In this document: positions 1 through 47,806 of the stretch, in pieces
How positions within the stretch are numbered: the first letter of the stretch is position 1
How the letters are laid out: every line of letters starts with the position of its first letter
Source: Chloroflexota bacterium
GTDB taxonomy: Bacteria > Chloroflexota > Dormibacteria > Dormibacterales > Dormibacteraceae
DNA: 47,806 nt
Assembly (NCBI GenBank): GCA_005880795.1
Contig: VBGP01000028.1
Coordinates: 1 to 47,806, forward strand
Direction of reading: 5' to 3'
Program-made: the position numbers and the translations under genes
Notes under the pieces: model-generated
Told to the model about the DNA's origin: nothing
Database searches by the model: none
The model's input: the letters and a program-made list of their open reading frames with translations, nothing else

Positions 1-505
1 GAAGCCTGGTCACGGCGCGGTGCACGCGCGACTTCGCGGCCTTGGACGAGATCCCGAGAATCCGGCCGACCTCGCCCAGCGGCAGGTCGAGGTAGAAGAA
101 GAGGAAGAGGACGGCGCGGTCTGTTTCGGGGAGCTTGCCCATCTCCCGGTCGAGGTCGATCTGAAGGTCATGCCGCTCGTCGATCCCAGGCTCAGTTCGC
201 GTGAAGGCGTCGAGCCTGACGACCGACCACCAGCGGGTGCGTCGCACCGAGCGGCAGTGGTTGGCGACGATGGTGAGGAACCAGGGCCGGACCGCCGCCT
301 CTTTGCGCAGCCGGTCCAGGTTTCGCCAGGCTTTCAAGGTCGCCTCCTGTACAGCGTCCTGCGCCTCGTGCGGGTCGCGCAGAAACACCATCGCCAGCTT
401 GAACGCGGGGTTGATCAGAGGTCCGACGAGCGAATCGAACGCCAGTTCATCCCCCGCCCGGGCCGCCTGGATCAGCCCCGCCTCGTCCATCGAGACCGTG
501 CTCAC
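1..505 (-). CDS. ECF-type RNA polymerase sigma factor (3' end cut by window edge)
   Basis: Sigma-70 family factor that would direct RNA polymerase to a small regulon. Read on the minus strand, the N-terminus (MDEAGLIQAARAGDELAF) matches sigma region 2. The central DPHEAQDAVQEATLKAWRN segment is the region 2 core. LGEVGRILGISSKAAKSRVH near the edge is the helix-turn-helix of region 4. The gene runs off the window at base 1, so only about 168 codons are visible. Start choice is open: ATG at 490, or GTG at 505 or 508, which lies 6 nt behind a TAATAG hexamer (512-517). An in-frame stop just upstream excludes longer forms. No anti-sigma gene is visible in the window. It is divergent from the BNR protein gene. 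Confidence 0.85.
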   Translation of the reverse strand, partial: MSTVSMDEAGLIQAARAGDELAFDSLVGPLINPAFKLAMVFLRDPHEAQDAVQEATLKAWRNLDRLRKEAAVRPWFLTIVANHCRSVRRTRWWSVVRLDAFTRTEPGIDERHDLQIDLDREMGKLPETDRAVLFLFFYLDLPLGEVGRILGISSKAAKSRVHRAVTRL

Positions 506-561
506 CACCGCCTATTAGACGCGGCACGGAAGCCAAAGGTTCCGGCGATCAAGCTCGCATT

Positions 562-590
562 TTGAGTTCGCGTCCGATGGTCGCTAGAAT
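562..590 (+). promoter_or_regulatory. Predicted sigma-70-type promoter of the BNR protein gene
   Basis: TTGAGT at 562-567 and TAGAAT at 585-590 are separated by 17 nt, a near-consensus -35/-10 pair. The TTG at 562 could be misread as a start codon of the following gene. It is better explained as the -35 box, because the ribosome site and signal peptide lie further down. Confidence 0.6.
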
Positions 591-636
591 TTCGCCTCCT
601 GTTCCGGTGGGGGGTTTTTCAGTGGAGGGCAGTGCG

Positions 637-2112
637 TTGAGAACGTCCAGAAATGCGCTCGGCATCATCGTGGGGTTGGCGTTCGTGGTCACAATCTTCG
701 CCTCGCCGGCGGCCGGCGCTGCGGCGTCGTCTTCGTATCAGGCACCGACATGGTGGGAGAAAGGCCAGCGCCTGCTGCACGCCACGAGCCTGCCGCCGTG
801 CGGGACCTCGAGCGGCAACTTTTCAGAACGGACGAACGTTGACATGAGCAACGAGGCGACGCCGCAGAGCGAGACATCGATCGCGATCAATCCCGGCAAC
901 TCCAACCAGATCGTGGGTGGCTCCAACGAGATCTTCTGCCTGCCCATGCGCGGTTATTTCTCGACGCAAGGCGGCAAGAGCGGGTCCTGGCAAGCGGTCG
1001 ATCTGCCGCTGCCGCCGCCTCTGACGACCAACGGCCAGGACTTCGGATCCGATCCAGGTGTGGCCTGGGACACCCTGGGCAACGTCTACTACGTTTACAT
1101 CGTCGTCTTCTTCAACCGGTTCTTCAGCTCGATCCAGGGCACCGAGATGGCGGTCGCCCGATCGAGTGATCAGGGCAAGGACTGGACTGCGACCTTCTTC
1201 AACCAGAACGCCGGAACGGGGAAGTTCAACGACAAGCCGATGATCACTGTCGATACCAACCCGTCCAGCGCGCACTTGAACACCGTGTACGTGGCGTGGG
1301 ACAACGCCAGCTTCAACCAGGGCAAGTCCTCGAACAACGACGTAATTCTGGTCAGCAGTTCGTCCGACCAGGGCGCGACGTTCACCTCACCGGTCCCGGC
1401 GAGCCCGAGCCAGAGCGGACAGGCTGCAGTCATCGGAGCAGACCCGTTCGTAGCGCCGGACGGCACGCTTTTCGTGGCGTGGACCGACGCCATCAACCCG
1501 GCCATCAGAGTCGCCGCCTCGCATGACGGCGGCGTTTCGTTCGGTGCGCCGAGCCTCATTTCGACCACCAATGCCGTGTTCCAGACGCTTCCTCCTGCAC
1601 AGGCTCTACGCGGGGCCTTGATCTATCCGGCCTGCGCGGCGGACGCCGGCGCTCGCCTCTACTGCTCGTGGTCCGACGCGACAGCGTCGAGTGGCGTGGG
1701 CGTTTTCGTCTCCCACTCCGACGATGGCTCGAGCTGGACGGCGCCGGTGCGGGTCGATGATGCGACGGTCCTGAACGACCAGTTCAACCAGTGGCTCTCT
1801 GTCGACCCGATCACTCAAAACGTGGTGTTGACCTGGTACGACACTCGCAACGACTCGACCCGCAAGTCGACCAACTACTTCTTCAGCGAGTCGAAGAACC
1901 GCGGGGCCACCTTCTCGGCCAACCTGCAGGTGGCGACCGCCTCGACCGACGAGACGGTCACCGGCGCCAACCTCGGCAATCAGTACGGCGACTACGAGGG
2001 AGTCGCGGCCTTCGGTGGCTCAGTACACCCGATCTGGACTGACCGAAGGGCCAGCATCGCAGCTATCCCCGGCCTCGACGAGGAGATCTTCACCGCAACC
2101 ATCAAGGAGTAG
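637..2112 (+). CDS. Secreted Asp-box (BNR) repeat beta-propeller protein, sialidase-like fold
   Basis: Probable extracellular protein of about 491 residues. I chose the TTG at 637: GGAGGG (624-629) lies 7 nt upstream, and the product then begins MRTSRNALGIIVG followed by a hydrophobic stretch ending near ASPAAGA, a typical Sec signal peptide. Longer forms from GTG 622 or TTG 562 bury this signal. At least four Asp-box type motifs recur: SSDQGKDWT, SSDQGATFT, SHDGGVSFG and SDDGSSWT. These mark sialidase/neuraminidase-like propellers. I do not recognise the catalytic Arg triad and FRIP motif of true sialidases, so enzyme activity is not claimed. It stands alone between the sigma factor and deoC and might belong to that sigma factor's regulon (inference). 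Confidence 0.75.
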   Translation: MRTSRNALGIIVGLAFVVTIFASPAAGAAASSSYQAPTWWEKGQRLLHATSLPPCGTSSGNFSERTNVDMSNEATPQSETSIAINPGNSNQIVGGSNEIFCLPMRGYFSTQGGKSGSWQAVDLPLPPPLTTNGQDFGSDPGVAWDTLGNVYYVYIVVFFNRFFSSIQGTEMAVARSSDQGKDWTATFFNQNAGTGKFNDKPMITVDTNPSSAHLNTVYVAWDNASFNQGKSSNNDVILVSSSSDQGATFTSPVPASPSQSGQAAVIGADPFVAPDGTLFVAWTDAINPAIRVAASHDGGVSFGAPSLISTTNAVFQTLPPAQALRGALIYPACAADAGARLYCSWSDATASSGVGVFVSHSDDGSSWTAPVRVDDATVLNDQFNQWLSVDPITQNVVLTWYDTRNDSTRKSTNYFFSESKNRGATFSANLQVATASTDETVTGANLGNQYGDYEGVAAFGGSVHPIWTDRRASIAAIPGLDEEIFTATIKE

Positions 2113-2129
2113 CCTTCAGGGCGCCGTCG

Positions 2130-2135
2130 CATAAT
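2130..2135 (+). promoter_or_regulatory. Candidate -10 box 7 nt before the deoC start
   Basis: CATAAT lies exactly 7 nt upstream of the deoC ATG at 2143, a spacing that would start transcription at or next to the A of the start codon (leaderless mRNA). No good -35 element is visible. Confidence 0.4.
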
Positions 2136-2142
2136 CGCATCC

Positions 2143-3066
2143 ATGGCGACGGCGCTCTCCCTCACCCACCTCGGCTCGCTCATGCGCGGGGTCCGCAGCG
2201 TGGACGAGGTGGGCGCGGACGAGCGGGCCGCGGCCCTGGCCAAACGCTCGATCAAGAAGTCCTCGAAGCTCTGGGCGCTGGACCTGGCCGTGCGATGCAT
2301 GGACCTCACGACGCTCGAGGGCGCCGACACCCCCGGCAAGGTTGCCGCGATGTGCGCCAAGGCAATCCGCCCCAAGCCCGGCGACCCGACGATTCCGTCG
2401 GTGGCGGCGGTGTGCGTGTACCCGCTGCGAATCGCCGACTGTGTGGAGCACCTCCGCGGAAGCAACGTGCGCATCGCATCGGTCGCCACCGCCTTTCCCT
2501 CGGGCCAGAGCTTCACCTCGATCAAGGTCGCGGAGACCGAGGAGGCGGTGAGGGCCGGCGCGCATGAGATCGACATGGTCATCGACCGCGGCGCTTTCCT
2601 GTCCGGCGACTACCAGCGCGTGTATGACGAGATCGTCGCGGTGAAAGAGGCATGCGGCCCCGCGCACCTCAAGGTGATCCTCGAGACGGGCGAGCTCGGC
2701 ACCTACGATGCCGTGCGCCGCGCGAGCATCCTCGCCATGGCGGCCGGGGCCGATTTCATCAAGACCTCGACCGGCAAGGTGCAGCCGGCTGCGACGCTCC
2801 CCGTCGCGCTCGTGATGATGGAGTCGATCCGCGACTTCGTCCGCGAGACGGGTCAGCCGGTCGGCTTCAAGGCCGCGGGGGGAATTCGCACCGCCAAGCA
2901 GGCGATCGCCTATCTCGTGTTGACGTACGAGACATTGGGTCCGGACTGGATGACTCCCGACCGGCTGCGACTCGGCGCGTCGACGCTGCTCAACGATGTG
3001 CTGATGCAGATCGACAAGGAGCGCACCGGCGCCTACCAGTCCCCGGACTACTTCACGATCGACTGA
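2143..3066 (+). CDS. deoC: Deoxyribose-phosphate aldolase
   Basis: Cytoplasmic class I aldolase that splits 2-deoxyribose-5-phosphate into glyceraldehyde-3-phosphate and acetaldehyde. It has 307 residues, with the long N-terminal part seen in the larger DeoC group. The Schiff-base lysine is in FIKTSTGK (Lys207), the proton-relay lysine in GFKAAGGIR (Lys243), and the conserved acid in HEIDMVI (Asp144). Its stop overlaps the next start by one base (TGATG), so it is translationally coupled to the aldehyde dehydrogenase that would consume the acetaldehyde. It belongs with the nucleoside phosphorylases downstream, which supply deoxyribose-1-phosphate. The phosphopentomutase needed in between is not in this window. 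Confidence 0.95.
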   Translation: MATALSLTHLGSLMRGVRSVDEVGADERAAALAKRSIKKSSKLWALDLAVRCMDLTTLEGADTPGKVAAMCAKAIRPKPGDPTIPSVAAVCVYPLRIADCVEHLRGSNVRIASVATAFPSGQSFTSIKVAETEEAVRAGAHEIDMVIDRGAFLSGDYQRVYDEIVAVKEACGPAHLKVILETGELGTYDAVRRASILAMAAGADFIKTSTGKVQPAATLPVALVMMESIRDFVRETGQPVGFKAAGGIRTAKQAIAYLVLTYETLGPDWMTPDRLRLGASTLLNDVLMQIDKERTGAYQSPDYFTID

Positions 3067-4538
3067 TGGCTCTCACGAAAAAGCAGACCGCTGAGCTGGC
3101 GAAGCAGGTCTTCGAATACGCCCCGGCCCCGGAGTCGATCGACCACGTCAAGATCCAGCCGCGCTACGGCCTGTTCATCGGCGGCCGCATGGTCGAAGGG
3201 CACAGCAAGAAGCGCTTCCCGACGATCAACCCCGCGACCGAGACCAAGCTTGCCGAGGTGGTCGAGGCCGATGACGTCGACGTCGACCGCGCGGTGAAGG
3301 CGGCGGACAAGGCTTTCGATTCGTGGGCTCACCTCGCGCCATCGCAGCGCGCCCGCTACCTGTTCCGCATCTCGCGCCTGATCCAGGAGCGCTCGCGCGA
3401 GCTGGCGGTCGTCGAAACGATGGACGGCGGCAAGCCGATCAAGGAGTCCCGCGACGTCGACATCCCGCTGGCCGCGGCCCACTTCTTCTATTACGCGGGC
3501 TGGGCCGACAAGCTCGAGTGGGCGTTTCCCAACCGCAAGCCGAAGCCGATCGGCGTCGCGGGCCAGGTCATTCCCTGGAACTTCCCGCTCCTGATGCTCG
3601 CGTGGAAGATCGCGCCCGCCCTCGCGGCCGGCAACACTGTCGTCCTCAAACCGGCGGAGACGACGCCGCTGTCGGCGATGGTTTTTGCGGAGATCTGCAT
3701 GCAGGCGGACCTGCCGCCTGGCGTCGTCAACATCGTCACCGGCGCGGGCAAGACCGGGTCGCTGGTCGTCACCCACCCCGACGTGAAGAAGGTCGCATTC
3801 ACCGGCTCGACCGAGGTCGGCAAGCTCATCCAGCGCAGCATCGCGGGCAGTGGCAAACGGCTGACCCTGGAACTGGGTGGCAAGGCGGCCAACATCGTGT
3901 TCGAGGACGCGCCGCTCGACCAGGCCGTCGAAGGCATCATCAACGGCATCTACTTCAACCAGGGCCACGTGTGCTGCGCGGGCAGCCGGCTGCTGGTCCA
4001 GGAGTCGATCGCCGAGCCTCTCCTCGAGAAGCTCAAGCGCCGCCTCTCCACCCTTCGCCTTGGCGACCCGCTCGACAAGAACACGGACATCGGCGCCATC
4101 AACTCGAAAGCGCAGCTCGAGAGGATCCAGGGCCTCGTGGAGTCGGGAATCGAAGAAGGCGCTGAGCTCTATCAGCCCGACTGCGTCCTCCCCGAGCGCG
4201 GCTTCTGGTTCCCGCCGACGCTGTTCACCAACGTCTCGCAGTCGTACCGCATCGCTCGCGAGGAGATCTTCGGGCCGGTGCTGTCGGTGCTGACCTTCCG
4301 CACGCCGAACGAGGCGGTCGAGAAGGCGAACAACACGCCGTACGGCTTGTCCGCGGGTGTCTGGACTGACAAGGGCTCGCGGATCCTGTGGATGGCGGAG
4401 CGCCTGCGGGCCGGGGTGGTGTGGGCCAACACATTCAATCGCTTCGATCCCACCTCGCCATTCGGCGGGTACAAGGAATCCGGATTTGGCCGCGAGGGCG
4501 GCGTCCACGGCCTGCTGCCCTACCTCGAGCTGAACTGA
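3066..4538 (+). CDS. NAD(P)-dependent aldehyde dehydrogenase (full length)
   Basis: Oxidises an aldehyde to the acid. Behind deoC the likely substrate is acetaldehyde from deoxyribose breakdown (inference from context). The 490-residue length is normal for the family. Visible signatures are the VIPWNFPLL loop, LKPAETTPLS at the coenzyme site, FTGSTEVG of the Rossmann fold, the general base Glu in LTLELGGKAAN, the nucleophile Cys in NQGHVCCAGSR, and EEIFGPVLSV in the C-terminal half. The ATG at 3066 overlaps the deoC stop by one base. Upstream extension of the open frame into deoC is not a real N-terminus. Its own stop overlaps the next start in the same way, so the three genes form a coupled operon. 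Confidence 0.93.
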   Translation: MALTKKQTAELAKQVFEYAPAPESIDHVKIQPRYGLFIGGRMVEGHSKKRFPTINPATETKLAEVVEADDVDVDRAVKAADKAFDSWAHLAPSQRARYLFRISRLIQERSRELAVVETMDGGKPIKESRDVDIPLAAAHFFYYAGWADKLEWAFPNRKPKPIGVAGQVIPWNFPLLMLAWKIAPALAAGNTVVLKPAETTPLSAMVFAEICMQADLPPGVVNIVTGAGKTGSLVVTHPDVKKVAFTGSTEVGKLIQRSIAGSGKRLTLELGGKAANIVFEDAPLDQAVEGIINGIYFNQGHVCCAGSRLLVQESIAEPLLEKLKRRLSTLRLGDPLDKNTDIGAINSKAQLERIQGLVESGIEEGAELYQPDCVLPERGFWFPPTLFTNVSQSYRIAREEIFGPVLSVLTFRTPNEAVEKANNTPYGLSAGVWTDKGSRILWMAERLRAGVVWANTFNRFDPTSPFGGYKESGFGREGGVHGLLPYLELN

Positions 4539-5344
4539 TGGACGTTCGCAAGACGTACAAGCTCTTCGTCAACGGCGAGTTCGTCCGCTCGGAGTCCGGC
4601 CGGGCCTACCGGCCGGATGGCAACGTGAACGTGCCGCGCGGCTCGCGCAAGGACCTGCGCGACGCGGTCCGCGCCGCGCGCACCGCATTCCCGGCATGGT
4701 CAGGGAGGACCGCGATGAACCGCGGCCAGATCCTCTATCGGGCGGCCGAGATGCTTGACGGCCGTGGGTCGCAGTTCATCGAGCTGCTGGGTGGCGGCGC
4801 GCGCGCTCGGCGGGAGCTGGACCAGGCGGTCGAGACCCTGGTCTGGTACGCGGGCTGGACCGACAAGCTGTCCCAGGTCACCGGCACCGTGAACCCGGTC
4901 TCCGGACCCTACTTCAACTTCACGATCCCGGAGCCGACCGGCGTGGTTGGAATCGTCGCGCCCGAAGACGACGCGCTCGGAGGACTGGTGCGGCGCATCG
5001 CTCCCGCGCTTTGCGGAGGCAACGTGGTGGTCGCGCTCGCCGCCGAATCGCATCCGCTCGCCGCGCTCACGCTGGCCGAGGTGCTGGCCACCAGCGATCT
5101 GCCGGGCGGGGTGGTCAACATCCTGAGCGGGCAGCGCAAGGAATTGATTCCGTGGCTGGCCGCGCACATGGACGTGAACGCGATCGATGTGGCCGGCTGC
5201 ACCGGCGACGAAATCAAATCAATCGAGGAAGCGGCGGCAGGCAACGTAAAGCGTGTGATCAAAGTCGCCGCGACCGAACGAAGCCCTTACCTGGTCTCCG
5301 CATTCATGGAGATGAAGACGGTCTGGCACCCGATCGGGGTATAG
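4538..5344 (+). CDS. Domain-deleted aldehyde dehydrogenase homologue lacking the catalytic domain
   Basis: A 268-residue ALDH relative. The N-terminal half follows the family: KLFVNGEFVRSESG, RGQILYRAAEMLDGR, EPTGVVGIVAPEDDALGG and LPGGVVNILSG. After the segment aligning with the ELGGK region (here NVKRVIKVAA) it jumps to a tail like the oligomerisation strand at ALDH C-termini (SAFMEMKTVWHP). The roughly 200 residues holding the nucleophile Cys are absent, and the Glu of ELGGK is not conserved. The frame is intact and the start overlaps the previous stop by one base, so it looks maintained rather than decaying. It may be a non-catalytic partner of the full-length enzyme. It ends with TAG, so it is not a Sec readthrough case. 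Confidence 0.8.
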   Translation: MDVRKTYKLFVNGEFVRSESGRAYRPDGNVNVPRGSRKDLRDAVRAARTAFPAWSGRTAMNRGQILYRAAEMLDGRGSQFIELLGGGARARRELDQAVETLVWYAGWTDKLSQVTGTVNPVSGPYFNFTIPEPTGVVGIVAPEDDALGGLVRRIAPALCGGNVVVALAAESHPLAALTLAEVLATSDLPGGVVNILSGQRKELIPWLAAHMDVNAIDVAGCTGDEIKSIEEAAAGNVKRVIKVAATERSPYLVSAFMEMKTVWHPIGV

Positions 5345-5347
5345 GCG

Positions 5348-6295
5348 TCAGGCATCCGCTCGCGTTGGTATCCGCCCGATCGCGGCTACGAACAAGTCCC
5401 AGAAAGCCCCATCGTCGATGCTGGTGCCGACCATCGCGTTCGGAGTCACGGCGGCGCGCATCCGAAAGTCGGTCACCGTCATGCCTCTTGTGAACTCCCC
5501 GGCGAGCTCAACCTCGACCCGCGCCTCCTTGCAGCTCACAAACTCGGGCCTGGCCACGCGCGCGACGGCGCACGGGTCGTGCACGTGCGGCGACGCGGTG
5601 CCGAACTCATGCAGCTGCCGGTCCCGATAGAAACCCAACATACCTACGACCGCAGCCGCAAGCCCCGTCCCAAGCGCTGCGATCCTGGCCAGCACCTCAG
5701 CGGTCGCGTTCGCCATGTGGGTCACGTCGAGGCCGATCATCGTGAGCGGCCAGCCCGCCGTGAACACCGCCGCAGCGGCCTCCGGGTCGACATAAACATT
5801 GAATTCCGCGGCGGGCGTGACGTTGCCGCGGGTGTAGGAGCCCCCCATCAGAACGACCTCTCGAACGCGATCGGCGATCCGCGGCTCCCTACGCAGCGCC
5901 ATCGCGATGTTGGTGAGCGGCCCGGTCGGCACCAGGGTGATCTCGCCCGGTGCCGCCATCACGAGCTCGATGATGAGGTCGACGGCATGCTCGGAGATCA
6001 CGTGCACCGTAGGCTCGGCCCACGTGTGGCCCTGTAGGCCGGTCGTGCCATGGATCTCGGTTGCGGTCACGAGCGGGCGAACGAGCGGCGCCGAGCAGCC
6101 CGCCGCGAGAGGGACATCGGTGATGCCGGCCAACGTGCAGACCCGGCGAGCGTTCAGCGTGGTCAGGTCGAGTGTGTGGTTGCCCGCGACCGTCGTGATG
6201 GCGGCAAGTTCGACCTCGGGCGTCCCGCGCGCCAGGAGGATGGCCATCGCGTCGTCATGGCCCGGGTCGCAGTCGAGGATGATGCGCCTCGTCAA
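5348..6295 (-). CDS. Inosine/uridine-preferring nucleoside hydrolase family protein
   Basis: Hydrolyses the N-glycosidic bond of ribonucleosides to free base and ribose. The 315-residue protein starts MTRRIILDCDPGHDDAMA, with the Asp cluster DCDPGHDDA that binds Ca2+ and ribose. It also carries LVPTGPLTNIA, VVLMGGSYTRGN, the N-V-D segment EFNVYVDPEAA, and the late HVHDPCAV element with the His used for leaving-group activation in pyrimidine-type enzymes. Base preference cannot be read from sequence. Its ATG overlaps the stop of the ribokinase gene by 4 nt (ATGA), so ribose released here is passed to the kinase made from the same transcript. It converges on the deoC operon with 3 nt between stops. 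Confidence 0.9.
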   Translation of the reverse strand: MTRRIILDCDPGHDDAMAILLARGTPEVELAAITTVAGNHTLDLTTLNARRVCTLAGITDVPLAAGCSAPLVRPLVTATEIHGTTGLQGHTWAEPTVHVISEHAVDLIIELVMAAPGEITLVPTGPLTNIAMALRREPRIADRVREVVLMGGSYTRGNVTPAAEFNVYVDPEAAAAVFTAGWPLTMIGLDVTHMANATAEVLARIAALGTGLAAAVVGMLGFYRDRQLHEFGTASPHVHDPCAVARVARPEFVSCKEARVEVELAGEFTRGMTVTDFRMRAAVTPNAMVGTSIDDGAFWDLFVAAIGRIPTRADA

Positions 6296-7197
6296 GCCTT
6301 GGCCCGGCTGAACGTGCTTTCGAGATCGATGTCAAACAGCCGCTTGAGATCGTCCGGCCACGGAAGCGAGGGTCGGGCTCCGACCTTGGTCACCGCGGCC
6401 GCGCCCGCCGCGCCACCCAGCCGGACGGCGTCAGCGATGCTCGATCCGCGCGCCAGAGAGAAGGCAGCGGCTCCGACCATCGCGTCACCGGCGGCGGTGC
6501 TGTCGACGGCGTCGACCCGCAGTGGATCGATGCGCGTGGGGCGGCTATTCTCGTAAAGGATCGCGCCTTCCGCTCCGAGGGTGACGGCGAGGGCACGCAC
6601 AGAGCGTTGCAGCGTGGCTCGGCCCAGCTCTTCGGCCTCGCCTTCGTTGACGATGAGCAGGTCGACCTCAGGCACTGGCAAACCCACCATCGCAGCACTT
6701 GGTGCCGCATTCAAGATCACGCGCGCGCCCGCATCGTGCGCCGCACTGATCGCGGAGAGGACCGCGGGCATGGGTATCTCGAGCTGCAGGACGACCACGT
6801 CGGTTGAACGAAGCACGTCTCGCAGCCGCCTGACCTCTTCATCGCCTACCGCCGAGTTGGCGCCTGGTGCCACCGTAATCTGGTTCTGACCGCTCTTGTC
6901 GACGACGATCAATGCGGCCCCGCTTGGTTGTGCGGGATCGACAGTGACGCACGAGATGTCAACGTGGTCGTCCTTCAAGCCAGCAATCAGCTCGGCTCCG
7001 AAGAGGTCATTGCCTACCCGTCCGATCATCTTGACCGAGGCGCCAAGCCGCGCGGCCGCGATCGCCTGGTTGGCGCCTTTGCCACCGTGAATCGTGAGAA
7101 GGCGATCACCGAGCACGGTATCGCCGGGGCGCGGAAGGTTCGACACGTGCACCGCGAGGTCCATGTTGATGCTGCCCAGCACGACCACGCCGCCCAT
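6292..7197 (-). CDS. rbsK: Ribokinase (PfkB family)
   Basis: Phosphorylates D-ribose to ribose-5-phosphate with ATP. The 301-residue protein from the ATG at 7197 has the PfkB N-terminal signature around GGKGANQAIAAARLGA, the substrate-binding GSINMDL start, and the C-terminal signature VDSTAAGDAMVGA, which carries the catalytic Asp of the anion hole (GAGD is replaced here by AAGD). The longer open frame to 7368 has no family similarity and overlaps hpt, so I rejected it. It is the first gene of a two-gene operon with the nucleoside hydrolase. The start lies 42 bp from the divergent hpt start. A CAGTAT hexamer (minus strand, 7204-7209) lies 6 nt upstream of the ATG. Confidence 0.92.
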   Translation of the reverse strand: MGGVVVLGSINMDLAVHVSNLPRPGDTVLGDRLLTIHGGKGANQAIAAARLGASVKMIGRVGNDLFGAELIAGLKDDHVDISCVTVDPAQPSGAALIVVDKSGQNQITVAPGANSAVGDEEVRRLRDVLRSTDVVVLQLEIPMPAVLSAISAAHDAGARVILNAAPSAAMVGLPVPEVDLLIVNEGEAEELGRATLQRSVRALAVTLGAEGAILYENSRPTRIDPLRVDAVDSTAAGDAMVGAAAFSLARGSSIADAVRLGGAAGAAAVTKVGARPSLPWPDDLKRLFDIDLESTFSRAKA

Positions 7198-7224
7198 GCG
7201 GCAATACTGCACCGCGGACGTCTT

Positions 7225-7230
7225 TAGAAT
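7225..7230 (+). promoter_or_regulatory. Candidate -10 box 9 nt before hpt
   Basis: TAGAAT, five of six matches to consensus, ends 9 nt before the hpt ATG at 7240, in a 42 bp divergent gap. A leader long enough to hold a ribosome-binding site is not possible with this element, so a leaderless or nearly leaderless mRNA is inferred. No -35 is evident. Confidence 0.45.
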
Positions 7231-7239
7231 TGCACTTGC

Positions 7240-7821
7240 ATGACTGAGGTCCTGACCCAGCCGGCCCCGATCGAGGTTGAGGGTCCCGGCCTGGACAGGG
7301 CCAGCACCGGCAAGCCCATGATCACCGCCGACCGCATCGCCCGGCGCGTGCGGAGACTCGGGCGGCACATCTCAGACGTCTACGCGGATATCGATACCCC
7401 GCTTGTGATGGTGGTGATCCTCAAGGGTGCGACCGTGTTCGCGGCCGACCTCCTCCGCAGCCTCAGCATCCCGGCCGAGCTCGAGTTCGTGCGCGCGTCG
7501 AGCTATCCGACCGGCACGTCTAGCAACGGCAAGCTTCGCCTGGCCCACATGGTGGAAGGACCGCTGGTCGGACGGCACGTGCTGCTCGTCGAGGACATCA
7601 TCGACTCGGGCGTCACGGTCAACGCGGTGGCGAGGCGCATCCGGCGCCTCGGCGCGGCGTCGGTCCGGCTCGCGGCCATGCTCGACCGCCCCGCGCGGCG
7701 GCAGGTTGACGTGAAGATCGATTTCACAGGCTTCGTCATCCCCGACCGTTTCGTGATCGGCTACGGCCTCGACTACGCCGGGCTGTATCGCGAGCTGCCC
7801 CACATCTATTCGCTGACATAG
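7240..7821 (+). CDS. hpt: Hypoxanthine phosphoribosyltransferase
   Basis: Salvages hypoxanthine (and possibly guanine) with PRPP to the nucleoside monophosphate. The 193-residue protein has the type I PRTase PRPP loop VLLVEDIIDSGVT, the early LKGATVFAADLLR segment, the EFVRASSYP loop region, and VIGYGLDYAGLYRELPHIY, the conserved C-terminal end of bacterial HPRT. The N-terminal 25 residues extend past the usual start and could be trimmed if an internal start is used. Its TAG stop (7819-7821) overlaps the presumed start of the adenosine deaminase, so inosine-derived hypoxanthine and the deaminase step are coupled. Confidence 0.93.
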   Translation: MTEVLTQPAPIEVEGPGLDRASTGKPMITADRIARRVRRLGRHISDVYADIDTPLVMVVILKGATVFAADLLRSLSIPAELEFVRASSYPTGTSSNGKLRLAHMVEGPLVGRHVLLVEDIIDSGVTVNAVARRIRRLGAASVRLAAMLDRPARRQVDVKIDFTGFVIPDRFVIGYGLDYAGLYRELPHIYSLT

Positions 7822-8726
7822 CGTCTCCGTATCTCGGCTGGAAGAAGGCCGAGCTGCACTGCCACCTCGACGGCGCGGTGCGAGTAGCCACCGCGGAGGA
7901 GCTTTCGGGCAGTCGAGGGCTCCGGATGGTCGCGCCCGACGACTGCCCCAGCCAGGCCGAGTACATCAAGTACTTCGACGACGCCGTCGCGGTGATGCAG
8001 ACCGCGGGCGCCCTCGAACGCATCGCGTACGAGCTGTGCGTCGACTCGGCGGCGGAGAACATCGACTACCTGGAGGTGCGGTGGGCGCCCCGCCTGCATC
8101 TCCAGAATGGCCTGACGGTCGCGCAAGCGATCGGCGCGGTGCTCTCCGGACTCGATTCAGGCCCGATCGAAGCGGTCGCGATCGTCTGCGCGATGCGACA
8201 TCACCCACCCCAAGAAAACGTCGATCTCGCGCGGATCGCGGGCGGATTCGCCGGCCGCGGTGTGGTCGGCTTCGACCTGGCCGGCGACGAGGCGCGCTAT
8301 CCCGCGGCACCCCACAAGCCGGCGTTCGAGGCCGCTCGCGGGGCGGGCCTGCATCTCACGTGCCACGCAGGCGAGGCCGGCGATCCGTCGAGCGTCGAGG
8401 AGGCGCTGGACCTCGGCGCGGAGCGCATCGCCCACGGCGTCATCGGGGCCCGCGATCCCCGCATCGTGGAGCGCGTCCGAAGCGAGGGCATCGTGCTCGA
8501 CATGTGCCCTACCGCAAACTGGAAATGCAAAGCGGTGCAAAAACTCTCCGACCACCCGCTGCCGCGGCTGCTGCGGGCCGGCGTGCGGTGCACGATCAGC
8601 ACGGACTCGCGCACGGTCGCCGACACGACACTGAGCCACGAGTTCGAGTTGATGTCGCAACTGGGAATGACCGACGAAGAGCTCCAGCGATGCAACGAAA
8701 CCGCGTACGACTCGAGATTCCGCTAG
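7818..8726 (+). CDS. add: Adenosine deaminase family protein with no canonical start codon
   Basis: Deaminates adenosine (or a related purine) to inosine. Family motifs are clear: the metal-binding KAELHCHLDGAVR, the HAGEAGDPSSVEEAL segment with a metal His and the catalytic Glu, ERIAHGV, and STDSRTVADTTLSHE with the last metal Asp. The HxH motif lies before the first ATG/GTG/TTG of the frame (GTG 7878), so the real start must be earlier. Scanning back, no standard start occurs before or within the end of hpt. ATA at 7818, overlapping the hpt TAG as ATAG, is the best placed candidate and gives 302 residues. A non-AUG start, a frameshift from hpt, or a sequence error are the alternatives. The C-terminus is slightly short for the family. 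Confidence 0.8.
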   Translation: MASPYLGWKKAELHCHLDGAVRVATAEELSGSRGLRMVAPDDCPSQAEYIKYFDDAVAVMQTAGALERIAYELCVDSAAENIDYLEVRWAPRLHLQNGLTVAQAIGAVLSGLDSGPIEAVAIVCAMRHHPPQENVDLARIAGGFAGRGVVGFDLAGDEARYPAAPHKPAFEAARGAGLHLTCHAGEAGDPSSVEEALDLGAERIAHGVIGARDPRIVERVRSEGIVLDMCPTANWKCKAVQKLSDHPLPRLLRAGVRCTISTDSRTVADTTLSHEFELMSQLGMTDEELQRCNETAYDSRFR

Positions 8727-8740
8727 CGACTCAGCGACAC

Positions 8741-8803
8741 CCCCGGATAGTCCGGACTATCCGTGCCCACCAGTCGTCCCAACCCCGGATAGTCCGGACT
8801 ATC
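8741..8803. repeat. Two identical 21-bp repeats carrying a perfect 16-bp palindrome, 42 bp apart
   Basis: The perfect palindrome GATAGTCCGGACTATC occurs at 8746-8761 and again at 8788-8803, each preceded by CCCCG (8741-8745 and 8783-8787). The start-to-start distance of 42 bp is four turns of B-DNA. The copies lie in the 92 bp between the convergent ends of add and upp. Each can form an 8-bp stem with no loop, and no T-run follows, so a standard terminator is unlikely. A dimeric protein site or a dispersed genomic repeat is more likely. Confidence 0.85.
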
Positions 8804-8818
8804 TGAGGTCAGCCCGGC

Positions 8819-9439
8819 TCAGCCCGTTCCGAACAACCTGTCGCCGAAGTCACCCAGCCCCGGGACGATGTACGCACGATCGTTGAGCCGCTCGTCCAGC
8901 GCCGCGGTGTAGACGTCGACCTCGGGGTGTCGCTCCTCGAGGACCTTCACCCCTTCAGGAGCGGCCACGATGCACACCATCCGCGTGTCGCGCCCGCCCG
9001 CCTCTTTGATCAGGTCGAGAGCCTGCGCCGCGGAGCCTCCGGTCGCCAGCATCGGGTCGAGTAGCAGAGGAATCTTTCCCTTGAGGCTGGGCAGCTTCTT
9101 GTAGTAGATCCGCGCGACCGCGGTCTCCTCGTCGCGCTCGAGACCGATGTATCCGACGCTGACCCTCGGCAGCAGCTCCAGCACCGGAGCGAGCAGGCCC
9201 AGGCCCGCGCGCAGGACCGGGATCGCGACTACCTCCTGCTCGACCTCGAGCGCCGGCGCGTCGGCGAGCGGCGTGCGAACGGTGCCTTTCCGCACCGGCA
9301 GGTCGGCGGTGGCTTCGTAGAGCAGCAGCGTGATCGCGTTGCGCGCCAGCGCCCGAAATTCCTCCGGTTCGGTCGAGGTGTCGCGCAGTCCCCGCAAGCA
9401 GTCCGCGACGAGCGGATGCTTACTTACGATCAGCGGCAC
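8819..9439 (-). CDS. upp: Uracil phosphoribosyltransferase
   Basis: Converts uracil and PRPP to UMP. From the GTG at 9439 the product is 206 residues, close to the E. coli enzyme, and begins with the family-typical VPLIVSKHPLV. Motifs seen are AIPVLRAGLGL, YIGLERDEET, the PRPP loop LLDPMLATGGSAAQA, and the uracil-binding end YIVPGLGDFGDRLFGT. A longer form from ATG 9481 would overlap udp by 62 nt; the shorter one overlaps by 20 nt. It is the last gene of the minus-strand nucleoside series and takes the uracil released by the uridine phosphorylase just upstream. Confidence 0.93.
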   Translation of the reverse strand: MPLIVSKHPLVADCLRGLRDTSTEPEEFRALARNAITLLLYEATADLPVRKGTVRTPLADAPALEVEQEVVAIPVLRAGLGLLAPVLELLPRVSVGYIGLERDEETAVARIYYKKLPSLKGKIPLLLDPMLATGGSAAQALDLIKEAGGRDTRMVCIVAAPEGVKVLEERHPEVDVYTAALDERLNDRAYIVPGLGDFGDRLFGTG

Positions 9440-10190
9440 GGGCGTCGCGCGCGATGAGCCTGCGCAGTGCGTCGACTGCAACCCTCAGCATGCGATCCAT
9501 GAAGGAGGGGTCGAGGTGATGGATCTCCCCCGCGCCGAGCTCGTCCACACACAGATTGATCGTGGCGGCGCGCATCTTGCGCACGCGCGATACGACGAAG
9601 AGAGTCGACGACTCCATGTCGTTGCTCAAGATGCCTGCCTTGGACCACATCTCGAGCTCATCCCGCAGGTGCGGGCGCGGCATGCGGTCGGGCAGGAGGT
9701 CGGAGTAAAGGGCGTCGACCGAGCGGATCACGCCGACGTGGTAAGGCACGCCTGACGCCTCGGCCGCCTCGACGAGCGCATTCACCATGTGCAGCGAGGC
9801 CACGGCCGGGTATTCGGTTGGGACGTAGCCGTTCGGCGTCCCCTCCGACCGGACCGCGGCGTAGCCAATCACGAGGTCGCCCATCTTGATCTCTGGCTGG
9901 GCCGCGCCACATGTGCCCACGCGAAGGAGCGTGTGCACGCCGAGCTCGTTGAGCTCTTCCACCGCGATCGCGACCGACGGACCGCCCATGCCGGTGGACA
10001 TCGCGGAAACCGGGACGCCGTCGAGCTTGCCGGTGAACGTCCTGTACTCACGGCTGAATGCGATCTCTCGCGCGCCGTCCAGGTACTTCGCGATCATCGG
10101 CGTCCGGCCTGGGTCCCCGGGGACCAACACGTAATCTCCCACGTCGCCGTGCCCCAGGCCGATGTGGTACTTCTTCTCGGTCACAGCCAT
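9420..10190 (-). CDS. udp: Uridine phosphorylase
   Basis: Phosphorolyses uridine to uracil and ribose-1-phosphate. The 256-residue protein starts MAVTEKKYHIGLGHGDVGDY and has the phosphate-site VPGDPGRTPMIAKYL, STGMGGPSVAIAVEEL, LLRVGTCGAAQPEIKMGDLV, and the ribose-contacting SNDMESSTLFVV, all typical of the NP-I nucleoside phosphorylase family and of uridine phosphorylase in particular. ATG 10190 is preferred over the upstream extension, which lacks similarity. It lies 13 nt behind the pyrimidine-nucleoside phosphorylase and overlaps upp by 20 nt. Confidence 0.92.
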   Translation of the reverse strand: MAVTEKKYHIGLGHGDVGDYVLVPGDPGRTPMIAKYLDGAREIAFSREYRTFTGKLDGVPVSAMSTGMGGPSVAIAVEELNELGVHTLLRVGTCGAAQPEIKMGDLVIGYAAVRSEGTPNGYVPTEYPAVASLHMVNALVEAAEASGVPYHVGVIRSVDALYSDLLPDRMPRPHLRDELEMWSKAGILSNDMESSTLFVVSRVRKMRAATINLCVDELGAGEIHHLDPSFMDRMLRVAVDALRRLIARDARAADRK

Positions 10191-10203
10191 CGTGGGCGAA
10201 ATA

Positions 10204-11496
10204 CTAGCCGCCCGCGCTGACTCCGTTCTTATCCACCCGGGCAAGGATGTGGGGCGGGCGGCGCACCTCTCGGTCGCTCAGGCGCCATGCATTGCGAATC
10301 CGGCCGGTGACCCGGTCGGCCACCTCGTGGGATCGGGCGTGGACGACCGCCAGCGGATCGCCGGCTCGCACCTGCGCGCCGACCGGCGCCTCGATGACCA
10401 GCCCGGCGGCCGGATCAACCCGATCCTCCTTGCGGATCCGCCCCGCGCCAAGCTCGAGCGCGGCGAGCCCGATCTCCAGCGCATCGACCGATTCCACATG
10501 ACCGCCCGCCTCCGCCTTGACCGCAACCTGGACCGGAGCCACCGGCAGGCCTCGCTCCAGGCGGCCACCCTGCGCCGCGAGCATGCGCTCGAAGGTCTCC
10601 CTCCCGGCGCCGGACCGCAGCACTTTCTCCGGATCCGTCGCCACCCCTGCGAGCCGGCACATCTCGCGGGTCACCCTGAGGCACACCTCGAGCAGCTCGG
10701 CGTCCCCCTTGCCGGCCAGGGCGTCGAGCGCCTCTTGAACCTCGAGCGCGTTACCCACGGTGCGGCCCAGCGGGTTGTCCATCGCGGTCACGAGCGCCAC
10801 AGTGCGGCGACCAGCGCCTTCGCCGAGCTCCACCATCTCGGCGGCGAGCTCCTCCGCCGATGCCACGTCGGGCATGAACGCTCCGCGCCCGAACTTGACG
10901 TCGAGCACGATGGCGTCGGCGCCCGCAGCGATCTTCTTCGACATCACGCTGGACGCGATCAGCGGCACCGAAGGCACGGTCGCCGTGACGTCGCGCAGGG
11001 CGTAAAGGAGCTTGTCCGCCGGCACCATGAGCGGCGACTGCGCGGCAACTGCGATCCCGACGTCGCGGACCTGCCTGATGAAGCGCTCGGGCTCCAGGTC
11101 GACCGTCAGCCCGGGAACCGACTCCAGCTTGTCCAGGGTCCCACCGGTGTGGGCGAGCGCCCGGCCGCTCAGCTTCGGCACCTTGACCCCGCATGCAGCG
11201 GCGAGCGGTGCCGCGACCAGCGTCACCTTATCGCCGACACCGCCCGTCGAATGTTTGTCGACCTTGATCCCCGGGATCGCGCTGAGGTCGAGCACCTCGC
11301 CGCTGGCGACCATCGCCTGTGTGAGCGCGAGCGTCTCGGCGGCCGTCATGCCGCGGATGCAGACGGCCATCAACCAGGCAGCCATCTGGTAGTCGGGGAT
11401 CTCGCTTCGTAGGTAACCGGTGATCAGAAACCGGATCTCGTCCGGCGGGTGCTCGCGTCCGTCGCGCTTGTGCCCGATGACCTCGAGCGGGTTCAC
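10204..11496 (-). CDS. deoA: Pyrimidine-nucleoside (thymidine) phosphorylase
   Basis: Phosphorolyses thymidine, deoxyuridine and often uridine to base and pentose-1-phosphate. The 430-residue size and the signatures match the glycosyltransferase family 3 phosphorylases: the phosphate-binding loop VDKHSTGGVGDKVTL, LSGRALAHTGGTLDKLESVPG, and the lysine- and Ser-containing LLYALRDVTATV region. The C-terminal alpha/beta domain (about residues 335-430) has the usual PDxxG-like arrangement. GTG at 11496 is the only reasonable start. Whether it is thymidine-specific (DeoA) or broad (Pdp) cannot be told by eye. It sits between the importer lipoprotein gene (61 nt) and udp (13 nt). Confidence 0.93.
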   Translation of the reverse strand: MNPLEVIGHKRDGREHPPDEIRFLITGYLRSEIPDYQMAAWLMAVCIRGMTAAETLALTQAMVASGEVLDLSAIPGIKVDKHSTGGVGDKVTLVAAPLAAACGVKVPKLSGRALAHTGGTLDKLESVPGLTVDLEPERFIRQVRDVGIAVAAQSPLMVPADKLLYALRDVTATVPSVPLIASSVMSKKIAAGADAIVLDVKFGRGAFMPDVASAEELAAEMVELGEGAGRRTVALVTAMDNPLGRTVGNALEVQEALDALAGKGDAELLEVCLRVTREMCRLAGVATDPEKVLRSGAGRETFERMLAAQGGRLERGLPVAPVQVAVKAEAGGHVESVDALEIGLAALELGAGRIRKEDRVDPAAGLVIEAPVGAQVRAGDPLAVVHARSHEVADRVTGRIRNAWRLSDREVRRPPHILARVDKNGVSAGG

Positions 11497-11557
11497 ACGG
11501 GATGTGGCCCGGCGACAGGGCGGGGCGTCGAGCTATCGCCCGACGCCCCTTCAGACC

Positions 11558-12661
11558 TCAGGGCTGGCCGCACTTGGCCGGGCACGTGGTGACCGAGCCG
11601 TTCTTCATTCCGTTGAGAGCCGCGGTGAGCTTGGCCTGCAGTGCCGCGCTGATCATGCCCTCCTTGCCGTGGAAGGGTGAGATGCCGATGCCGTTGTTGG
11701 CGGCGTTGAACAGGGTATCCCCCGGCGCGATTGTGCCGTCGTTGACCTTCTTGATCGCCTGCTCGACCGCGTTGCTGAGGTGCTTCTCGGCCGAGGTCAC
11801 GAGGCAGGGGTCAGCGTTGGGGTACGAGAGGTACTGGTCGACGTCGACGCCGATCGCGTAGACGTTGGCCGCGCATGCCGCGTCTAGCACGCCGTTGCCG
11901 GTCTTGCCTGCGACCTGGAAGAGCACGTCATCGTGGTTCTGGCTGATCAACTGCGAGCCAAGCACTTTGCCGGCTACGGGGTCGTTGAATGCCTTGGTGA
12001 AGTCGCTGGTCGAGACGTACGCTACGTCGACCTTGACGCTGGGGTCAATGGCCTGAGCGCCGAGCTGGAAGCCCTGGATATAGCGGACGACAGGAGGAAC
12101 GACGTTGATGCCGCCGACCGCGGCGATGTGCTTGGTCTTGGTGATGCTCGCGGCGACCATGCCCGCGAGGTAACCGGGCTGGTCCTCCTGGAAGTAAAGC
12201 GAGGTGTAGTTGGGGAGGAGCGTCTTCGGGTCACCCTTGCACCCGAACGTGGTGTCCAGGTTGCCCGAGGTGTCGATGCAGATGGGCGACTGGTCGACGC
12301 CGATGAACTTCACGTTGGGGTTCTTCTTGGCGGCGGTCGTCGTGGCACCCGACTCGTCGAAGGCGACGGTGACGATCAAGTTGTAACCGCTGTCGACAAA
12401 GGTCTGGATGTCTTTCGCATAGTCCGTGCTGTCCACCGGCACCACGGTGGCCGGGTCCTTGGCGCCGATGTCGGCGGCTCCTTTCTTGGCGCCTTCCCAC
12501 GAATACTGGCTGAAGTTGTGGTCCTGGAGGGTCCCGGTGGCCGACATGAGGGCGATCTTCCACTTCGAGTTCGTCGTCGTGGTGGGGGACCCACCGCACG
12601 CAGCAAGAACCAGCAGAACAAGTGTCATAGCCGCTACGCGCGGCACGCCCAAGGTCAACAT
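11558..12661 (-). CDS. BMP/PnrA-family nucleoside-binding lipoprotein of an ABC importer
   Basis: Extracytoplasmic substrate-binding protein, 367 residues, anchored by a lipid. The signal peptide ends in the lipobox VLAACGG, with the lipidated Cys near position 22. The mature part shows the BMP family pattern: KIALMSATGTLQDHNFSQ, DSGYNLIVTVAFDESGAT, YFQEDQPGYLAGMVAA, IAAVGGINVVPPVVRYIQGF and a late GVDVDQY loop. BMP proteins bind purine or pyrimidine nucleosides (PnrA, BmpA, RnsB/NupN relatives), which agrees with the phosphorylases behind it. A strong ribosome site, AAGGAGG, lies just upstream of the ATG. A 198 nt gap separates it from the permease gene, so it may also have its own promoter, giving more binding protein than permease. 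Confidence 0.93.
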   Translation of the reverse strand: MLTLGVPRVAAMTLVLLVLAACGGSPTTTTNSKWKIALMSATGTLQDHNFSQYSWEGAKKGAADIGAKDPATVVPVDSTDYAKDIQTFVDSGYNLIVTVAFDESGATTTAAKKNPNVKFIGVDQSPICIDTSGNLDTTFGCKGDPKTLLPNYTSLYFQEDQPGYLAGMVAASITKTKHIAAVGGINVVPPVVRYIQGFQLGAQAIDPSVKVDVAYVSTSDFTKAFNDPVAGKVLGSQLISQNHDDVLFQVAGKTGNGVLDAACAANVYAIGVDVDQYLSYPNADPCLVTSAEKHLSNAVEQAIKKVNDGTIAPGDTLFNAANNGIGISPFHGKEGMISAALQAKLTAALNGMKNGSVTTCPAKCGQP

Positions 12662-12859
12662 TCAAACCCTCCTTAGCGGCTGCTCAAAACCTAGATCCGG
12701 AAATGGCCATGGATTAACCTCTCAGACGGGCGATATTGTGCCCGATCTCACTCCGCAGCGCGCGGGCTCCTCCATGGCGATCGAAGTCGATGGCGCACCC
12801 GGAGCAACGTCTCCCGGCGAGATCTTCAGGTGGTACGCCGGCACCGCTGAGTCCCTAGC
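12662..12859. other. Intergenic gap between importer permease and lipoprotein genes
   Basis: On the minus strand this gap holds the AAGGAGG ribosome site of the lipoprotein gene at its left end (about 12668-12674), and an inverted repeat CGGGC/GCCCG (12727-12731 and 12740-12744) whose loop contains CAATAT, a possible -10 box. A short plus-strand open frame (36 codons from an ATG near 12775) has no support and runs into the permease gene. Confidence 0.4.
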
Positions 12860-13939
12860 TCAGGACGCGCTCTCGCGCTGGTAGGGCCGTCCGTCTGCGG
12901 CGGGAGCAATGCTGCGACCGATCAGCCCCGCCAGGACAACGATCGTGATCAGGTACGGCAGCGCGTCGAAGAACTGCGTCGGGACATGGTCGAGCAAGGT
13001 TCCCAGCTCACCTGTAGGCGGGGAGATGCTGATCGTCTGGCTGATCGCCTGCGATGCCGCAAACAGCAGCGCTGCACCGAAGGCTCCCAACGGCGTCCAC
13101 CGACCGACGATCATCGCGGCGAGGCCGATGAAGCCGCGCCCCTGGGTCATTCCCGCCTGAAAGCCGTTTGTCGCCTCGATGCTGAGATAAGCGCCACCAA
13201 GCGCGGCCAGCGCGCCTGACAGGACGACGTTGCGATAACGGGTGCGAATGACATCGATGCCGACCGTCTCCGCCGCGCGAGGGTGCTCGCCGACCGCGCG
13301 CGTCCGGAGCCCCCACCGCGATCGGAACAGGAAGATCTGAAAGACGACCACGATGATGACCATGAGGATGCCGATCGGGCCCTGACCGAACAGGGCGTCG
13401 ATCAGCCAACCGACGAGCGGAATGTTGCTCACCGCCGAGGGGATGGTCAGCGCGGTGAAGTTGCTGGTCACGGGAAGGGATACGGTGGCCAGCAGGGTGT
13501 TCAGATAGCCCGTCATCCCGAAGGCCGCGATGTTGATGATGGCGCCGGCGATGATCTGGTCGGCTCGCACGCTGATCGAAAGCCACGCGTGCAGCAGCGA
13601 CAGCAGCATTCCGGCGATGATGGCCGCGAGCAGGGCGAGCACCAGGGGAACGGTCAAGCCGAAGACCGGGGTCGGTGTGCCGGGACCCATGATGCCCGTG
13701 ATCACGGCTTCCGCGAACCAACCGGTGAAGGCGGCCGTGAGCATGATGCCTTCGAGCCCGATGTTGACGACGCCCGAACGTTCGCACATCACTCCACATA
13801 GGGCGGCAAGGCAGATCGGAACCGCGAGCTCCACCGCCACCCGGGACATGAAGGGCAGCGCGTTCAGGAAGTACTCCACGAACTGGAACACGATGCCGAG
13901 CACCGGTATCCCGTTGATCGTGTGCAGAAAGGAGTCCAT
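12860..13939 (-). CDS. Nucleoside ABC transporter permease (second subunit)
   Basis: Membrane subunit of the importer, 359 residues, of the BPD_transp_2 type with about eight to ten hydrophobic segments. The conserved cytoplasmic stretch GVMCERSGVVNIGLEGIMLTA and the loop TRAVGEHPRAAETVGIDV are diagnostic of the RbsC-like/BMP-importer second permease (NupQ type). ATG at 13939 overlaps the stop of the first permease by one base. The longer open frame upstream is antiphase reading of the first permease and was rejected. It pairs with the permease encoded just upstream. Confidence 0.92.
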   Translation of the reverse strand: MDSFLHTINGIPVLGIVFQFVEYFLNALPFMSRVAVELAVPICLAALCGVMCERSGVVNIGLEGIMLTAAFTGWFAEAVITGIMGPGTPTPVFGLTVPLVLALLAAIIAGMLLSLLHAWLSISVRADQIIAGAIINIAAFGMTGYLNTLLATVSLPVTSNFTALTIPSAVSNIPLVGWLIDALFGQGPIGILMVIIVVVFQIFLFRSRWGLRTRAVGEHPRAAETVGIDVIRTRYRNVVLSGALAALGGAYLSIEATNGFQAGMTQGRGFIGLAAMIVGRWTPLGAFGAALLFAASQAISQTISISPPTGELGTLLDHVPTQFFDALPYLITIVVLAGLIGRSIAPAADGRPYQRESAS

Positions 13940-15096
13940 CAGGTCAGGGTCTCGCGCCCGTAAGAGCGCGTGATGGTCTGGAAGCCGGTCTGCTCGGCTC
14001 CGGCCACCCCACGCAGCCGCAGCAGGCGACGCAAGACGGCATTGGCGATGAGGAAAAGCAGGATGAGCGCCTGGATGAAGTCGACGAGCTCGACTGGGAT
14101 GCCTGCGTTGATCTGCATCGGGGGCGCCCCCGCCCGCATCGCACCGAAAAGTAGGGCGGCGAACATGATGCCGATCGGGTTGGACCGGCCGAGGAGGGCC
14201 ACGGTGATCGAATCGAACCCGACCTTGGTCTGGAACGTCGTGTTCATACGGTGGCTGATGCCGAGGATCGTGCAGGCGCCGGCCAGTCCCGCCAGCATGC
14301 CGGCAATGCTCATCGTCAGCACGATCATCAGCCGTGGGTTCACGCCCGCGTAACGGGCCGCATCGGGGTTCGCGCCTACGGCACGAATCTCGAATCCCCG
14401 CGTCGTCCTGAAGAGGAGGAACCACGCAATCGGAACCGCGGCGAACGCGAGGAGGATGCCGAGGTGCCCGGTGCTCCCGATGAGGATGGGCAGCGCCGCG
14501 GCGCCGACGTCCGGCGTGGTCGGCGGGTTCGACCCCATCTCCTTGAGCGGACCCTTCACGATCCAGGCCAGGGAGGCCAGGGCGATGTAGTTCATCATGA
14601 TCGTGGTCACGACCTCGTGCGCCCCTGACGTCGCTTTCAAGAGCCCGGGCACGAAACCCCAGGCCGCCCCGGCGAGCGCCCCACCCGCGAGCGCCGCTGG
14701 GATGGCGATGGCCGGCGGCGAGCTCTGCATGTTGGCGGCGACCGCCACCGCCCCGACCGCGCCCATGAGGAACTGCCCCTGCGCGCCGATGTTGAACAGA
14801 CCGGCCCGGAACCCGATCCCCACGCCGAGGCCGGCCAGCAGCAGCGGCGTCGTGATGACAAGGGTCGTCACCACCGAGTTGAAGGACCCAAAAGCGCCCT
14901 GCGCGAGGGCCTGGTACGCCGTCAGAGGAAGAGTCGGGTCGAATGGGTTCTTGAGCACGAGCGTGCTGGACAGGATGATCACGATCGCGCCGACAAGGAG
15001 GGCCAGGAAGAACGAGACCAGCGGCACAGCAATCAGCGACCACAGGTAGCGCAGCAGGGCCCGCGGGCGCGGCAATCGGGCGATCGCCTGGCTCAC
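13939..15096 (-). CDS. Nucleoside ABC transporter permease (first subunit)
   Basis: Membrane subunit, 385 residues, of the BPD_transp_2 family. The N-terminal segment has a long hydrophobic helix (LVSFFLALLVGAIVIILSS). The family stretch GIGFRAGLFNIGAQGQFLMGA and the coupling-loop region FEIRAVGANPDAARYAGV are typical of the first permease of BMP-dependent nucleoside importers (NupP type). Its ATG overlaps the ATPase stop by 4 nt and its stop overlaps the second permease start by 1 nt, so the two membrane subunits and the ATPase are made in a coupled way. Confidence 0.92.
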   Translation of the reverse strand: MSQAIARLPRPRALLRYLWSLIAVPLVSFFLALLVGAIVIILSSTLVLKNPFDPTLPLTAYQALAQGAFGSFNSVVTTLVITTPLLLAGLGVGIGFRAGLFNIGAQGQFLMGAVGAVAVAANMQSSPPAIAIPAALAGGALAGAAWGFVPGLLKATSGAHEVVTTIMMNYIALASLAWIVKGPLKEMGSNPPTTPDVGAAALPILIGSTGHLGILLAFAAVPIAWFLLFRTTRGFEIRAVGANPDAARYAGVNPRLMIVLTMSIAGMLAGLAGACTILGISHRMNTTFQTKVGFDSITVALLGRSNPIGIMFAALLFGAMRAGAPPMQINAGIPVELVDFIQALILLFLIANAVLRRLLRLRGVAGAEQTGFQTITRSYGRETLT

Positions 15097-16682
15097 GTCG
15101 ACGTGCCGGTGGCTTCGTGAGTTTCGTCGGTCGCGCCGCCGGTGGCCATCAAAAGCCCGACCTGGTTCTTGTCGGCCTGCCTCCCATCGACGAAAGCGAC
15201 CAGCTTGCCGCGGTACATCACGGCGATCCGGTCAGAGAGCTCCAGGACTTCGTCGAGCTCGGCCGACACCAGCAGGACCGCTGTGCCCGCGTCCCTCTTC
15301 TCGATGATCCGCTTGTGGATGAACTCGATGCTGCCCACGTCGAGGCCGCGAGTCGGCTGGTCGAGAACCAGCAGAGTGGTGTCGCCTCCGAACTCTCGAG
15401 ACACGATGAGCTTCTGCTGATTACCGCCCGAAAGCGTTTGGGCCGCGACCTCAGTTGATGGAGTGCGCACATCGTACTCACGCACGCGTTGGCGCGCAGC
15501 TGCGAGGATCGCGCGTCCATCCCGCACCAGCCCATGCGCGAACGGAGGCTTGTAGTAGCTGGTCAAGACCAGGTTGTCAGTCAGCGGAAAAGCCAGGATC
15601 AGACCGAACCTATGTCGGTCCGCCGGCACGTATCCAACGTTCGCCTCGTTGATTTGACGGGGCGAAGCGCCCGTCACGTTGCGGCCGTTCAGCCACACGC
15701 GACCTGAGGCGACCCGGCGCAGGCCGACCAGCGCTTCGACGAATTCATCCTGGCCGTTGCCGGCAACTCCCGCGATGCCGAGGATCTCACCGCGTCGAAT
15801 CTCCACGTCGACGCCGCGTACGACCTCGTTGCCGCGGTCGTCTCGGACGTGCAGGTCTTCGACCTTGAGCATCACCTCAGTTGGATGCGATTCCCCGCGA
15901 TCGACTGTCAGCTGGACGGAGCGCCCGACCATCAGCTCGGCCAGCTCCTTGTCATCCGTCTCGGCGGGGCGGCGCTCGCCCACGACACGGCCGCGGCGGA
16001 TCACGGTGATCCGGTCGGCGATCTCCAGGACCTCATTCAGCTTGTGGCTTATGAAGATGATCGACCGGCCGTCCTTGGCCAGGTTGCGAAGGAGCACGAA
16101 GATCTCCTCGGTCTCGGCCGGGGTGAGCACAGCGGTGGGCTCATCAAGGACGAGGATCTGCGCGTCGCGATAGAGGGTCTTCAGGATCTCGACTCGCTGC
16201 TGCTGGCCGACGGACAGCGACTCCACCTTGGCGTCCGGGTCGAGCTCGAACCCAAATCTGCCGGCCAGCTTGCGGATCCGCCGGCTGGCCTCGCGCCTGT
16301 CGAGGAAGACGGGGTTCGCCATGGTTTCCTCGCCGAGCACGACGTTCTCGGCGACCGACAGAACGGGGATCAGCATGAAGTGCTGGTGCACCATCTCGAT
16401 TCCGCGGGCGATGGCGTCGGAAGGTCCGGCGATCCGGACGGCCTGGCCGTCGACGAGAATCTCACCCTCATCCGGGACCGCGAGACCGTAGAGGATGTTC
16501 ATCAGGGTGGTCTTGCCGGCGCCGTTCTCCCCGAGAAGGGCGTGGATCTCGCCCTGCCTCAGGTCGAGGTCGATGTGGTCGTTGGCGACGACACCGGGGT
16601 AGCGCTTGGTGATGCCCCTCATCTCAAGCTTCGGGGGGGTGGACGGTGGTTCAGGGGCGGCCGGCGCTGCTTCCGAAGTCAT
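15093..16682 (-). CDS. Nucleoside ABC transporter ATP-binding protein (two ABC domains)
   Basis: Energises the importer. The 529-residue protein has two ABC cassettes. The first has Walker A GENGAGKTTL (about 51-60), signature LSVGQQQRVEILK and Walker B ILVLDEPTAVL. The second has a degenerate Walker A (GVAGNGQDEFVEAL), signature LSGGNQQKLIVSRE and LLVLDQPTRGLD, with Glu replaced by Gln. This asymmetric layout, with only one complete catalytic cassette, is normal for the sugar/nucleoside (RbsA/NupO) class. The start lies within the end of the HAD gene (32 nt overlap) and the stop overlaps the first permease gene by 4 nt. Confidence 0.94.
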   Translation of the reverse strand: MTSEAAPAAPEPPSTPPKLEMRGITKRYPGVVANDHIDLDLRQGEIHALLGENGAGKTTLMNILYGLAVPDEGEILVDGQAVRIAGPSDAIARGIEMVHQHFMLIPVLSVAENVVLGEETMANPVFLDRREASRRIRKLAGRFGFELDPDAKVESLSVGQQQRVEILKTLYRDAQILVLDEPTAVLTPAETEEIFVLLRNLAKDGRSIIFISHKLNEVLEIADRITVIRRGRVVGERRPAETDDKELAELMVGRSVQLTVDRGESHPTEVMLKVEDLHVRDDRGNEVVRGVDVEIRRGEILGIAGVAGNGQDEFVEALVGLRRVASGRVWLNGRNVTGASPRQINEANVGYVPADRHRFGLILAFPLTDNLVLTSYYKPPFAHGLVRDGRAILAAARQRVREYDVRTPSTEVAAQTLSGGNQQKLIVSREFGGDTTLLVLDQPTRGLDVGSIEFIHKRIIEKRDAGTAVLLVSAELDEVLELSDRIAVMYRGKLVAFVDGRQADKNQVGLLMATGGATDETHEATGTST

Positions 16683-17370
16683 CCAGGAGAACTGTACTCA
16701 CCTCCCTGATGCCTGCGAGCCGCCGCCACCCCTGCCGTGGAAGCGCCTCCTCGTCCACATGCTCGAGCTGCCAGGTCACCACGTAAGGGATGTGGATGGC
16801 GAAGGCGCCAAGCTCGACGACCGGCACCACGTCCGACCGGAGCGAGTTGCCGACCATCACGAACTCTTCGGGCTTGATGCCGCGGCGCTGGAACACTCCG
16901 CGATAGGTGTCCGCGTTCTTCTCGCTGAGGATCTCGACGCCGAGAAACATCTCGCCCAGCCCCGACCGGGCGAGCTTGCTCTCCTGGTCGAACAGGTCGC
17001 CTTTGGTGATAAGCAGCAGGTCGTATCGACCACTGAGCCCACGAAGCGTCTCTTCGACGCCATCGAGAAGCTCGGTCGGCTGCATCAGCATGCGCTTGCC
17101 CCAGCCCAGGATCACCTCGAGGTCGGCGGTCGGGATGCGCGCCCGCGTCAGCTCGATCGCGGTCTCGATCATCGAGAGCGTGAACGACTTCACGCCGTAG
17201 CCGTAGATGCTGAGATTCTTCATCTCCATCTCGGCCAACCGCGTGTCGACGTCTGCGTCGGGGACGTGTCGCTTCAACAGGTCGCGGAATTCGCCCTGCG
17301 TGACATGAAAGCGCGTCTCGCTGTGCCACAGCGTGTCGTCCCCGTCGAACCCAACCACCCGGACCGGCAT
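16651..17370 (-). CDS. HAD-superfamily hydrolase
   Basis: Probable phosphatase of 239 residues. Motif I is VVGFDGDDTLWHSE, with D-x-D replaced by D-G-D. Motif II is LLLITKGD (Thr). The Lys of motif III lies near SEKNADTY and motif IV is the FVMVGNSLRSDV region. The cap is helical, as in subfamily I. ATG 17370 is used; the upstream extension overlaps the kinase gene and is not similar to anything. It lies 11 nt behind the MASE1 kinase and overlaps the nucleoside importer ATPase by 32 nt. It may dephosphorylate a nucleotide or sugar phosphate in this pathway, but the substrate is unknown. Confidence 0.85.
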   Translation of the reverse strand: MPVRVVGFDGDDTLWHSETRFHVTQGEFRDLLKRHVPDADVDTRLAEMEMKNLSIYGYGVKSFTLSMIETAIELTRARIPTADLEVILGWGKRMLMQPTELLDGVEETLRGLSGRYDLLLITKGDLFDQESKLARSGLGEMFLGVEILSEKNADTYRGVFQRRGIKPEEFVMVGNSLRSDVVPVVELGAFAIHIPYVVTWQLEHVDEEALPRQGWRRLAGIREVSTVLLDDFGSSAGRP

Positions 17371-17381
17371 GAATCGATTAT

Positions 17382-19001
17382 CTAGGCCCGAGCCGAACCT
17401 TCGGCCACGGCGAGGGGCAGCGTGAGCGTGAAGGTCGAACCCTCGTCGACAACAGATTTCTGCAGCGCCAGGGTGCCTCCATGCGCGATGGCAAGCTCGC
17501 GGCTGATGTAAAGCCCGAGCCCCGTTCCGGGCACATTCTCGAAACCGGGCTGCTGTCCTCGGCGAAAGGGCTCGAAGACCGCCTCGCGCATCCCTTCGGG
17601 GATCCCGATGCCGTTGTCGTCGACACGAATCTTGGCGCAAGGTCCCTCGAGCGAAAGCCGGACCAGGATGCGAGCCGGCCGTGTTGCATAGATCAGCGCG
17701 TTGTTGAGCAGGTTGTCGATCAGATGACCGAGCTGGCTTGCATCGGCCACCACCTCGACTCGCTCGTCTGGAATCTTCATCGAGATCTGCCCACCGGCCA
17801 GGCCCGCCCGTGGGCGCGCTCTCTCCACCGCGGCCTCCACCACCCTCCGCAGGTCGAGCTTTTCGCGCCCAGGAATCACAGCGCCATCAAGCCGCGAGAC
17901 CTCCAGGAGGTCGTCCATGATCCTGTTCAGCTCCCATGTTTTGGCGGTCAGGATCTCGAGAGGGCCGACCCACTTGGGCGGCGGATTGCCGAGGTCCCCA
18001 CCGGAGAGCAGCGACAGGTAGCCACCGAGCACGCTGAGCGGGCTGCGCAGCTCGTGCGCCGCCGTCCTGAGGAATTCGCTCTTCGCCTCATTCGACATCC
18101 GCGCCGCCGTGTAAAGCCGCGACATCTGCTCCTCGCGGTCCCTGGTGTCGACGTAGGAGGCCAGCACGAAAGAGGCGAGCGCGACGAACACGTTGAAACC
18201 CTGGAGGGTGACCATCTTCTGGAGCAGGTTCTCCTCGGCAAAAGGACCCGTACCGTTGACCGCGGCCCACACGGCCACGCCTGACGCGATCAGCGCAGCC
18301 GGCGCCGCGCCGCGCAGCCTGAACCGGACGGCGGCATAGGCGATCAGGGGAAAGACCAGGTATTCGAGGCGGAACGGGTTCTGGAAGGCGACGAACGTCA
18401 CGACGGCCACCGCGCCGAGCAGCGCGGCGAGCTCGATCTGCCGGCTCCACGCCAGGGCCGGGCGCCCGGCCTGCGGCCAGAAGCTCAGCAGGAACGGCGC
18501 GACCAGCAAAACGCCCATTGCGTCGCCGGTCCACCACACCGCCCACGTCTGCGCGAAGTTGGAGCCCGGGACGGAGCCGGAAATGACCAGGACGAGGCTT
18601 CCCACTGTCGCGCTGACAGCCATCCCGGTGAGCGCACCCAGGAGGATGATCACCGCGGCGTCGCGGAGGCGGTCGAGCTCAAGCCGAAAGCCCGCACGCT
18701 TCATGAGCGCGGCCGCGGTGAGAGGCGCGAGTGTGTTGCCCGCTGCGATGCACGCGGCGCCGAGGGGATTGGGGCCGATCGGCAGGTTGACTGCAAACGC
18801 CGCCACTGCGACGGCCGGCCAGACCCTCACCCCGAAGACAAGGATCGCCACCAACGCGATGCCCGTGGGCGGCCAGACCGGAGTGACCTGGCCGTGGACC
18901 AGGGCCAGCTCCAGTCCCAGACGCGCGGACACGTAGTAAGCGACAGCGACCAATGCCAGCCGCAGCCCATCGCCGGCAAGGCCCGTCCTCCGGACGGCCA
19001 T
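17382..19001 (-). CDS. MASE1-type membrane sensor histidine kinase
   Basis: Membrane sensor kinase, 539 residues from ATG 19001. The N-terminal third is a MASE1-like integral domain of about eight helices (TPVWPPTGIALVAILVFG, TWAVWWTGDAMGVLLVAPF). It is followed by the dimerisation box AAHELRSPLSVLGG (His316), the N-box LIDNLLNNALIY, G1 DDNGIGIPEGM, and G2 GTGLGLYISRELAIAHGG. No response regulator is encoded next to it. The frame could start at TTG 19037, but that TTG is part of a convincing -35 box, so ATG 19001 is preferred and the mRNA would be leaderless. The HAD gene and the nucleoside importer follow at once, so it may head that operon. Confidence 0.9.
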   Translation of the reverse strand: MAVRRTGLAGDGLRLALVAVAYYVSARLGLELALVHGQVTPVWPPTGIALVAILVFGVRVWPAVAVAAFAVNLPIGPNPLGAACIAAGNTLAPLTAAALMKRAGFRLELDRLRDAAVIILLGALTGMAVSATVGSLVLVISGSVPGSNFAQTWAVWWTGDAMGVLLVAPFLLSFWPQAGRPALAWSRQIELAALLGAVAVVTFVAFQNPFRLEYLVFPLIAYAAVRFRLRGAAPAALIASGVAVWAAVNGTGPFAEENLLQKMVTLQGFNVFVALASFVLASYVDTRDREEQMSRLYTAARMSNEAKSEFLRTAAHELRSPLSVLGGYLSLLSGGDLGNPPPKWVGPLEILTAKTWELNRIMDDLLEVSRLDGAVIPGREKLDLRRVVEAAVERARPRAGLAGGQISMKIPDERVEVVADASQLGHLIDNLLNNALIYATRPARILVRLSLEGPCAKIRVDDNGIGIPEGMREAVFEPFRRGQQPGFENVPGTGLGLYISRELAIAHGGTLALQKSVVDEGSTFTLTLPLAVAEGSARA

Positions 19002-19008
19002 CCGCCCG

Positions 19009-19037
19009 AGTATCGACAGGCGGCTTTCGCGCGTCAA
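19009..19037 (-). promoter_or_regulatory. Predicted promoter giving a leaderless MASE1 kinase mRNA
   Basis: On the minus strand TTGACG (19032-19037), a 17 nt spacer and GATACT (19009-19014) form a strong promoter. The ATG at 19001 begins 7 nt after the -10, the distance at which transcription usually starts. No space remains for a ribosome-binding site. Confidence 0.65.
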
Positions 19038-19086
19038 CCGCCTGATGGAACAAATGTGAAGCGCGTCCGGGTAGAAACTGAACGAG

Positions 19087-20016
19087 ATGAAGCCTCTGAA
19101 CGGAATCCATCACATCAGCGCGATCACGGCAGACGCCACCAGGAACGTCCTGTTCTACACCGGCGTCATGGGCCTCAGGCTGGTCAAGAAGACCGTCAAC
19201 CAGGACAACCCCGCCGTCTATCACCTCTTCTATGCGGATGAGGAAGGCAGCCCGGGCGCTGACCTCACGTTCTTCGAGTATCCGGGCCTGGTCCGGGGCC
19301 GCGCGGGCGCAGGGATGGTCCACCGCATCGCCTTCCGAGTGGCGGGCGATGAGGCGCTCGGGTTCTGGTCGCGGCGCCTGGCCTCGTCCGGCATCGATAG
19401 CGTCCGCGAAGACGACCGGCTTCGCTTCGACGACCCGGAGGGCCTGGGCTTCGAGCTCATCGCTGAGGCGCCGCGCGACCAGCCACTCGTCGCGCGCCAT
19501 CCGGAAATCCCCTCGCACCTCGCTCTTCAGGGCTTTGCGGGCGTGCGGGCGTTTGAGAGCCGCCGTCACGCGAGCCATGAGTTCCTCAGCGAGACCCTGG
19601 GTTTCAAGGGCACCGGGCCGGACAGCTACGAGTCGCGAGGCGACTCGCGCGGCTCCTTCTACGTCTACGACGCGGCTCCCGAGGCGCGTGGACTTGGCGG
19701 CTCGGGCACCGTCCACCACGTCGCGTGGTCCTCGACGATGGAAGACCACCAGGCCTGGCGCGAGAAGGTCATCGCCGGCGGCGGCGATCCCACTCCGGTG
19801 ATCGACCGCTTCTACTTCCGCTCGATCTACTTCAGGGAGCCGAGCGGCGTGCTGTTCGAGATCGCCACCATCGGGCCCGGCTTCTCGGCCGACGAGCCGA
19901 AGGAGCATCTTGGGGAACGGCTATCGCTGCCGCCGGCGTTCGAATACCTGCGCGCACAGGTCGAAGCGAACCTCACACCGCTGCCGAACCCGCGGGAGAC
20001 AAGCCGGATCAGCTAG
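19087..20016 (+). CDS. Ring-cleaving dioxygenase-like VOC family protein (MhqO/glyoxalase type)
   Basis: The 309-residue protein has two vicinal-oxygen-chelate halves. The first begins LNGIHHISAITADATRNVLFYT with the metal His pair region; the second is around residues 148-265. Candidate metal ligands are the HH of the first strand, VHHVAW in the second half, and the Glu of GVLFEIATIGPGF near the C-terminus. This pattern is that of MhqO/MhqA hydroquinone-responsive dioxygenase-like proteins, often annotated as glyoxalase. The substrate is uncertain. It is divergent from the MASE1 kinase. Its TAG stop overlaps the stop region of the minus-strand gene beyond by 8 nt. A TAGAAA hexamer lies 9 nt before the ATG. 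Confidence 0.85.
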   Translation: MKPLNGIHHISAITADATRNVLFYTGVMGLRLVKKTVNQDNPAVYHLFYADEEGSPGADLTFFEYPGLVRGRAGAGMVHRIAFRVAGDEALGFWSRRLASSGIDSVREDDRLRFDDPEGLGFELIAEAPRDQPLVARHPEIPSHLALQGFAGVRAFESRRHASHEFLSETLGFKGTGPDSYESRGDSRGSFYVYDAAPEARGLGGSGTVHHVAWSSTMEDHQAWREKVIAGGGDPTPVIDRFYFRSIYFREPSGVLFEIATIGPGFSADEPKEHLGERLSLPPAFEYLRAQVEANLTPLPNPRETSRIS

Positions 20017-20557
20017 ATACCTGCTCGAGCAGCGCCCTCAATTCTTCCGTCTTTGCGGGCCCGAGCGCGTCGACCAGGGGTTGGAGGCGCGCACCGAGCT
20101 CGAGCCGCGGCACCTCGAATCTGTCCCAGCGCGCGTCGCCTGAAGCCACGCACGAGAACTGAAGGGTGACCCGGCCCGGTCGTTTGGAGCGCTCGCGGTA
20201 GGCCAGCTGGTTGAAGTCCGCAGAGGGGACAAGCCACGTTCTCGCCAGAAGATGTTGCTCGACATCGAGGAGGCAGACCAGATACAGAAGGCGAGCACTC
20301 TCGGGGACGGCATCGACCGGATAGTTGGCGAAGGCGACGATGCGCCCCTCGCGGTCAGCGTGAGTCGTGCCTTTCACCTGCAGCCACAGCGCTCCGTAGC
20401 CTCCGACCTCGGCGACCACGATGTCGCGGTGGTCAACATCAGGCTCGACGCGGGAGGGGATGAGACGACCCTCGGAACCGGCCAGTATCTCCGCCTCGAC
20501 CATCAGCTCGACGAGGGTTCCGAGCGTGGAGCCCTCAAGCATGCCGCGAGGTGGCAT
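20009..20557 (-). CDS. Uncharacterised protein with a possible PD-(D/E)XK nuclease-like core
   Basis: I do not recognise a named family for this 182-residue protein. A stretch in the first half, DHRDIVVAEVGGYGALWLQVKG (split as D-I-V-V then L-W-L-Q-V-K-G), looks like the D...(E/Q)xK core of restriction-endonuclease-like folds: an Asp on one strand and a Gln-x-Lys on the next. The rest has two strands (VAFANYPVDAV, LLYLVCLLD) and a C-terminal helical tail (LGPAKTEELRALLEQV). The start could also be the internal ATG 15 nt later. It is convergent with the dioxygenase gene, sharing 8 nt, and stands apart from PAP2. No toxin/antitoxin or restriction partner is adjacent. Confidence 0.55.
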   Translation of the reverse strand: MPPRGMLEGSTLGTLVELMVEAEILAGSEGRLIPSRVEPDVDHRDIVVAEVGGYGALWLQVKGTTHADREGRIVAFANYPVDAVPESARLLYLVCLLDVEQHLLARTWLVPSADFNQLAYRERSKRPGRVTLQFSCVASGDARWDRFEVPRLELGARLQPLVDALGPAKTEELRALLEQVSS

Positions 20558-20595
20558 CTAGCGCTTGTCTTGCAGAGTGGATGTTGACCGCACGG

Positions 20596-21354
20596 CTAGA
20601 CGAGCGGCTTCCACCGGCGACGGAACTCGCGGCCCTGCCACCAGGGCCTGACCCGCGGCCTCAGCGCCAGCAAGAGCTCGATCGTGCCTGCGACCCACAG
20701 GCCGCCGAGGCAGTACGCACCGAGGACGTCGGTCGGCCAGTGCTCGCCCATGTAGATCCGGGAAGGCCCCATGAGAAGAACGAGGGATGCCAGCAGCACA
20801 AGGACGGCGTTGCGCAGTAGGGAGCTGGCCCAGATGATCCACACGATGCCGAATGTGGTGCCGAACAGCACGGTGGCGAAGATCACGTGGCCGGAGGGAA
20901 AGCTGAAATCAGCCAGGTGACCCGCCAGGTGCACGAAGGTTGCGGACGGCCGTGCCCGCTGCACAACGTCCTTGGTCAGTGTGCCGACCCCGCCCGCCAG
21001 CAAGGTCGAGGCCACGACCACCACAGCCTCGAGCCGCAGCCGAAGCGCGGCGAGCGCGCCGGCGATAGCGACCACGCAGACGACGTCGAGCGGAGCCCAA
21101 CCGAGGTCGCTCACGTGGAGCAGGATCCAGTCCAGCACCGGCACGTTGATGCTCTGTATCGCCTGGGCAACCGGCGCATCGAAGCCGGTGATCACATCCT
21201 GCTGGTTGACGAAGACCGCCAGGCCGACGAAGCCGGCCGTCGCGATGAGGACGACCGTGGCGTAGATCGCTGCCAGCAGCCGCCCACGACGTTCCTGTTC
21301 GGGTGCGCTCTCCTTGGGCGCCGTAACGGGCGCGCTGGCTGCCACTCGCTTCAT
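20596..21354 (-). CDS. PAP2-family membrane phosphatase
   Basis: Integral membrane lipid phosphatase or undecaprenyl-pyrophosphate-phosphatase-like protein, 252 residues from ATG 21354. All three phosphatase motifs are present in order: KDVVQRARP (K-x6-RP), FPSGH, and SRIYMGEHWPTD (SR-x5-H). A hydrophobic segment near residues 29-49 and four more around the motifs give five to six helices. The N-terminal 25 residues are charged and cytoplasmic. GGGAGA lies directly before the ATG as a ribosome site. The upstream extension to 21564 has no support. It may act on phosphatidic acid or a polyprenyl phosphate; sequence does not tell. Confidence 0.88.
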   Translation of the reverse strand: MKRVAASAPVTAPKESAPEQERRGRLLAAIYATVVLIATAGFVGLAVFVNQQDVITGFDAPVAQAIQSINVPVLDWILLHVSDLGWAPLDVVCVVAIAGALAALRLRLEAVVVVASTLLAGGVGTLTKDVVQRARPSATFVHLAGHLADFSFPSGHVIFATVLFGTTFGIVWIIWASSLLRNAVLVLLASLVLLMGPSRIYMGEHWPTDVLGAYCLGGLWVAGTIELLLALRPRVRPWWQGREFRRRWKPLV

Positions 21355-21386
21355 TCTCCCAGCGCGATCTGCGTCGACGTGAAGAG

Positions 21387-22028
21387 CTAGGCGGCGAACC
21401 GGAGCATTTCCGGCAGCGACTGCATCCTCGTTCCCTGCAGCGCCTCGAGCGCGTCGTCGACAGTCACCTGGCGGCGCCTGAAGTTGCGCAATGCAAACCG
21501 GTCGCACGCGGTCTCGGCCCCGGCCCTCCTGCCCCGCATCTCGCGCAGGTACCAGTGGAGCCACTCGTGCAGGTAGACAAATCGCAGCACGTCGCGGCGG
21601 GTCCGGAATCGGACCTTCTCCGACAGCCAGGCAAACTTCATCGCCGCCCCCGGCTTGCGCCTCGCGTTGACGTACACAAGCTCCTCGAACGGCCGAAACG
21701 GCTCAGGCACCCGGATGATGATCCGGGCCACGTCGAACTCGCAAAGGCCGGAAAGGTGCGGGCGCTTCCGATAGCGGAGCGGCTTGATCACGACGCGGTA
21801 GTCCCCCGGCGAGGGAAGGCCCGACAGTGCCCGGCGCACGTCCGCGACTTTGAGCCCGGCCAGGTCGCTGCGGACCAGAAGGCCCATCGAGGGAGCCCGG
21901 TTCGCCGCCCTCTGCAGGGCCGCCACCGTGCGGCGGACGTCCCGCGGGTCGAAATCGGGCTCCTCCGCCAGCGCCAGGGCTGGGCGGCGAAGGGCTGTTC
22001 GGGCAAAGGGCGCGATCAACAGGCTCAT
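21387..22028 (-). CDS. Uncharacterised HExxH-motif protein (possible SprT-like metallopeptidase)
   Basis: This 213-residue protein from ATG 22028 contains FVYLHEWLHWYLREM, a gluzincin-type HExxH motif, followed about 16 residues on by ETACDRFALRNF, which could give a third ligand. Upstream are a beta-rich region (DYRVVIKPLRYRKRP) and a loop that presents aromatic residues, as in SprT/WLM-like peptidases. It lacks a signal peptide, so it would act in the cytoplasm. The frame can extend to 22112, but that adds only a proline/glycine-rich stretch. TATCTA lies 9 nt before the ATG. The family assignment is by motif only. Confidence 0.6.
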   Translation of the reverse strand: MSLLIAPFARTALRRPALALAEEPDFDPRDVRRTVAALQRAANRAPSMGLLVRSDLAGLKVADVRRALSGLPSPGDYRVVIKPLRYRKRPHLSGLCEFDVARIIIRVPEPFRPFEELVYVNARRKPGAAMKFAWLSEKVRFRTRRDVLRFVYLHEWLHWYLREMRGRRAGAETACDRFALRNFRRRQVTVDDALEALQGTRMQSLPEMLRFAA

Positions 22029-22132
22029 GGACTGTGCTAGATAAGCGCCCACGCCTGGGGCTCTACCCGGCGCCCCTCTGGGCAGGTCGCCGCCGCGGGG
22101 TGCGCGTTTCACGACCAGAAGGAGGTGTGGCT

Positions 22133-22258
22133 TTGCCTGGCAAGAAGCACGGTCCGGCGATCAAGAAGCCGAAGACATACGAGGCCCTGAAGAAGAAGGG
22201 CATGAGCAAGTCCCGCGCGGCGCGAATCAGCAACGCGCAGGCCAAAAAGAGCAGGTAA
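22133..22258 (+). CDS. Small basic protein, DUF7218-like
   Basis: A 41-residue lysine-rich protein starting MPGKKHGPAIKKPKTYEALK and continuing with KKGMSKSRAARISNAQAKK. The start is TTG at 22133, set by an excellent ribosome site AAGGAGGTG about 6 nt upstream. Short proteins of this pattern (GPSxKxPKxYExLRxxGMSKxxAARIAN) are widespread in Actinobacteria and relatives and, as I recall, are grouped as DUF7218. Function is unknown; the basic charge suggests nucleic-acid contact. The next gene begins 27 nt downstream and may be co-transcribed. Confidence 0.7.
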   Translation: MPGKKHGPAIKKPKTYEALKKKGMSKSRAARISNAQAKKSR

Positions 22259-22285
22259 CCCCCGACCGCGCCCATGATTTAGGGC

Positions 22286-22891
22286 GTGCACAAGGTCAAG
22301 CTCGAGTCCGTCCGCCGGAAGTCGGGCGGGCGGATTCACCTCACCCCCAGGGTCCCCCGGTCAGGGAACGTCACAACCCTGTGCGGCCAGACGCTTGCCG
22401 AAGGCTCGTACACGGCCGTCGATTCCGACGCGGACTGCGCCAACTGCATCCGCCGATCCACCGACCCTTCTCGCATCTCCGGCGCTTTTTTTGAGCAGGA
22501 AGAGGGCTCGGAGCTGCTTCGGCTCTCCCTCGAGCAGGCACGCTCCCGCAAGCCCGCCCTGCGCGTCTTGCCGAGCCCGCATGCCGAGAGGGACCGGCCC
22601 GTCGTGTGGCCCGCGGCCAAGCCTCCGCCCGAAACCACCCCGGACCAGGTGGGCGAGCTGGTCACCCGTGGGTTCAAGCCGTCGGGCGAGGGGGTCTGGC
22701 GCAGCCCCCAGGGTGTGATCGTGCGCATGCGCAAGCACGGCAAGGAGTGGCGATTCTCAGAGCTCGTCTTCGAGGGGTCGGTCGTCGCCACCCGCATCGA
22801 GGGCGGGATCCGCGTCAAGGCGGGCGACGTTGAGGTCACGCCGTCAGAGGACGGCTACGAGGTGCGGATAGGCAAAAGGGCCGGACATTGA
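22286..22891 (+). CDS. Uncharacterised protein with an N-terminal Cys cluster
   Basis: I do not recognise this 201-residue protein as a named family. The N-terminal 60 residues hold VTTLCGQTL and DADCANCIRR, a C...CxxC pattern with a nearby HL, as in the small zinc-binding HLC-type domains of actinobacterial proteins. The middle (about 75-115) is proline- and arginine-rich and likely disordered. The C-terminal half (TPDQVGELVTRGFKPSGEG, VWRSPQGVIVRMRKHGKEW) alternates strands and may form a beta-sandwich. The start is GTG at 22286. Its stop codon lies inside the loop of a strong hairpin. Confidence 0.55.
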   Translation: MHKVKLESVRRKSGGRIHLTPRVPRSGNVTTLCGQTLAEGSYTAVDSDADCANCIRRSTDPSRISGAFFEQEEGSELLRLSLEQARSRKPALRVLPSPHAERDRPVVWPAAKPPPETTPDQVGELVTRGFKPSGEGVWRSPQGVIVRMRKHGKEWRFSELVFEGSVVATRIEGGIRVKAGDVEVTPSEDGYEVRIGKRAGH

Positions 22892-22902
22892 GGGTCCGGC
22901 CC
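22874..22902 (-). terminator. Intrinsic terminator of the SsuA-like operon, shared with the convergent gene
   Basis: A perfect 9-bp stem, GGGCCGGAC (22878-22886) and GTCCGGCCC (22894-22902), has a 7-nt loop. Read on the minus strand it is followed by TTTT (22877-22874), the arrangement of a rho-independent terminator for the importer operon ending at 22919. The stop codon of the plus-strand gene (22889-22891) is inside the loop, so the same hairpin may also halt transcripts from the left. Confidence 0.75.
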
Positions 22903-22918
22903 TTCACTCGATGACTTT

Positions 22919-23941
22919 TCAGCTCGCCTTGGCGGCGAAGTCGTTCGTGTAGGTCTCGCTCAGGTTGGCTGACTTGCCCTTGTAGCTCGAAACGAACTGC
23001 TGCTGGATCTTCTGCACAGTCTCCGGTCCACCGGCCGGCATCTTGCAATCGTTGCCGAAGATGCCGAGCTGGCTCGTCAGATCGGCGACATAAGACGCCT
23101 TGTCGCCGGCGAAGTAGTCGGTTGGCATCTGGCTGGCGATCTCGTCCGCGGTGTGCGAGTGCATGTACTTCAGGGTCTTGACGTACGCGTTGACCAGCCG
23201 CTGCGCGACTTCTTTGTTCGAGTTGACCCAATCGTTCTTGGCGAACACGCCGATGAACGGATAGTCGCCACCGAGTGCCGTGCGCGTGTCAGCCGGTGAG
23301 AGAAGGCTGACGAGGATCTTGCCCTTGCCGGAGTTGACCAGGCGCGAGATGGTCGGAAACGTGGTCATCCCGGCCGCGATCTTCTTCTGCTGGATCGCTG
23401 CGATGAAGGTGTCGCCGGCGCCGACAGCCACGTACTTGGCGCTGGTCGGGTCCACTCCCGCCGAGCCGAGGATGGCCTGCGTCAGCACGTGCGTGCCCGA
23501 ACCAAGGTCGGTGACGCCCAGGTTCTTGCCCTGGAGGTCCTTGGCCGAGTGGACGTTGGTGAGCGATGCATCGACGACCTCCGCCTCACCCGGCGCGATG
23601 CCGAACTGGCAGATGGTCTCGATCTTCTTGCCCTGGGTGTTGAGTACCATCGGGTGCACGTAGGCGCCTGAACCGGCGTCCACGTTTCCGGCCACAACCT
23701 CTTCCTCCGAGGCCTGGCCCGAGCCTTCATCGATCAGCGTCACGTCGAGGTGCTGGTCTTTGAAGTAGCCGAGTCTCTGAGCGAGCATGTTGGGCAGGTA
23801 GATCTGCTTGTTGAGGCCGCCGACCATGATCTTCAACGAGACGGTTGACGTGCCGCCGCTCGACGGGGTGTTGCTGCTGCCGCACGCCGCCAGCACGACC
23901 ACCGCCGCCATCGCCGTAAGCAGTCGCTTCCGAAAACCCAT
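22919..23941 (-). CDS. ABC importer substrate-binding lipoprotein (NMT1/SsuA-like)
   Basis: Extracytoplasmic binding protein, 340 residues from ATG 23941, with AAGGAGG 11-17 nt upstream. The signal peptide MGFRKRLLTAMAAVVVLAACG ends in a lipobox (LAAC, Cys20), so it is membrane-anchored. The mature part has the NMT1/OpuAC-like pattern: IMVGGLNKQIYLPNMLAQRLGYF near the start, GQASEEEVVAGNVDAGSG, LGVTDLGSGTHVLTQAIL, and a C-terminal helix YVKTLKYMHS. The ligand may be a nitrate, sulfonate, thiamine-precursor or similar small organic molecule and cannot be read from sequence. It is the last gene of an ATPase-permease-binding protein operon. Confidence 0.88.
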   Translation of the reverse strand: MGFRKRLLTAMAAVVVLAACGSSNTPSSGGTSTVSLKIMVGGLNKQIYLPNMLAQRLGYFKDQHLDVTLIDEGSGQASEEEVVAGNVDAGSGAYVHPMVLNTQGKKIETICQFGIAPGEAEVVDASLTNVHSAKDLQGKNLGVTDLGSGTHVLTQAILGSAGVDPTSAKYVAVGAGDTFIAAIQQKKIAAGMTTFPTISRLVNSGKGKILVSLLSPADTRTALGGDYPFIGVFAKNDWVNSNKEVAQRLVNAYVKTLKYMHSHTADEIASQMPTDYFAGDKASYVADLTSQLGIFGNDCKMPAGGPETVQKIQQQFVSSYKGKSANLSETYTNDFAAKAS

Positions 23942-23955
23942 ACGCCTTGCCTCCT

Positions 23956-24849
23956 TCAAATCCTTACCTCGGTTGCGACCGGCGGCCGCCACCTGATCAG
24001 ACGGTCCTCGAGCGCTGTGATCAACGCCTCCGCCACCAGCGCCGTGGCGGCGAGCAAAGCCATGCCGGCGAACACACCGGCCGTGTCGAACAGGTTTTTC
24101 GAGAGATAGATCAGCTCGCCGATTCCTTCGGTCGCACCGAAAAGCTCGCCCACGACCGCGCCGACCAGCGCCAGGCCGAAGCTCGTGTGCAGGCTGGCGG
24201 CGATCCAGGACAGCGCGGACGGGATGATGATCTCGGTCGTCAACCGCCGGTTGTCCGCGCCGAGGATGCGAGCGTTGGCGATCAGATTGCGGTCGACCTC
24301 GCGCACACCCTGGAAGGCATTGAAGAAGACGACGAAGAACACGAGCACGGCGGCGGTCGCGATCTTGGCCCTGATGTCGAGCCCGAGCGAGACAGCGAAC
24401 AGAGCGCCGACGACCACGCGTGGGATCGCGTTGGCACCTTTGATGTAAGGGCCTAAAACATCGGCGAGGAGACGGTTGCGGCCAAGCACCACTCCGAAGA
24501 TGACGCCGAGCACCGACCCCACCAGGAAGCCGCCGACCGTCTCCTCCATCGTCACCAGGACCTGTTCCCAGAGCGGTCCCAGGTCGGTGCCCTCGGTGAA
24601 CCATCGCCACAACGTCGAGGCGATCTCGGAAGGTTGTGACCAGAAAAACTTGTCGATCACGCCGATGCGGGAACCGAGCTCCCACCCGCCGAGGACCACC
24701 ACCGCGACCAGCACGCGGCCACCGAGCACGTTGAGCCGCCGCCGTCCCGCCTGCTTCTGCCGCGCCGCTGCGAGATCAGACCCGGATCGGTCGGCCGGCT
24801 GCGTCGGCGCGCTCACCCGGTTAAGCCGCGCCGCGCTTCTGACGCTCAT
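23956..24849 (-). CDS. ABC importer permease (SsuC/TauC-like)
   Basis: Membrane subunit of 297 residues with the BPD_transp_1 fold. Six hydrophobic segments run from about residue 44. The EAA loop for ATPase contact is NARILGADNRRLTTEIIIPSA, followed by WIAASLHTSFGLALVGAVVGELFG, a stretch characteristic of nitrate/sulfonate/taurine permeases. The N-terminal 40 residues are polar and cytoplasmic. The start overlaps the ATPase gene end by 29 nt. Confidence 0.9.
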   Translation of the reverse strand: MSVRSAARLNRVSAPTQPADRSGSDLAAARQKQAGRRRLNVLGGRVLVAVVVLGGWELGSRIGVIDKFFWSQPSEIASTLWRWFTEGTDLGPLWEQVLVTMEETVGGFLVGSVLGVIFGVVLGRNRLLADVLGPYIKGANAIPRVVVGALFAVSLGLDIRAKIATAAVLVFFVVFFNAFQGVREVDRNLIANARILGADNRRLTTEIIIPSALSWIAASLHTSFGLALVGAVVGELFGATEGIGELIYLSKNLFDTAGVFAGMALLAATALVAEALITALEDRLIRWRPPVATEVRI

Positions 24850-25624
24850 AGCTCACGAGCACCTCATCGCGGAGGTCCTTCCAGATCTCTTCGTAGATTG
24901 CGACGAAGCGAGGCTCGAAGCGAATCTCCGCGACGTTGCGGGGTCGGGGCAGGTCGACCTTGTACGTGCTCTTTACGGTGCCTGGCCCGGCGGTGATCAC
25001 GAACACGCGATCGCTCAGCGAGATCGCCTCCTCGAGGTCGTGCGTGACGAAGACGACCGACGCTGAGCTCGCCGACCAGAGGCTGAGCAGCTCGTTCTCC
25101 ATCAGAGTCCGGGTCTGCACGTCGAGCGCGCTGAAGGGCTCGTCCATCAGCAGGATGCGCGGAGAGTTGATCAAGCTCTGCGCAAGGGCGACCCGCTTGC
25201 GCATTCCGCCGGACAGCTGGTACGGGTAGCGGTCCTCGAAACCCGCCAGCCCCACACGCGCGATCCAATCGCGGGCTCGCTCGCTGGCGTCGCGGTTCGA
25301 TGCGCCGTGATAGCGCGGACCCGCAGCCACGTTTCCCAGCACCGTCTTCCACGGAAAGACGGCGTCGGATTGGAAGACGTAGCCGATTCCGTCCGCGATA
25401 CCGGCGACCGGTTTGCCGAAGACGTCGACCTCGCCCTCACTCGCCGGCTCGAGTCCGGAGATCAGGGCGAGAGTGGTCGACTTGCCGCAACCGGTCGGGC
25501 CGACGACAGAACAGAATTCGCCCGGCTCGACGCTCATGTTCAGGTCGTGCAAGGCTGTGTAGACGCCGCCGGACGGAGTGAGGAATCGCTTCGTGACACC
25601 TCGAAGCTCGATGGCTGGAGTCAT
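24821..25624 (-). CDS. ABC importer ATP-binding protein (SsuB/TauB-like)
   Basis: ATPase of 267 residues. Walker A is GPTGCGKSTTL, signature LSGGMRKRVALAQS, Walker B ILLMDEPFSALD and the switch His is VFVTHDLEEA, all complete, so it is catalytically competent. It is of the nitrate/sulfonate/taurine class, with FQSDAVFPWKTVLGNVA at the Q-loop. It is the first gene of the operon and lies 121 bp from the divergent two-component kinase gene, so the shared region may hold sites for the response regulator. Confidence 0.92.
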   Translation of the reverse strand: MTPAIELRGVTKRFLTPSGGVYTALHDLNMSVEPGEFCSVVGPTGCGKSTTLALISGLEPASEGEVDVFGKPVAGIADGIGYVFQSDAVFPWKTVLGNVAAGPRYHGASNRDASERARDWIARVGLAGFEDRYPYQLSGGMRKRVALAQSLINSPRILLMDEPFSALDVQTRTLMENELLSLWSASSASVVFVTHDLEEAISLSDRVFVITAGPGTVKSTYKVDLPRPRNVAEIRFEPRFVAIYEEIWKDLRDEVLVSYERQKRGAA

Positions 25625-25745
25625 CTCAGACGAATCTGCGGGTGGGCGCGGGCGGCTTCAAGCCATGCGGTCGTTGTGGCCGTTTTGGTCGTTTTGGTCG
25701 CCGGCCGCTGCGCGCGGTCCGTACTACGATCGGGAGACCAAATCA
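25625..25745. promoter_or_regulatory. Divergent region with three tandem 9-nt units
   Basis: The gap between the importer ATPase and the sensor kinase contains TCGTTGTGG, CCGTTTTGG and TCGTTTTGG back to back (25671-25697). It could be a binding site for the adjacent response regulator. In the kinase frame the same bases read SLW-PFW-SFW behind an ATG at 25665, so it may instead be coding. A GGGAG ribosome site is seen about 8 nt before the GTG at 25746, and no clear -35/-10 pair is seen. Confidence 0.35.
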
Positions 25746-27326
25746 GTGAAGACGCGGCTTCCTCTCGCCTACCAGATCCTGGGCTTCCAGGTCGCGATCA
25801 TCCTGTTGTCAGCGTTGATCGGGGCTGCGGCCGCCGTCTGGCAGGCAAGCCAGGAGTTGGATCGCCAGTCCGAGCAGCGCTCACTAGCGATCGCGGAATC
25901 GGTCGCCAACGACGCTTCGATCCAGCAGGCGTTGCTGAGCGCCGACCCGGCGGGGATCATCCAGCAGGCAGCCGAGACGATCCGCCACTCGACCGGCGCC
26001 AGCTACGTGGTCGTCACCGACGGAAGAGGCATCCGCTACTCACACCCCAATCCCGCCCTCATCGGCAAGCCGGTGGACGAAGACCCGAGCGCGGTGCTGG
26101 CCGGCCGGACCTGGGTCGGCGTGCAGCGCGGCACGTTGGGCGTATCCGCCCGGGGCAAGGCGCCGATGTTCTATCGCGGCCAGGTGATCGGCATGGTTTC
26201 GGTGGGCTTTCTCGAGCCGCCCCTCGCCCAGCGCCTGTTCGGCGAGCTCCCCGGGTTCGCCACGACGCTGCTGCCCTCGCTCGCGATCGGCGTGGTCGCG
26301 TCCTGGTTATTGGCATGGCGCCTGAAGAGACAGACGTTTGGATTGGAGCCGTACGAGATCGCCGGACTGCTTGAGGAACGAGAGGCGAGCCTGCAGGGCA
26401 TCCACGAAGGTGCGATCGCAACGGACCGTGACGGCACCATCACGCTGGCCAACGATGAGGCTCGTCGCCTGCTCGCGCTGCCCGCTGATTGCGTCGGGCG
26501 AAAGGTCGCCCAGGTGCTGCCGCAAGGACGGCTCTTGAAGTTCCTCTCTGGTGGATTGAAAGACGAGGACGAGGTGCTTCTCGCGGGCGAACGCGTCCTG
26601 GTCGCCAGCCGCCGCGCGATCCTCGTCCGCGGACATGAGGTCGGCCACGTGGCGACGCTGCGCGACACGACCGAGCTCACGGGCCTGGCGCCCGGCCTCG
26701 GCGTGGACAGCCTGACCGACGCGCTGCGAGCGCAGGCCCACGAGTTCGCGAACCGGCTGCACACCATCGCGGGGCTGATGCAGCTCGGCCGCGGGGACGA
26801 CGCCATGAAGCTGATCGCCCAAACCTCAGGCCTGCACCAGGAGCTGACCGAGTCGCTGCTCGAGCGGGTCGGCGACCCGGTGCTGGGCGCCCTGCTCCTG
26901 GCGAAGGCCGCCATCGCATCCGAACGCGGCATCGACTTCCGCGTCAGCGAGGACACGGTGATGACCCGAAGCTCACTCGAAAGCGAGCAGCTGATCACGC
27001 TGCTCGGCAACCTGATCGACAACGCACTGGATGCGGCCGCCGCGTCACCGGCTGGACGCTGGGTGAGCGTTTCAGTCACAGAACAGGACGCTGAGCTGGT
27101 GATCAAGGTGCACGACTCCGGGGCGGGCGTGCCGGAGGGCATCGACGGCCAGATCTTCCAGGAGGGGTTCAGCACGAAGGCTCGGCCTAGCCGCAAACGA
27201 CGTGGCTTTGGCCTGGCGCTGGTGCGACAGGTGGCCCGGCGCAACGGCGGCGAGGTGAGCGTCGTCAACGAAGGAGGAGCGCTCTTCACGGTGCGGATAC
27301 CGCTGAAGGTGCTTGTGTCCCGATGA
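25746..27326 (+). CDS. CitA/DcuS-type sensor histidine kinase
   Basis: Membrane sensor kinase of 526 residues from GTG 25746 (ribosome site GGGAG). TM1 is about 10-32. An extracytoplasmic PAS-like sensing domain covers about 34-165 and has GTLGVSARGKAPMFY and IGMVSVGFLEPPL as in CitA/DcuS. TM2 is about 170-192, a cytoplasmic PAS lies about 210-300, the phospho-box is RAQAHEFANRLHTIAG with His332, and the ATPase domain has LIDNALDAAA, GAGVPEGIDGQIFQEG and RRGFGLALVRQVA. An alternative start at ATG 25665 adds 27 residues. The stop overlaps the response regulator start by 4 nt. CitA-type kinases sense carboxylates; the divergent NMT1-type importer suggests the two share a ligand. Confidence 0.9.
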   Translation: MKTRLPLAYQILGFQVAIILLSALIGAAAAVWQASQELDRQSEQRSLAIAESVANDASIQQALLSADPAGIIQQAAETIRHSTGASYVVVTDGRGIRYSHPNPALIGKPVDEDPSAVLAGRTWVGVQRGTLGVSARGKAPMFYRGQVIGMVSVGFLEPPLAQRLFGELPGFATTLLPSLAIGVVASWLLAWRLKRQTFGLEPYEIAGLLEEREASLQGIHEGAIATDRDGTITLANDEARRLLALPADCVGRKVAQVLPQGRLLKFLSGGLKDEDEVLLAGERVLVASRRAILVRGHEVGHVATLRDTTELTGLAPGLGVDSLTDALRAQAHEFANRLHTIAGLMQLGRGDDAMKLIAQTSGLHQELTESLLERVGDPVLGALLLAKAAIASERGIDFRVSEDTVMTRSSLESEQLITLLGNLIDNALDAAAASPAGRWVSVSVTEQDAELVIKVHDSGAGVPEGIDGQIFQEGFSTKARPSRKRRGFGLALVRQVARRNGGEVSVVNEGGALFTVRIPLKVLVSR

Positions 27327-28039
27327 TCCGCACGCTGGTCGTGGACGACGACTTCCGCGTCGCCGAGCTGCACTCCGCGTACGTGGAGAGAGTGCGAGGC
27401 TTCGAGGTCGCCGGCCGCGCGCACACCGGGGCCGCGGCCCTGAACGAGGTCGAGCAGCTGCGGCCAGACCTCGTCCTGCTCGACATCTACCTGCCCGACA
27501 TCTCCGGCCTGGATGTGCTGCAGCGCCTGCGCGAAGACAGCCACCTGCCGGTCGACGTGATCGCGGTCACGGCCGCGCGCGATGTGGACAGCCTGCGCAC
27601 GGCCATGCGCGGGGGTGTCGTCCACTACCTGATCAAACCCTTCTTGTTCCCGACGTTTGAGGAGAAGCTGCTTTCGTACGCCGCCGCGCGCGAACGGATG
27701 ACGCGCATCGATCGCGCGGAGCAGGGCGATGTCGACCGCATCTTCCGAGTGCTGCGAACCGCTCGCGGCGACACCCTTCCGAAAGGGTTGTCCGACGCGA
27801 CGCTGGAGCTGATCGTCCAGGCCCTGGGCCGCTCCCGATCAGGCTTGCCGGCTGCGGCGGTCGCGTACGAGGCCGGCGTGAGCCGAGTCACCGCTCGCCG
27901 CTACCTGGACCACCTGTGCCAGCTCGGGCGGGCTGAGCTCACGATGCGTTACGGGAGCCCCGGGCGTCCGGAGCACCGCTATCGACTCGCCTCGCCTCTA
28001 GTGGGTGCGGACTCCGCTCGCGACACCGCCGGGCGCTGA
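27323..28039 (+). CDS. CitB/DcuR-type response regulator
   Basis: Two-domain regulator of 238 residues. The receiver (about 1-120) has the acidic pocket VVDDD near positions 6-10, the phospho-acceptor Asp in LVLLDIYLPDISGLDVL, Thr in VTAARD, and Lys in LIKPF. The C-terminal domain has a helix-turn-helix around AAAVAYEAGVSRVTARRYL, typical of the CitB-like family (DcuR, MalR). It is coupled by an ATGA overlap to the cognate kinase. It ends 42 nt inside the convergent CPICG gene. Confidence 0.92.
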   Translation: MIRTLVVDDDFRVAELHSAYVERVRGFEVAGRAHTGAAALNEVEQLRPDLVLLDIYLPDISGLDVLQRLREDSHLPVDVIAVTAARDVDSLRTAMRGGVVHYLIKPFLFPTFEEKLLSYAAARERMTRIDRAEQGDVDRIFRVLRTARGDTLPKGLSDATLELIVQALGRSRSGLPAAAVAYEAGVSRVTARRYLDHLCQLGRAELTMRYGSPGRPEHRYRLASPLVGADSARDTAGR

Positions 28040-28309
28040 AGGCATGCCCAGGCCCGCGCCGTGAGCGGGCATGAGCCCCGCCGCGGTGGCGACGATCAGC
28101 CCGAGCAGGACGAGCACGTCGGCAAGCAGAAAGAGCCCGAGCATCTCCCAGTCCAACCGGTTGGCGATCGCCAGCCAGCGCGGCGCGTTCGCCGCGCTGT
28201 CCGGCTTCCAGCCGCAGATCGGGCAGCGCCCTTGCGTGTAGCGAGGATCGAATCTCCACTGATCCGCCTCGCAGTAAGCCGTGACGCGTCGGTGGCGCGC
28301 CGCGATCAA
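27998..28309 (-). CDS. Small membrane protein with an N-terminal CPICG zinc knuckle
   Basis: A 103-residue protein. Residues 1-45 are soluble and contain YCEADQWRFDPRYTQGRCPICGW, with a Cys, then CPIC, suggesting a zinc ribbon half. Residues 54-78 (WEMLGLFLLADVLVLLGLIVA) form one membrane segment. The tail is short and glycine/proline-rich. Its ATG overlaps the stop of the secreted FGG-rich protein gene by 4 nt, which supports real translation and places it last in the Liv operon. Function is unknown. Confidence 0.6.
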   Translation of the reverse strand: MIAARHRRVTAYCEADQWRFDPRYTQGRCPICGWKPDSAANAPRWLAIANRLDWEMLGLFLLADVLVLLGLIVATAAGLMPAHGAGLGMPSAPGGVASGVRTH

Positions 28310-29672
28310 GGTGAGAGCACCTCCTCCGGGACTCTGCCGGATGGGGCGTTGCGCGCCCAGACCCAGGCCGCCGCGGACGCAAGCAGAAGGGCCTCGAGGG
28401 TCAGGAACAGGAAAGCCAGCGGTATGCGGTCAGCGGTGAGCGCCGCGCCCAGCTGACTCGCCGGCGAGCCCGAACCGCCGCCCGCGCCGCTCTGGTCGCC
28501 AAACCCGCCGAAGTCACCGCCGCCAAAGCCGCCAAAACCGCCAAAGCCGCTGAAATCCAGCCCTCCACTCGAGCCCGCCTGGAGGTCGACAAAGCCCTCG
28601 CCCAGGACGTACTCGGCGCTCTGGCTGGGCACGCCGGGTCCAGGCGACGGTTGGGTGATCTTGATGTGGAGCCCGGTCGCCCAGATCGTCACGTGGCTGC
28701 CGTCCACGGTCTTGGTCGGAGCCACGGTGAAGATCGTGATGTAGGTCAGGTTCACGACCGGGACGCATCCTGACGAAGACCCTGGCCGGGAGACGCCGCC
28801 CGAGCTGCCCGAGCTGCCCGAGTTGCCGCCCACAGGCAGCGGCGGGAGACCCACCGGCGGAGACGGAACCGGCGGTTGTTGAACGACGGGTAGTTTCGGC
28901 GCCGAGGAGCACGGAGCCGGCTGCTTGTCCTGGATGGTCACGCCCTGGTCGTTGACCGCCACCGGCTGCCCGTTGGCAGTGACCTCCCCGCCGGTGACGT
29001 GGGCCTGGCCATCGCCTCCCGAAAGGGTGCTGGAGGCGTTGATGTCGACCATCACCTTGCTGACCTTGACCGTTCCGATGACGAAGCTGTCGACCTCCGA
29101 ATGCGTCGTCATAGTCAAAGTGCCGCCCGAGTCCATCGCCGTGTTGGTCTTACCCGACGCGCCGCTGAACGGCTGCGTGCCACCGCCGGCGTAATAGCCG
29201 GACGCGTCGGCGTTCATCTGCGCGGCGTTAGCGTCAGCGCTCGGACCGCTTCCGCATCCGTTGCACTGGTCGATATGACCGTGCGAGGGACCAGGGTAGG
29301 TCGCGGTGGCGTACGGGACCTGGTTGTTCGGGTTCTGGCAGATCTGCGGCGGGGGCGGCTGGCTGCCGGACTGGCTGCAGTTCTGGTTGTACTGCGACCC
29401 GACCGTCGCCGTGGCTGGACCGCTGTCCGAGTACGTCCCCTTGGCCGTCGATGACGGGCTTGCGTCCTGCTGGACCTCCGCCATCGGATAGCGGTTGTTG
29501 ACCGCGCCGTTCTGGAAGTTGGGGAACGCGTCGCTCCCCGCGATGCCGTGGACTCCGGTGGCATAGCCGAAGCTCGTGTAGCTGGACGGCACGGCGGCGA
29601 GCGCAAATGCCGGTATCAGCATCACGGAGGCGACGGCCAGCACCACGCAGTTCAGCGCGATGAAGACACGTC

Positions 29673-29676
<4 letters not shown>
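28306..29676 (-). CDS. Secreted, membrane-anchored low-complexity protein with Phe-Gly-Gly repeats
   Basis: A 456-residue protein I do not recognise. The signal peptide is VFIALNCVVLAVASVMLIPAF, with cleavage near ALA (about residue 28). The first 150 residues are Ser/Gly/Asn/Gln-rich. A central part (about 175-250) has strands such as VDSFVIGTVKVSKVMVDIN. A proline-rich linker (VPSPPVGLPPLPVGG) and a GSSGSSGG tract follow. The C-terminal third has a run of FGG units, FSGFGGFGGFGGGDFGG, then a final hydrophobic helix (PLAFLFLTLEALLLASAAA) that would anchor it with a short cytoplasmic tail. Starts and stops overlap both neighbours by 4 nt, so it is a fixed part of the Liv operon. It may be a surface or assembly-prone protein (inference). 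Confidence 0.7.
28519..28554. repeat. Four tandem 9-nt units coding Phe-Gly-Gly
   Basis: Units GCCGCCAAA, GCCGCCAAA, ACCGCCAAA and GCCGCTGAA lie in tandem on the plus strand; on the minus strand they encode Phe-Gly-Gly repeats and variants. A second 9-nt tandem (GAGCTGCCC, two copies and a variant, 28802-28828) encodes the GSSGSSG tract. Such runs can change copy number by slippage. Confidence 0.8.
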
Positions 29677-31369
<1,693 letters not shown>

Positions 31370-31373
<4 letters not shown>

Positions 31374-32407
31374 GCGACCTTCACCTTCCTGCCACCGATC
31401 GCACCTGCCGCAGAGCGTGCGTGGCGCACCCGGGCACGCAGGTCGCCCCATACCCCGTCCGGCAGCGCGATGAGCTGAACGATCAGGAGCACACCGACCG
31501 CGATCTGGAACCAGTCATAGGAGATCTCGTAGGCGTGGCCCATGAACGTCCCGTGGCCGAAGCGGGTCAGGACATCAGGCACCACCGCCATGAACACGCC
31601 GCCGAGTGCGGCAGCGGGGACGTACCGGACCCCCATCAGCACGGCGATCGCCGCAAATTGCAGCGAGGTGAAAAGCCAGAACGGCTGCGGGCTGACCGAA
31701 CCGGCGACCAGCGGGTAGAACGAGCCGCCGAGCCCGGCGATGGCTGCGGACATGCCGAACGCGAGCAGCTTGTATCGCGTCAGGTTCACGCCCATCGTCG
31801 CAGCCGACAGCTCCGAGTCGCGAATCGCGCGAAGGCGCCTGCCCGCCCCCGAGTCGTGCAGGTTGACCATCAGCAACGCGACAACGCAGAACAGCGCGAG
31901 CAGCACGATGTAGGCCGACATCAGGTGCTTCGAAGAGTCCATCTGCAGGCCGAACATGGTCGCCCGGTCCACACGCCACCCGGCGGTTCCGCCGGTGAAC
32001 CACTCGAAGGCGTGGTCCTGGAACACGTATCGGTCGAACACCAGCGCGATGCCCAGGGTCACGATCGCGAGCGTGATCCCGCGCAGGCGCAAGGCGGGGA
32101 TGCCGACGATGACCCCAAGCGTGAAAGCCGCCGCCACGCCGACTCCGACCGCAACCAGGTAATCGGTGTGAAAGCCGGCGACCATGAGACCGGTTGCGTA
32201 AGCGCCGACGCCCGCGAATGTCGCCTGGCAGAGGGAGATCTGACCGACGTAACCGGTCAGCAACACCAGGCTGAGCAGGCCGAATGCCCAGATCACGGCC
32301 AGCGCGCTGTCGAACTTGAAGCCGACGTCGAAGCCGACCGGGATTCGCGCCAGCACCGTGAAGGCGACGAGCGCGGCAAGGACGCGGAACATCAGCCGCG
32401 ACGTCAT
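31370..32407 (-). CDS. livM: Branched-chain amino acid-type ABC permease, LivM-like
   Basis: Membrane subunit of 345 residues with about nine hydrophobic segments. It has the LivM stretch LLTGYVGQISLCQATFAGVGAYATG and the cytoplasmic coupling region RRLRAIRDSELSAATMGVNLTRYKLLAF, both family hallmarks. The start overlaps the LivH stop by 4 nt and the stop overlaps the fused ATPase start by 4 nt. Confidence 0.9.
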
Positions 32408-33300
32408 TTCGAGGCCACCGCGAAACCGCGCGGATTGCGCATGATCAGGACCGCGATGATCACGAGCAGCGCGACCAGACGCGGAAATCCGAGTGACTGG
32501 ATCCAGATCGTCGGGTAGGTTTCAAGGAGGCCAAGAAGAAAGCCGCCGAGCACGGTGAGGGGCAGCGAGACAAGGCCGCCGATCAGGGCTGCCGCCAGCG
32601 CGTCGATGATCAGCAGCGTCAGGCTCGTGGTGTCGAAGTTGATGAACGGGGTGATCAGGATCCCTGCCAGCGCCGCGACGAGACTCCCGAGCATCCAGCT
32701 CACCGCGCTCACCTTGTTCACCGGCACGCCCCACAGCGACGCCGAGGTCGGGCTGTCGGATACCGCCCGCATCGAGCGGCCGAAGCTCGTGTAGCGCAGG
32801 AAGGCACCAAGGCCGAAGGCAAGGCCGAGCGCCATGATCACGATGACGATGTAGTTGGCCCCGATCGGCACGCCTGCCAGCTGGAACGTCGCCTGCTGCG
32901 GCGCGAGATAGATCGGCAGGTGGTACTGGTTGTTCTTCCAGATCAACGAGGCCGCCGACTGCAGCGCGAGCAGGACTCCGATCGTGATCACCGCCTTCAC
33001 GACAGGCTCACGCGTGCGGACCCATCGAAAAACCGCGAACTCCAGGAAGAGCCCCATCACCGCCGCGAAGATCAGCCCGGCAAGGACCGCGAGCAGCGTC
33101 GCGAGCCAGGTCGGCCAGAACGGATGGGACCACCCGTAAAAGACCTGCCACGCGACGAAGGTCGAGAACATTCCCATGGCTCCGTGGGCGAAGTTGAGGA
33201 CGCCGGTCGTGCGATAGATGAGGACTATGCCGAGCGCCGCCAGGGAGAAGATGCCTCCCAGGCCGAGCCCGATGATCGTGTAGGCGGCGAATGCACCCAT
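32404..33300 (-). CDS. livH: Branched-chain amino acid-type ABC permease, LivH-like
   Basis: Membrane subunit of 298 residues. LivH pattern: LGGIFSLAALGIVLIYRTTGVLNFAHGAMGMF near the N-terminus, RYTSFGRSMRAVSDSPTSASLWGV as coupling loop, then SWMLGSLVAALAGILI and a C-terminal LGGFLLGLLETY. It lies 12 nt behind the binding protein gene. Together with LivM it forms the membrane channel. Confidence 0.9.
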   Translation of the reverse strand: MGAFAAYTIIGLGLGGIFSLAALGIVLIYRTTGVLNFAHGAMGMFSTFVAWQVFYGWSHPFWPTWLATLLAVLAGLIFAAVMGLFLEFAVFRWVRTREPVVKAVITIGVLLALQSAASLIWKNNQYHLPIYLAPQQATFQLAGVPIGANYIVIVIMALGLAFGLGAFLRYTSFGRSMRAVSDSPTSASLWGVPVNKVSAVSWMLGSLVAALAGILITPFINFDTTSLTLLIIDALAAALIGGLVSLPLTVLGGFLLGLLETYPTIWIQSLGFPRLVALLVIIAVLIMRNPRGFAVASK

Positions 33301-33312
33301 CTGCTTACGGCA

Positions 33313-34671
33313 TCACGTGCAGACCCAACCGGACGTCGTATGCCAGCCGTTGCCGTTGCTCGCGGTGTATGTGAAGCAACGGTTTGGATCGTGGTTGCCT
33401 GAGCCGTACGACAAAGGCACCGACCATCCGGTCTGGAATCCCTGCATTGCGTCCAGCGCCTGCACCAATGAATCGCGCGACAGGTTCTTCCCCGCCTTCC
33501 GCGCTGCTTCCACGAACACCATCGCGGCCGTCCAGGAGTGCTGGGTGTAGATGTCGAGCGCCTGGAACTGGCCTGGATAGAAGTGCTGCACCGTGCCGAG
33601 GTACTGGCGCACGGTGGCGTTGCCCTGGTGGTCGTAGGGCGAGAGGAAAGGCACCAGTGAGTGCGCGTTGCGCAGCTCGCCGTCGTACGACTTCTGCACG
33701 TTGAACTTGTCCAGACCGGCCCCGAGCACGCCCGGATACCAGTTGGCGGCCTCCATGGCGTCGAAAAGCCGGTGATAGCTGAAGGGGTCAAGGGCCGCGA
33801 TCACGTAGTCCGGGCACGACCGGTCGGTCGCGGCGCACGAAGCGCTGGGTCCGGCGCCGCCACCGCTGGGGCCATGGTGCGAGTGCTGGAGGTTGAAAAC
33901 AGTCGAGGTGTAGTTGGCCTGCGTAGCCGAGACCTCTTCGACGTCCGTGTAGGCCACGCCGTCCGCCGCGAGGCGGTTGAGCAGGTTCGCCTCGACCGGG
34001 TGCACCCACGGCACGTCACCGAGGACGACTACGGCGGGGTGCTTTACCCCGAGCGCCTTGGCTTCATCGGCGATCGCGGTGCCGTAGCGGAAGAAGTTGG
34101 CGGAGGTGGGGAAGGCAAGTGGATCGGTGTACTCGGCCGGCGTGCCGAGACCGCCGATGACCGGGATGCCCTGTGAGGTCAACGTCTTGATCTCGTTGTT
34201 TTCACCCAGCGGCGCCGTCAGGCCGACGACCGCCAGCACGTTCTGCGAGATCAGGTATTGGGCGCACGAATGCGCGGAGCTGGCGTCGTATTTCGAGTCG
34301 CACCACACGTACTGCACCTGCCGGCCGTTGATGCCGCCCGTCTGGTTGACCGCCTGCATGTAGGCGCGCACCGTGTCGCGCTCGACAGAGGAATCGATTG
34401 GACCGGTGATGTCGAAGAAGCCGCCGATCGTGATGGTTCCGCCGCTCACCGTCCCGCCGCCGCTTGAAGGAGCACCGCCGGTGCCGGGAGCGCCCGGCAT
34501 CGCGGCCGGGCTGGCATTCGCTTGGGCTCCCGCAACCTCGCCTTGGGACACCACAGAGGTGGAGCTCGGCTGGGTGAACGACCTCACGGTCAGAACACCA
34601 AGTACCGCTCCCACAACCAGCGCTGCAGCGAGCAGCGAAACCGCAGTCCGTTCCCGGAAGCCCCGCGACAT
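33313..34671 (-). CDS. Periplasmic-binding-type solute receptor of the Liv importer
   Basis: Extracytoplasmic receptor of 452 residues of the Peripla_BP_6 type. The N-terminus MSRGFRERTAVSLLAAALVVGAVLGV is an uncleaved or cleaved signal with no lipobox, followed by a Ser/Pro/Gly linker. The first lobe starts TITIGGFFDITGPIDSS. Conserved pieces are NQTGGINGRQVQYVWCDSKYD, AVVGLTAPLGENNEIK, IPVIGGLGTPAEYTDP and PGVLGAGLDKF. The Cys content is unusual for the family (at least six), including a pair at the C-terminal end, so disulfides are likely. GGGGGAG lies about 7 nt before the ATG. The ligand is unknown; amino acids are typical. Confidence 0.85.
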   Translation of the reverse strand: MSRGFRERTAVSLLAAALVVGAVLGVLTVRSFTQPSSTSVVSQGEVAGAQANASPAAMPGAPGTGGAPSSGGGTVSGGTITIGGFFDITGPIDSSVERDTVRAYMQAVNQTGGINGRQVQYVWCDSKYDASSAHSCAQYLISQNVLAVVGLTAPLGENNEIKTLTSQGIPVIGGLGTPAEYTDPLAFPTSANFFRYGTAIADEAKALGVKHPAVVVLGDVPWVHPVEANLLNRLAADGVAYTDVEEVSATQANYTSTVFNLQHSHHGPSGGGAGPSASCAATDRSCPDYVIAALDPFSYHRLFDAMEAANWYPGVLGAGLDKFNVQKSYDGELRNAHSLVPFLSPYDHQGNATVRQYLGTVQHFYPGQFQALDIYTQHSWTAAMVFVEAARKAGKNLSRDSLVQALDAMQGFQTGWSVPLSYGSGNHDPNRCFTYTASNGNGWHTTSGWVCT

Positions 34672-34816
34672 TCAGGCACTCCCCCTTGAGGGTGTTGGTC
34701 AGCAACCCTCCTTCCCCTCTGTCAGATACGCGCGAGTATCGAGGTCTACCCGAATTCACCGCACCATTTAGTGGGTTTCAACCCACTAAACACTAGTTAG
34801 TGCTGGCTCAAGGACC
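34672..34816. promoter_or_regulatory. Liv operon upstream region with inverted repeats
   Basis: This gap lies between the GGDEF gene (stop at 34817) and the Liv receptor start (34671). From right to left it holds an operator-like cluster at 34767-34802, GATAC-N6-GTATC at 34725-34740, a GC-rich stretch GGGTGTTG...CAACCC that could form a small hairpin, and the ribosome site. The Liv promoter is expected here. Confidence 0.5.
34767..34802. promoter_or_regulatory. Cluster of four TAGTG/CACTA half-sites
   Basis: TTTAGTGGGTT (34767-34777) and AACCCACTAAA (34780-34790) are perfect 11-bp arms around a 2-nt centre. Immediately after comes CACTA-GT-TAGTG (34791-34802), a second inverted repeat of the same pentamer. 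The pentamer thus occurs four times in 36 bp. No T-run follows on either strand, so an operator fits better than a terminator. Confidence 0.6.
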
Positions 34817-35836
34817 TCAGGCCGTCACGCTGCGCTGGCTGTCCGCCGTGGGGAGCTGCACGATCTCTCCACGATTGGCCTTGAAGTCATAGAGGTCACG
34901 GTCGGCGCGGGCGAAAAGCGACACGACGTCGTCCGCTCGCTCGAGCTGTGCCACCCCCACACAGAAGCGGACTCCGGACTTCGCGGCCTCGAGCTGGAGC
35001 TCGCTCAGCCGCGTTCGCGCGCTCCTGGCGGTTGTCTCAGGGAGCACGCAGACGAACTCGTCGCCGCCGTAGCGGAACACCACGTCGTCGGCGCGCAGGC
35101 CGTCTTTCAATGCCTGGGTCAGGCCGCGAATCATGATGTCCCCCGCCGGGTGGCCGTGGCTGTCGTTTTCCTCCTTCAGCCCGTCGATGTCGACGAACGC
35201 CACCGTCAGAGGCAACCCGTGGCGGCGGGCGCGCACGATCTCGCGCTCCGCGGCCGAGATGCCCGCGGCCCGCCGCATCACGCCGGTCAGCTCGTCGAAC
35301 GCCGACTTCTCGCGAAGGCCGAACAGCGCGCGCGTGCTCATCGAAGCAAGGTCGCGTGGCCTCAGTCCCAGATCAGCGGCGAGCATGAGCCGCACCTGGG
35401 CATCGCGCGCGCGCCGGGCCTCGCCAAGGGTCCTGCCGAACAGGAGCATCCAGATGCCAAACAGCAGCGGAAGGGTCGCCAGCGCCCCGAGCATTGCGAT
35501 GTCGAAGGGCGATGACACATAGATCGCCGTGAACGGGATGGCGATCCCCCGTCCTGGGTTGTCGGTGGGCGAGCTGTTGCCGCCGCCCGCGTTCGCCGCG
35601 TTGCCGGCCTGGTTGGATCCGCCGCCCGCCGCGCCCTGAGTCGGCGCAGCCGTCGCCGGGTTCTGCGTGGGCACCGCCGTGATCGCCGGCACAGACGGCG
35701 TCGCAACCAGTGCCGGAACCGATGGCGATGGAAGGACGGACGGCACCGGTATAGGCAGCGGAGGGAGAGGCAAGGCGAGATAGCCCGCAGCCGCCAAAGC
35801 ACCGATCGCTCTCAACGACCACCTGGTGGCCGTCAT
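34817..35836 (-). CDS. Membrane-anchored diguanylate cyclase (GGDEF)
   Basis: Makes c-di-GMP. The 339-residue protein has a signal or anchor helix at 6-25, a proline/alanine-rich extracytoplasmic region (about 25-100), a second helix around 112-133 (DIAMLGALATLPLLFGIWMLLF), and a cytoplasmic GGDEF domain from about 175. The active-site motif is intact as RYGGDEFVCVLP, with VAFVDIDGLKEENDSHGH upstream. An I-site R-x-x-D (RADD) lies 5 residues before the motif, so product inhibition is expected. A GGGGGGTGA ribosome site lies just before the ATG. No c-di-GMP effector is encoded nearby. Confidence 0.92.
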   Translation of the reverse strand: MTATRWSLRAIGALAAAGYLALPLPPLPIPVPSVLPSPSVPALVATPSVPAITAVPTQNPATAAPTQGAAGGGSNQAGNAANAGGGNSSPTDNPGRGIAIPFTAIYVSSPFDIAMLGALATLPLLFGIWMLLFGRTLGEARRARDAQVRLMLAADLGLRPRDLASMSTRALFGLREKSAFDELTGVMRRAAGISAAEREIVRARRHGLPLTVAFVDIDGLKEENDSHGHPAGDIMIRGLTQALKDGLRADDVVFRYGGDEFVCVLPETTARSARTRLSELQLEAAKSGVRFCVGVAQLERADDVVSLFARADRDLYDFKANRGEIVQLPTADSQRSVTA

Positions 35837-35856
35837 CTCAAATCACCCCCCGAGGT

Positions 35857-35890
35857 GGGTCCCGGACGGACCCGCGCAACCTCAATTATC
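35857..35890 (-). promoter_or_regulatory. Possible promoter and leader hairpin of the GGDEF gene
   Basis: On the minus strand GATAAT (35885-35890) may be a -10 box. The leader then contains GGGTCC-N5-GGACCC (35857-35873), a 6-bp stem, 20 nt before the ATG and just ahead of the ribosome site. No confident -35 is visible. Confidence 0.35.
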
Positions 35891-35962
35891 AAACGAACGG
35901 GCGATTCAATTCTTGTCTCTCCAGCCGACATACCGGGCATACGCGTTCTATGCTGCGAATAC

Positions 35963-36631
35963 ATGGCTGGGGACATGGAGCGCGCCCTGGGGGCGCTACG
36001 TGACTTCACAAGGCGCGACATCCTGCTTCGGTTCTACGCCGACCGAAAGCCTCGCAGCGTCGAGGACGTGGCACGCGAATCCGGTGTTCATCGTTCAGTC
36101 GCCTTTGAGCACCTGGAACGCCTGGTGGCGCTCGGATACCTTGAAGTGGCACACCGGCGTGGCCTTCCGGGCAAGCCGGCGAAGATCTACAAGCTGACCG
36201 GCGGCCCGGTCCAGATCAGTCACCCGATGCGCCGCTACGACATCGTGGCCGAATCGCTCGCCCGTGCCTTCGATGAGCTGGGCGACGTCGGCAGCCACGC
36301 GGTGAGGCGGGCCGGCCGCAACTTTGGTGAGGCGATCTCGCTGCCGGGCGCCAAGTCACCGGCTGCGGCGTTCGAGCCGATGCAGGAGATGGGCGCGGAG
36401 TACGACATGGATCGCGGCGGCATCATCCAGTGCACCAACTGCCTGTTCGCCGAGGTGTGCAGGCGAGCGCCGGTGATCTGCCGTTTTCACGCCGGCATCA
36501 TCGAGGGGCTTTTCCTGCACACGGAGATGAACGTGAGCGTCAAGGCGCTCGGGTTCCGCGACCCTTACGGATGCGCGTACATGCTGCAGGAGAATGTGCT
36601 CGGAGACGAGTTAGAAGCCCTGGCGCAGTAG
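35963..36631 (+). CDS. ArsR-like transcriptional regulator with Cys-rich C-terminal domain (COG2345/SufR-like)
   Basis: A 222-residue DNA-binding protein. A winged helix lies at about 5-80 (TRRDILLRFYADRKPRSVED, then VARESGVHRSVAFEHLERL). The C-terminal sensor has Cys157, Cys160, Cys166, Cys173 and Cys204, in IIQCTNCLFAEVCRRAPVIC and DPYGCAYML. This spacing resembles the metal or Fe-S sensing domain of SufR-type regulators. ATG 35963 is preferred; the frame upstream is non-similar. TATGCT lies 8 nt before it. The last 21 nt overlap the end of the convergent small Cys-Cys protein gene. Its target is unknown. Confidence 0.8.
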   Translation: MAGDMERALGALRDFTRRDILLRFYADRKPRSVEDVARESGVHRSVAFEHLERLVALGYLEVAHRRGLPGKPAKIYKLTGGPVQISHPMRRYDIVAESLARAFDELGDVGSHAVRRAGRNFGEAISLPGAKSPAAAFEPMQEMGAEYDMDRGGIIQCTNCLFAEVCRRAPVICRFHAGIIEGLFLHTEMNVSVKALGFRDPYGCAYMLQENVLGDELEALAQ

Positions 36632-36928
36632 CCGCGAGTCCTGGCCGGGAGCGAACATCCCAGCCAGCACGGCTTCGCCTTCGCCTTCAGCCGTGAGCGT
36701 CACCATCGATCCATCGACCTGGTAGTCGATCCACGCGCAGCACTCTCGCTCGAGCTCGATCAGCTCGCCGAGTGCTCGGGCCGCACCGGGCTCGGCCCGC
36801 AAACGAATCCCGCCCGGCGCCCGCTCACGGTGAAGCAAGCCGCTCGCAAAGAGCTTCTGCCACGCGCCGCTTCGATCCTTCAGGTCGGACGACGTCAGCG
36901 TGCACATGATCGGTCTCGCCTCGCTCAT
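36611..36928 (-). CDS. Small protein with a Cys-Cys pair
   Basis: A 105-residue cytoplasmic protein that I cannot assign to a characterised family. The middle reads LGELIELERECCAWIDYQVD, a helix ending in adjacent Cys, then two strands (SMVTLTAEGEGEAVL). Similar ELERECC segments occur in short actinobacterial proteins found near metal-responsive regulators. Cys9 is a further thiol. It converges on the Cys-rich regulator gene with a 21 nt overlap and is divergent from the DUF4013-like gene (53 bp). Confidence 0.6.
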   Translation of the reverse strand: MSEARPIMCTLTSSDLKDRSGAWQKLFASGLLHRERAPGGIRLRAEPGAARALGELIELERECCAWIDYQVDGSMVTLTAEGEGEAVLAGMFAPGQDSRLLRQGF

Positions 36929-36981
36929 GACGCAGTGAAGCCGAGCGATGAACCGGTTATTCCGAGCCTTATGGTTGCCGC

Positions 36982-37614
36982 GTGAAACTGGTCGCCGGCT
37001 CGTTCGCGTGGCCTTTTCGCGGAAGCTTGGGGACGACCTGGGTCCCCGGTCTCCTGACGGTGCTCTTGCTCCCTGTGCTCTTCATCCCGCTGCTCGGTTA
37101 CGCGGTCGCGGCGACGAGGGCCGCCGAGCACAACCCTCCACAAGCGCCTCCGCCGTGGCAGGTCTCGGTCCGGCTCCTCTCGGACGGATTCTGGACATCC
37201 CTGATCGTGATGCTGACGATGCTGCCGTACGCGATCGCGCTCAACCCGCTCGCGGATGCGCTCCGCGGCATCACCCGCGGAGAGCCGTACGCGCACGTGG
37301 TCGCGCTGCTGGTGCTGGCCTTGCCGTGGGGGCTCATCGCGCTCCTTCTCCTGCCTCATGCCACCGCGGCGTTCGCCGCCAGCGGTGACCCACGCGATCT
37401 GTTCGATGTGCGGGCGGCGCTGCGCGGTGTGCGGCGCGACTTCATGACGTGGAACGTGTCGGCCGCGGCGATCGTCACCGCCTGGGCGCTCGGGATTGCG
37501 TGCGTCGGACTCCTCTGCATCGGAATCGTTCCGGGCGTGTTCTACGCCATTCTTGTGAGCGCACATGCCGCCGCCGCGCTCCACAGTGAGGGTCCGCGTC
37601 CATCCGCTCGGTGA
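36982..37614 (+). CDS. DUF4013-like membrane protein
   Basis: A 210-residue integral membrane protein with about five helices. The N-terminal start KLVAGSFAWPFRG, then WVPGLLTVLLLPVLFIPLLGY and a loop with a conserved acidic/aromatic pattern (LLSDGFWTSLIVML), is the layout of the DUF4013 family. Function is unknown. GTG 36982 lies 6 nt behind TATGGT. The gene overlaps pxpB by 50 nt, so it is probably co-transcribed with the 5-oxoprolinase genes, although no functional link is known. Confidence 0.7.
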   Translation: MKLVAGSFAWPFRGSLGTTWVPGLLTVLLLPVLFIPLLGYAVAATRAAEHNPPQAPPPWQVSVRLLSDGFWTSLIVMLTMLPYAIALNPLADALRGITRGEPYAHVVALLVLALPWGLIALLLLPHATAAFAASGDPRDLFDVRAALRGVRRDFMTWNVSAAAIVTAWALGIACVGLLCIGIVPGVFYAILVSAHAAAALHSEGPRPSAR

Positions 37615-38221
37615 CACCGCGGTCCTCGCCGAGCTCGGCACAAAGCTCGACACCGCGCTCAACGCACGAGCCATCGCCCTGGCCGCTGCGCTGAAGAAGC
37701 GCCGCGACGTCCGGCAGGCCGTGGCCGGCCACGCCAGCGTCACGGTGCAGTTCGACCCCGACCAGATCACCCACGAAGCCATGGCCGCGGCCATCAAACG
37801 GCTGGCGACGAAGCGTCCTCCCCTGGACGAGCCTGGTCGCCTGCACCGAATACCGGTCGTCTACGACGGGCCGGACCTGTACGCGGTGGCGATGCAGCTG
37901 CGACTCACGACCCATCAGGTGATCGAGCTCCACGGACGCCCGATCTATCGGGTGTTCCTGGTCGGTTTCGTGCCGGGCTGGGCGTACCTCGGGCCGCTTG
38001 CCGACGAGCTCGCGCTGCCGCGGCGGCCGGTGCCGCGGACCCAGGTCCCGGCCGGGTCGGTGGCCATCGCCGGCCATCAGACCGGGATCTACCCCCTGCC
38101 GAGCCCGGGTGGTTGGCATCTCATCGGCCGGACCTCGGTCAAGCTGTTTCTTCCCGACTCCGACCCGCCGTCGCTGTTTCGGGCGGGGGACCGGGTGAGG
38201 TTTTTCTCGGTGAGCGGTTGA
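37565..38221 (+). CDS. pxpB: 5-oxoprolinase subunit B
   Basis: With PxpA and PxpC it hydrolyses 5-oxoproline (pyroglutamate) to glutamate using ATP. The 218-residue protein is of the KipI/carboxyltransferase-domain 1 type: it starts with VRVHPLGDTAVLAELG and has IPVVYDGPDL, RVFLVGFVPGWAYLG and GSVAIAGHQTGIYPLPSPGGWHLIG. Length fits the family. The stop TGA overlaps the PxpC start as TTGA. Confidence 0.92.
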   Translation: MPPPRSTVRVRVHPLGDTAVLAELGTKLDTALNARAIALAAALKKRRDVRQAVAGHASVTVQFDPDQITHEAMAAAIKRLATKRPPLDEPGRLHRIPVVYDGPDLYAVAMQLRLTTHQVIELHGRPIYRVFLVGFVPGWAYLGPLADELALPRRPVPRTQVPAGSVAIAGHQTGIYPLPSPGGWHLIGRTSVKLFLPDSDPPSLFRAGDRVRFFSVSG

Positions 38222-39150
38222 TCGAGGTGCTCCGCGTCCTCCAGCCGGGGCTCTTGACCACCATCCAGGACATCGGGCGGCCGCACGCGGTCGCATCGGG
38301 CGTGCCACCTGGCGGGGCCATGGACCGTTTCGCGCACACCGCGGCGAACCTCCTCGTAGGCAACGATCGCGGCGCCGCCACGCTCGAATGCACGCTGACC
38401 GGACCGCATCTCGTCGCCGAGCACGCATGCCTCATTGCGATCACCGGCGCCGACTTCGAACCTCGGGTCAATGGCGACGCCGCCCCTATGTGGACGGGAC
38501 TCTTTCTCAGCCAGGGGGATCAGCTCACGTTTGGCGGGCGGCGCGCCGGCGCGCGCGCGTATGTCGCGGTCGCCGGAGGCATCTCGGCCGACCGCTGGCT
38601 GGGATCGATGTCGACCAACCTGATGTGCGCCCGCGGAGGGATGCACGGGCGCGCGCTGGTCGCGGGCGACGTGCTCCCCGTGGGCGAACTATCTGGTCCC
38701 GCTGTCGCGGGGCGAAACCTTGCTGCCGGGATGCGACCGGTCTATGGCGAACGCACCTTGCACGTCATCGGCGGTCCGCACTTCACCCGCCTGCAGGGTG
38801 AATCGCGCGAGGCGCTTTTCAGCGCCGGCTTTAGCGTCAGCCATGACTCCAATCGAATGGGCTACCGGCTCGAAGGTCCTCGACTCGATGCGCCCGGAGA
38901 GGAGCTGCTGTCTTTCGGCGTGGTCGCGGGCGCGGTGCAGCTCCCCGCCGGTGGGCAGCCAATCCTGTTGATGGCCGACCACCAGACGGCCGGCGGCTAC
39001 CCGGTGGTGGTCACAGTGGCGAGCGTATCGATTCCGATCGCCGCGCAGCTCGCACCGGGGGACGAATTTCGGTTTGCCGAAATTACGATCGACACGGCCC
39101 TGCAGATGCGGGCGGCTCAGCGCGAAGCGCTGGACTTGCTCATGAGGTGA
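38218..39150 (+). CDS. pxpC: 5-oxoprolinase subunit C
   Basis: Biotin-dependent-carboxyltransferase-domain protein (KipA type) of 310 residues. It begins IEVLRVLQPGLLTTIQDIGRP with the TTG at 38218 overlapping the PxpB stop; GTG 38227 is a possible alternative. Conserved pieces are SGVPPGGAMDRFA, LECTLTGPHL, ARAYVAVAGGI and ADHQTAGGYPVVVTVAS. Its last 34 nt overlap the convergent DinB-like gene. The partner subunit A gene is 2.5 kb away on the other strand. Confidence 0.92.
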   Translation: MIEVLRVLQPGLLTTIQDIGRPHAVASGVPPGGAMDRFAHTAANLLVGNDRGAATLECTLTGPHLVAEHACLIAITGADFEPRVNGDAAPMWTGLFLSQGDQLTFGGRRAGARAYVAVAGGISADRWLGSMSTNLMCARGGMHGRALVAGDVLPVGELSGPAVAGRNLAAGMRPVYGERTLHVIGGPHFTRLQGESREALFSAGFSVSHDSNRMGYRLEGPRLDAPGEELLSFGVVAGAVQLPAGGQPILLMADHQTAGGYPVVVTVASVSIPIAAQLAPGDEFRFAEITIDTALQMRAAQREALDLLMR

Positions 39151-39626
39151 TTGATCCATCCGATGTGCTCGGCGTAGTGCTCGTACGTGTTGCCGGCCAC
39201 CCAATCGAGGGCGGGGCGGTCGTCGCTTGGATCGCGAGGATCGTTCGGCTGGTAGTGGTTGTACGGAAGCTTCAGGTCGGCATCGCTCATTCCGCCCAAC
39301 AGCTTCATGAGCAGCGCGTGCGCCTGGCGAAAGTACGCCAGGGCCTGCTCAGGTGTCTTTTCGCGGTGCAGCGACCAGACGGCAGCGTTGATCGAGTCCG
39401 TTTCGCTCACCTCGGGGCCGACTCCCATGGCCGCCGCACGATCTGATCCGTCGAGCAAGGCGAGCAGCGAGTGCTCCCACGCGGCGACGTGGACCAGGTG
39501 GTCTTTGACGGCCCAACCGTCTGGGCCGGTCATCGTGAGGCCGATCGGGCCCAGCGACTCAACCAGGTGGTTGAGCTCGTTCCACGATTTCTCGATCGGC
39601 TCGAGGACTCTGTTCGGAGCGGTCAT
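39117..39626 (-). CDS. DinB/DfsB-like four-helix-bundle protein
   Basis: A 169-residue cytoplasmic protein of the DinB superfamily, often metal- and thiol-cofactor-dependent. The pattern is a helix LEPIEKSWNELNHLVESL, then GWAVKDHLVHVAAWEHSLL with a metal-type His, and a C-terminal YEHYAEHIGWINHLM with the HxxH-like second His pair. ATG 39626 overlaps the TGA of the peroxiredoxin gene by 4 nt. DinB enzymes use bacillithiol, mycothiol or glutathione for transfers, but the substrate here is unknown. Confidence 0.85.
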   Translation of the reverse strand: MTAPNRVLEPIEKSWNELNHLVESLGPIGLTMTGPDGWAVKDHLVHVAAWEHSLLALLDGSDRAAAMGVGPEVSETDSINAAVWSLHREKTPEQALAYFRQAHALLMKLLGGMSDADLKLPYNHYQPNDPRDPSDDRPALDWVAGNTYEHYAEHIGWINHLMSKSSASR

Positions 39627-40105
39627 GCGCCGCTCGCGACCCGCTTCGCTTCTTCGACCACGGCGTCGTAGTCAGGTTGGGGCTGCTCGCGAGAGGCGAC
39701 CCAGGTCCACCGGATCACGCTCGCGCGATCAATGATGAAGATCGTGCGGCGGGCCATGCCCGAGTAGCCGGCGACGTCGTCGCGACGCACGCCGTAGTCG
39801 GTCACCATCTTGCGCTCGAAATCGCCGATGAGGTCAAACGGCAGCCCGCCAAGCTCCTTGGCGAACGCCTGGTGAGAGAAGACGGAGTCGACGCTGATCG
39901 CGTAGATCCCGACACCGTTCGCCACCGCATCTTCGTTCCTGGACCGAAACTCGGTCAGCTCGGTCCTTCAACCACCGGTGAAATCCAGCACGTAGAAAAG
40001 GAACACGAGTGCTCGATATTTCTCGAGCGCATCGCCAAGGGTGAGCTCCTGGCCCCCGGTGGTCGGCAGCTTGAAGTCGGGCGCCTTGTCGCCTACCTGC
40101 AGCAC
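39623..40105 (-). CDS. Selenocysteine-containing peroxiredoxin (AhpE/BCP-like), in-frame TGA at codon 46
   Basis: A 160-residue peroxiredoxin read from GTG 40105 (MLQVGDKAPDFKLPTTGG). The frame has one internal TGA (39968-39970) and continues in the same frame to 39623. The TGA falls in FYVLDFTGG-U-RTELTEFRSR, exactly where AhpC/TSA proteins have the peroxidatic Cys (TxxC, as in FTGICQGELDQL of M. tuberculosis AhpE). The conserved Arg is in MARRTIFIIDRAS. No Cys occurs elsewhere in the chain, so it is a 1-Sec enzyme. Left as a stop, the product would be 45 residues without any catalytic residue. A hairpin follows the TGA at once. The gene lies 10 nt after the acetyltransferase and overlaps DinB by 4 nt. 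TAGACT lies 7 nt upstream of the start but overlaps the previous stop. Confidence 0.88.
39941..39970 (-). promoter_or_regulatory. SECIS-like hairpin directly after the in-frame TGA
   Basis: After the TGA (39970-39968) and one spacer base, GGACCGA pairs perfectly with TCGGTCC (7 bp, plus one G-T pair), spanning minus-strand positions 39966-39941. The loop is CTGACCGAGT, with G residues 16 and 18 nt after the TGA. This matches the position expected of a bacterial SECIS, inside the coding region just downstream of UGA. Similarity of the loop to known SECIS loops is partial. Confidence 0.65.
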
Positions 40106-40115
40106 GTGAAAAAGT

Positions 40116-40916
40116 CTATTGGTTCTCCAGGACGTACCAGCCGGAGCGCGTCGCGCCTGTGATCTCGTATCCGCGGTCGAGCGATCCCCGTAGCGCATCG
40201 CGCACGGCCAGGCGCCACTCCCGCGCCAGCCCCGGGTCGGAATGCCGCAGCGCGACGATGTCTTCGGGCACCTGACATATAAGGACGCGAGCTGACGACG
40301 CCCTGGCCACGGGCTCGCCGCCATGGCCCACGGAGACGATCTCGCCGCTGCCCCAGCCGCGCAGCTTCTGGACGTCAAGCTCGTTGGGCCGGCCGGAGGC
40401 GGCCGCCTCTGCCGCTTGCGAATCAAGGCGCCATGCGATGAGCAGGCGGTCCGACTCATCCCCCGTGTTGATCCCGTCCCGCATCTCTCCGTAGAAGTTG
40501 ACGAGGTACTTCGGTGCGACCGCGCCGAGCTTGGAGAGGTTGAAGTACATGTTGCGCCGGACCAGGGGGTCGGTCGTCCACTCCATCGAGGTGATGCCGC
40601 GCGACAGACACCAGCGCCGCTGGTGCTGCTTCAGCTCGAAGCCGAGCCCGCGCGCTTCGCGGTCTGGCAGCACGCCAAGGATGTGGGAGTGCATGTGCAG
40701 CCCTGCGGGTGGTCCGCCGCCCAGCCAACCCACGAGGCCACCGATGAGCCGCCCCTCCGAATACGCTCCCGAGATGTAGTTGCCCGAATGCGCCAGCGCC
40801 TTGAGGAGGTCCGAGCTTATCGGCGGCTCGCCCGACCGACCCCACACGACCGCGAACAGGTCGGCCAGCTGTCGCAGGTCGTCGAGCTCGGCGAGCTCCC
40901 TTATCTCGGGGCTCAT
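40116..40916 (-). CDS. GNAT-type acetyltransferase (COG3375-like)
   Basis: A 266-residue protein from ATG 40916. The N-terminal GNAT domain (about 5-150) has EIRELAELDDLRQLADLFAVVW, IGGLVGWLGGGPPAGLHMHSH, the acetyl-CoA loop LGVLPDREARGLGFELK, and CLSRGITSMEWTTDPLVRRN. The second half (DALRGSLDRGYEITGATRSGW) belongs to the larger COG3375 architecture. Substrate unknown. The ATG overlaps the membrane protein stop by 4 nt. Confidence 0.8.
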   Translation of the reverse strand: MSPEIRELAELDDLRQLADLFAVVWGRSGEPPISSDLLKALAHSGNYISGAYSEGRLIGGLVGWLGGGPPAGLHMHSHILGVLPDREARGLGFELKQHQRRWCLSRGITSMEWTTDPLVRRNMYFNLSKLGAVAPKYLVNFYGEMRDGINTGDESDRLLIAWRLDSQAAEAAASGRPNELDVQKLRGWGSGEIVSVGHGGEPVARASSARVLICQVPEDIVALRHSDPGLAREWRLAVRDALRGSLDRGYEITGATRSGWYVLENQ

Positions 40917-41692
40917 GCAAGGCCCAGGCGGCGGCCGGTCACCAGCGTCGCGCCCTGGACCACCACCGCCACGAAGATCGCCGACGCGAAAGAAACGACC
41001 AAGCCTTCGGGCAACAGGAGGGCGAGGACCAGGAAGAATGAAGCGAACGCGAACAACCCCAGCAGTAGGCCGCGAAGGACCCCCACTGCCGGGTCGGTGC
41101 CCTGGATCCGATGCGCAAAACCGGCGAGGACTGACCCGTACAGTGGGAACGGCGCCAGCAGCCCGGCCAGCCTGGCGCCGAGCACCGGCGCCACCGCGGT
41201 GAGCAAGATCACAAAGCCGGTAGCCACGACCATCCGGGCTGGGATGTCCCATCGCGGAAATACGACCGGTGCGGCCGACCGCGTCCTCTGTTCAGGCATC
41301 AAGAAGAGCGAGACGACGAGCACCAAGATGACGACCACGAAAGAAGCGAGGGCCGGCAGAAAAAAGAGGCTCAGCACAATCGTCACTGCGGCGTAGGCCG
41401 CGGTCGCCACGCCGAGGCACCTGGCCCATCCCTGGCGCTGTGCCGCCCACGAATAAGCCAGGCAAAACGCCGACTGCGACACCGCGCCCGCCATGATGCC
41501 CGCCGCCGCGCCGGCGGCAAAGCTTGGACCTGGGCTCAGCGCCAGGAAGAACGCGATCGGGCCGGACGTGAACGGGATCCCGATCAACCAGCCGCCGACG
41601 GAGGAGCCCCACCTGCGTCCGGCGAGGCTTGCCGCGCCCACGAGCAGGGGCGTGAGCACCAGCTTTAGGGCGAGGGCTCCGGCTGGGTTCAA
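40913..41692 (-). CDS. Integral membrane protein, possible transporter
   Basis: A 259-residue protein with about eight hydrophobic helices and no soluble domain. The start MNPAGALALKLVLTPLLVGAAS and the GGWLIGIPFTSGPIAFFLAL stretch give a two-repeat look: a similar pattern recurs in SFASAIFVAVVVQGATLVTG. I do not recognise the family. It sits between pxpA (4 nt overlap) and the acetyltransferase gene (4 nt overlap), so it may carry 5-oxoproline or a related molecule (inference only). Confidence 0.65.
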   Translation of the reverse strand: MNPAGALALKLVLTPLLVGAASLAGRRWGSSVGGWLIGIPFTSGPIAFFLALSPGPSFAAGAAAGIMAGAVSQSAFCLAYSWAAQRQGWARCLGVATAAYAAVTIVLSLFFLPALASFVVVILVLVVSLFLMPEQRTRSAAPVVFPRWDIPARMVVATGFVILLTAVAPVLGARLAGLLAPFPLYGSVLAGFAHRIQGTDPAVGVLRGLLLGLFAFASFFLVLALLLPEGLVVSFASAIFVAVVVQGATLVTGRRLGLA

Positions 41693-42366
41693 GGCCGAAG
41701 GGGCGTGGTCTCGATGCCGGCGTCGCGCAGCGCCTTGCGCACCGCTGCGGCGACCTGGCCGGCGCCCCTGGTGTCGCCGTGTACGCAGATGGTGTCGTAG
41801 CCGCCGGAGCGGGCAAGGCTCAGCGCTTGCTGCGCGGCAAGGTTCGGGTCGAGCACCGCTCCGGCCTGGCTCCGCGGCGCGAGGCTGCCGTCGGGCAGCA
41901 TGAGCCGGTCGGCGAAGCCCTCGCGATACCCTGGGATGCCGGCGCGCTCGGCCGCGGCCACGATCTCGAAGCCGGGCTGGCCCATGACGCCGACGCCGTG
42001 GCTCTTCGCCACTCGCGCCAGTGCGTCGGCGACATCAGGGTCGCGCTGGCAGCGGTGATACAGGGCGCCGTGCGCCTTGATGTACGAGATCGGGATGACC
42101 GCGGCAAGGCCCGCCACCTGGAATGCGACCAGAGCCTCGATCTCGGTGGCTGACATCGAGCGTTCGATCCGGCCGAATCCAGAGCGGTCGTCGTAGCCGG
42201 GATGGGCGCCGACCTGCACCCCGAGCGTGCGGCAGCGCCAGGCGGTGGCGATTGTGATCGACGCGGAGCCGGCGTGCACGCCGCATGCGATGTTGGCGCT
42301 GTCGACGCAGGCCAGGATCGCCTCGTCCTCGCCCGCGCCCTCGCCGATGTCCGCATTCACATTCAC
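41689..42366 (-). CDS. pxpA: 5-oxoprolinase subunit A (LamB/YcsF family)
   Basis: ATP-dependent partner of PxpB and PxpC, 225 residues. Family features: NADIGEGAGEDEAIL at the start, SANIACGVHAGSASITIATA, VGAHPGYDDRSGFGR, YIKAHGALYHRCQRDP and TICVHGDTRGAGQVA near the end. Its ATG overlaps the MoaB stop by 4 nt. It lies inside a molybdopterin operon rather than with pxpBC, which run toward it from the other strand. Confidence 0.92.
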   Translation of the reverse strand: MNVNADIGEGAGEDEAILACVDSANIACGVHAGSASITIATAWRCRTLGVQVGAHPGYDDRSGFGRIERSMSATEIEALVAFQVAGLAAVIPISYIKAHGALYHRCQRDPDVADALARVAKSHGVGVMGQPGFEIVAAAERAGIPGYREGFADRLMLPDGSLAPRSQAGAVLDPNLAAQQALSLARSGGYDTICVHGDTRGAGQVAAAVRKALRDAGIETTPLRP

Positions 42367-42842
42367 TGGTGTTTGGTGTCCCCATGCAGGAGCTGCACCG
42401 CATGGCCGAGTACTGGCACCACGGCTTCCAGGGATTCGGTCGCGCCTTTGGCGCTGCCGGGCACGTTGATGATCAGCGACTGGCCGCGCACGCCGGCGAC
42501 ACCACGCGAGAGGGCGGCCATCGGCGTGCTCGACGCGCCGGCCCTTCGCATCAGCTCAGCGAGGCCCGGGACCTCGTAGTCGATCAGCCTCGACGTCGCT
42601 TGCGGCGTCACGTCGCGTGGCCCAAGGCCGGTGCCACCGGTCGTGACGACCACGTCTGCGCCATCGACAACGGCCGCGACGATCGCGTCGTTGATACGCG
42701 CCTGGTCGTCGGGCACGATCTCCGGCCCTGAAACTTCGAACCGGGCATGCTTCAGCAGGTCGAGCAGGGCCGGACCGCTCGTGTCCGTGCGCGTGCCCGC
42801 TGAAACACCGTCGCTCACCGTGATCACGTGCGCGCGATGCAC
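42363..42842 (-). CDS. moaB: MogA/MoaB-family molybdopterin biosynthesis protein
   Basis: Acts in molybdenum cofactor synthesis, probably adenylating molybdopterin before metal insertion. The 159-residue protein has HVITVSDGVSAGTRTDTSGPAL, then ADVVVTTGGTGLGPRDVTPQA and INVPGSAKGATESLEAVVPVL, all diagnostic of the MoCF_biosynth domain. GTG at 42842 overlaps the moaC stop by one base. Which name (moaB or mog) is right cannot be decided by eye. Confidence 0.9.
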   Translation of the reverse strand: MHRAHVITVSDGVSAGTRTDTSGPALLDLLKHARFEVSGPEIVPDDQARINDAIVAAVVDGADVVVTTGGTGLGPRDVTPQATSRLIDYEVPGLAELMRRAGASSTPMAALSRGVAGVRGQSLIINVPGSAKGATESLEAVVPVLGHAVQLLHGDTKHQ

Positions 42843-43309
42843 TAACGCTTCCAGGTCCCCGAGCGGCCTCCGGATTTTTCGAGCAGGCGGACGGACTCGA
42901 GGTAGACGCCGCGCTCGACACCCTTGGTCATGTCGATCAGCGTCAGCCCCGCGACGGCCGCGGCGGTGAGAGCTTCCATCTCGACCCCGGTCTGGCCCGT
43001 GACACGCGCCCTCGTCACGATTCGCACGCCGCCTTCGACGAACTCGAAATCGACGCTCACGCTCGTTAGAGGCAGCGGGTGGCAGAGGGGGATCAGATCA
43101 GGCGTGCGTTTCGCGCCCATGATGCCGGCGACCCGCGCGACCTGAAGCGCATCACCTTTTGCCGTGCCTTCGCGCACCGCTTGCACCGTGCCGGCCGCCA
43201 TCCGCACGATGCATTCGGCGGTCGCCTCGCGCACCGTCGCGATCTTGTCGGCGACGTCGACCATCCGCGCCGCGCCCTTCTCGTCGAGGTGAGTGAGTCG
43301 TTTCGCCAT
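42842..43309 (-). CDS. moaC: Cyclic pyranopterin monophosphate synthase
   Basis: Second step of molybdopterin synthesis. The 155-residue protein starts [19 protein letters not shown] and contains [51 protein letters not shown] and [12 protein letters not shown], all near-invariant in MoaC. It opens a tight operon of seven genes down to the DinB-like gene. TATCCT (minus strand, 43318-43323) lies 8 nt before the ATG. Confidence 0.95.
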
Positions 43310-43328
43310 GGAGCATCAGGATATGCGC

Positions 43329-44036
43329 ATGCCCGGCACGGACGGCGTTCTCTTCGACTACGGCCGGACCCTCGTGACCTTTGCCTATCCGACGGAGGAG
43401 CTGCTGCGCGTGATCAACGGTTTCCGGCCCCGCATCCAGGCGGCGCTGGGGGTGCCGGCGCCGGAAGCCGAGACGATCCTCCGTGATGTCCTCCTTCCGC
43501 TCGAGGAGTACGTCGAGAGCATGAGCGAGGACGAGGTGGAGTACGTGAACGTCTACAGGGAGAAGTGGCAGCGGGCGGGTATGCGGCTGCCGGATGACCT
43601 CCTCCACGAGGTCCTCGACGCCGAGCAGCGATGCTGGGACCGCGCCGTGGAGGTCGATCCCGACGCAGTGCGCGTGCTGTCCTGGCTGGGCGAGCAAGGA
43701 GTTCGGCGAGGGATATGCTCCAACGCGCCGTTTCCGCCGGCGATGATGCGCCGCCAGTTGCGCAGCAACGGCGTCGATCAGTTAGTGGACGCGGTCGTCT
43801 TCTCGAGCGAGATCGGACGCCGCAAGCCGGCGCCTGAGGTGTATCAGGCGGCAGTCAATGCGATAGGTACGGTGCCGGCTAGAACGATGTTCGTCGGCGA
43901 TCGAGCGCGTGAGGACTACGAGGGGCCGCGCGCGCTCGGCATGCGGGCGGTGATCGTGACCAAGCACGCCAAAGACGCTCCACCTGACGGCGTGCCCACG
44001 ATCGAGTCCCTGGCGGAGCTCCCTTCGCTCCTATGA
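43329..44036 (+). CDS. HAD-superfamily hydrolase (motif I DYGRT)
   Basis: A 235-residue haloacid-dehalogenase fold protein. Motif I reads VLFDYGRTLV, so the second Asp of DxD is Gly, as in the D-x-G-x-T subset. Motif II is GICSNAPFPP, motif III SSEIGRRKPAPEVYQ and motif IV MFVGDRAREDYEGPRALG, giving a subfamily I cap. Starts at 43308, 43323 and 43329 are all in frame; 43329 is used because AGGA lies 7 nt before it and it begins MPGTDGVLFDYG. Divergent from moaC. Its stop overlaps the small membrane protein start by 4 nt. Confidence 0.8.
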   Translation: MPGTDGVLFDYGRTLVTFAYPTEELLRVINGFRPRIQAALGVPAPEAETILRDVLLPLEEYVESMSEDEVEYVNVYREKWQRAGMRLPDDLLHEVLDAEQRCWDRAVEVDPDAVRVLSWLGEQGVRRGICSNAPFPPAMMRRQLRSNGVDQLVDAVVFSSEIGRRKPAPEVYQAAVNAIGTVPARTMFVGDRAREDYEGPRALGMRAVIVTKHAKDAPPDGVPTIESLAELPSLL

Positions 44037-44275
44037 GCGACCCGCACAAACGGCCGAGCTGGCTGTGGCTCCTGTTCTACGGCCGGCGGCGGCGCGGCTT
44101 TCCGTGGCTGCTCGTTGGCGTCGTCCTTGCAACCGGCGTCCTCGCCCTGGTCTTCGCGGTGCCGGGAGGTCCAGACGCATCACGCGCCATCGCCGCCGTG
44201 GTCTTCAGTCTGCTGCTGGTCGGAGCCATTGCGCTGGCGGTCGTCGCGGTGCTGCGCCCTCGCCGCCGCCCCTGA
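44033..44275 (+). CDS. Small two-helix membrane protein
   Basis: An 80-residue protein with helices at about 23-43 (FPWLLVGVVLATGVLALVFAV) and 51-73 (AIAAVVFSLLLVGAIALAVVA), a basic N-terminus (GRRRRG) and a basic C-terminus. Function unknown. The ATG overlaps the HAD stop by 4 nt, supporting translation. Its whole length lies opposite the unusually extended 3' end of larB. Confidence 0.6.
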   Translation: MSDPHKRPSWLWLLFYGRRRRGFPWLLVGVVLATGVLALVFAVPGGPDASRAIAAVVFSLLLVGAIALAVVAVLRPRRRP

Positions 44276-45030
44276 GCCGCCCTCGCGGCGATCAGCGTCG
44301 CCGCCGCGCCCGCCCCCACCCCGTTGTCTATGTTCACCACCGTCAGTCCGGTCGAGCACGACTGCAGCATCGTGGTCAGGGCTGCCTCGCCCGCGCCGCC
44401 GCGACCGTAGCCGGTCGACACGGGAAGACCGATCACCGGCAGGTCGATCAGCCCGGCGACCAGACCCGGCAGGACACCGTCCATCCCAGCCGCGACGACC
44501 ACGACGTCAGCGCCCCATTCCAGCACCGCGCTGAGCGGTCCGACGAATCGATGCAGGCCGGCGACCCCCAGGTCAGCCTCCATTCGCGCCTCGAGGCCGC
44601 ATGCCTCGACGACCATGCGCGCTTCATCCGCCACCGGCAGGTCTGATGTGCCGGCGGTCAGGATGCCGACCTTTCCGTCCAGCGGCTCAGGGGAGAAGCC
44701 CATGCGCAGCACGCGCGCCGCGGCGTGGTATTCGGCAACTCTCATTCCGGCCTGCCGCGCGGCATCGCGGAGCGCCGACTCGTGCGCGTCGCTCATCCGA
44801 CTGATGAGGCCCTGCCCCTGGCGCTCCGCCATCGCGAGGACGAGTCGCGCGGCATCCTGCGGCGACTTGCCCGAGGCGAGCACCACCTCGGGAATGCCAC
44901 GCCGCAAGAAGCGCCCCAGGTCGAGGCGCGCCCGCCCGCCCAGCTCGTCGAGCTGCATGCGCCGCAGCTCCGCCAGGGCATCCTCTTCGCTCAGCTCGCC
45001 GGCGACGAGCCGGCGAAGTACATCTCTCAC
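44077..45030 (-). CDS. larB: Nickel-pincer cofactor biosynthesis protein LarB (with C-terminal extension)
   Basis: LarB carboxylates nicotinic acid adenine dinucleotide in synthesis of the nickel-pincer nucleotide of lactate racemase. From GTG 45030 the frame codes 317 residues. Family features: VRDVLRRLVAGELSEEDAL, LDLGRFLRRGIPEVVLASGK, VGILTAGTSDLPVADEA, DVVVVAAGMDGVLPGLVAGL, VIGLPVSTGYGRGG and VNIDNGVGAGAAATLI. The normal LarB end would be near residue 252. The remaining 65 residues (RRGRSTATTASAMAP and on) are low-complexity, lie opposite the small membrane gene, and are probably a result of stop loss or simply unused readthrough. LarC and LarE are not in the window. Confidence 0.88.
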   Translation of the reverse strand: MRDVLRRLVAGELSEEDALAELRRMQLDELGGRARLDLGRFLRRGIPEVVLASGKSPQDAARLVLAMAERQGQGLISRMSDAHESALRDAARQAGMRVAEYHAAARVLRMGFSPEPLDGKVGILTAGTSDLPVADEARMVVEACGLEARMEADLGVAGLHRFVGPLSAVLEWGADVVVVAAGMDGVLPGLVAGLIDLPVIGLPVSTGYGRGGAGEAALTTMLQSCSTGLTVVNIDNGVGAGAAATLIAARAAQGRRRGRSTATTASAMAPTSSRLKTTAAMARDASGPPGTAKTRARTPVARTTPTSSHGKPRRRRP

Positions 45031-45488
45031 AGGCCGAGCAGCACTTCGCGCATGCGCTGCCAGTGCGTGCCGGCCCAGTAGATGCGGCCGCAATCAGGGC
45101 ATTCGGAGTAGCGCGATTGCGTCCGCCTGACGTAAGGGGGCACGCGCTCGGCGACCACCGCCGGCATACGCGACTCGAGCTCGGAGTTGCACTCGATGCA
45201 TCGAGTCAGCGCGTCTTTCAGCTCGAGGCCAAGCTCCGCGAAGACCTGACGCAGCTGCATCGTCACGTCGTCGTCGCGGATCAAGATCGCGCGCACGACT
45301 CCGGTCTGGATGACACGACGCTTGGTCAGGTCTCGATCGCGCGTCAGGACCACCCGGTTTTCGGCCGCCGCTTCGCGCACGAGCTCCGAATCGCCGATCC
45401 GCGCGTGGTATGAGGCGTCGTAGCCGAGGGCGCGGAGCCAGCGCGCGAGCCGCCCGACGTTGCAGTCGGCCAGGAACCGGGGTCTCAC
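45027..45488 (-). CDS. Mut7-C RNase domain protein (DUF82-like)
   Basis: A PIN-like RNase domain followed by a zinc ribbon, 153 residues from GTG 45488. VRPRFLADCNVGRLARWLRALGYD gives the first acidic residue; VVLTRDRDL and RAILIRDDD supply further acids. The C-terminus has IECNSELE and SECPDCGRIYWAGTHWQRM, with CxxC knuckles. The RNase target is unknown. The stop overlaps larB as GTGA. TAAGAT lies 7 nt before the GTG. Longer N-terminal extension to 45557 lacks family similarity and would cover the divergent promoter. Confidence 0.85.
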   Translation of the reverse strand: MRPRFLADCNVGRLARWLRALGYDASYHARIGDSELVREAAAENRVVLTRDRDLTKRRVIQTGVVRAILIRDDDVTMQLRQVFAELGLELKDALTRCIECNSELESRMPAVVAERVPPYVRRTQSRYSECPDCGRIYWAGTHWQRMREVLLGL

Positions 45489-45511
45489 CTTCGCAATCTT
45501 AGAATCGGGCG
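45489..45511. promoter_or_regulatory. 23-bp divergent promoter with overlapping -10 boxes
   Basis: Between the GTG of the Mut7-C gene (45488, minus) and the ATG of the cupin gene (45512, plus) lie TAAGAT on the minus strand (45496-45501) and TAGAAT on the plus strand (45500-45505). Each box sits 6-7 nt from its start codon and they share two bases. Both mRNAs would be leaderless. Confidence 0.5.
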
Positions 45512-45784
45512 ATGGCGACCTTCGAAGACCTGATGTCAAAGCTCCGGACAGAGGCAAGTGGTTGCTACTCGTGGTCGAACGGTCCAGGAGATCGCTACGC
45601 CGCCCACAGCCACAGCTTCGAGAAGGTCCTTTACTGCGTCGACGGGTCGATCACTTTCGTGCTGGAGAGCGAAGGCCGTAGCCTCGAGCTCAAGCCAGGA
45701 GACCGCATGATGCTGCCCGCCGGGACGGTTCACTCGGCCACTGTCGGACCCGCCGGCTGCACATGCATCGAGGGCCATCGCTAG
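45512..45784 (+). CDS. Small single-domain cupin
   Basis: A 90-residue beta-barrel cupin. Motif 1 is AAHSHSFEKVLYCVDG (His pair and Glu as metal ligands) and motif 2 is LKPGDRMMLPAGTVHSA (second His). Such small cupins are often isomerases, dioxygenases or sensors; the substrate is unknown. It stands alone between two divergent-type promoters. Confidence 0.85.
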   Translation: MATFEDLMSKLRTEASGCYSWSNGPGDRYAAHSHSFEKVLYCVDGSITFVLESEGRSLELKPGDRMMLPAGTVHSATVGPAGCTCIEGHR

Positions 45785-45788
45785 GCGG

Positions 45789-45816
45789 TTGTCGTCTCAG
45801 GCTTGGGGCGTAATAT
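45789..45816 (+). promoter_or_regulatory. Predicted promoter of the zinc-ribbon gene
   Basis: TTGTCG (45789-45794) and TAATAT (45811-45816) are 16 nt apart. The ATG at 45826 is 9 nt downstream of the -10, so the mRNA would be leaderless or nearly so. Confidence 0.55.
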
Positions 45817-45825
45817 GGGCCGCGA

Positions 45826-46167
45826 ATGAGCATCATCGACTTCATTCGCGACCGCGCCCGGTTCTACAACTGCCCGGTCTGCGGCCGCAGCCTGAAGGGC
45901 TGCGAAGTGCAGGTCCTGAGCCACGAGGACGAGCGATTTCACCTCCAGGTGACGTGCGCCCAGTGCCAGGTGACGTTCGTGGTCGTCCTGGCGATCCAGG
46001 GCGGCGCGGTGGAGGAGGTCGAGAGCGCCGTCGAGGCGCTCGCGCCGCCGGTGGCCGCCGTCGAACCGATCAGCGTCGATGAGATCCTCGACCTGCACCT
46101 CTTCCTGAAGGGTTTCCAGGGCACGCTCACAGAGCTCATCCACCAGCCGGACCACAGCCGCGGCTGA
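45826..46167 (+). CDS. Small zinc-ribbon protein
   Basis: A 113-residue cytoplasmic protein. Residues 13-48 form a four-Cys zinc ribbon: FYNCPVCGRSLKGCEVQV and, about 20 residues later, VTCAQCQVTFVVVL. The second half is helical (EVESAVEALAPPVAA, then VDEILDLHLFLKGFQGTL), with a likely protein-contact role. Function unknown. It lies 7 nt before the desulfurase gene and may be co-transcribed. Confidence 0.7.
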   Translation: MSIIDFIRDRARFYNCPVCGRSLKGCEVQVLSHEDERFHLQVTCAQCQVTFVVVLAIQGGAVEEVESAVEALAPPVAAVEPISVDEILDLHLFLKGFQGTLTELIHQPDHSRG

Positions 46168-46174
46168 GCCGGCC

Positions 46175-47350
46175 ATGAGCCGGACTCGGATCTATCTCGA
46201 CGACGCGGGGTCTGCACCCGTCCTGTCCGAAGTAGAGGCGGCGATCCGGGATGTGCAGGCGGGTAACCCCTCCAGCCCGCACGCGGAAGGACGCGCGGCG
46301 CGTGCTGCCCTGGATCGAGCCCGCGATGTGGCGGCCGAAGCGCTCGGCGCAGGACGAACCGAGGTCACCTTCGTCTCCTCGGGGACTGAGGCGACCAACC
46401 TTGCGCTGTTCGGAGCCGCCGCCCGCCTGCCGAAGGGGGCCCGGATCGTCACCTGGTCCGCCGAGCACCAGTCGGTGCTGGCGGCGATCCGCAGGCTGCA
46501 GGCATTGGGCCGCGACGTGGTGGTCGCCGGCGTCGACGGCGCGGCAACGGTGGACGTGGGCGCCATCACACCCGGCACGGGCCTGGTTTCGGTCGGGCTC
46601 GCCAACAACGAGGTGGGGACCATCCAGCCGGTCGCCGAGGTGATCGCGCGCGCGCATGAAGTCGGCGCGTTGGTCCACGTCGACGCATGCGCCGGCCAGC
46701 GATGGATCGCGGCGCCCGCGGGGGCGGACCTGGTGTCGTTCAGCGGCCACAAGCTCGGCGCTGGCCGCGGCGGGTTGCTCCTGGTGCGCGACGGCGTGCG
46801 GATCGATCCGCTTTTCTTCGGCGGTCCGCAGGAATGGGGCCGCCGGGCCGGCCAGGAAGATGCGACGTCGGCCACGGCGGTGGCGGTCGCACTGGCGGCT
46901 GCGTCCGCGGGCCGTGAATCTCGCGCCCGCGTAGCGGAGGGCCAGGCGCAGGCGCTGCGCAAGGCGCTGCTCGAGCTCGGTGGAACGCTCACCGGCGGCG
47001 AGCCTCGATTGCCGAATTTTGCCAGCTGTACGTTTGCGGGTCGGAGGGGCGAAGACGTGTTGCTCGCCCTCGACCTGGCCGGCGTCGCCGCGTCGAGCGG
47101 TTCGGCGTGCGCGTCGGGCTCGCTCGATCCATCGCACGTGCTGCTCGCGATGGGGCTGAGCATGGAGGAGTCGCTGGGCAGCCTGCGCCTGACCACCGGA
47201 TACGCGACGACGGACGACGAGATCTCCCGCGCCATCGTCGTGCTGCGCACGGTTCTGAACCCCAGGCTCCTCCCCATTCATGGGGGCCGCGCGCTATCGC
47301 GCACGGAGGGGCAGGGGCAGGACCGAATAACTTCTACGACTCATGGCTAG
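46175..47350 (+). CDS. NifS-type cysteine desulfurase (class V aminotransferase)
   Basis: PLP enzyme that takes sulfur (possibly selenium) from cysteine for cofactor or tRNA use. The 391-residue protein has RIYLDDAGSAPVLSEVEAA, FVSSGTEATNLALFGA, the PLP aldimine Lys in VSFSGHKLGAGRG, and the active Cys loop AASSGSACASGSLDPSHVLLAMG, as in IscS/NifS group I. The stop TAG lies within the start of xdhC (8 nt overlap). Because XdhC proteins receive sulfur from a NifS for molybdenum hydroxylase maturation, this pair most likely serves that step. Confidence 0.9.
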   Translation: MSRTRIYLDDAGSAPVLSEVEAAIRDVQAGNPSSPHAEGRAARAALDRARDVAAEALGAGRTEVTFVSSGTEATNLALFGAAARLPKGARIVTWSAEHQSVLAAIRRLQALGRDVVVAGVDGAATVDVGAITPGTGLVSVGLANNEVGTIQPVAEVIARAHEVGALVHVDACAGQRWIAAPAGADLVSFSGHKLGAGRGGLLLVRDGVRIDPLFFGGPQEWGRRAGQEDATSATAVAVALAAASAGRESRARVAEGQAQALRKALLELGGTLTGGEPRLPNFASCTFAGRRGEDVLLALDLAGVAASSGSACASGSLDPSHVLLAMGLSMEESLGSLRLTTGYATTDDEISRAIVVLRTVLNPRLLPIHGGRALSRTEGQGQDRITSTTHG

Positions 47351-47806
47351 TGTCGAAGAAGAGCTGGCGCAGCGGATCGGCCGCGGCGAGGAGGTGGTCC
47401 TGGCGACCGTCATCAAGCTGGACGGCGAGCCACCGTCCCAGCCGGGGGCCAAGCTCCTGATGTCCCGAACGGCGCCGATAGCGGGAACGCTCGGCTGCAG
47501 CGAGTTCGACTCCGCCGCGGTTGCCGACGCGAACGCGATCGCGACGAGCGGGTCACCTCAGCTGCGCACATACCGGCACGACCTCGGCTCGGTCGAGGTT
47601 TACCTCGAGCCGTACGCAGCCTCCCCGACCCTCGTCATCTTCGCTGCCACGCCGGTGGCCCGGGCGCTCGCGAGCTGGGCTCCCGAGCTTGGCTTCCGCA
47701 CGGTCCTGGCAGAGTCGGCGCGTGATGTGCCATCAGCGCTGGCGGGCGACCTCTACATCATCCACACCAACCACGACGCGGAGGATCTCGTGCCGGCTCT
47801 CGAAGC
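47343..47806 (+). CDS. XdhC/CoxI-family molybdenum hydroxylase maturation factor (3' end cut by window edge)
   Basis: The visible 154 codons from ATG 47343 carry the XdhC pattern: EEVVLATVIKLDGEPPSQPGA (the N-terminal CoxI domain), GTLGCSEFDSAAVADANA, VEVYLEPYAASPTLVIFAATP, and the start of the Rossmann-like XdhC_C domain AELG...LA followed by DLYIIHTNHDAEDLV. It binds the molybdenum cofactor and helps insert the terminal sulfur into xanthine dehydrogenase-family enzymes. The gene overlaps the desulfurase by 8 nt and runs off the right edge. Confidence 0.88.
   Translation, partial: MASVEEELAQRIGRGEEVVLATVIKLDGEPPSQPGAKLLMSRTAPIAGTLGCSEFDSAAVADANAIATSGSPQLRTYRHDLGSVEVYLEPYAASPTLVIFAATPVARALASWAPELGFRTVLAESARDVPSALAGDLYIIHTNHDAEDLVPALE

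Follow-up and report, generated by a model that had tools for sequence, protein, structure and literature searches.

Bidirectional promoters were recognised from mapped RNA starts. In the class described by Warman, Grainger and colleagues, divergent transcription starts lie 7 to 25 bp apart and the two -10 elements overlap (PMC12825309, PMC10268837). According to the available text of PMC12825309, a start distance of 18 bp is the commonest, 10 and 23 bp are also common, and RNA polymerase cannot occupy both sites of such a promoter at once. The latter point had been made for the present locus in an earlier note on this DNA, and it agrees with what is stated for the class. In high-GC bacteria, a TANNNT motif with uninformative middle positions has been described just upstream of starts (PMC3160421, PMC12340547, PMC3898074), and the part of PMC3898074 that was available gives no -35 consensus in Mycobacterium tuberculosis. 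The word "leaderless" has no occurrence in the available text of PMC12825309 and PMC10268837, and neither "divergent" nor "bidirectional" occurs in that of PMC3160421 and PMC12340547. One divergent leaderless pair of M. tuberculosis is up-regulated together (PMC3898074); its starts are 120 bp apart, and it is thus only a loose analogue of the 23-bp gap described here. Among the matches listed, we recognised no paper on two-way promoters that overlap and give a leaderless RNA on each side, which is weak evidence of absence.

The 23-bp gap between the Mut7-C and cupin genes

The window (the whole stretch of soil-bacterium DNA analysed, 47,806 nt) contains a divergent gap of 23 nt at 45489..45511. 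On its left lies a minus-strand Mut7-C RNase-domain gene (45027..45488, GTG start at 45488; PF01927, E 1.4e-46), and on its right a small single-domain cupin gene on the plus strand (45512..45784, ATG start; PF07883, E 6.5e-08). Both starts, 45488 (-) and 45512 (+), were also picked by our own coding-score gene caller, which is blind to promoters. With the Mut7-C protein as query, the nearest named relatives were metagenome-assembled Chloroflexi and Candidatus Dormibacterota, from which we judge the genome to belong to Dormibacterota.

As the earlier note had described, the gap holds two opposite-strand -10 boxes that share two bases. The plus-strand box TAGAAT (45500..45505) stands 6 nt before the cupin ATG at 45512, and the minus-strand box TAAGAT (45496..45501) stands 7 nt before the Mut7-C GTG at 45488; their overlap is the self-complementary TA step at 45500-45501, and both are kept in relatives. 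By eye, we saw no Shine-Dalgarno-like motif in the spacers CGGGCG and TGCGAAG and no TTGACA-like -35 element at 17-nt spacing on either side. The offset of the TANNNT boxes, within the approximately 6 to 10 nt that is enriched genome-wide, together with the lack of a Shine-Dalgarno motif, bears out the description of both genes as leaderless-looking, a prediction made from sequence.

The geometry of such boxes is restricted. Back-to-back TANNNT boxes on opposite strands cannot, by computation, overlap by 1 or 3 bases; an overlap of 2 bases makes the TA common to both and yields, with 6-nt spacers, a start distance of 23 bp, and a 5-bp overlap one of 18 bp. By register, the Mut7-C/cupin gap therefore fits the 23-bp class of bidirectional promoters, with a predicted start-to-start distance of 23 to 24 bp from its spacers, and a second site in the window, between moaC and a HAD gene, fits the 18-bp class. 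Unlike the promoters in the available text on that class, both transcripts are here predicted to be leaderless, and no -35 element is apparent by eye. In its TANNNT beside the open reading frame (ORF), the gap resembles the leaderless genes described in the accessible parts of PMC3160421, PMC12340547 (Deinococcus) and PMC3898074 (M. tuberculosis). Since both transcripts are predicted to lack leaders, start-codon spacing itself would report the promoter class.

We consider it very likely that the gap is a bidirectional promoter of the 23-bp class from which both mRNAs are made without leaders. RNA polymerase would bind in one orientation or the other at the two boxes that share the TA step, and transcription would start about 7 nt past the box, at or within one nucleotide of a start codon, so that both mRNAs would be leaderless. 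We base this reading on the sequence of the gap and its conservation, on the offset of TANNNT boxes across the genome and on the recurrence of the layout. Taken by itself, the gap is modest evidence, since TA-sharing boxes with 6- to 7-nt spacers arose in 1247 of 200000 shuffles of the 23-mer; conservation is the strong evidence. The class of bidirectional promoters is already known, and what we describe is an unusually readable form of it. With both genes leaderless, the start codons would mark the likely RNA starts, so that two-way promoters and their evolution become readable from the genome alone. Such reading extends to uncultured lineages, and it opens the question of whether bidirectionality is selected or merely tolerated.

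Transcription would run both ways, and over time the same cells would probably express both genes. The earlier note went further and held that the shared bases would force exclusive expression. This does not follow from the described promoters. In the available text of PMC12825309, reduced activity in one direction hardly affected the opposite one at the five E. coli bidirectional promoters tested, because basal activity was too low for competition, which was negligible; competition arose when an activator drove one side. It was likewise an overstatement to call the arrangement one of the most compact possible, as 18-bp and 10-bp classes have been published (PMC12825309, text available in part) and the moaC/HAD site has the 18-bp layout.

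Beyond the cupin gene, the plus strand encodes a 113-aa protein (45826-46167) with CPVCG and CAQC motifs and no Pfam match. A relative of this protein was on the same stretch as the cupin in 9/9 same-family loci tested and in 0/7 loci from another family.

Conservation in relatives and unidirectional controls

We examined 32 Mut7-C loci (L001, L022-L050, L142 and L143), which come from 31 of 61 genomes. Of these loci, 25 have the 10-mer ATTCTAAGAT exactly; among the 26 orthologous loci with a Mut7-C identity of about 80% or more the count is likewise 25, the sole exception being L042, which reads ATTCTAGGAC. The dinucleotide CG before the 10-mer is constant in all 25 loci, which extends the match to the 12-mer CGATTCTAAGAT (45496..45507 on the minus strand of the window) in 25/32. 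A second, overlapping set of 34 named-relative loci has the 10-mer in 28 and the 12-mer in 27; in L118, GG replaces CG ahead of the 10-mer. None of 48 fourfold-degenerate Mut7-C sites is invariant in the same 25 loci. As these were chosen by their exact 10-mer, the fair conservation figure for the core is 25/26.

The start codons keep their distance from the boxes as well. A cupin start codon lies 6 or 7 nt from its box in all 25 loci with the exact 10-mer, and an in-frame Mut7-C start lies 7 or 8 nt from its box in 21 of them, the other four being L032, L033, L041 and L043. The start codons are ATG, GTG or TTG across the 25 loci, and a few loci have a nearer in-frame start too (L028 and L034 on the Mut7-C side, L034 and L036 on the cupin side). 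Two loci with a more distant Mut7-C, L049 and L050, keep the layout in other letters, ATCCTACAAT. The two-way layout is not intact in 5/32 loci (L042, L046, L047, L048 and L142).

These observations bear on the possibility that only one box works, in which case the other would be a side effect of -10 symmetry and its gene would be transcribed from elsewhere. At symmetric -10 elements, divergent output is often antisense and non-coding (PMC10268837, text available in part), and one side can evidently be lost, since the Mut7-C-side box has become TAGGAC in genome G019 (L042) and the cupin-side box TAGGTG in G027 (L142). Against it, in most close loci the spacing between box and start codon is constant on both sides, and the 10-mer is kept whole. 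We therefore regard a single working box as improbable, even if it is the best of the alternatives.

A different reading takes the conserved 12-mer as the operator of a shared regulator, not as two promoters; TANNNT by itself would indeed demand neither so long nor so constant a sequence as the 12-mer. The 13-mer GATTCTAAGATTG, from which a regulon might be traced, has one exact copy in the genome, and the regulon idea was rejected; with 2 mismatches allowed, it occurs at six further places, compared with 3 for a reversed control pattern. Neither flanking gene gave a Pfam match to a DNA-binding domain (E 0.001), the AraC_binding match of the cupin being to the ligand-binding part and not to the DNA-binding one. 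Moreover, unidirectional boxes in other letters are equally constant. We chose three unidirectional leaderless genes as controls, pdxS (PF01680), an Iso_dh gene (PF00180) and a 6PGD-like gene, and sought their box letters anywhere in each locus, viewing positions separately. The pdxS box CGTAGAAT is found in 18/18 close loci (L316-L333), with GCGTAGAAT in 15, and the Iso_dh box ATATSATT in 18/18 close loci (L372-L389); that of the 6PGD-like gene is kept in 2/28 loci only. We regard an operator as very improbable.

The same controls disposed of a proposal that the two-way core is extra constant through double duty of its bases. Since the pdxS and Iso_dh boxes, which serve one direction only, are just as constant in the same genomes, a frozen core does not set two-way promoters apart.

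At some loci the real start has shifted away from its box, on the Mut7-C side in L032, L041 and L043 and on the cupin side in L144 and L153. A GTG remains 6 to 7 nt from the box at all five and opens a mini-ORF of 4 to 8 codons; its stop codon TGA shares bases with the real start codon (TTGA, GTGA, TGATG or ATGA, by eye). On the Mut7-C side, 11 nt separate the mini-ORF start from the real one, as a short duplication would leave them. L033 falls outside this pattern. The sequences suggest that, at the shifted-start loci, the gene is coupled to a leaderless mini-ORF.

Probable leaderless starts and TA-sharing gaps across the genome

In a 594-kb sample with 566 called starts, 82 have TANNNT at 6 to 10 nt ahead of them. 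This is a sharp peak, as the motif occurs at about 2 starts per position at most other offsets. The starts were called with a simple caller of our own, and box offsets are approximate. Genes with a divergent neighbour carry the box in 39/154 cases, compared with 5/154 at a control offset; among co-directional genes whose gap is at least 30, 13/145 carry it, compared with 3 at the control offset. At co-directional gaps below 30, TANNNT precedes the start in 29/245, and these 29 are among the 82. We read the short co-directional gaps as confounded by upstream TAA and TAG stops and prefer the divergent class as evidence. A Shine-Dalgarno-like motif precedes 2.4% of box-bearing starts and 13.3% of all starts. 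Leaderless transcription in this genome is thus likely, because TANNNT boxes are enriched 6 to 10 nt before starts. That both genes of the gap have leaders and are transcribed from promoters inside the opposite gene, as its shortness might invite given that promoters within genes occur in bacteria generally, is hardly credible against this genome-wide peak adjoining the starts and the two spacers free of Shine-Dalgarno-like motifs by eye.

We surveyed 1.09 Mb with 1097 called genes, in which 137 divergent pairs include 16 gaps of 16 to 32 bp, for two full TANNNT boxes sharing the TA, with spacers of 4 to 10 nt and called starts only. Four of the 16 short divergent gaps contain such a strict site, where 5000 shuffles gave a mean of 0.14 and a maximum of 2, and none of 5 convergent short gaps has TA-sharing boxes. 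Several further short gaps share the TA with one box weak by eye and were left out of the four. Apart from Mut7-C/cupin (45489-45511), the strict sites lie between a Lyase_1 gene and Ppx-GppA (ATTCTAGAGT), between the gene of a long proline-rich protein without a Pfam match and a ferredoxin gene (ATGGTACCCT), and between Peptidase_M19 and MarR (C35:13111, AGAATAACTT). The Ppx site is exact in 16/30 orthologous loci and kept in changed letters in 5 more, two genomes being counted twice in this set. The ferredoxin site is exact in 18/30 and kept in changed letters in 2 more; most of the orthologous loci that lack it belong to other families. A near-miss site at cysS, AG[GC]ATAGA, is present in 16/30 loci. 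The excess is confined to TA-sharing within short gaps. A genome-wide enrichment of boxes on both sides was considered and rejected, with 6/137 pairs compared with 7.2 expected if the sides were independent.

Divergent gaps of 50 to 59 nt are over-represented, at 19/137, where the 10-nt bins in the ranges 30-49 and 60-79 average 5.0. Two complete promoters side by side, without overlap, may need at least this much room.

The moaC/HAD site and changed partners of the cupin

The earlier note had hinted at a similar arrangement between moaC and the HAD gene. It is real, and its register is tighter. The minus-strand -10 box TATCCT (43318..43323) lies 8 nt before the moaC ATG at 43309 (gene 42842..43309 on the minus strand; PF01967, E 5.2e-49). 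On the plus strand, the -10-like box CAGGAT (43317..43322), with C and not T in first place, lies 6 nt before an ATG at 43329. The two overlap by 5 bp, which is the 18-bp register. From this proposed leaderless ATG, the HAD-like hydrolase gene runs over 43329..44036 on the plus strand (PF00702, E 5.8e-17 for 43320-44033); our coding-score caller placed its start at 43308, and a further in-frame ATG, at 43323, directly follows the CAGGAT box.

The core TATCCTGA is present in 17 of 19 same-family loci (among L286-L304) and in 0 of 11 loci outside that family. On the HAD side of the 17 loci, the start of a frame of at least 201 codons lies 6 nt from the box in 15, 7 nt in one and 9 nt in one, and in most a second in-frame ATG comes immediately after the box. 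For moaC, a frame of at least 155 codons starts 6 to 8 nt from the box in 14/17 and 11 nt from it in L287; in L294 and L297 a short frame is next to the box, with moaC aligning at a distance of over 60 nt.

The cupin is also found opposite other genes, orthology being assumed for its more distant forms (49 to 55% identity). Across from it in G020 and G032 is a gene for a UPF0047 protein (PF01894), with the core ATTGTAGGAT on the cupin strand; by eye the UPF0047 GTG is 7 nt away, and the cupin ATG is further from the core than that. The partner in G023 is also UPF0047; there the boxes GATTAT and CATAAT are in the 18-bp register, and by eye the cupin ATG is 9 nt off. In another family, the cupin faces a large ORF in 6/7 loci (L146-L151, not L145), which is an MFS transporter (PF07690) in both loci tested. 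Between the two in L146-L151 stands GCATTATG, whose boxes both start with C and not T, with 6 nt to the cupin ATG and 7 to 8 nt to the other ATG by eye. Over all three partners, the register is 23 bp in most loci and 18 bp in G023 and the MFS loci. Tentatively, we raise the possibility, on balance an unlikely one, that the unit kept in Dormibacterota is the two-way leaderless promoter and not the gene pair, the cupin being one arm with three partners (Mut7-C, UPF0047 and MFS). A leaderless -10 box may be a ready-made landing site for any ORF across it, with selection then holding both sides.
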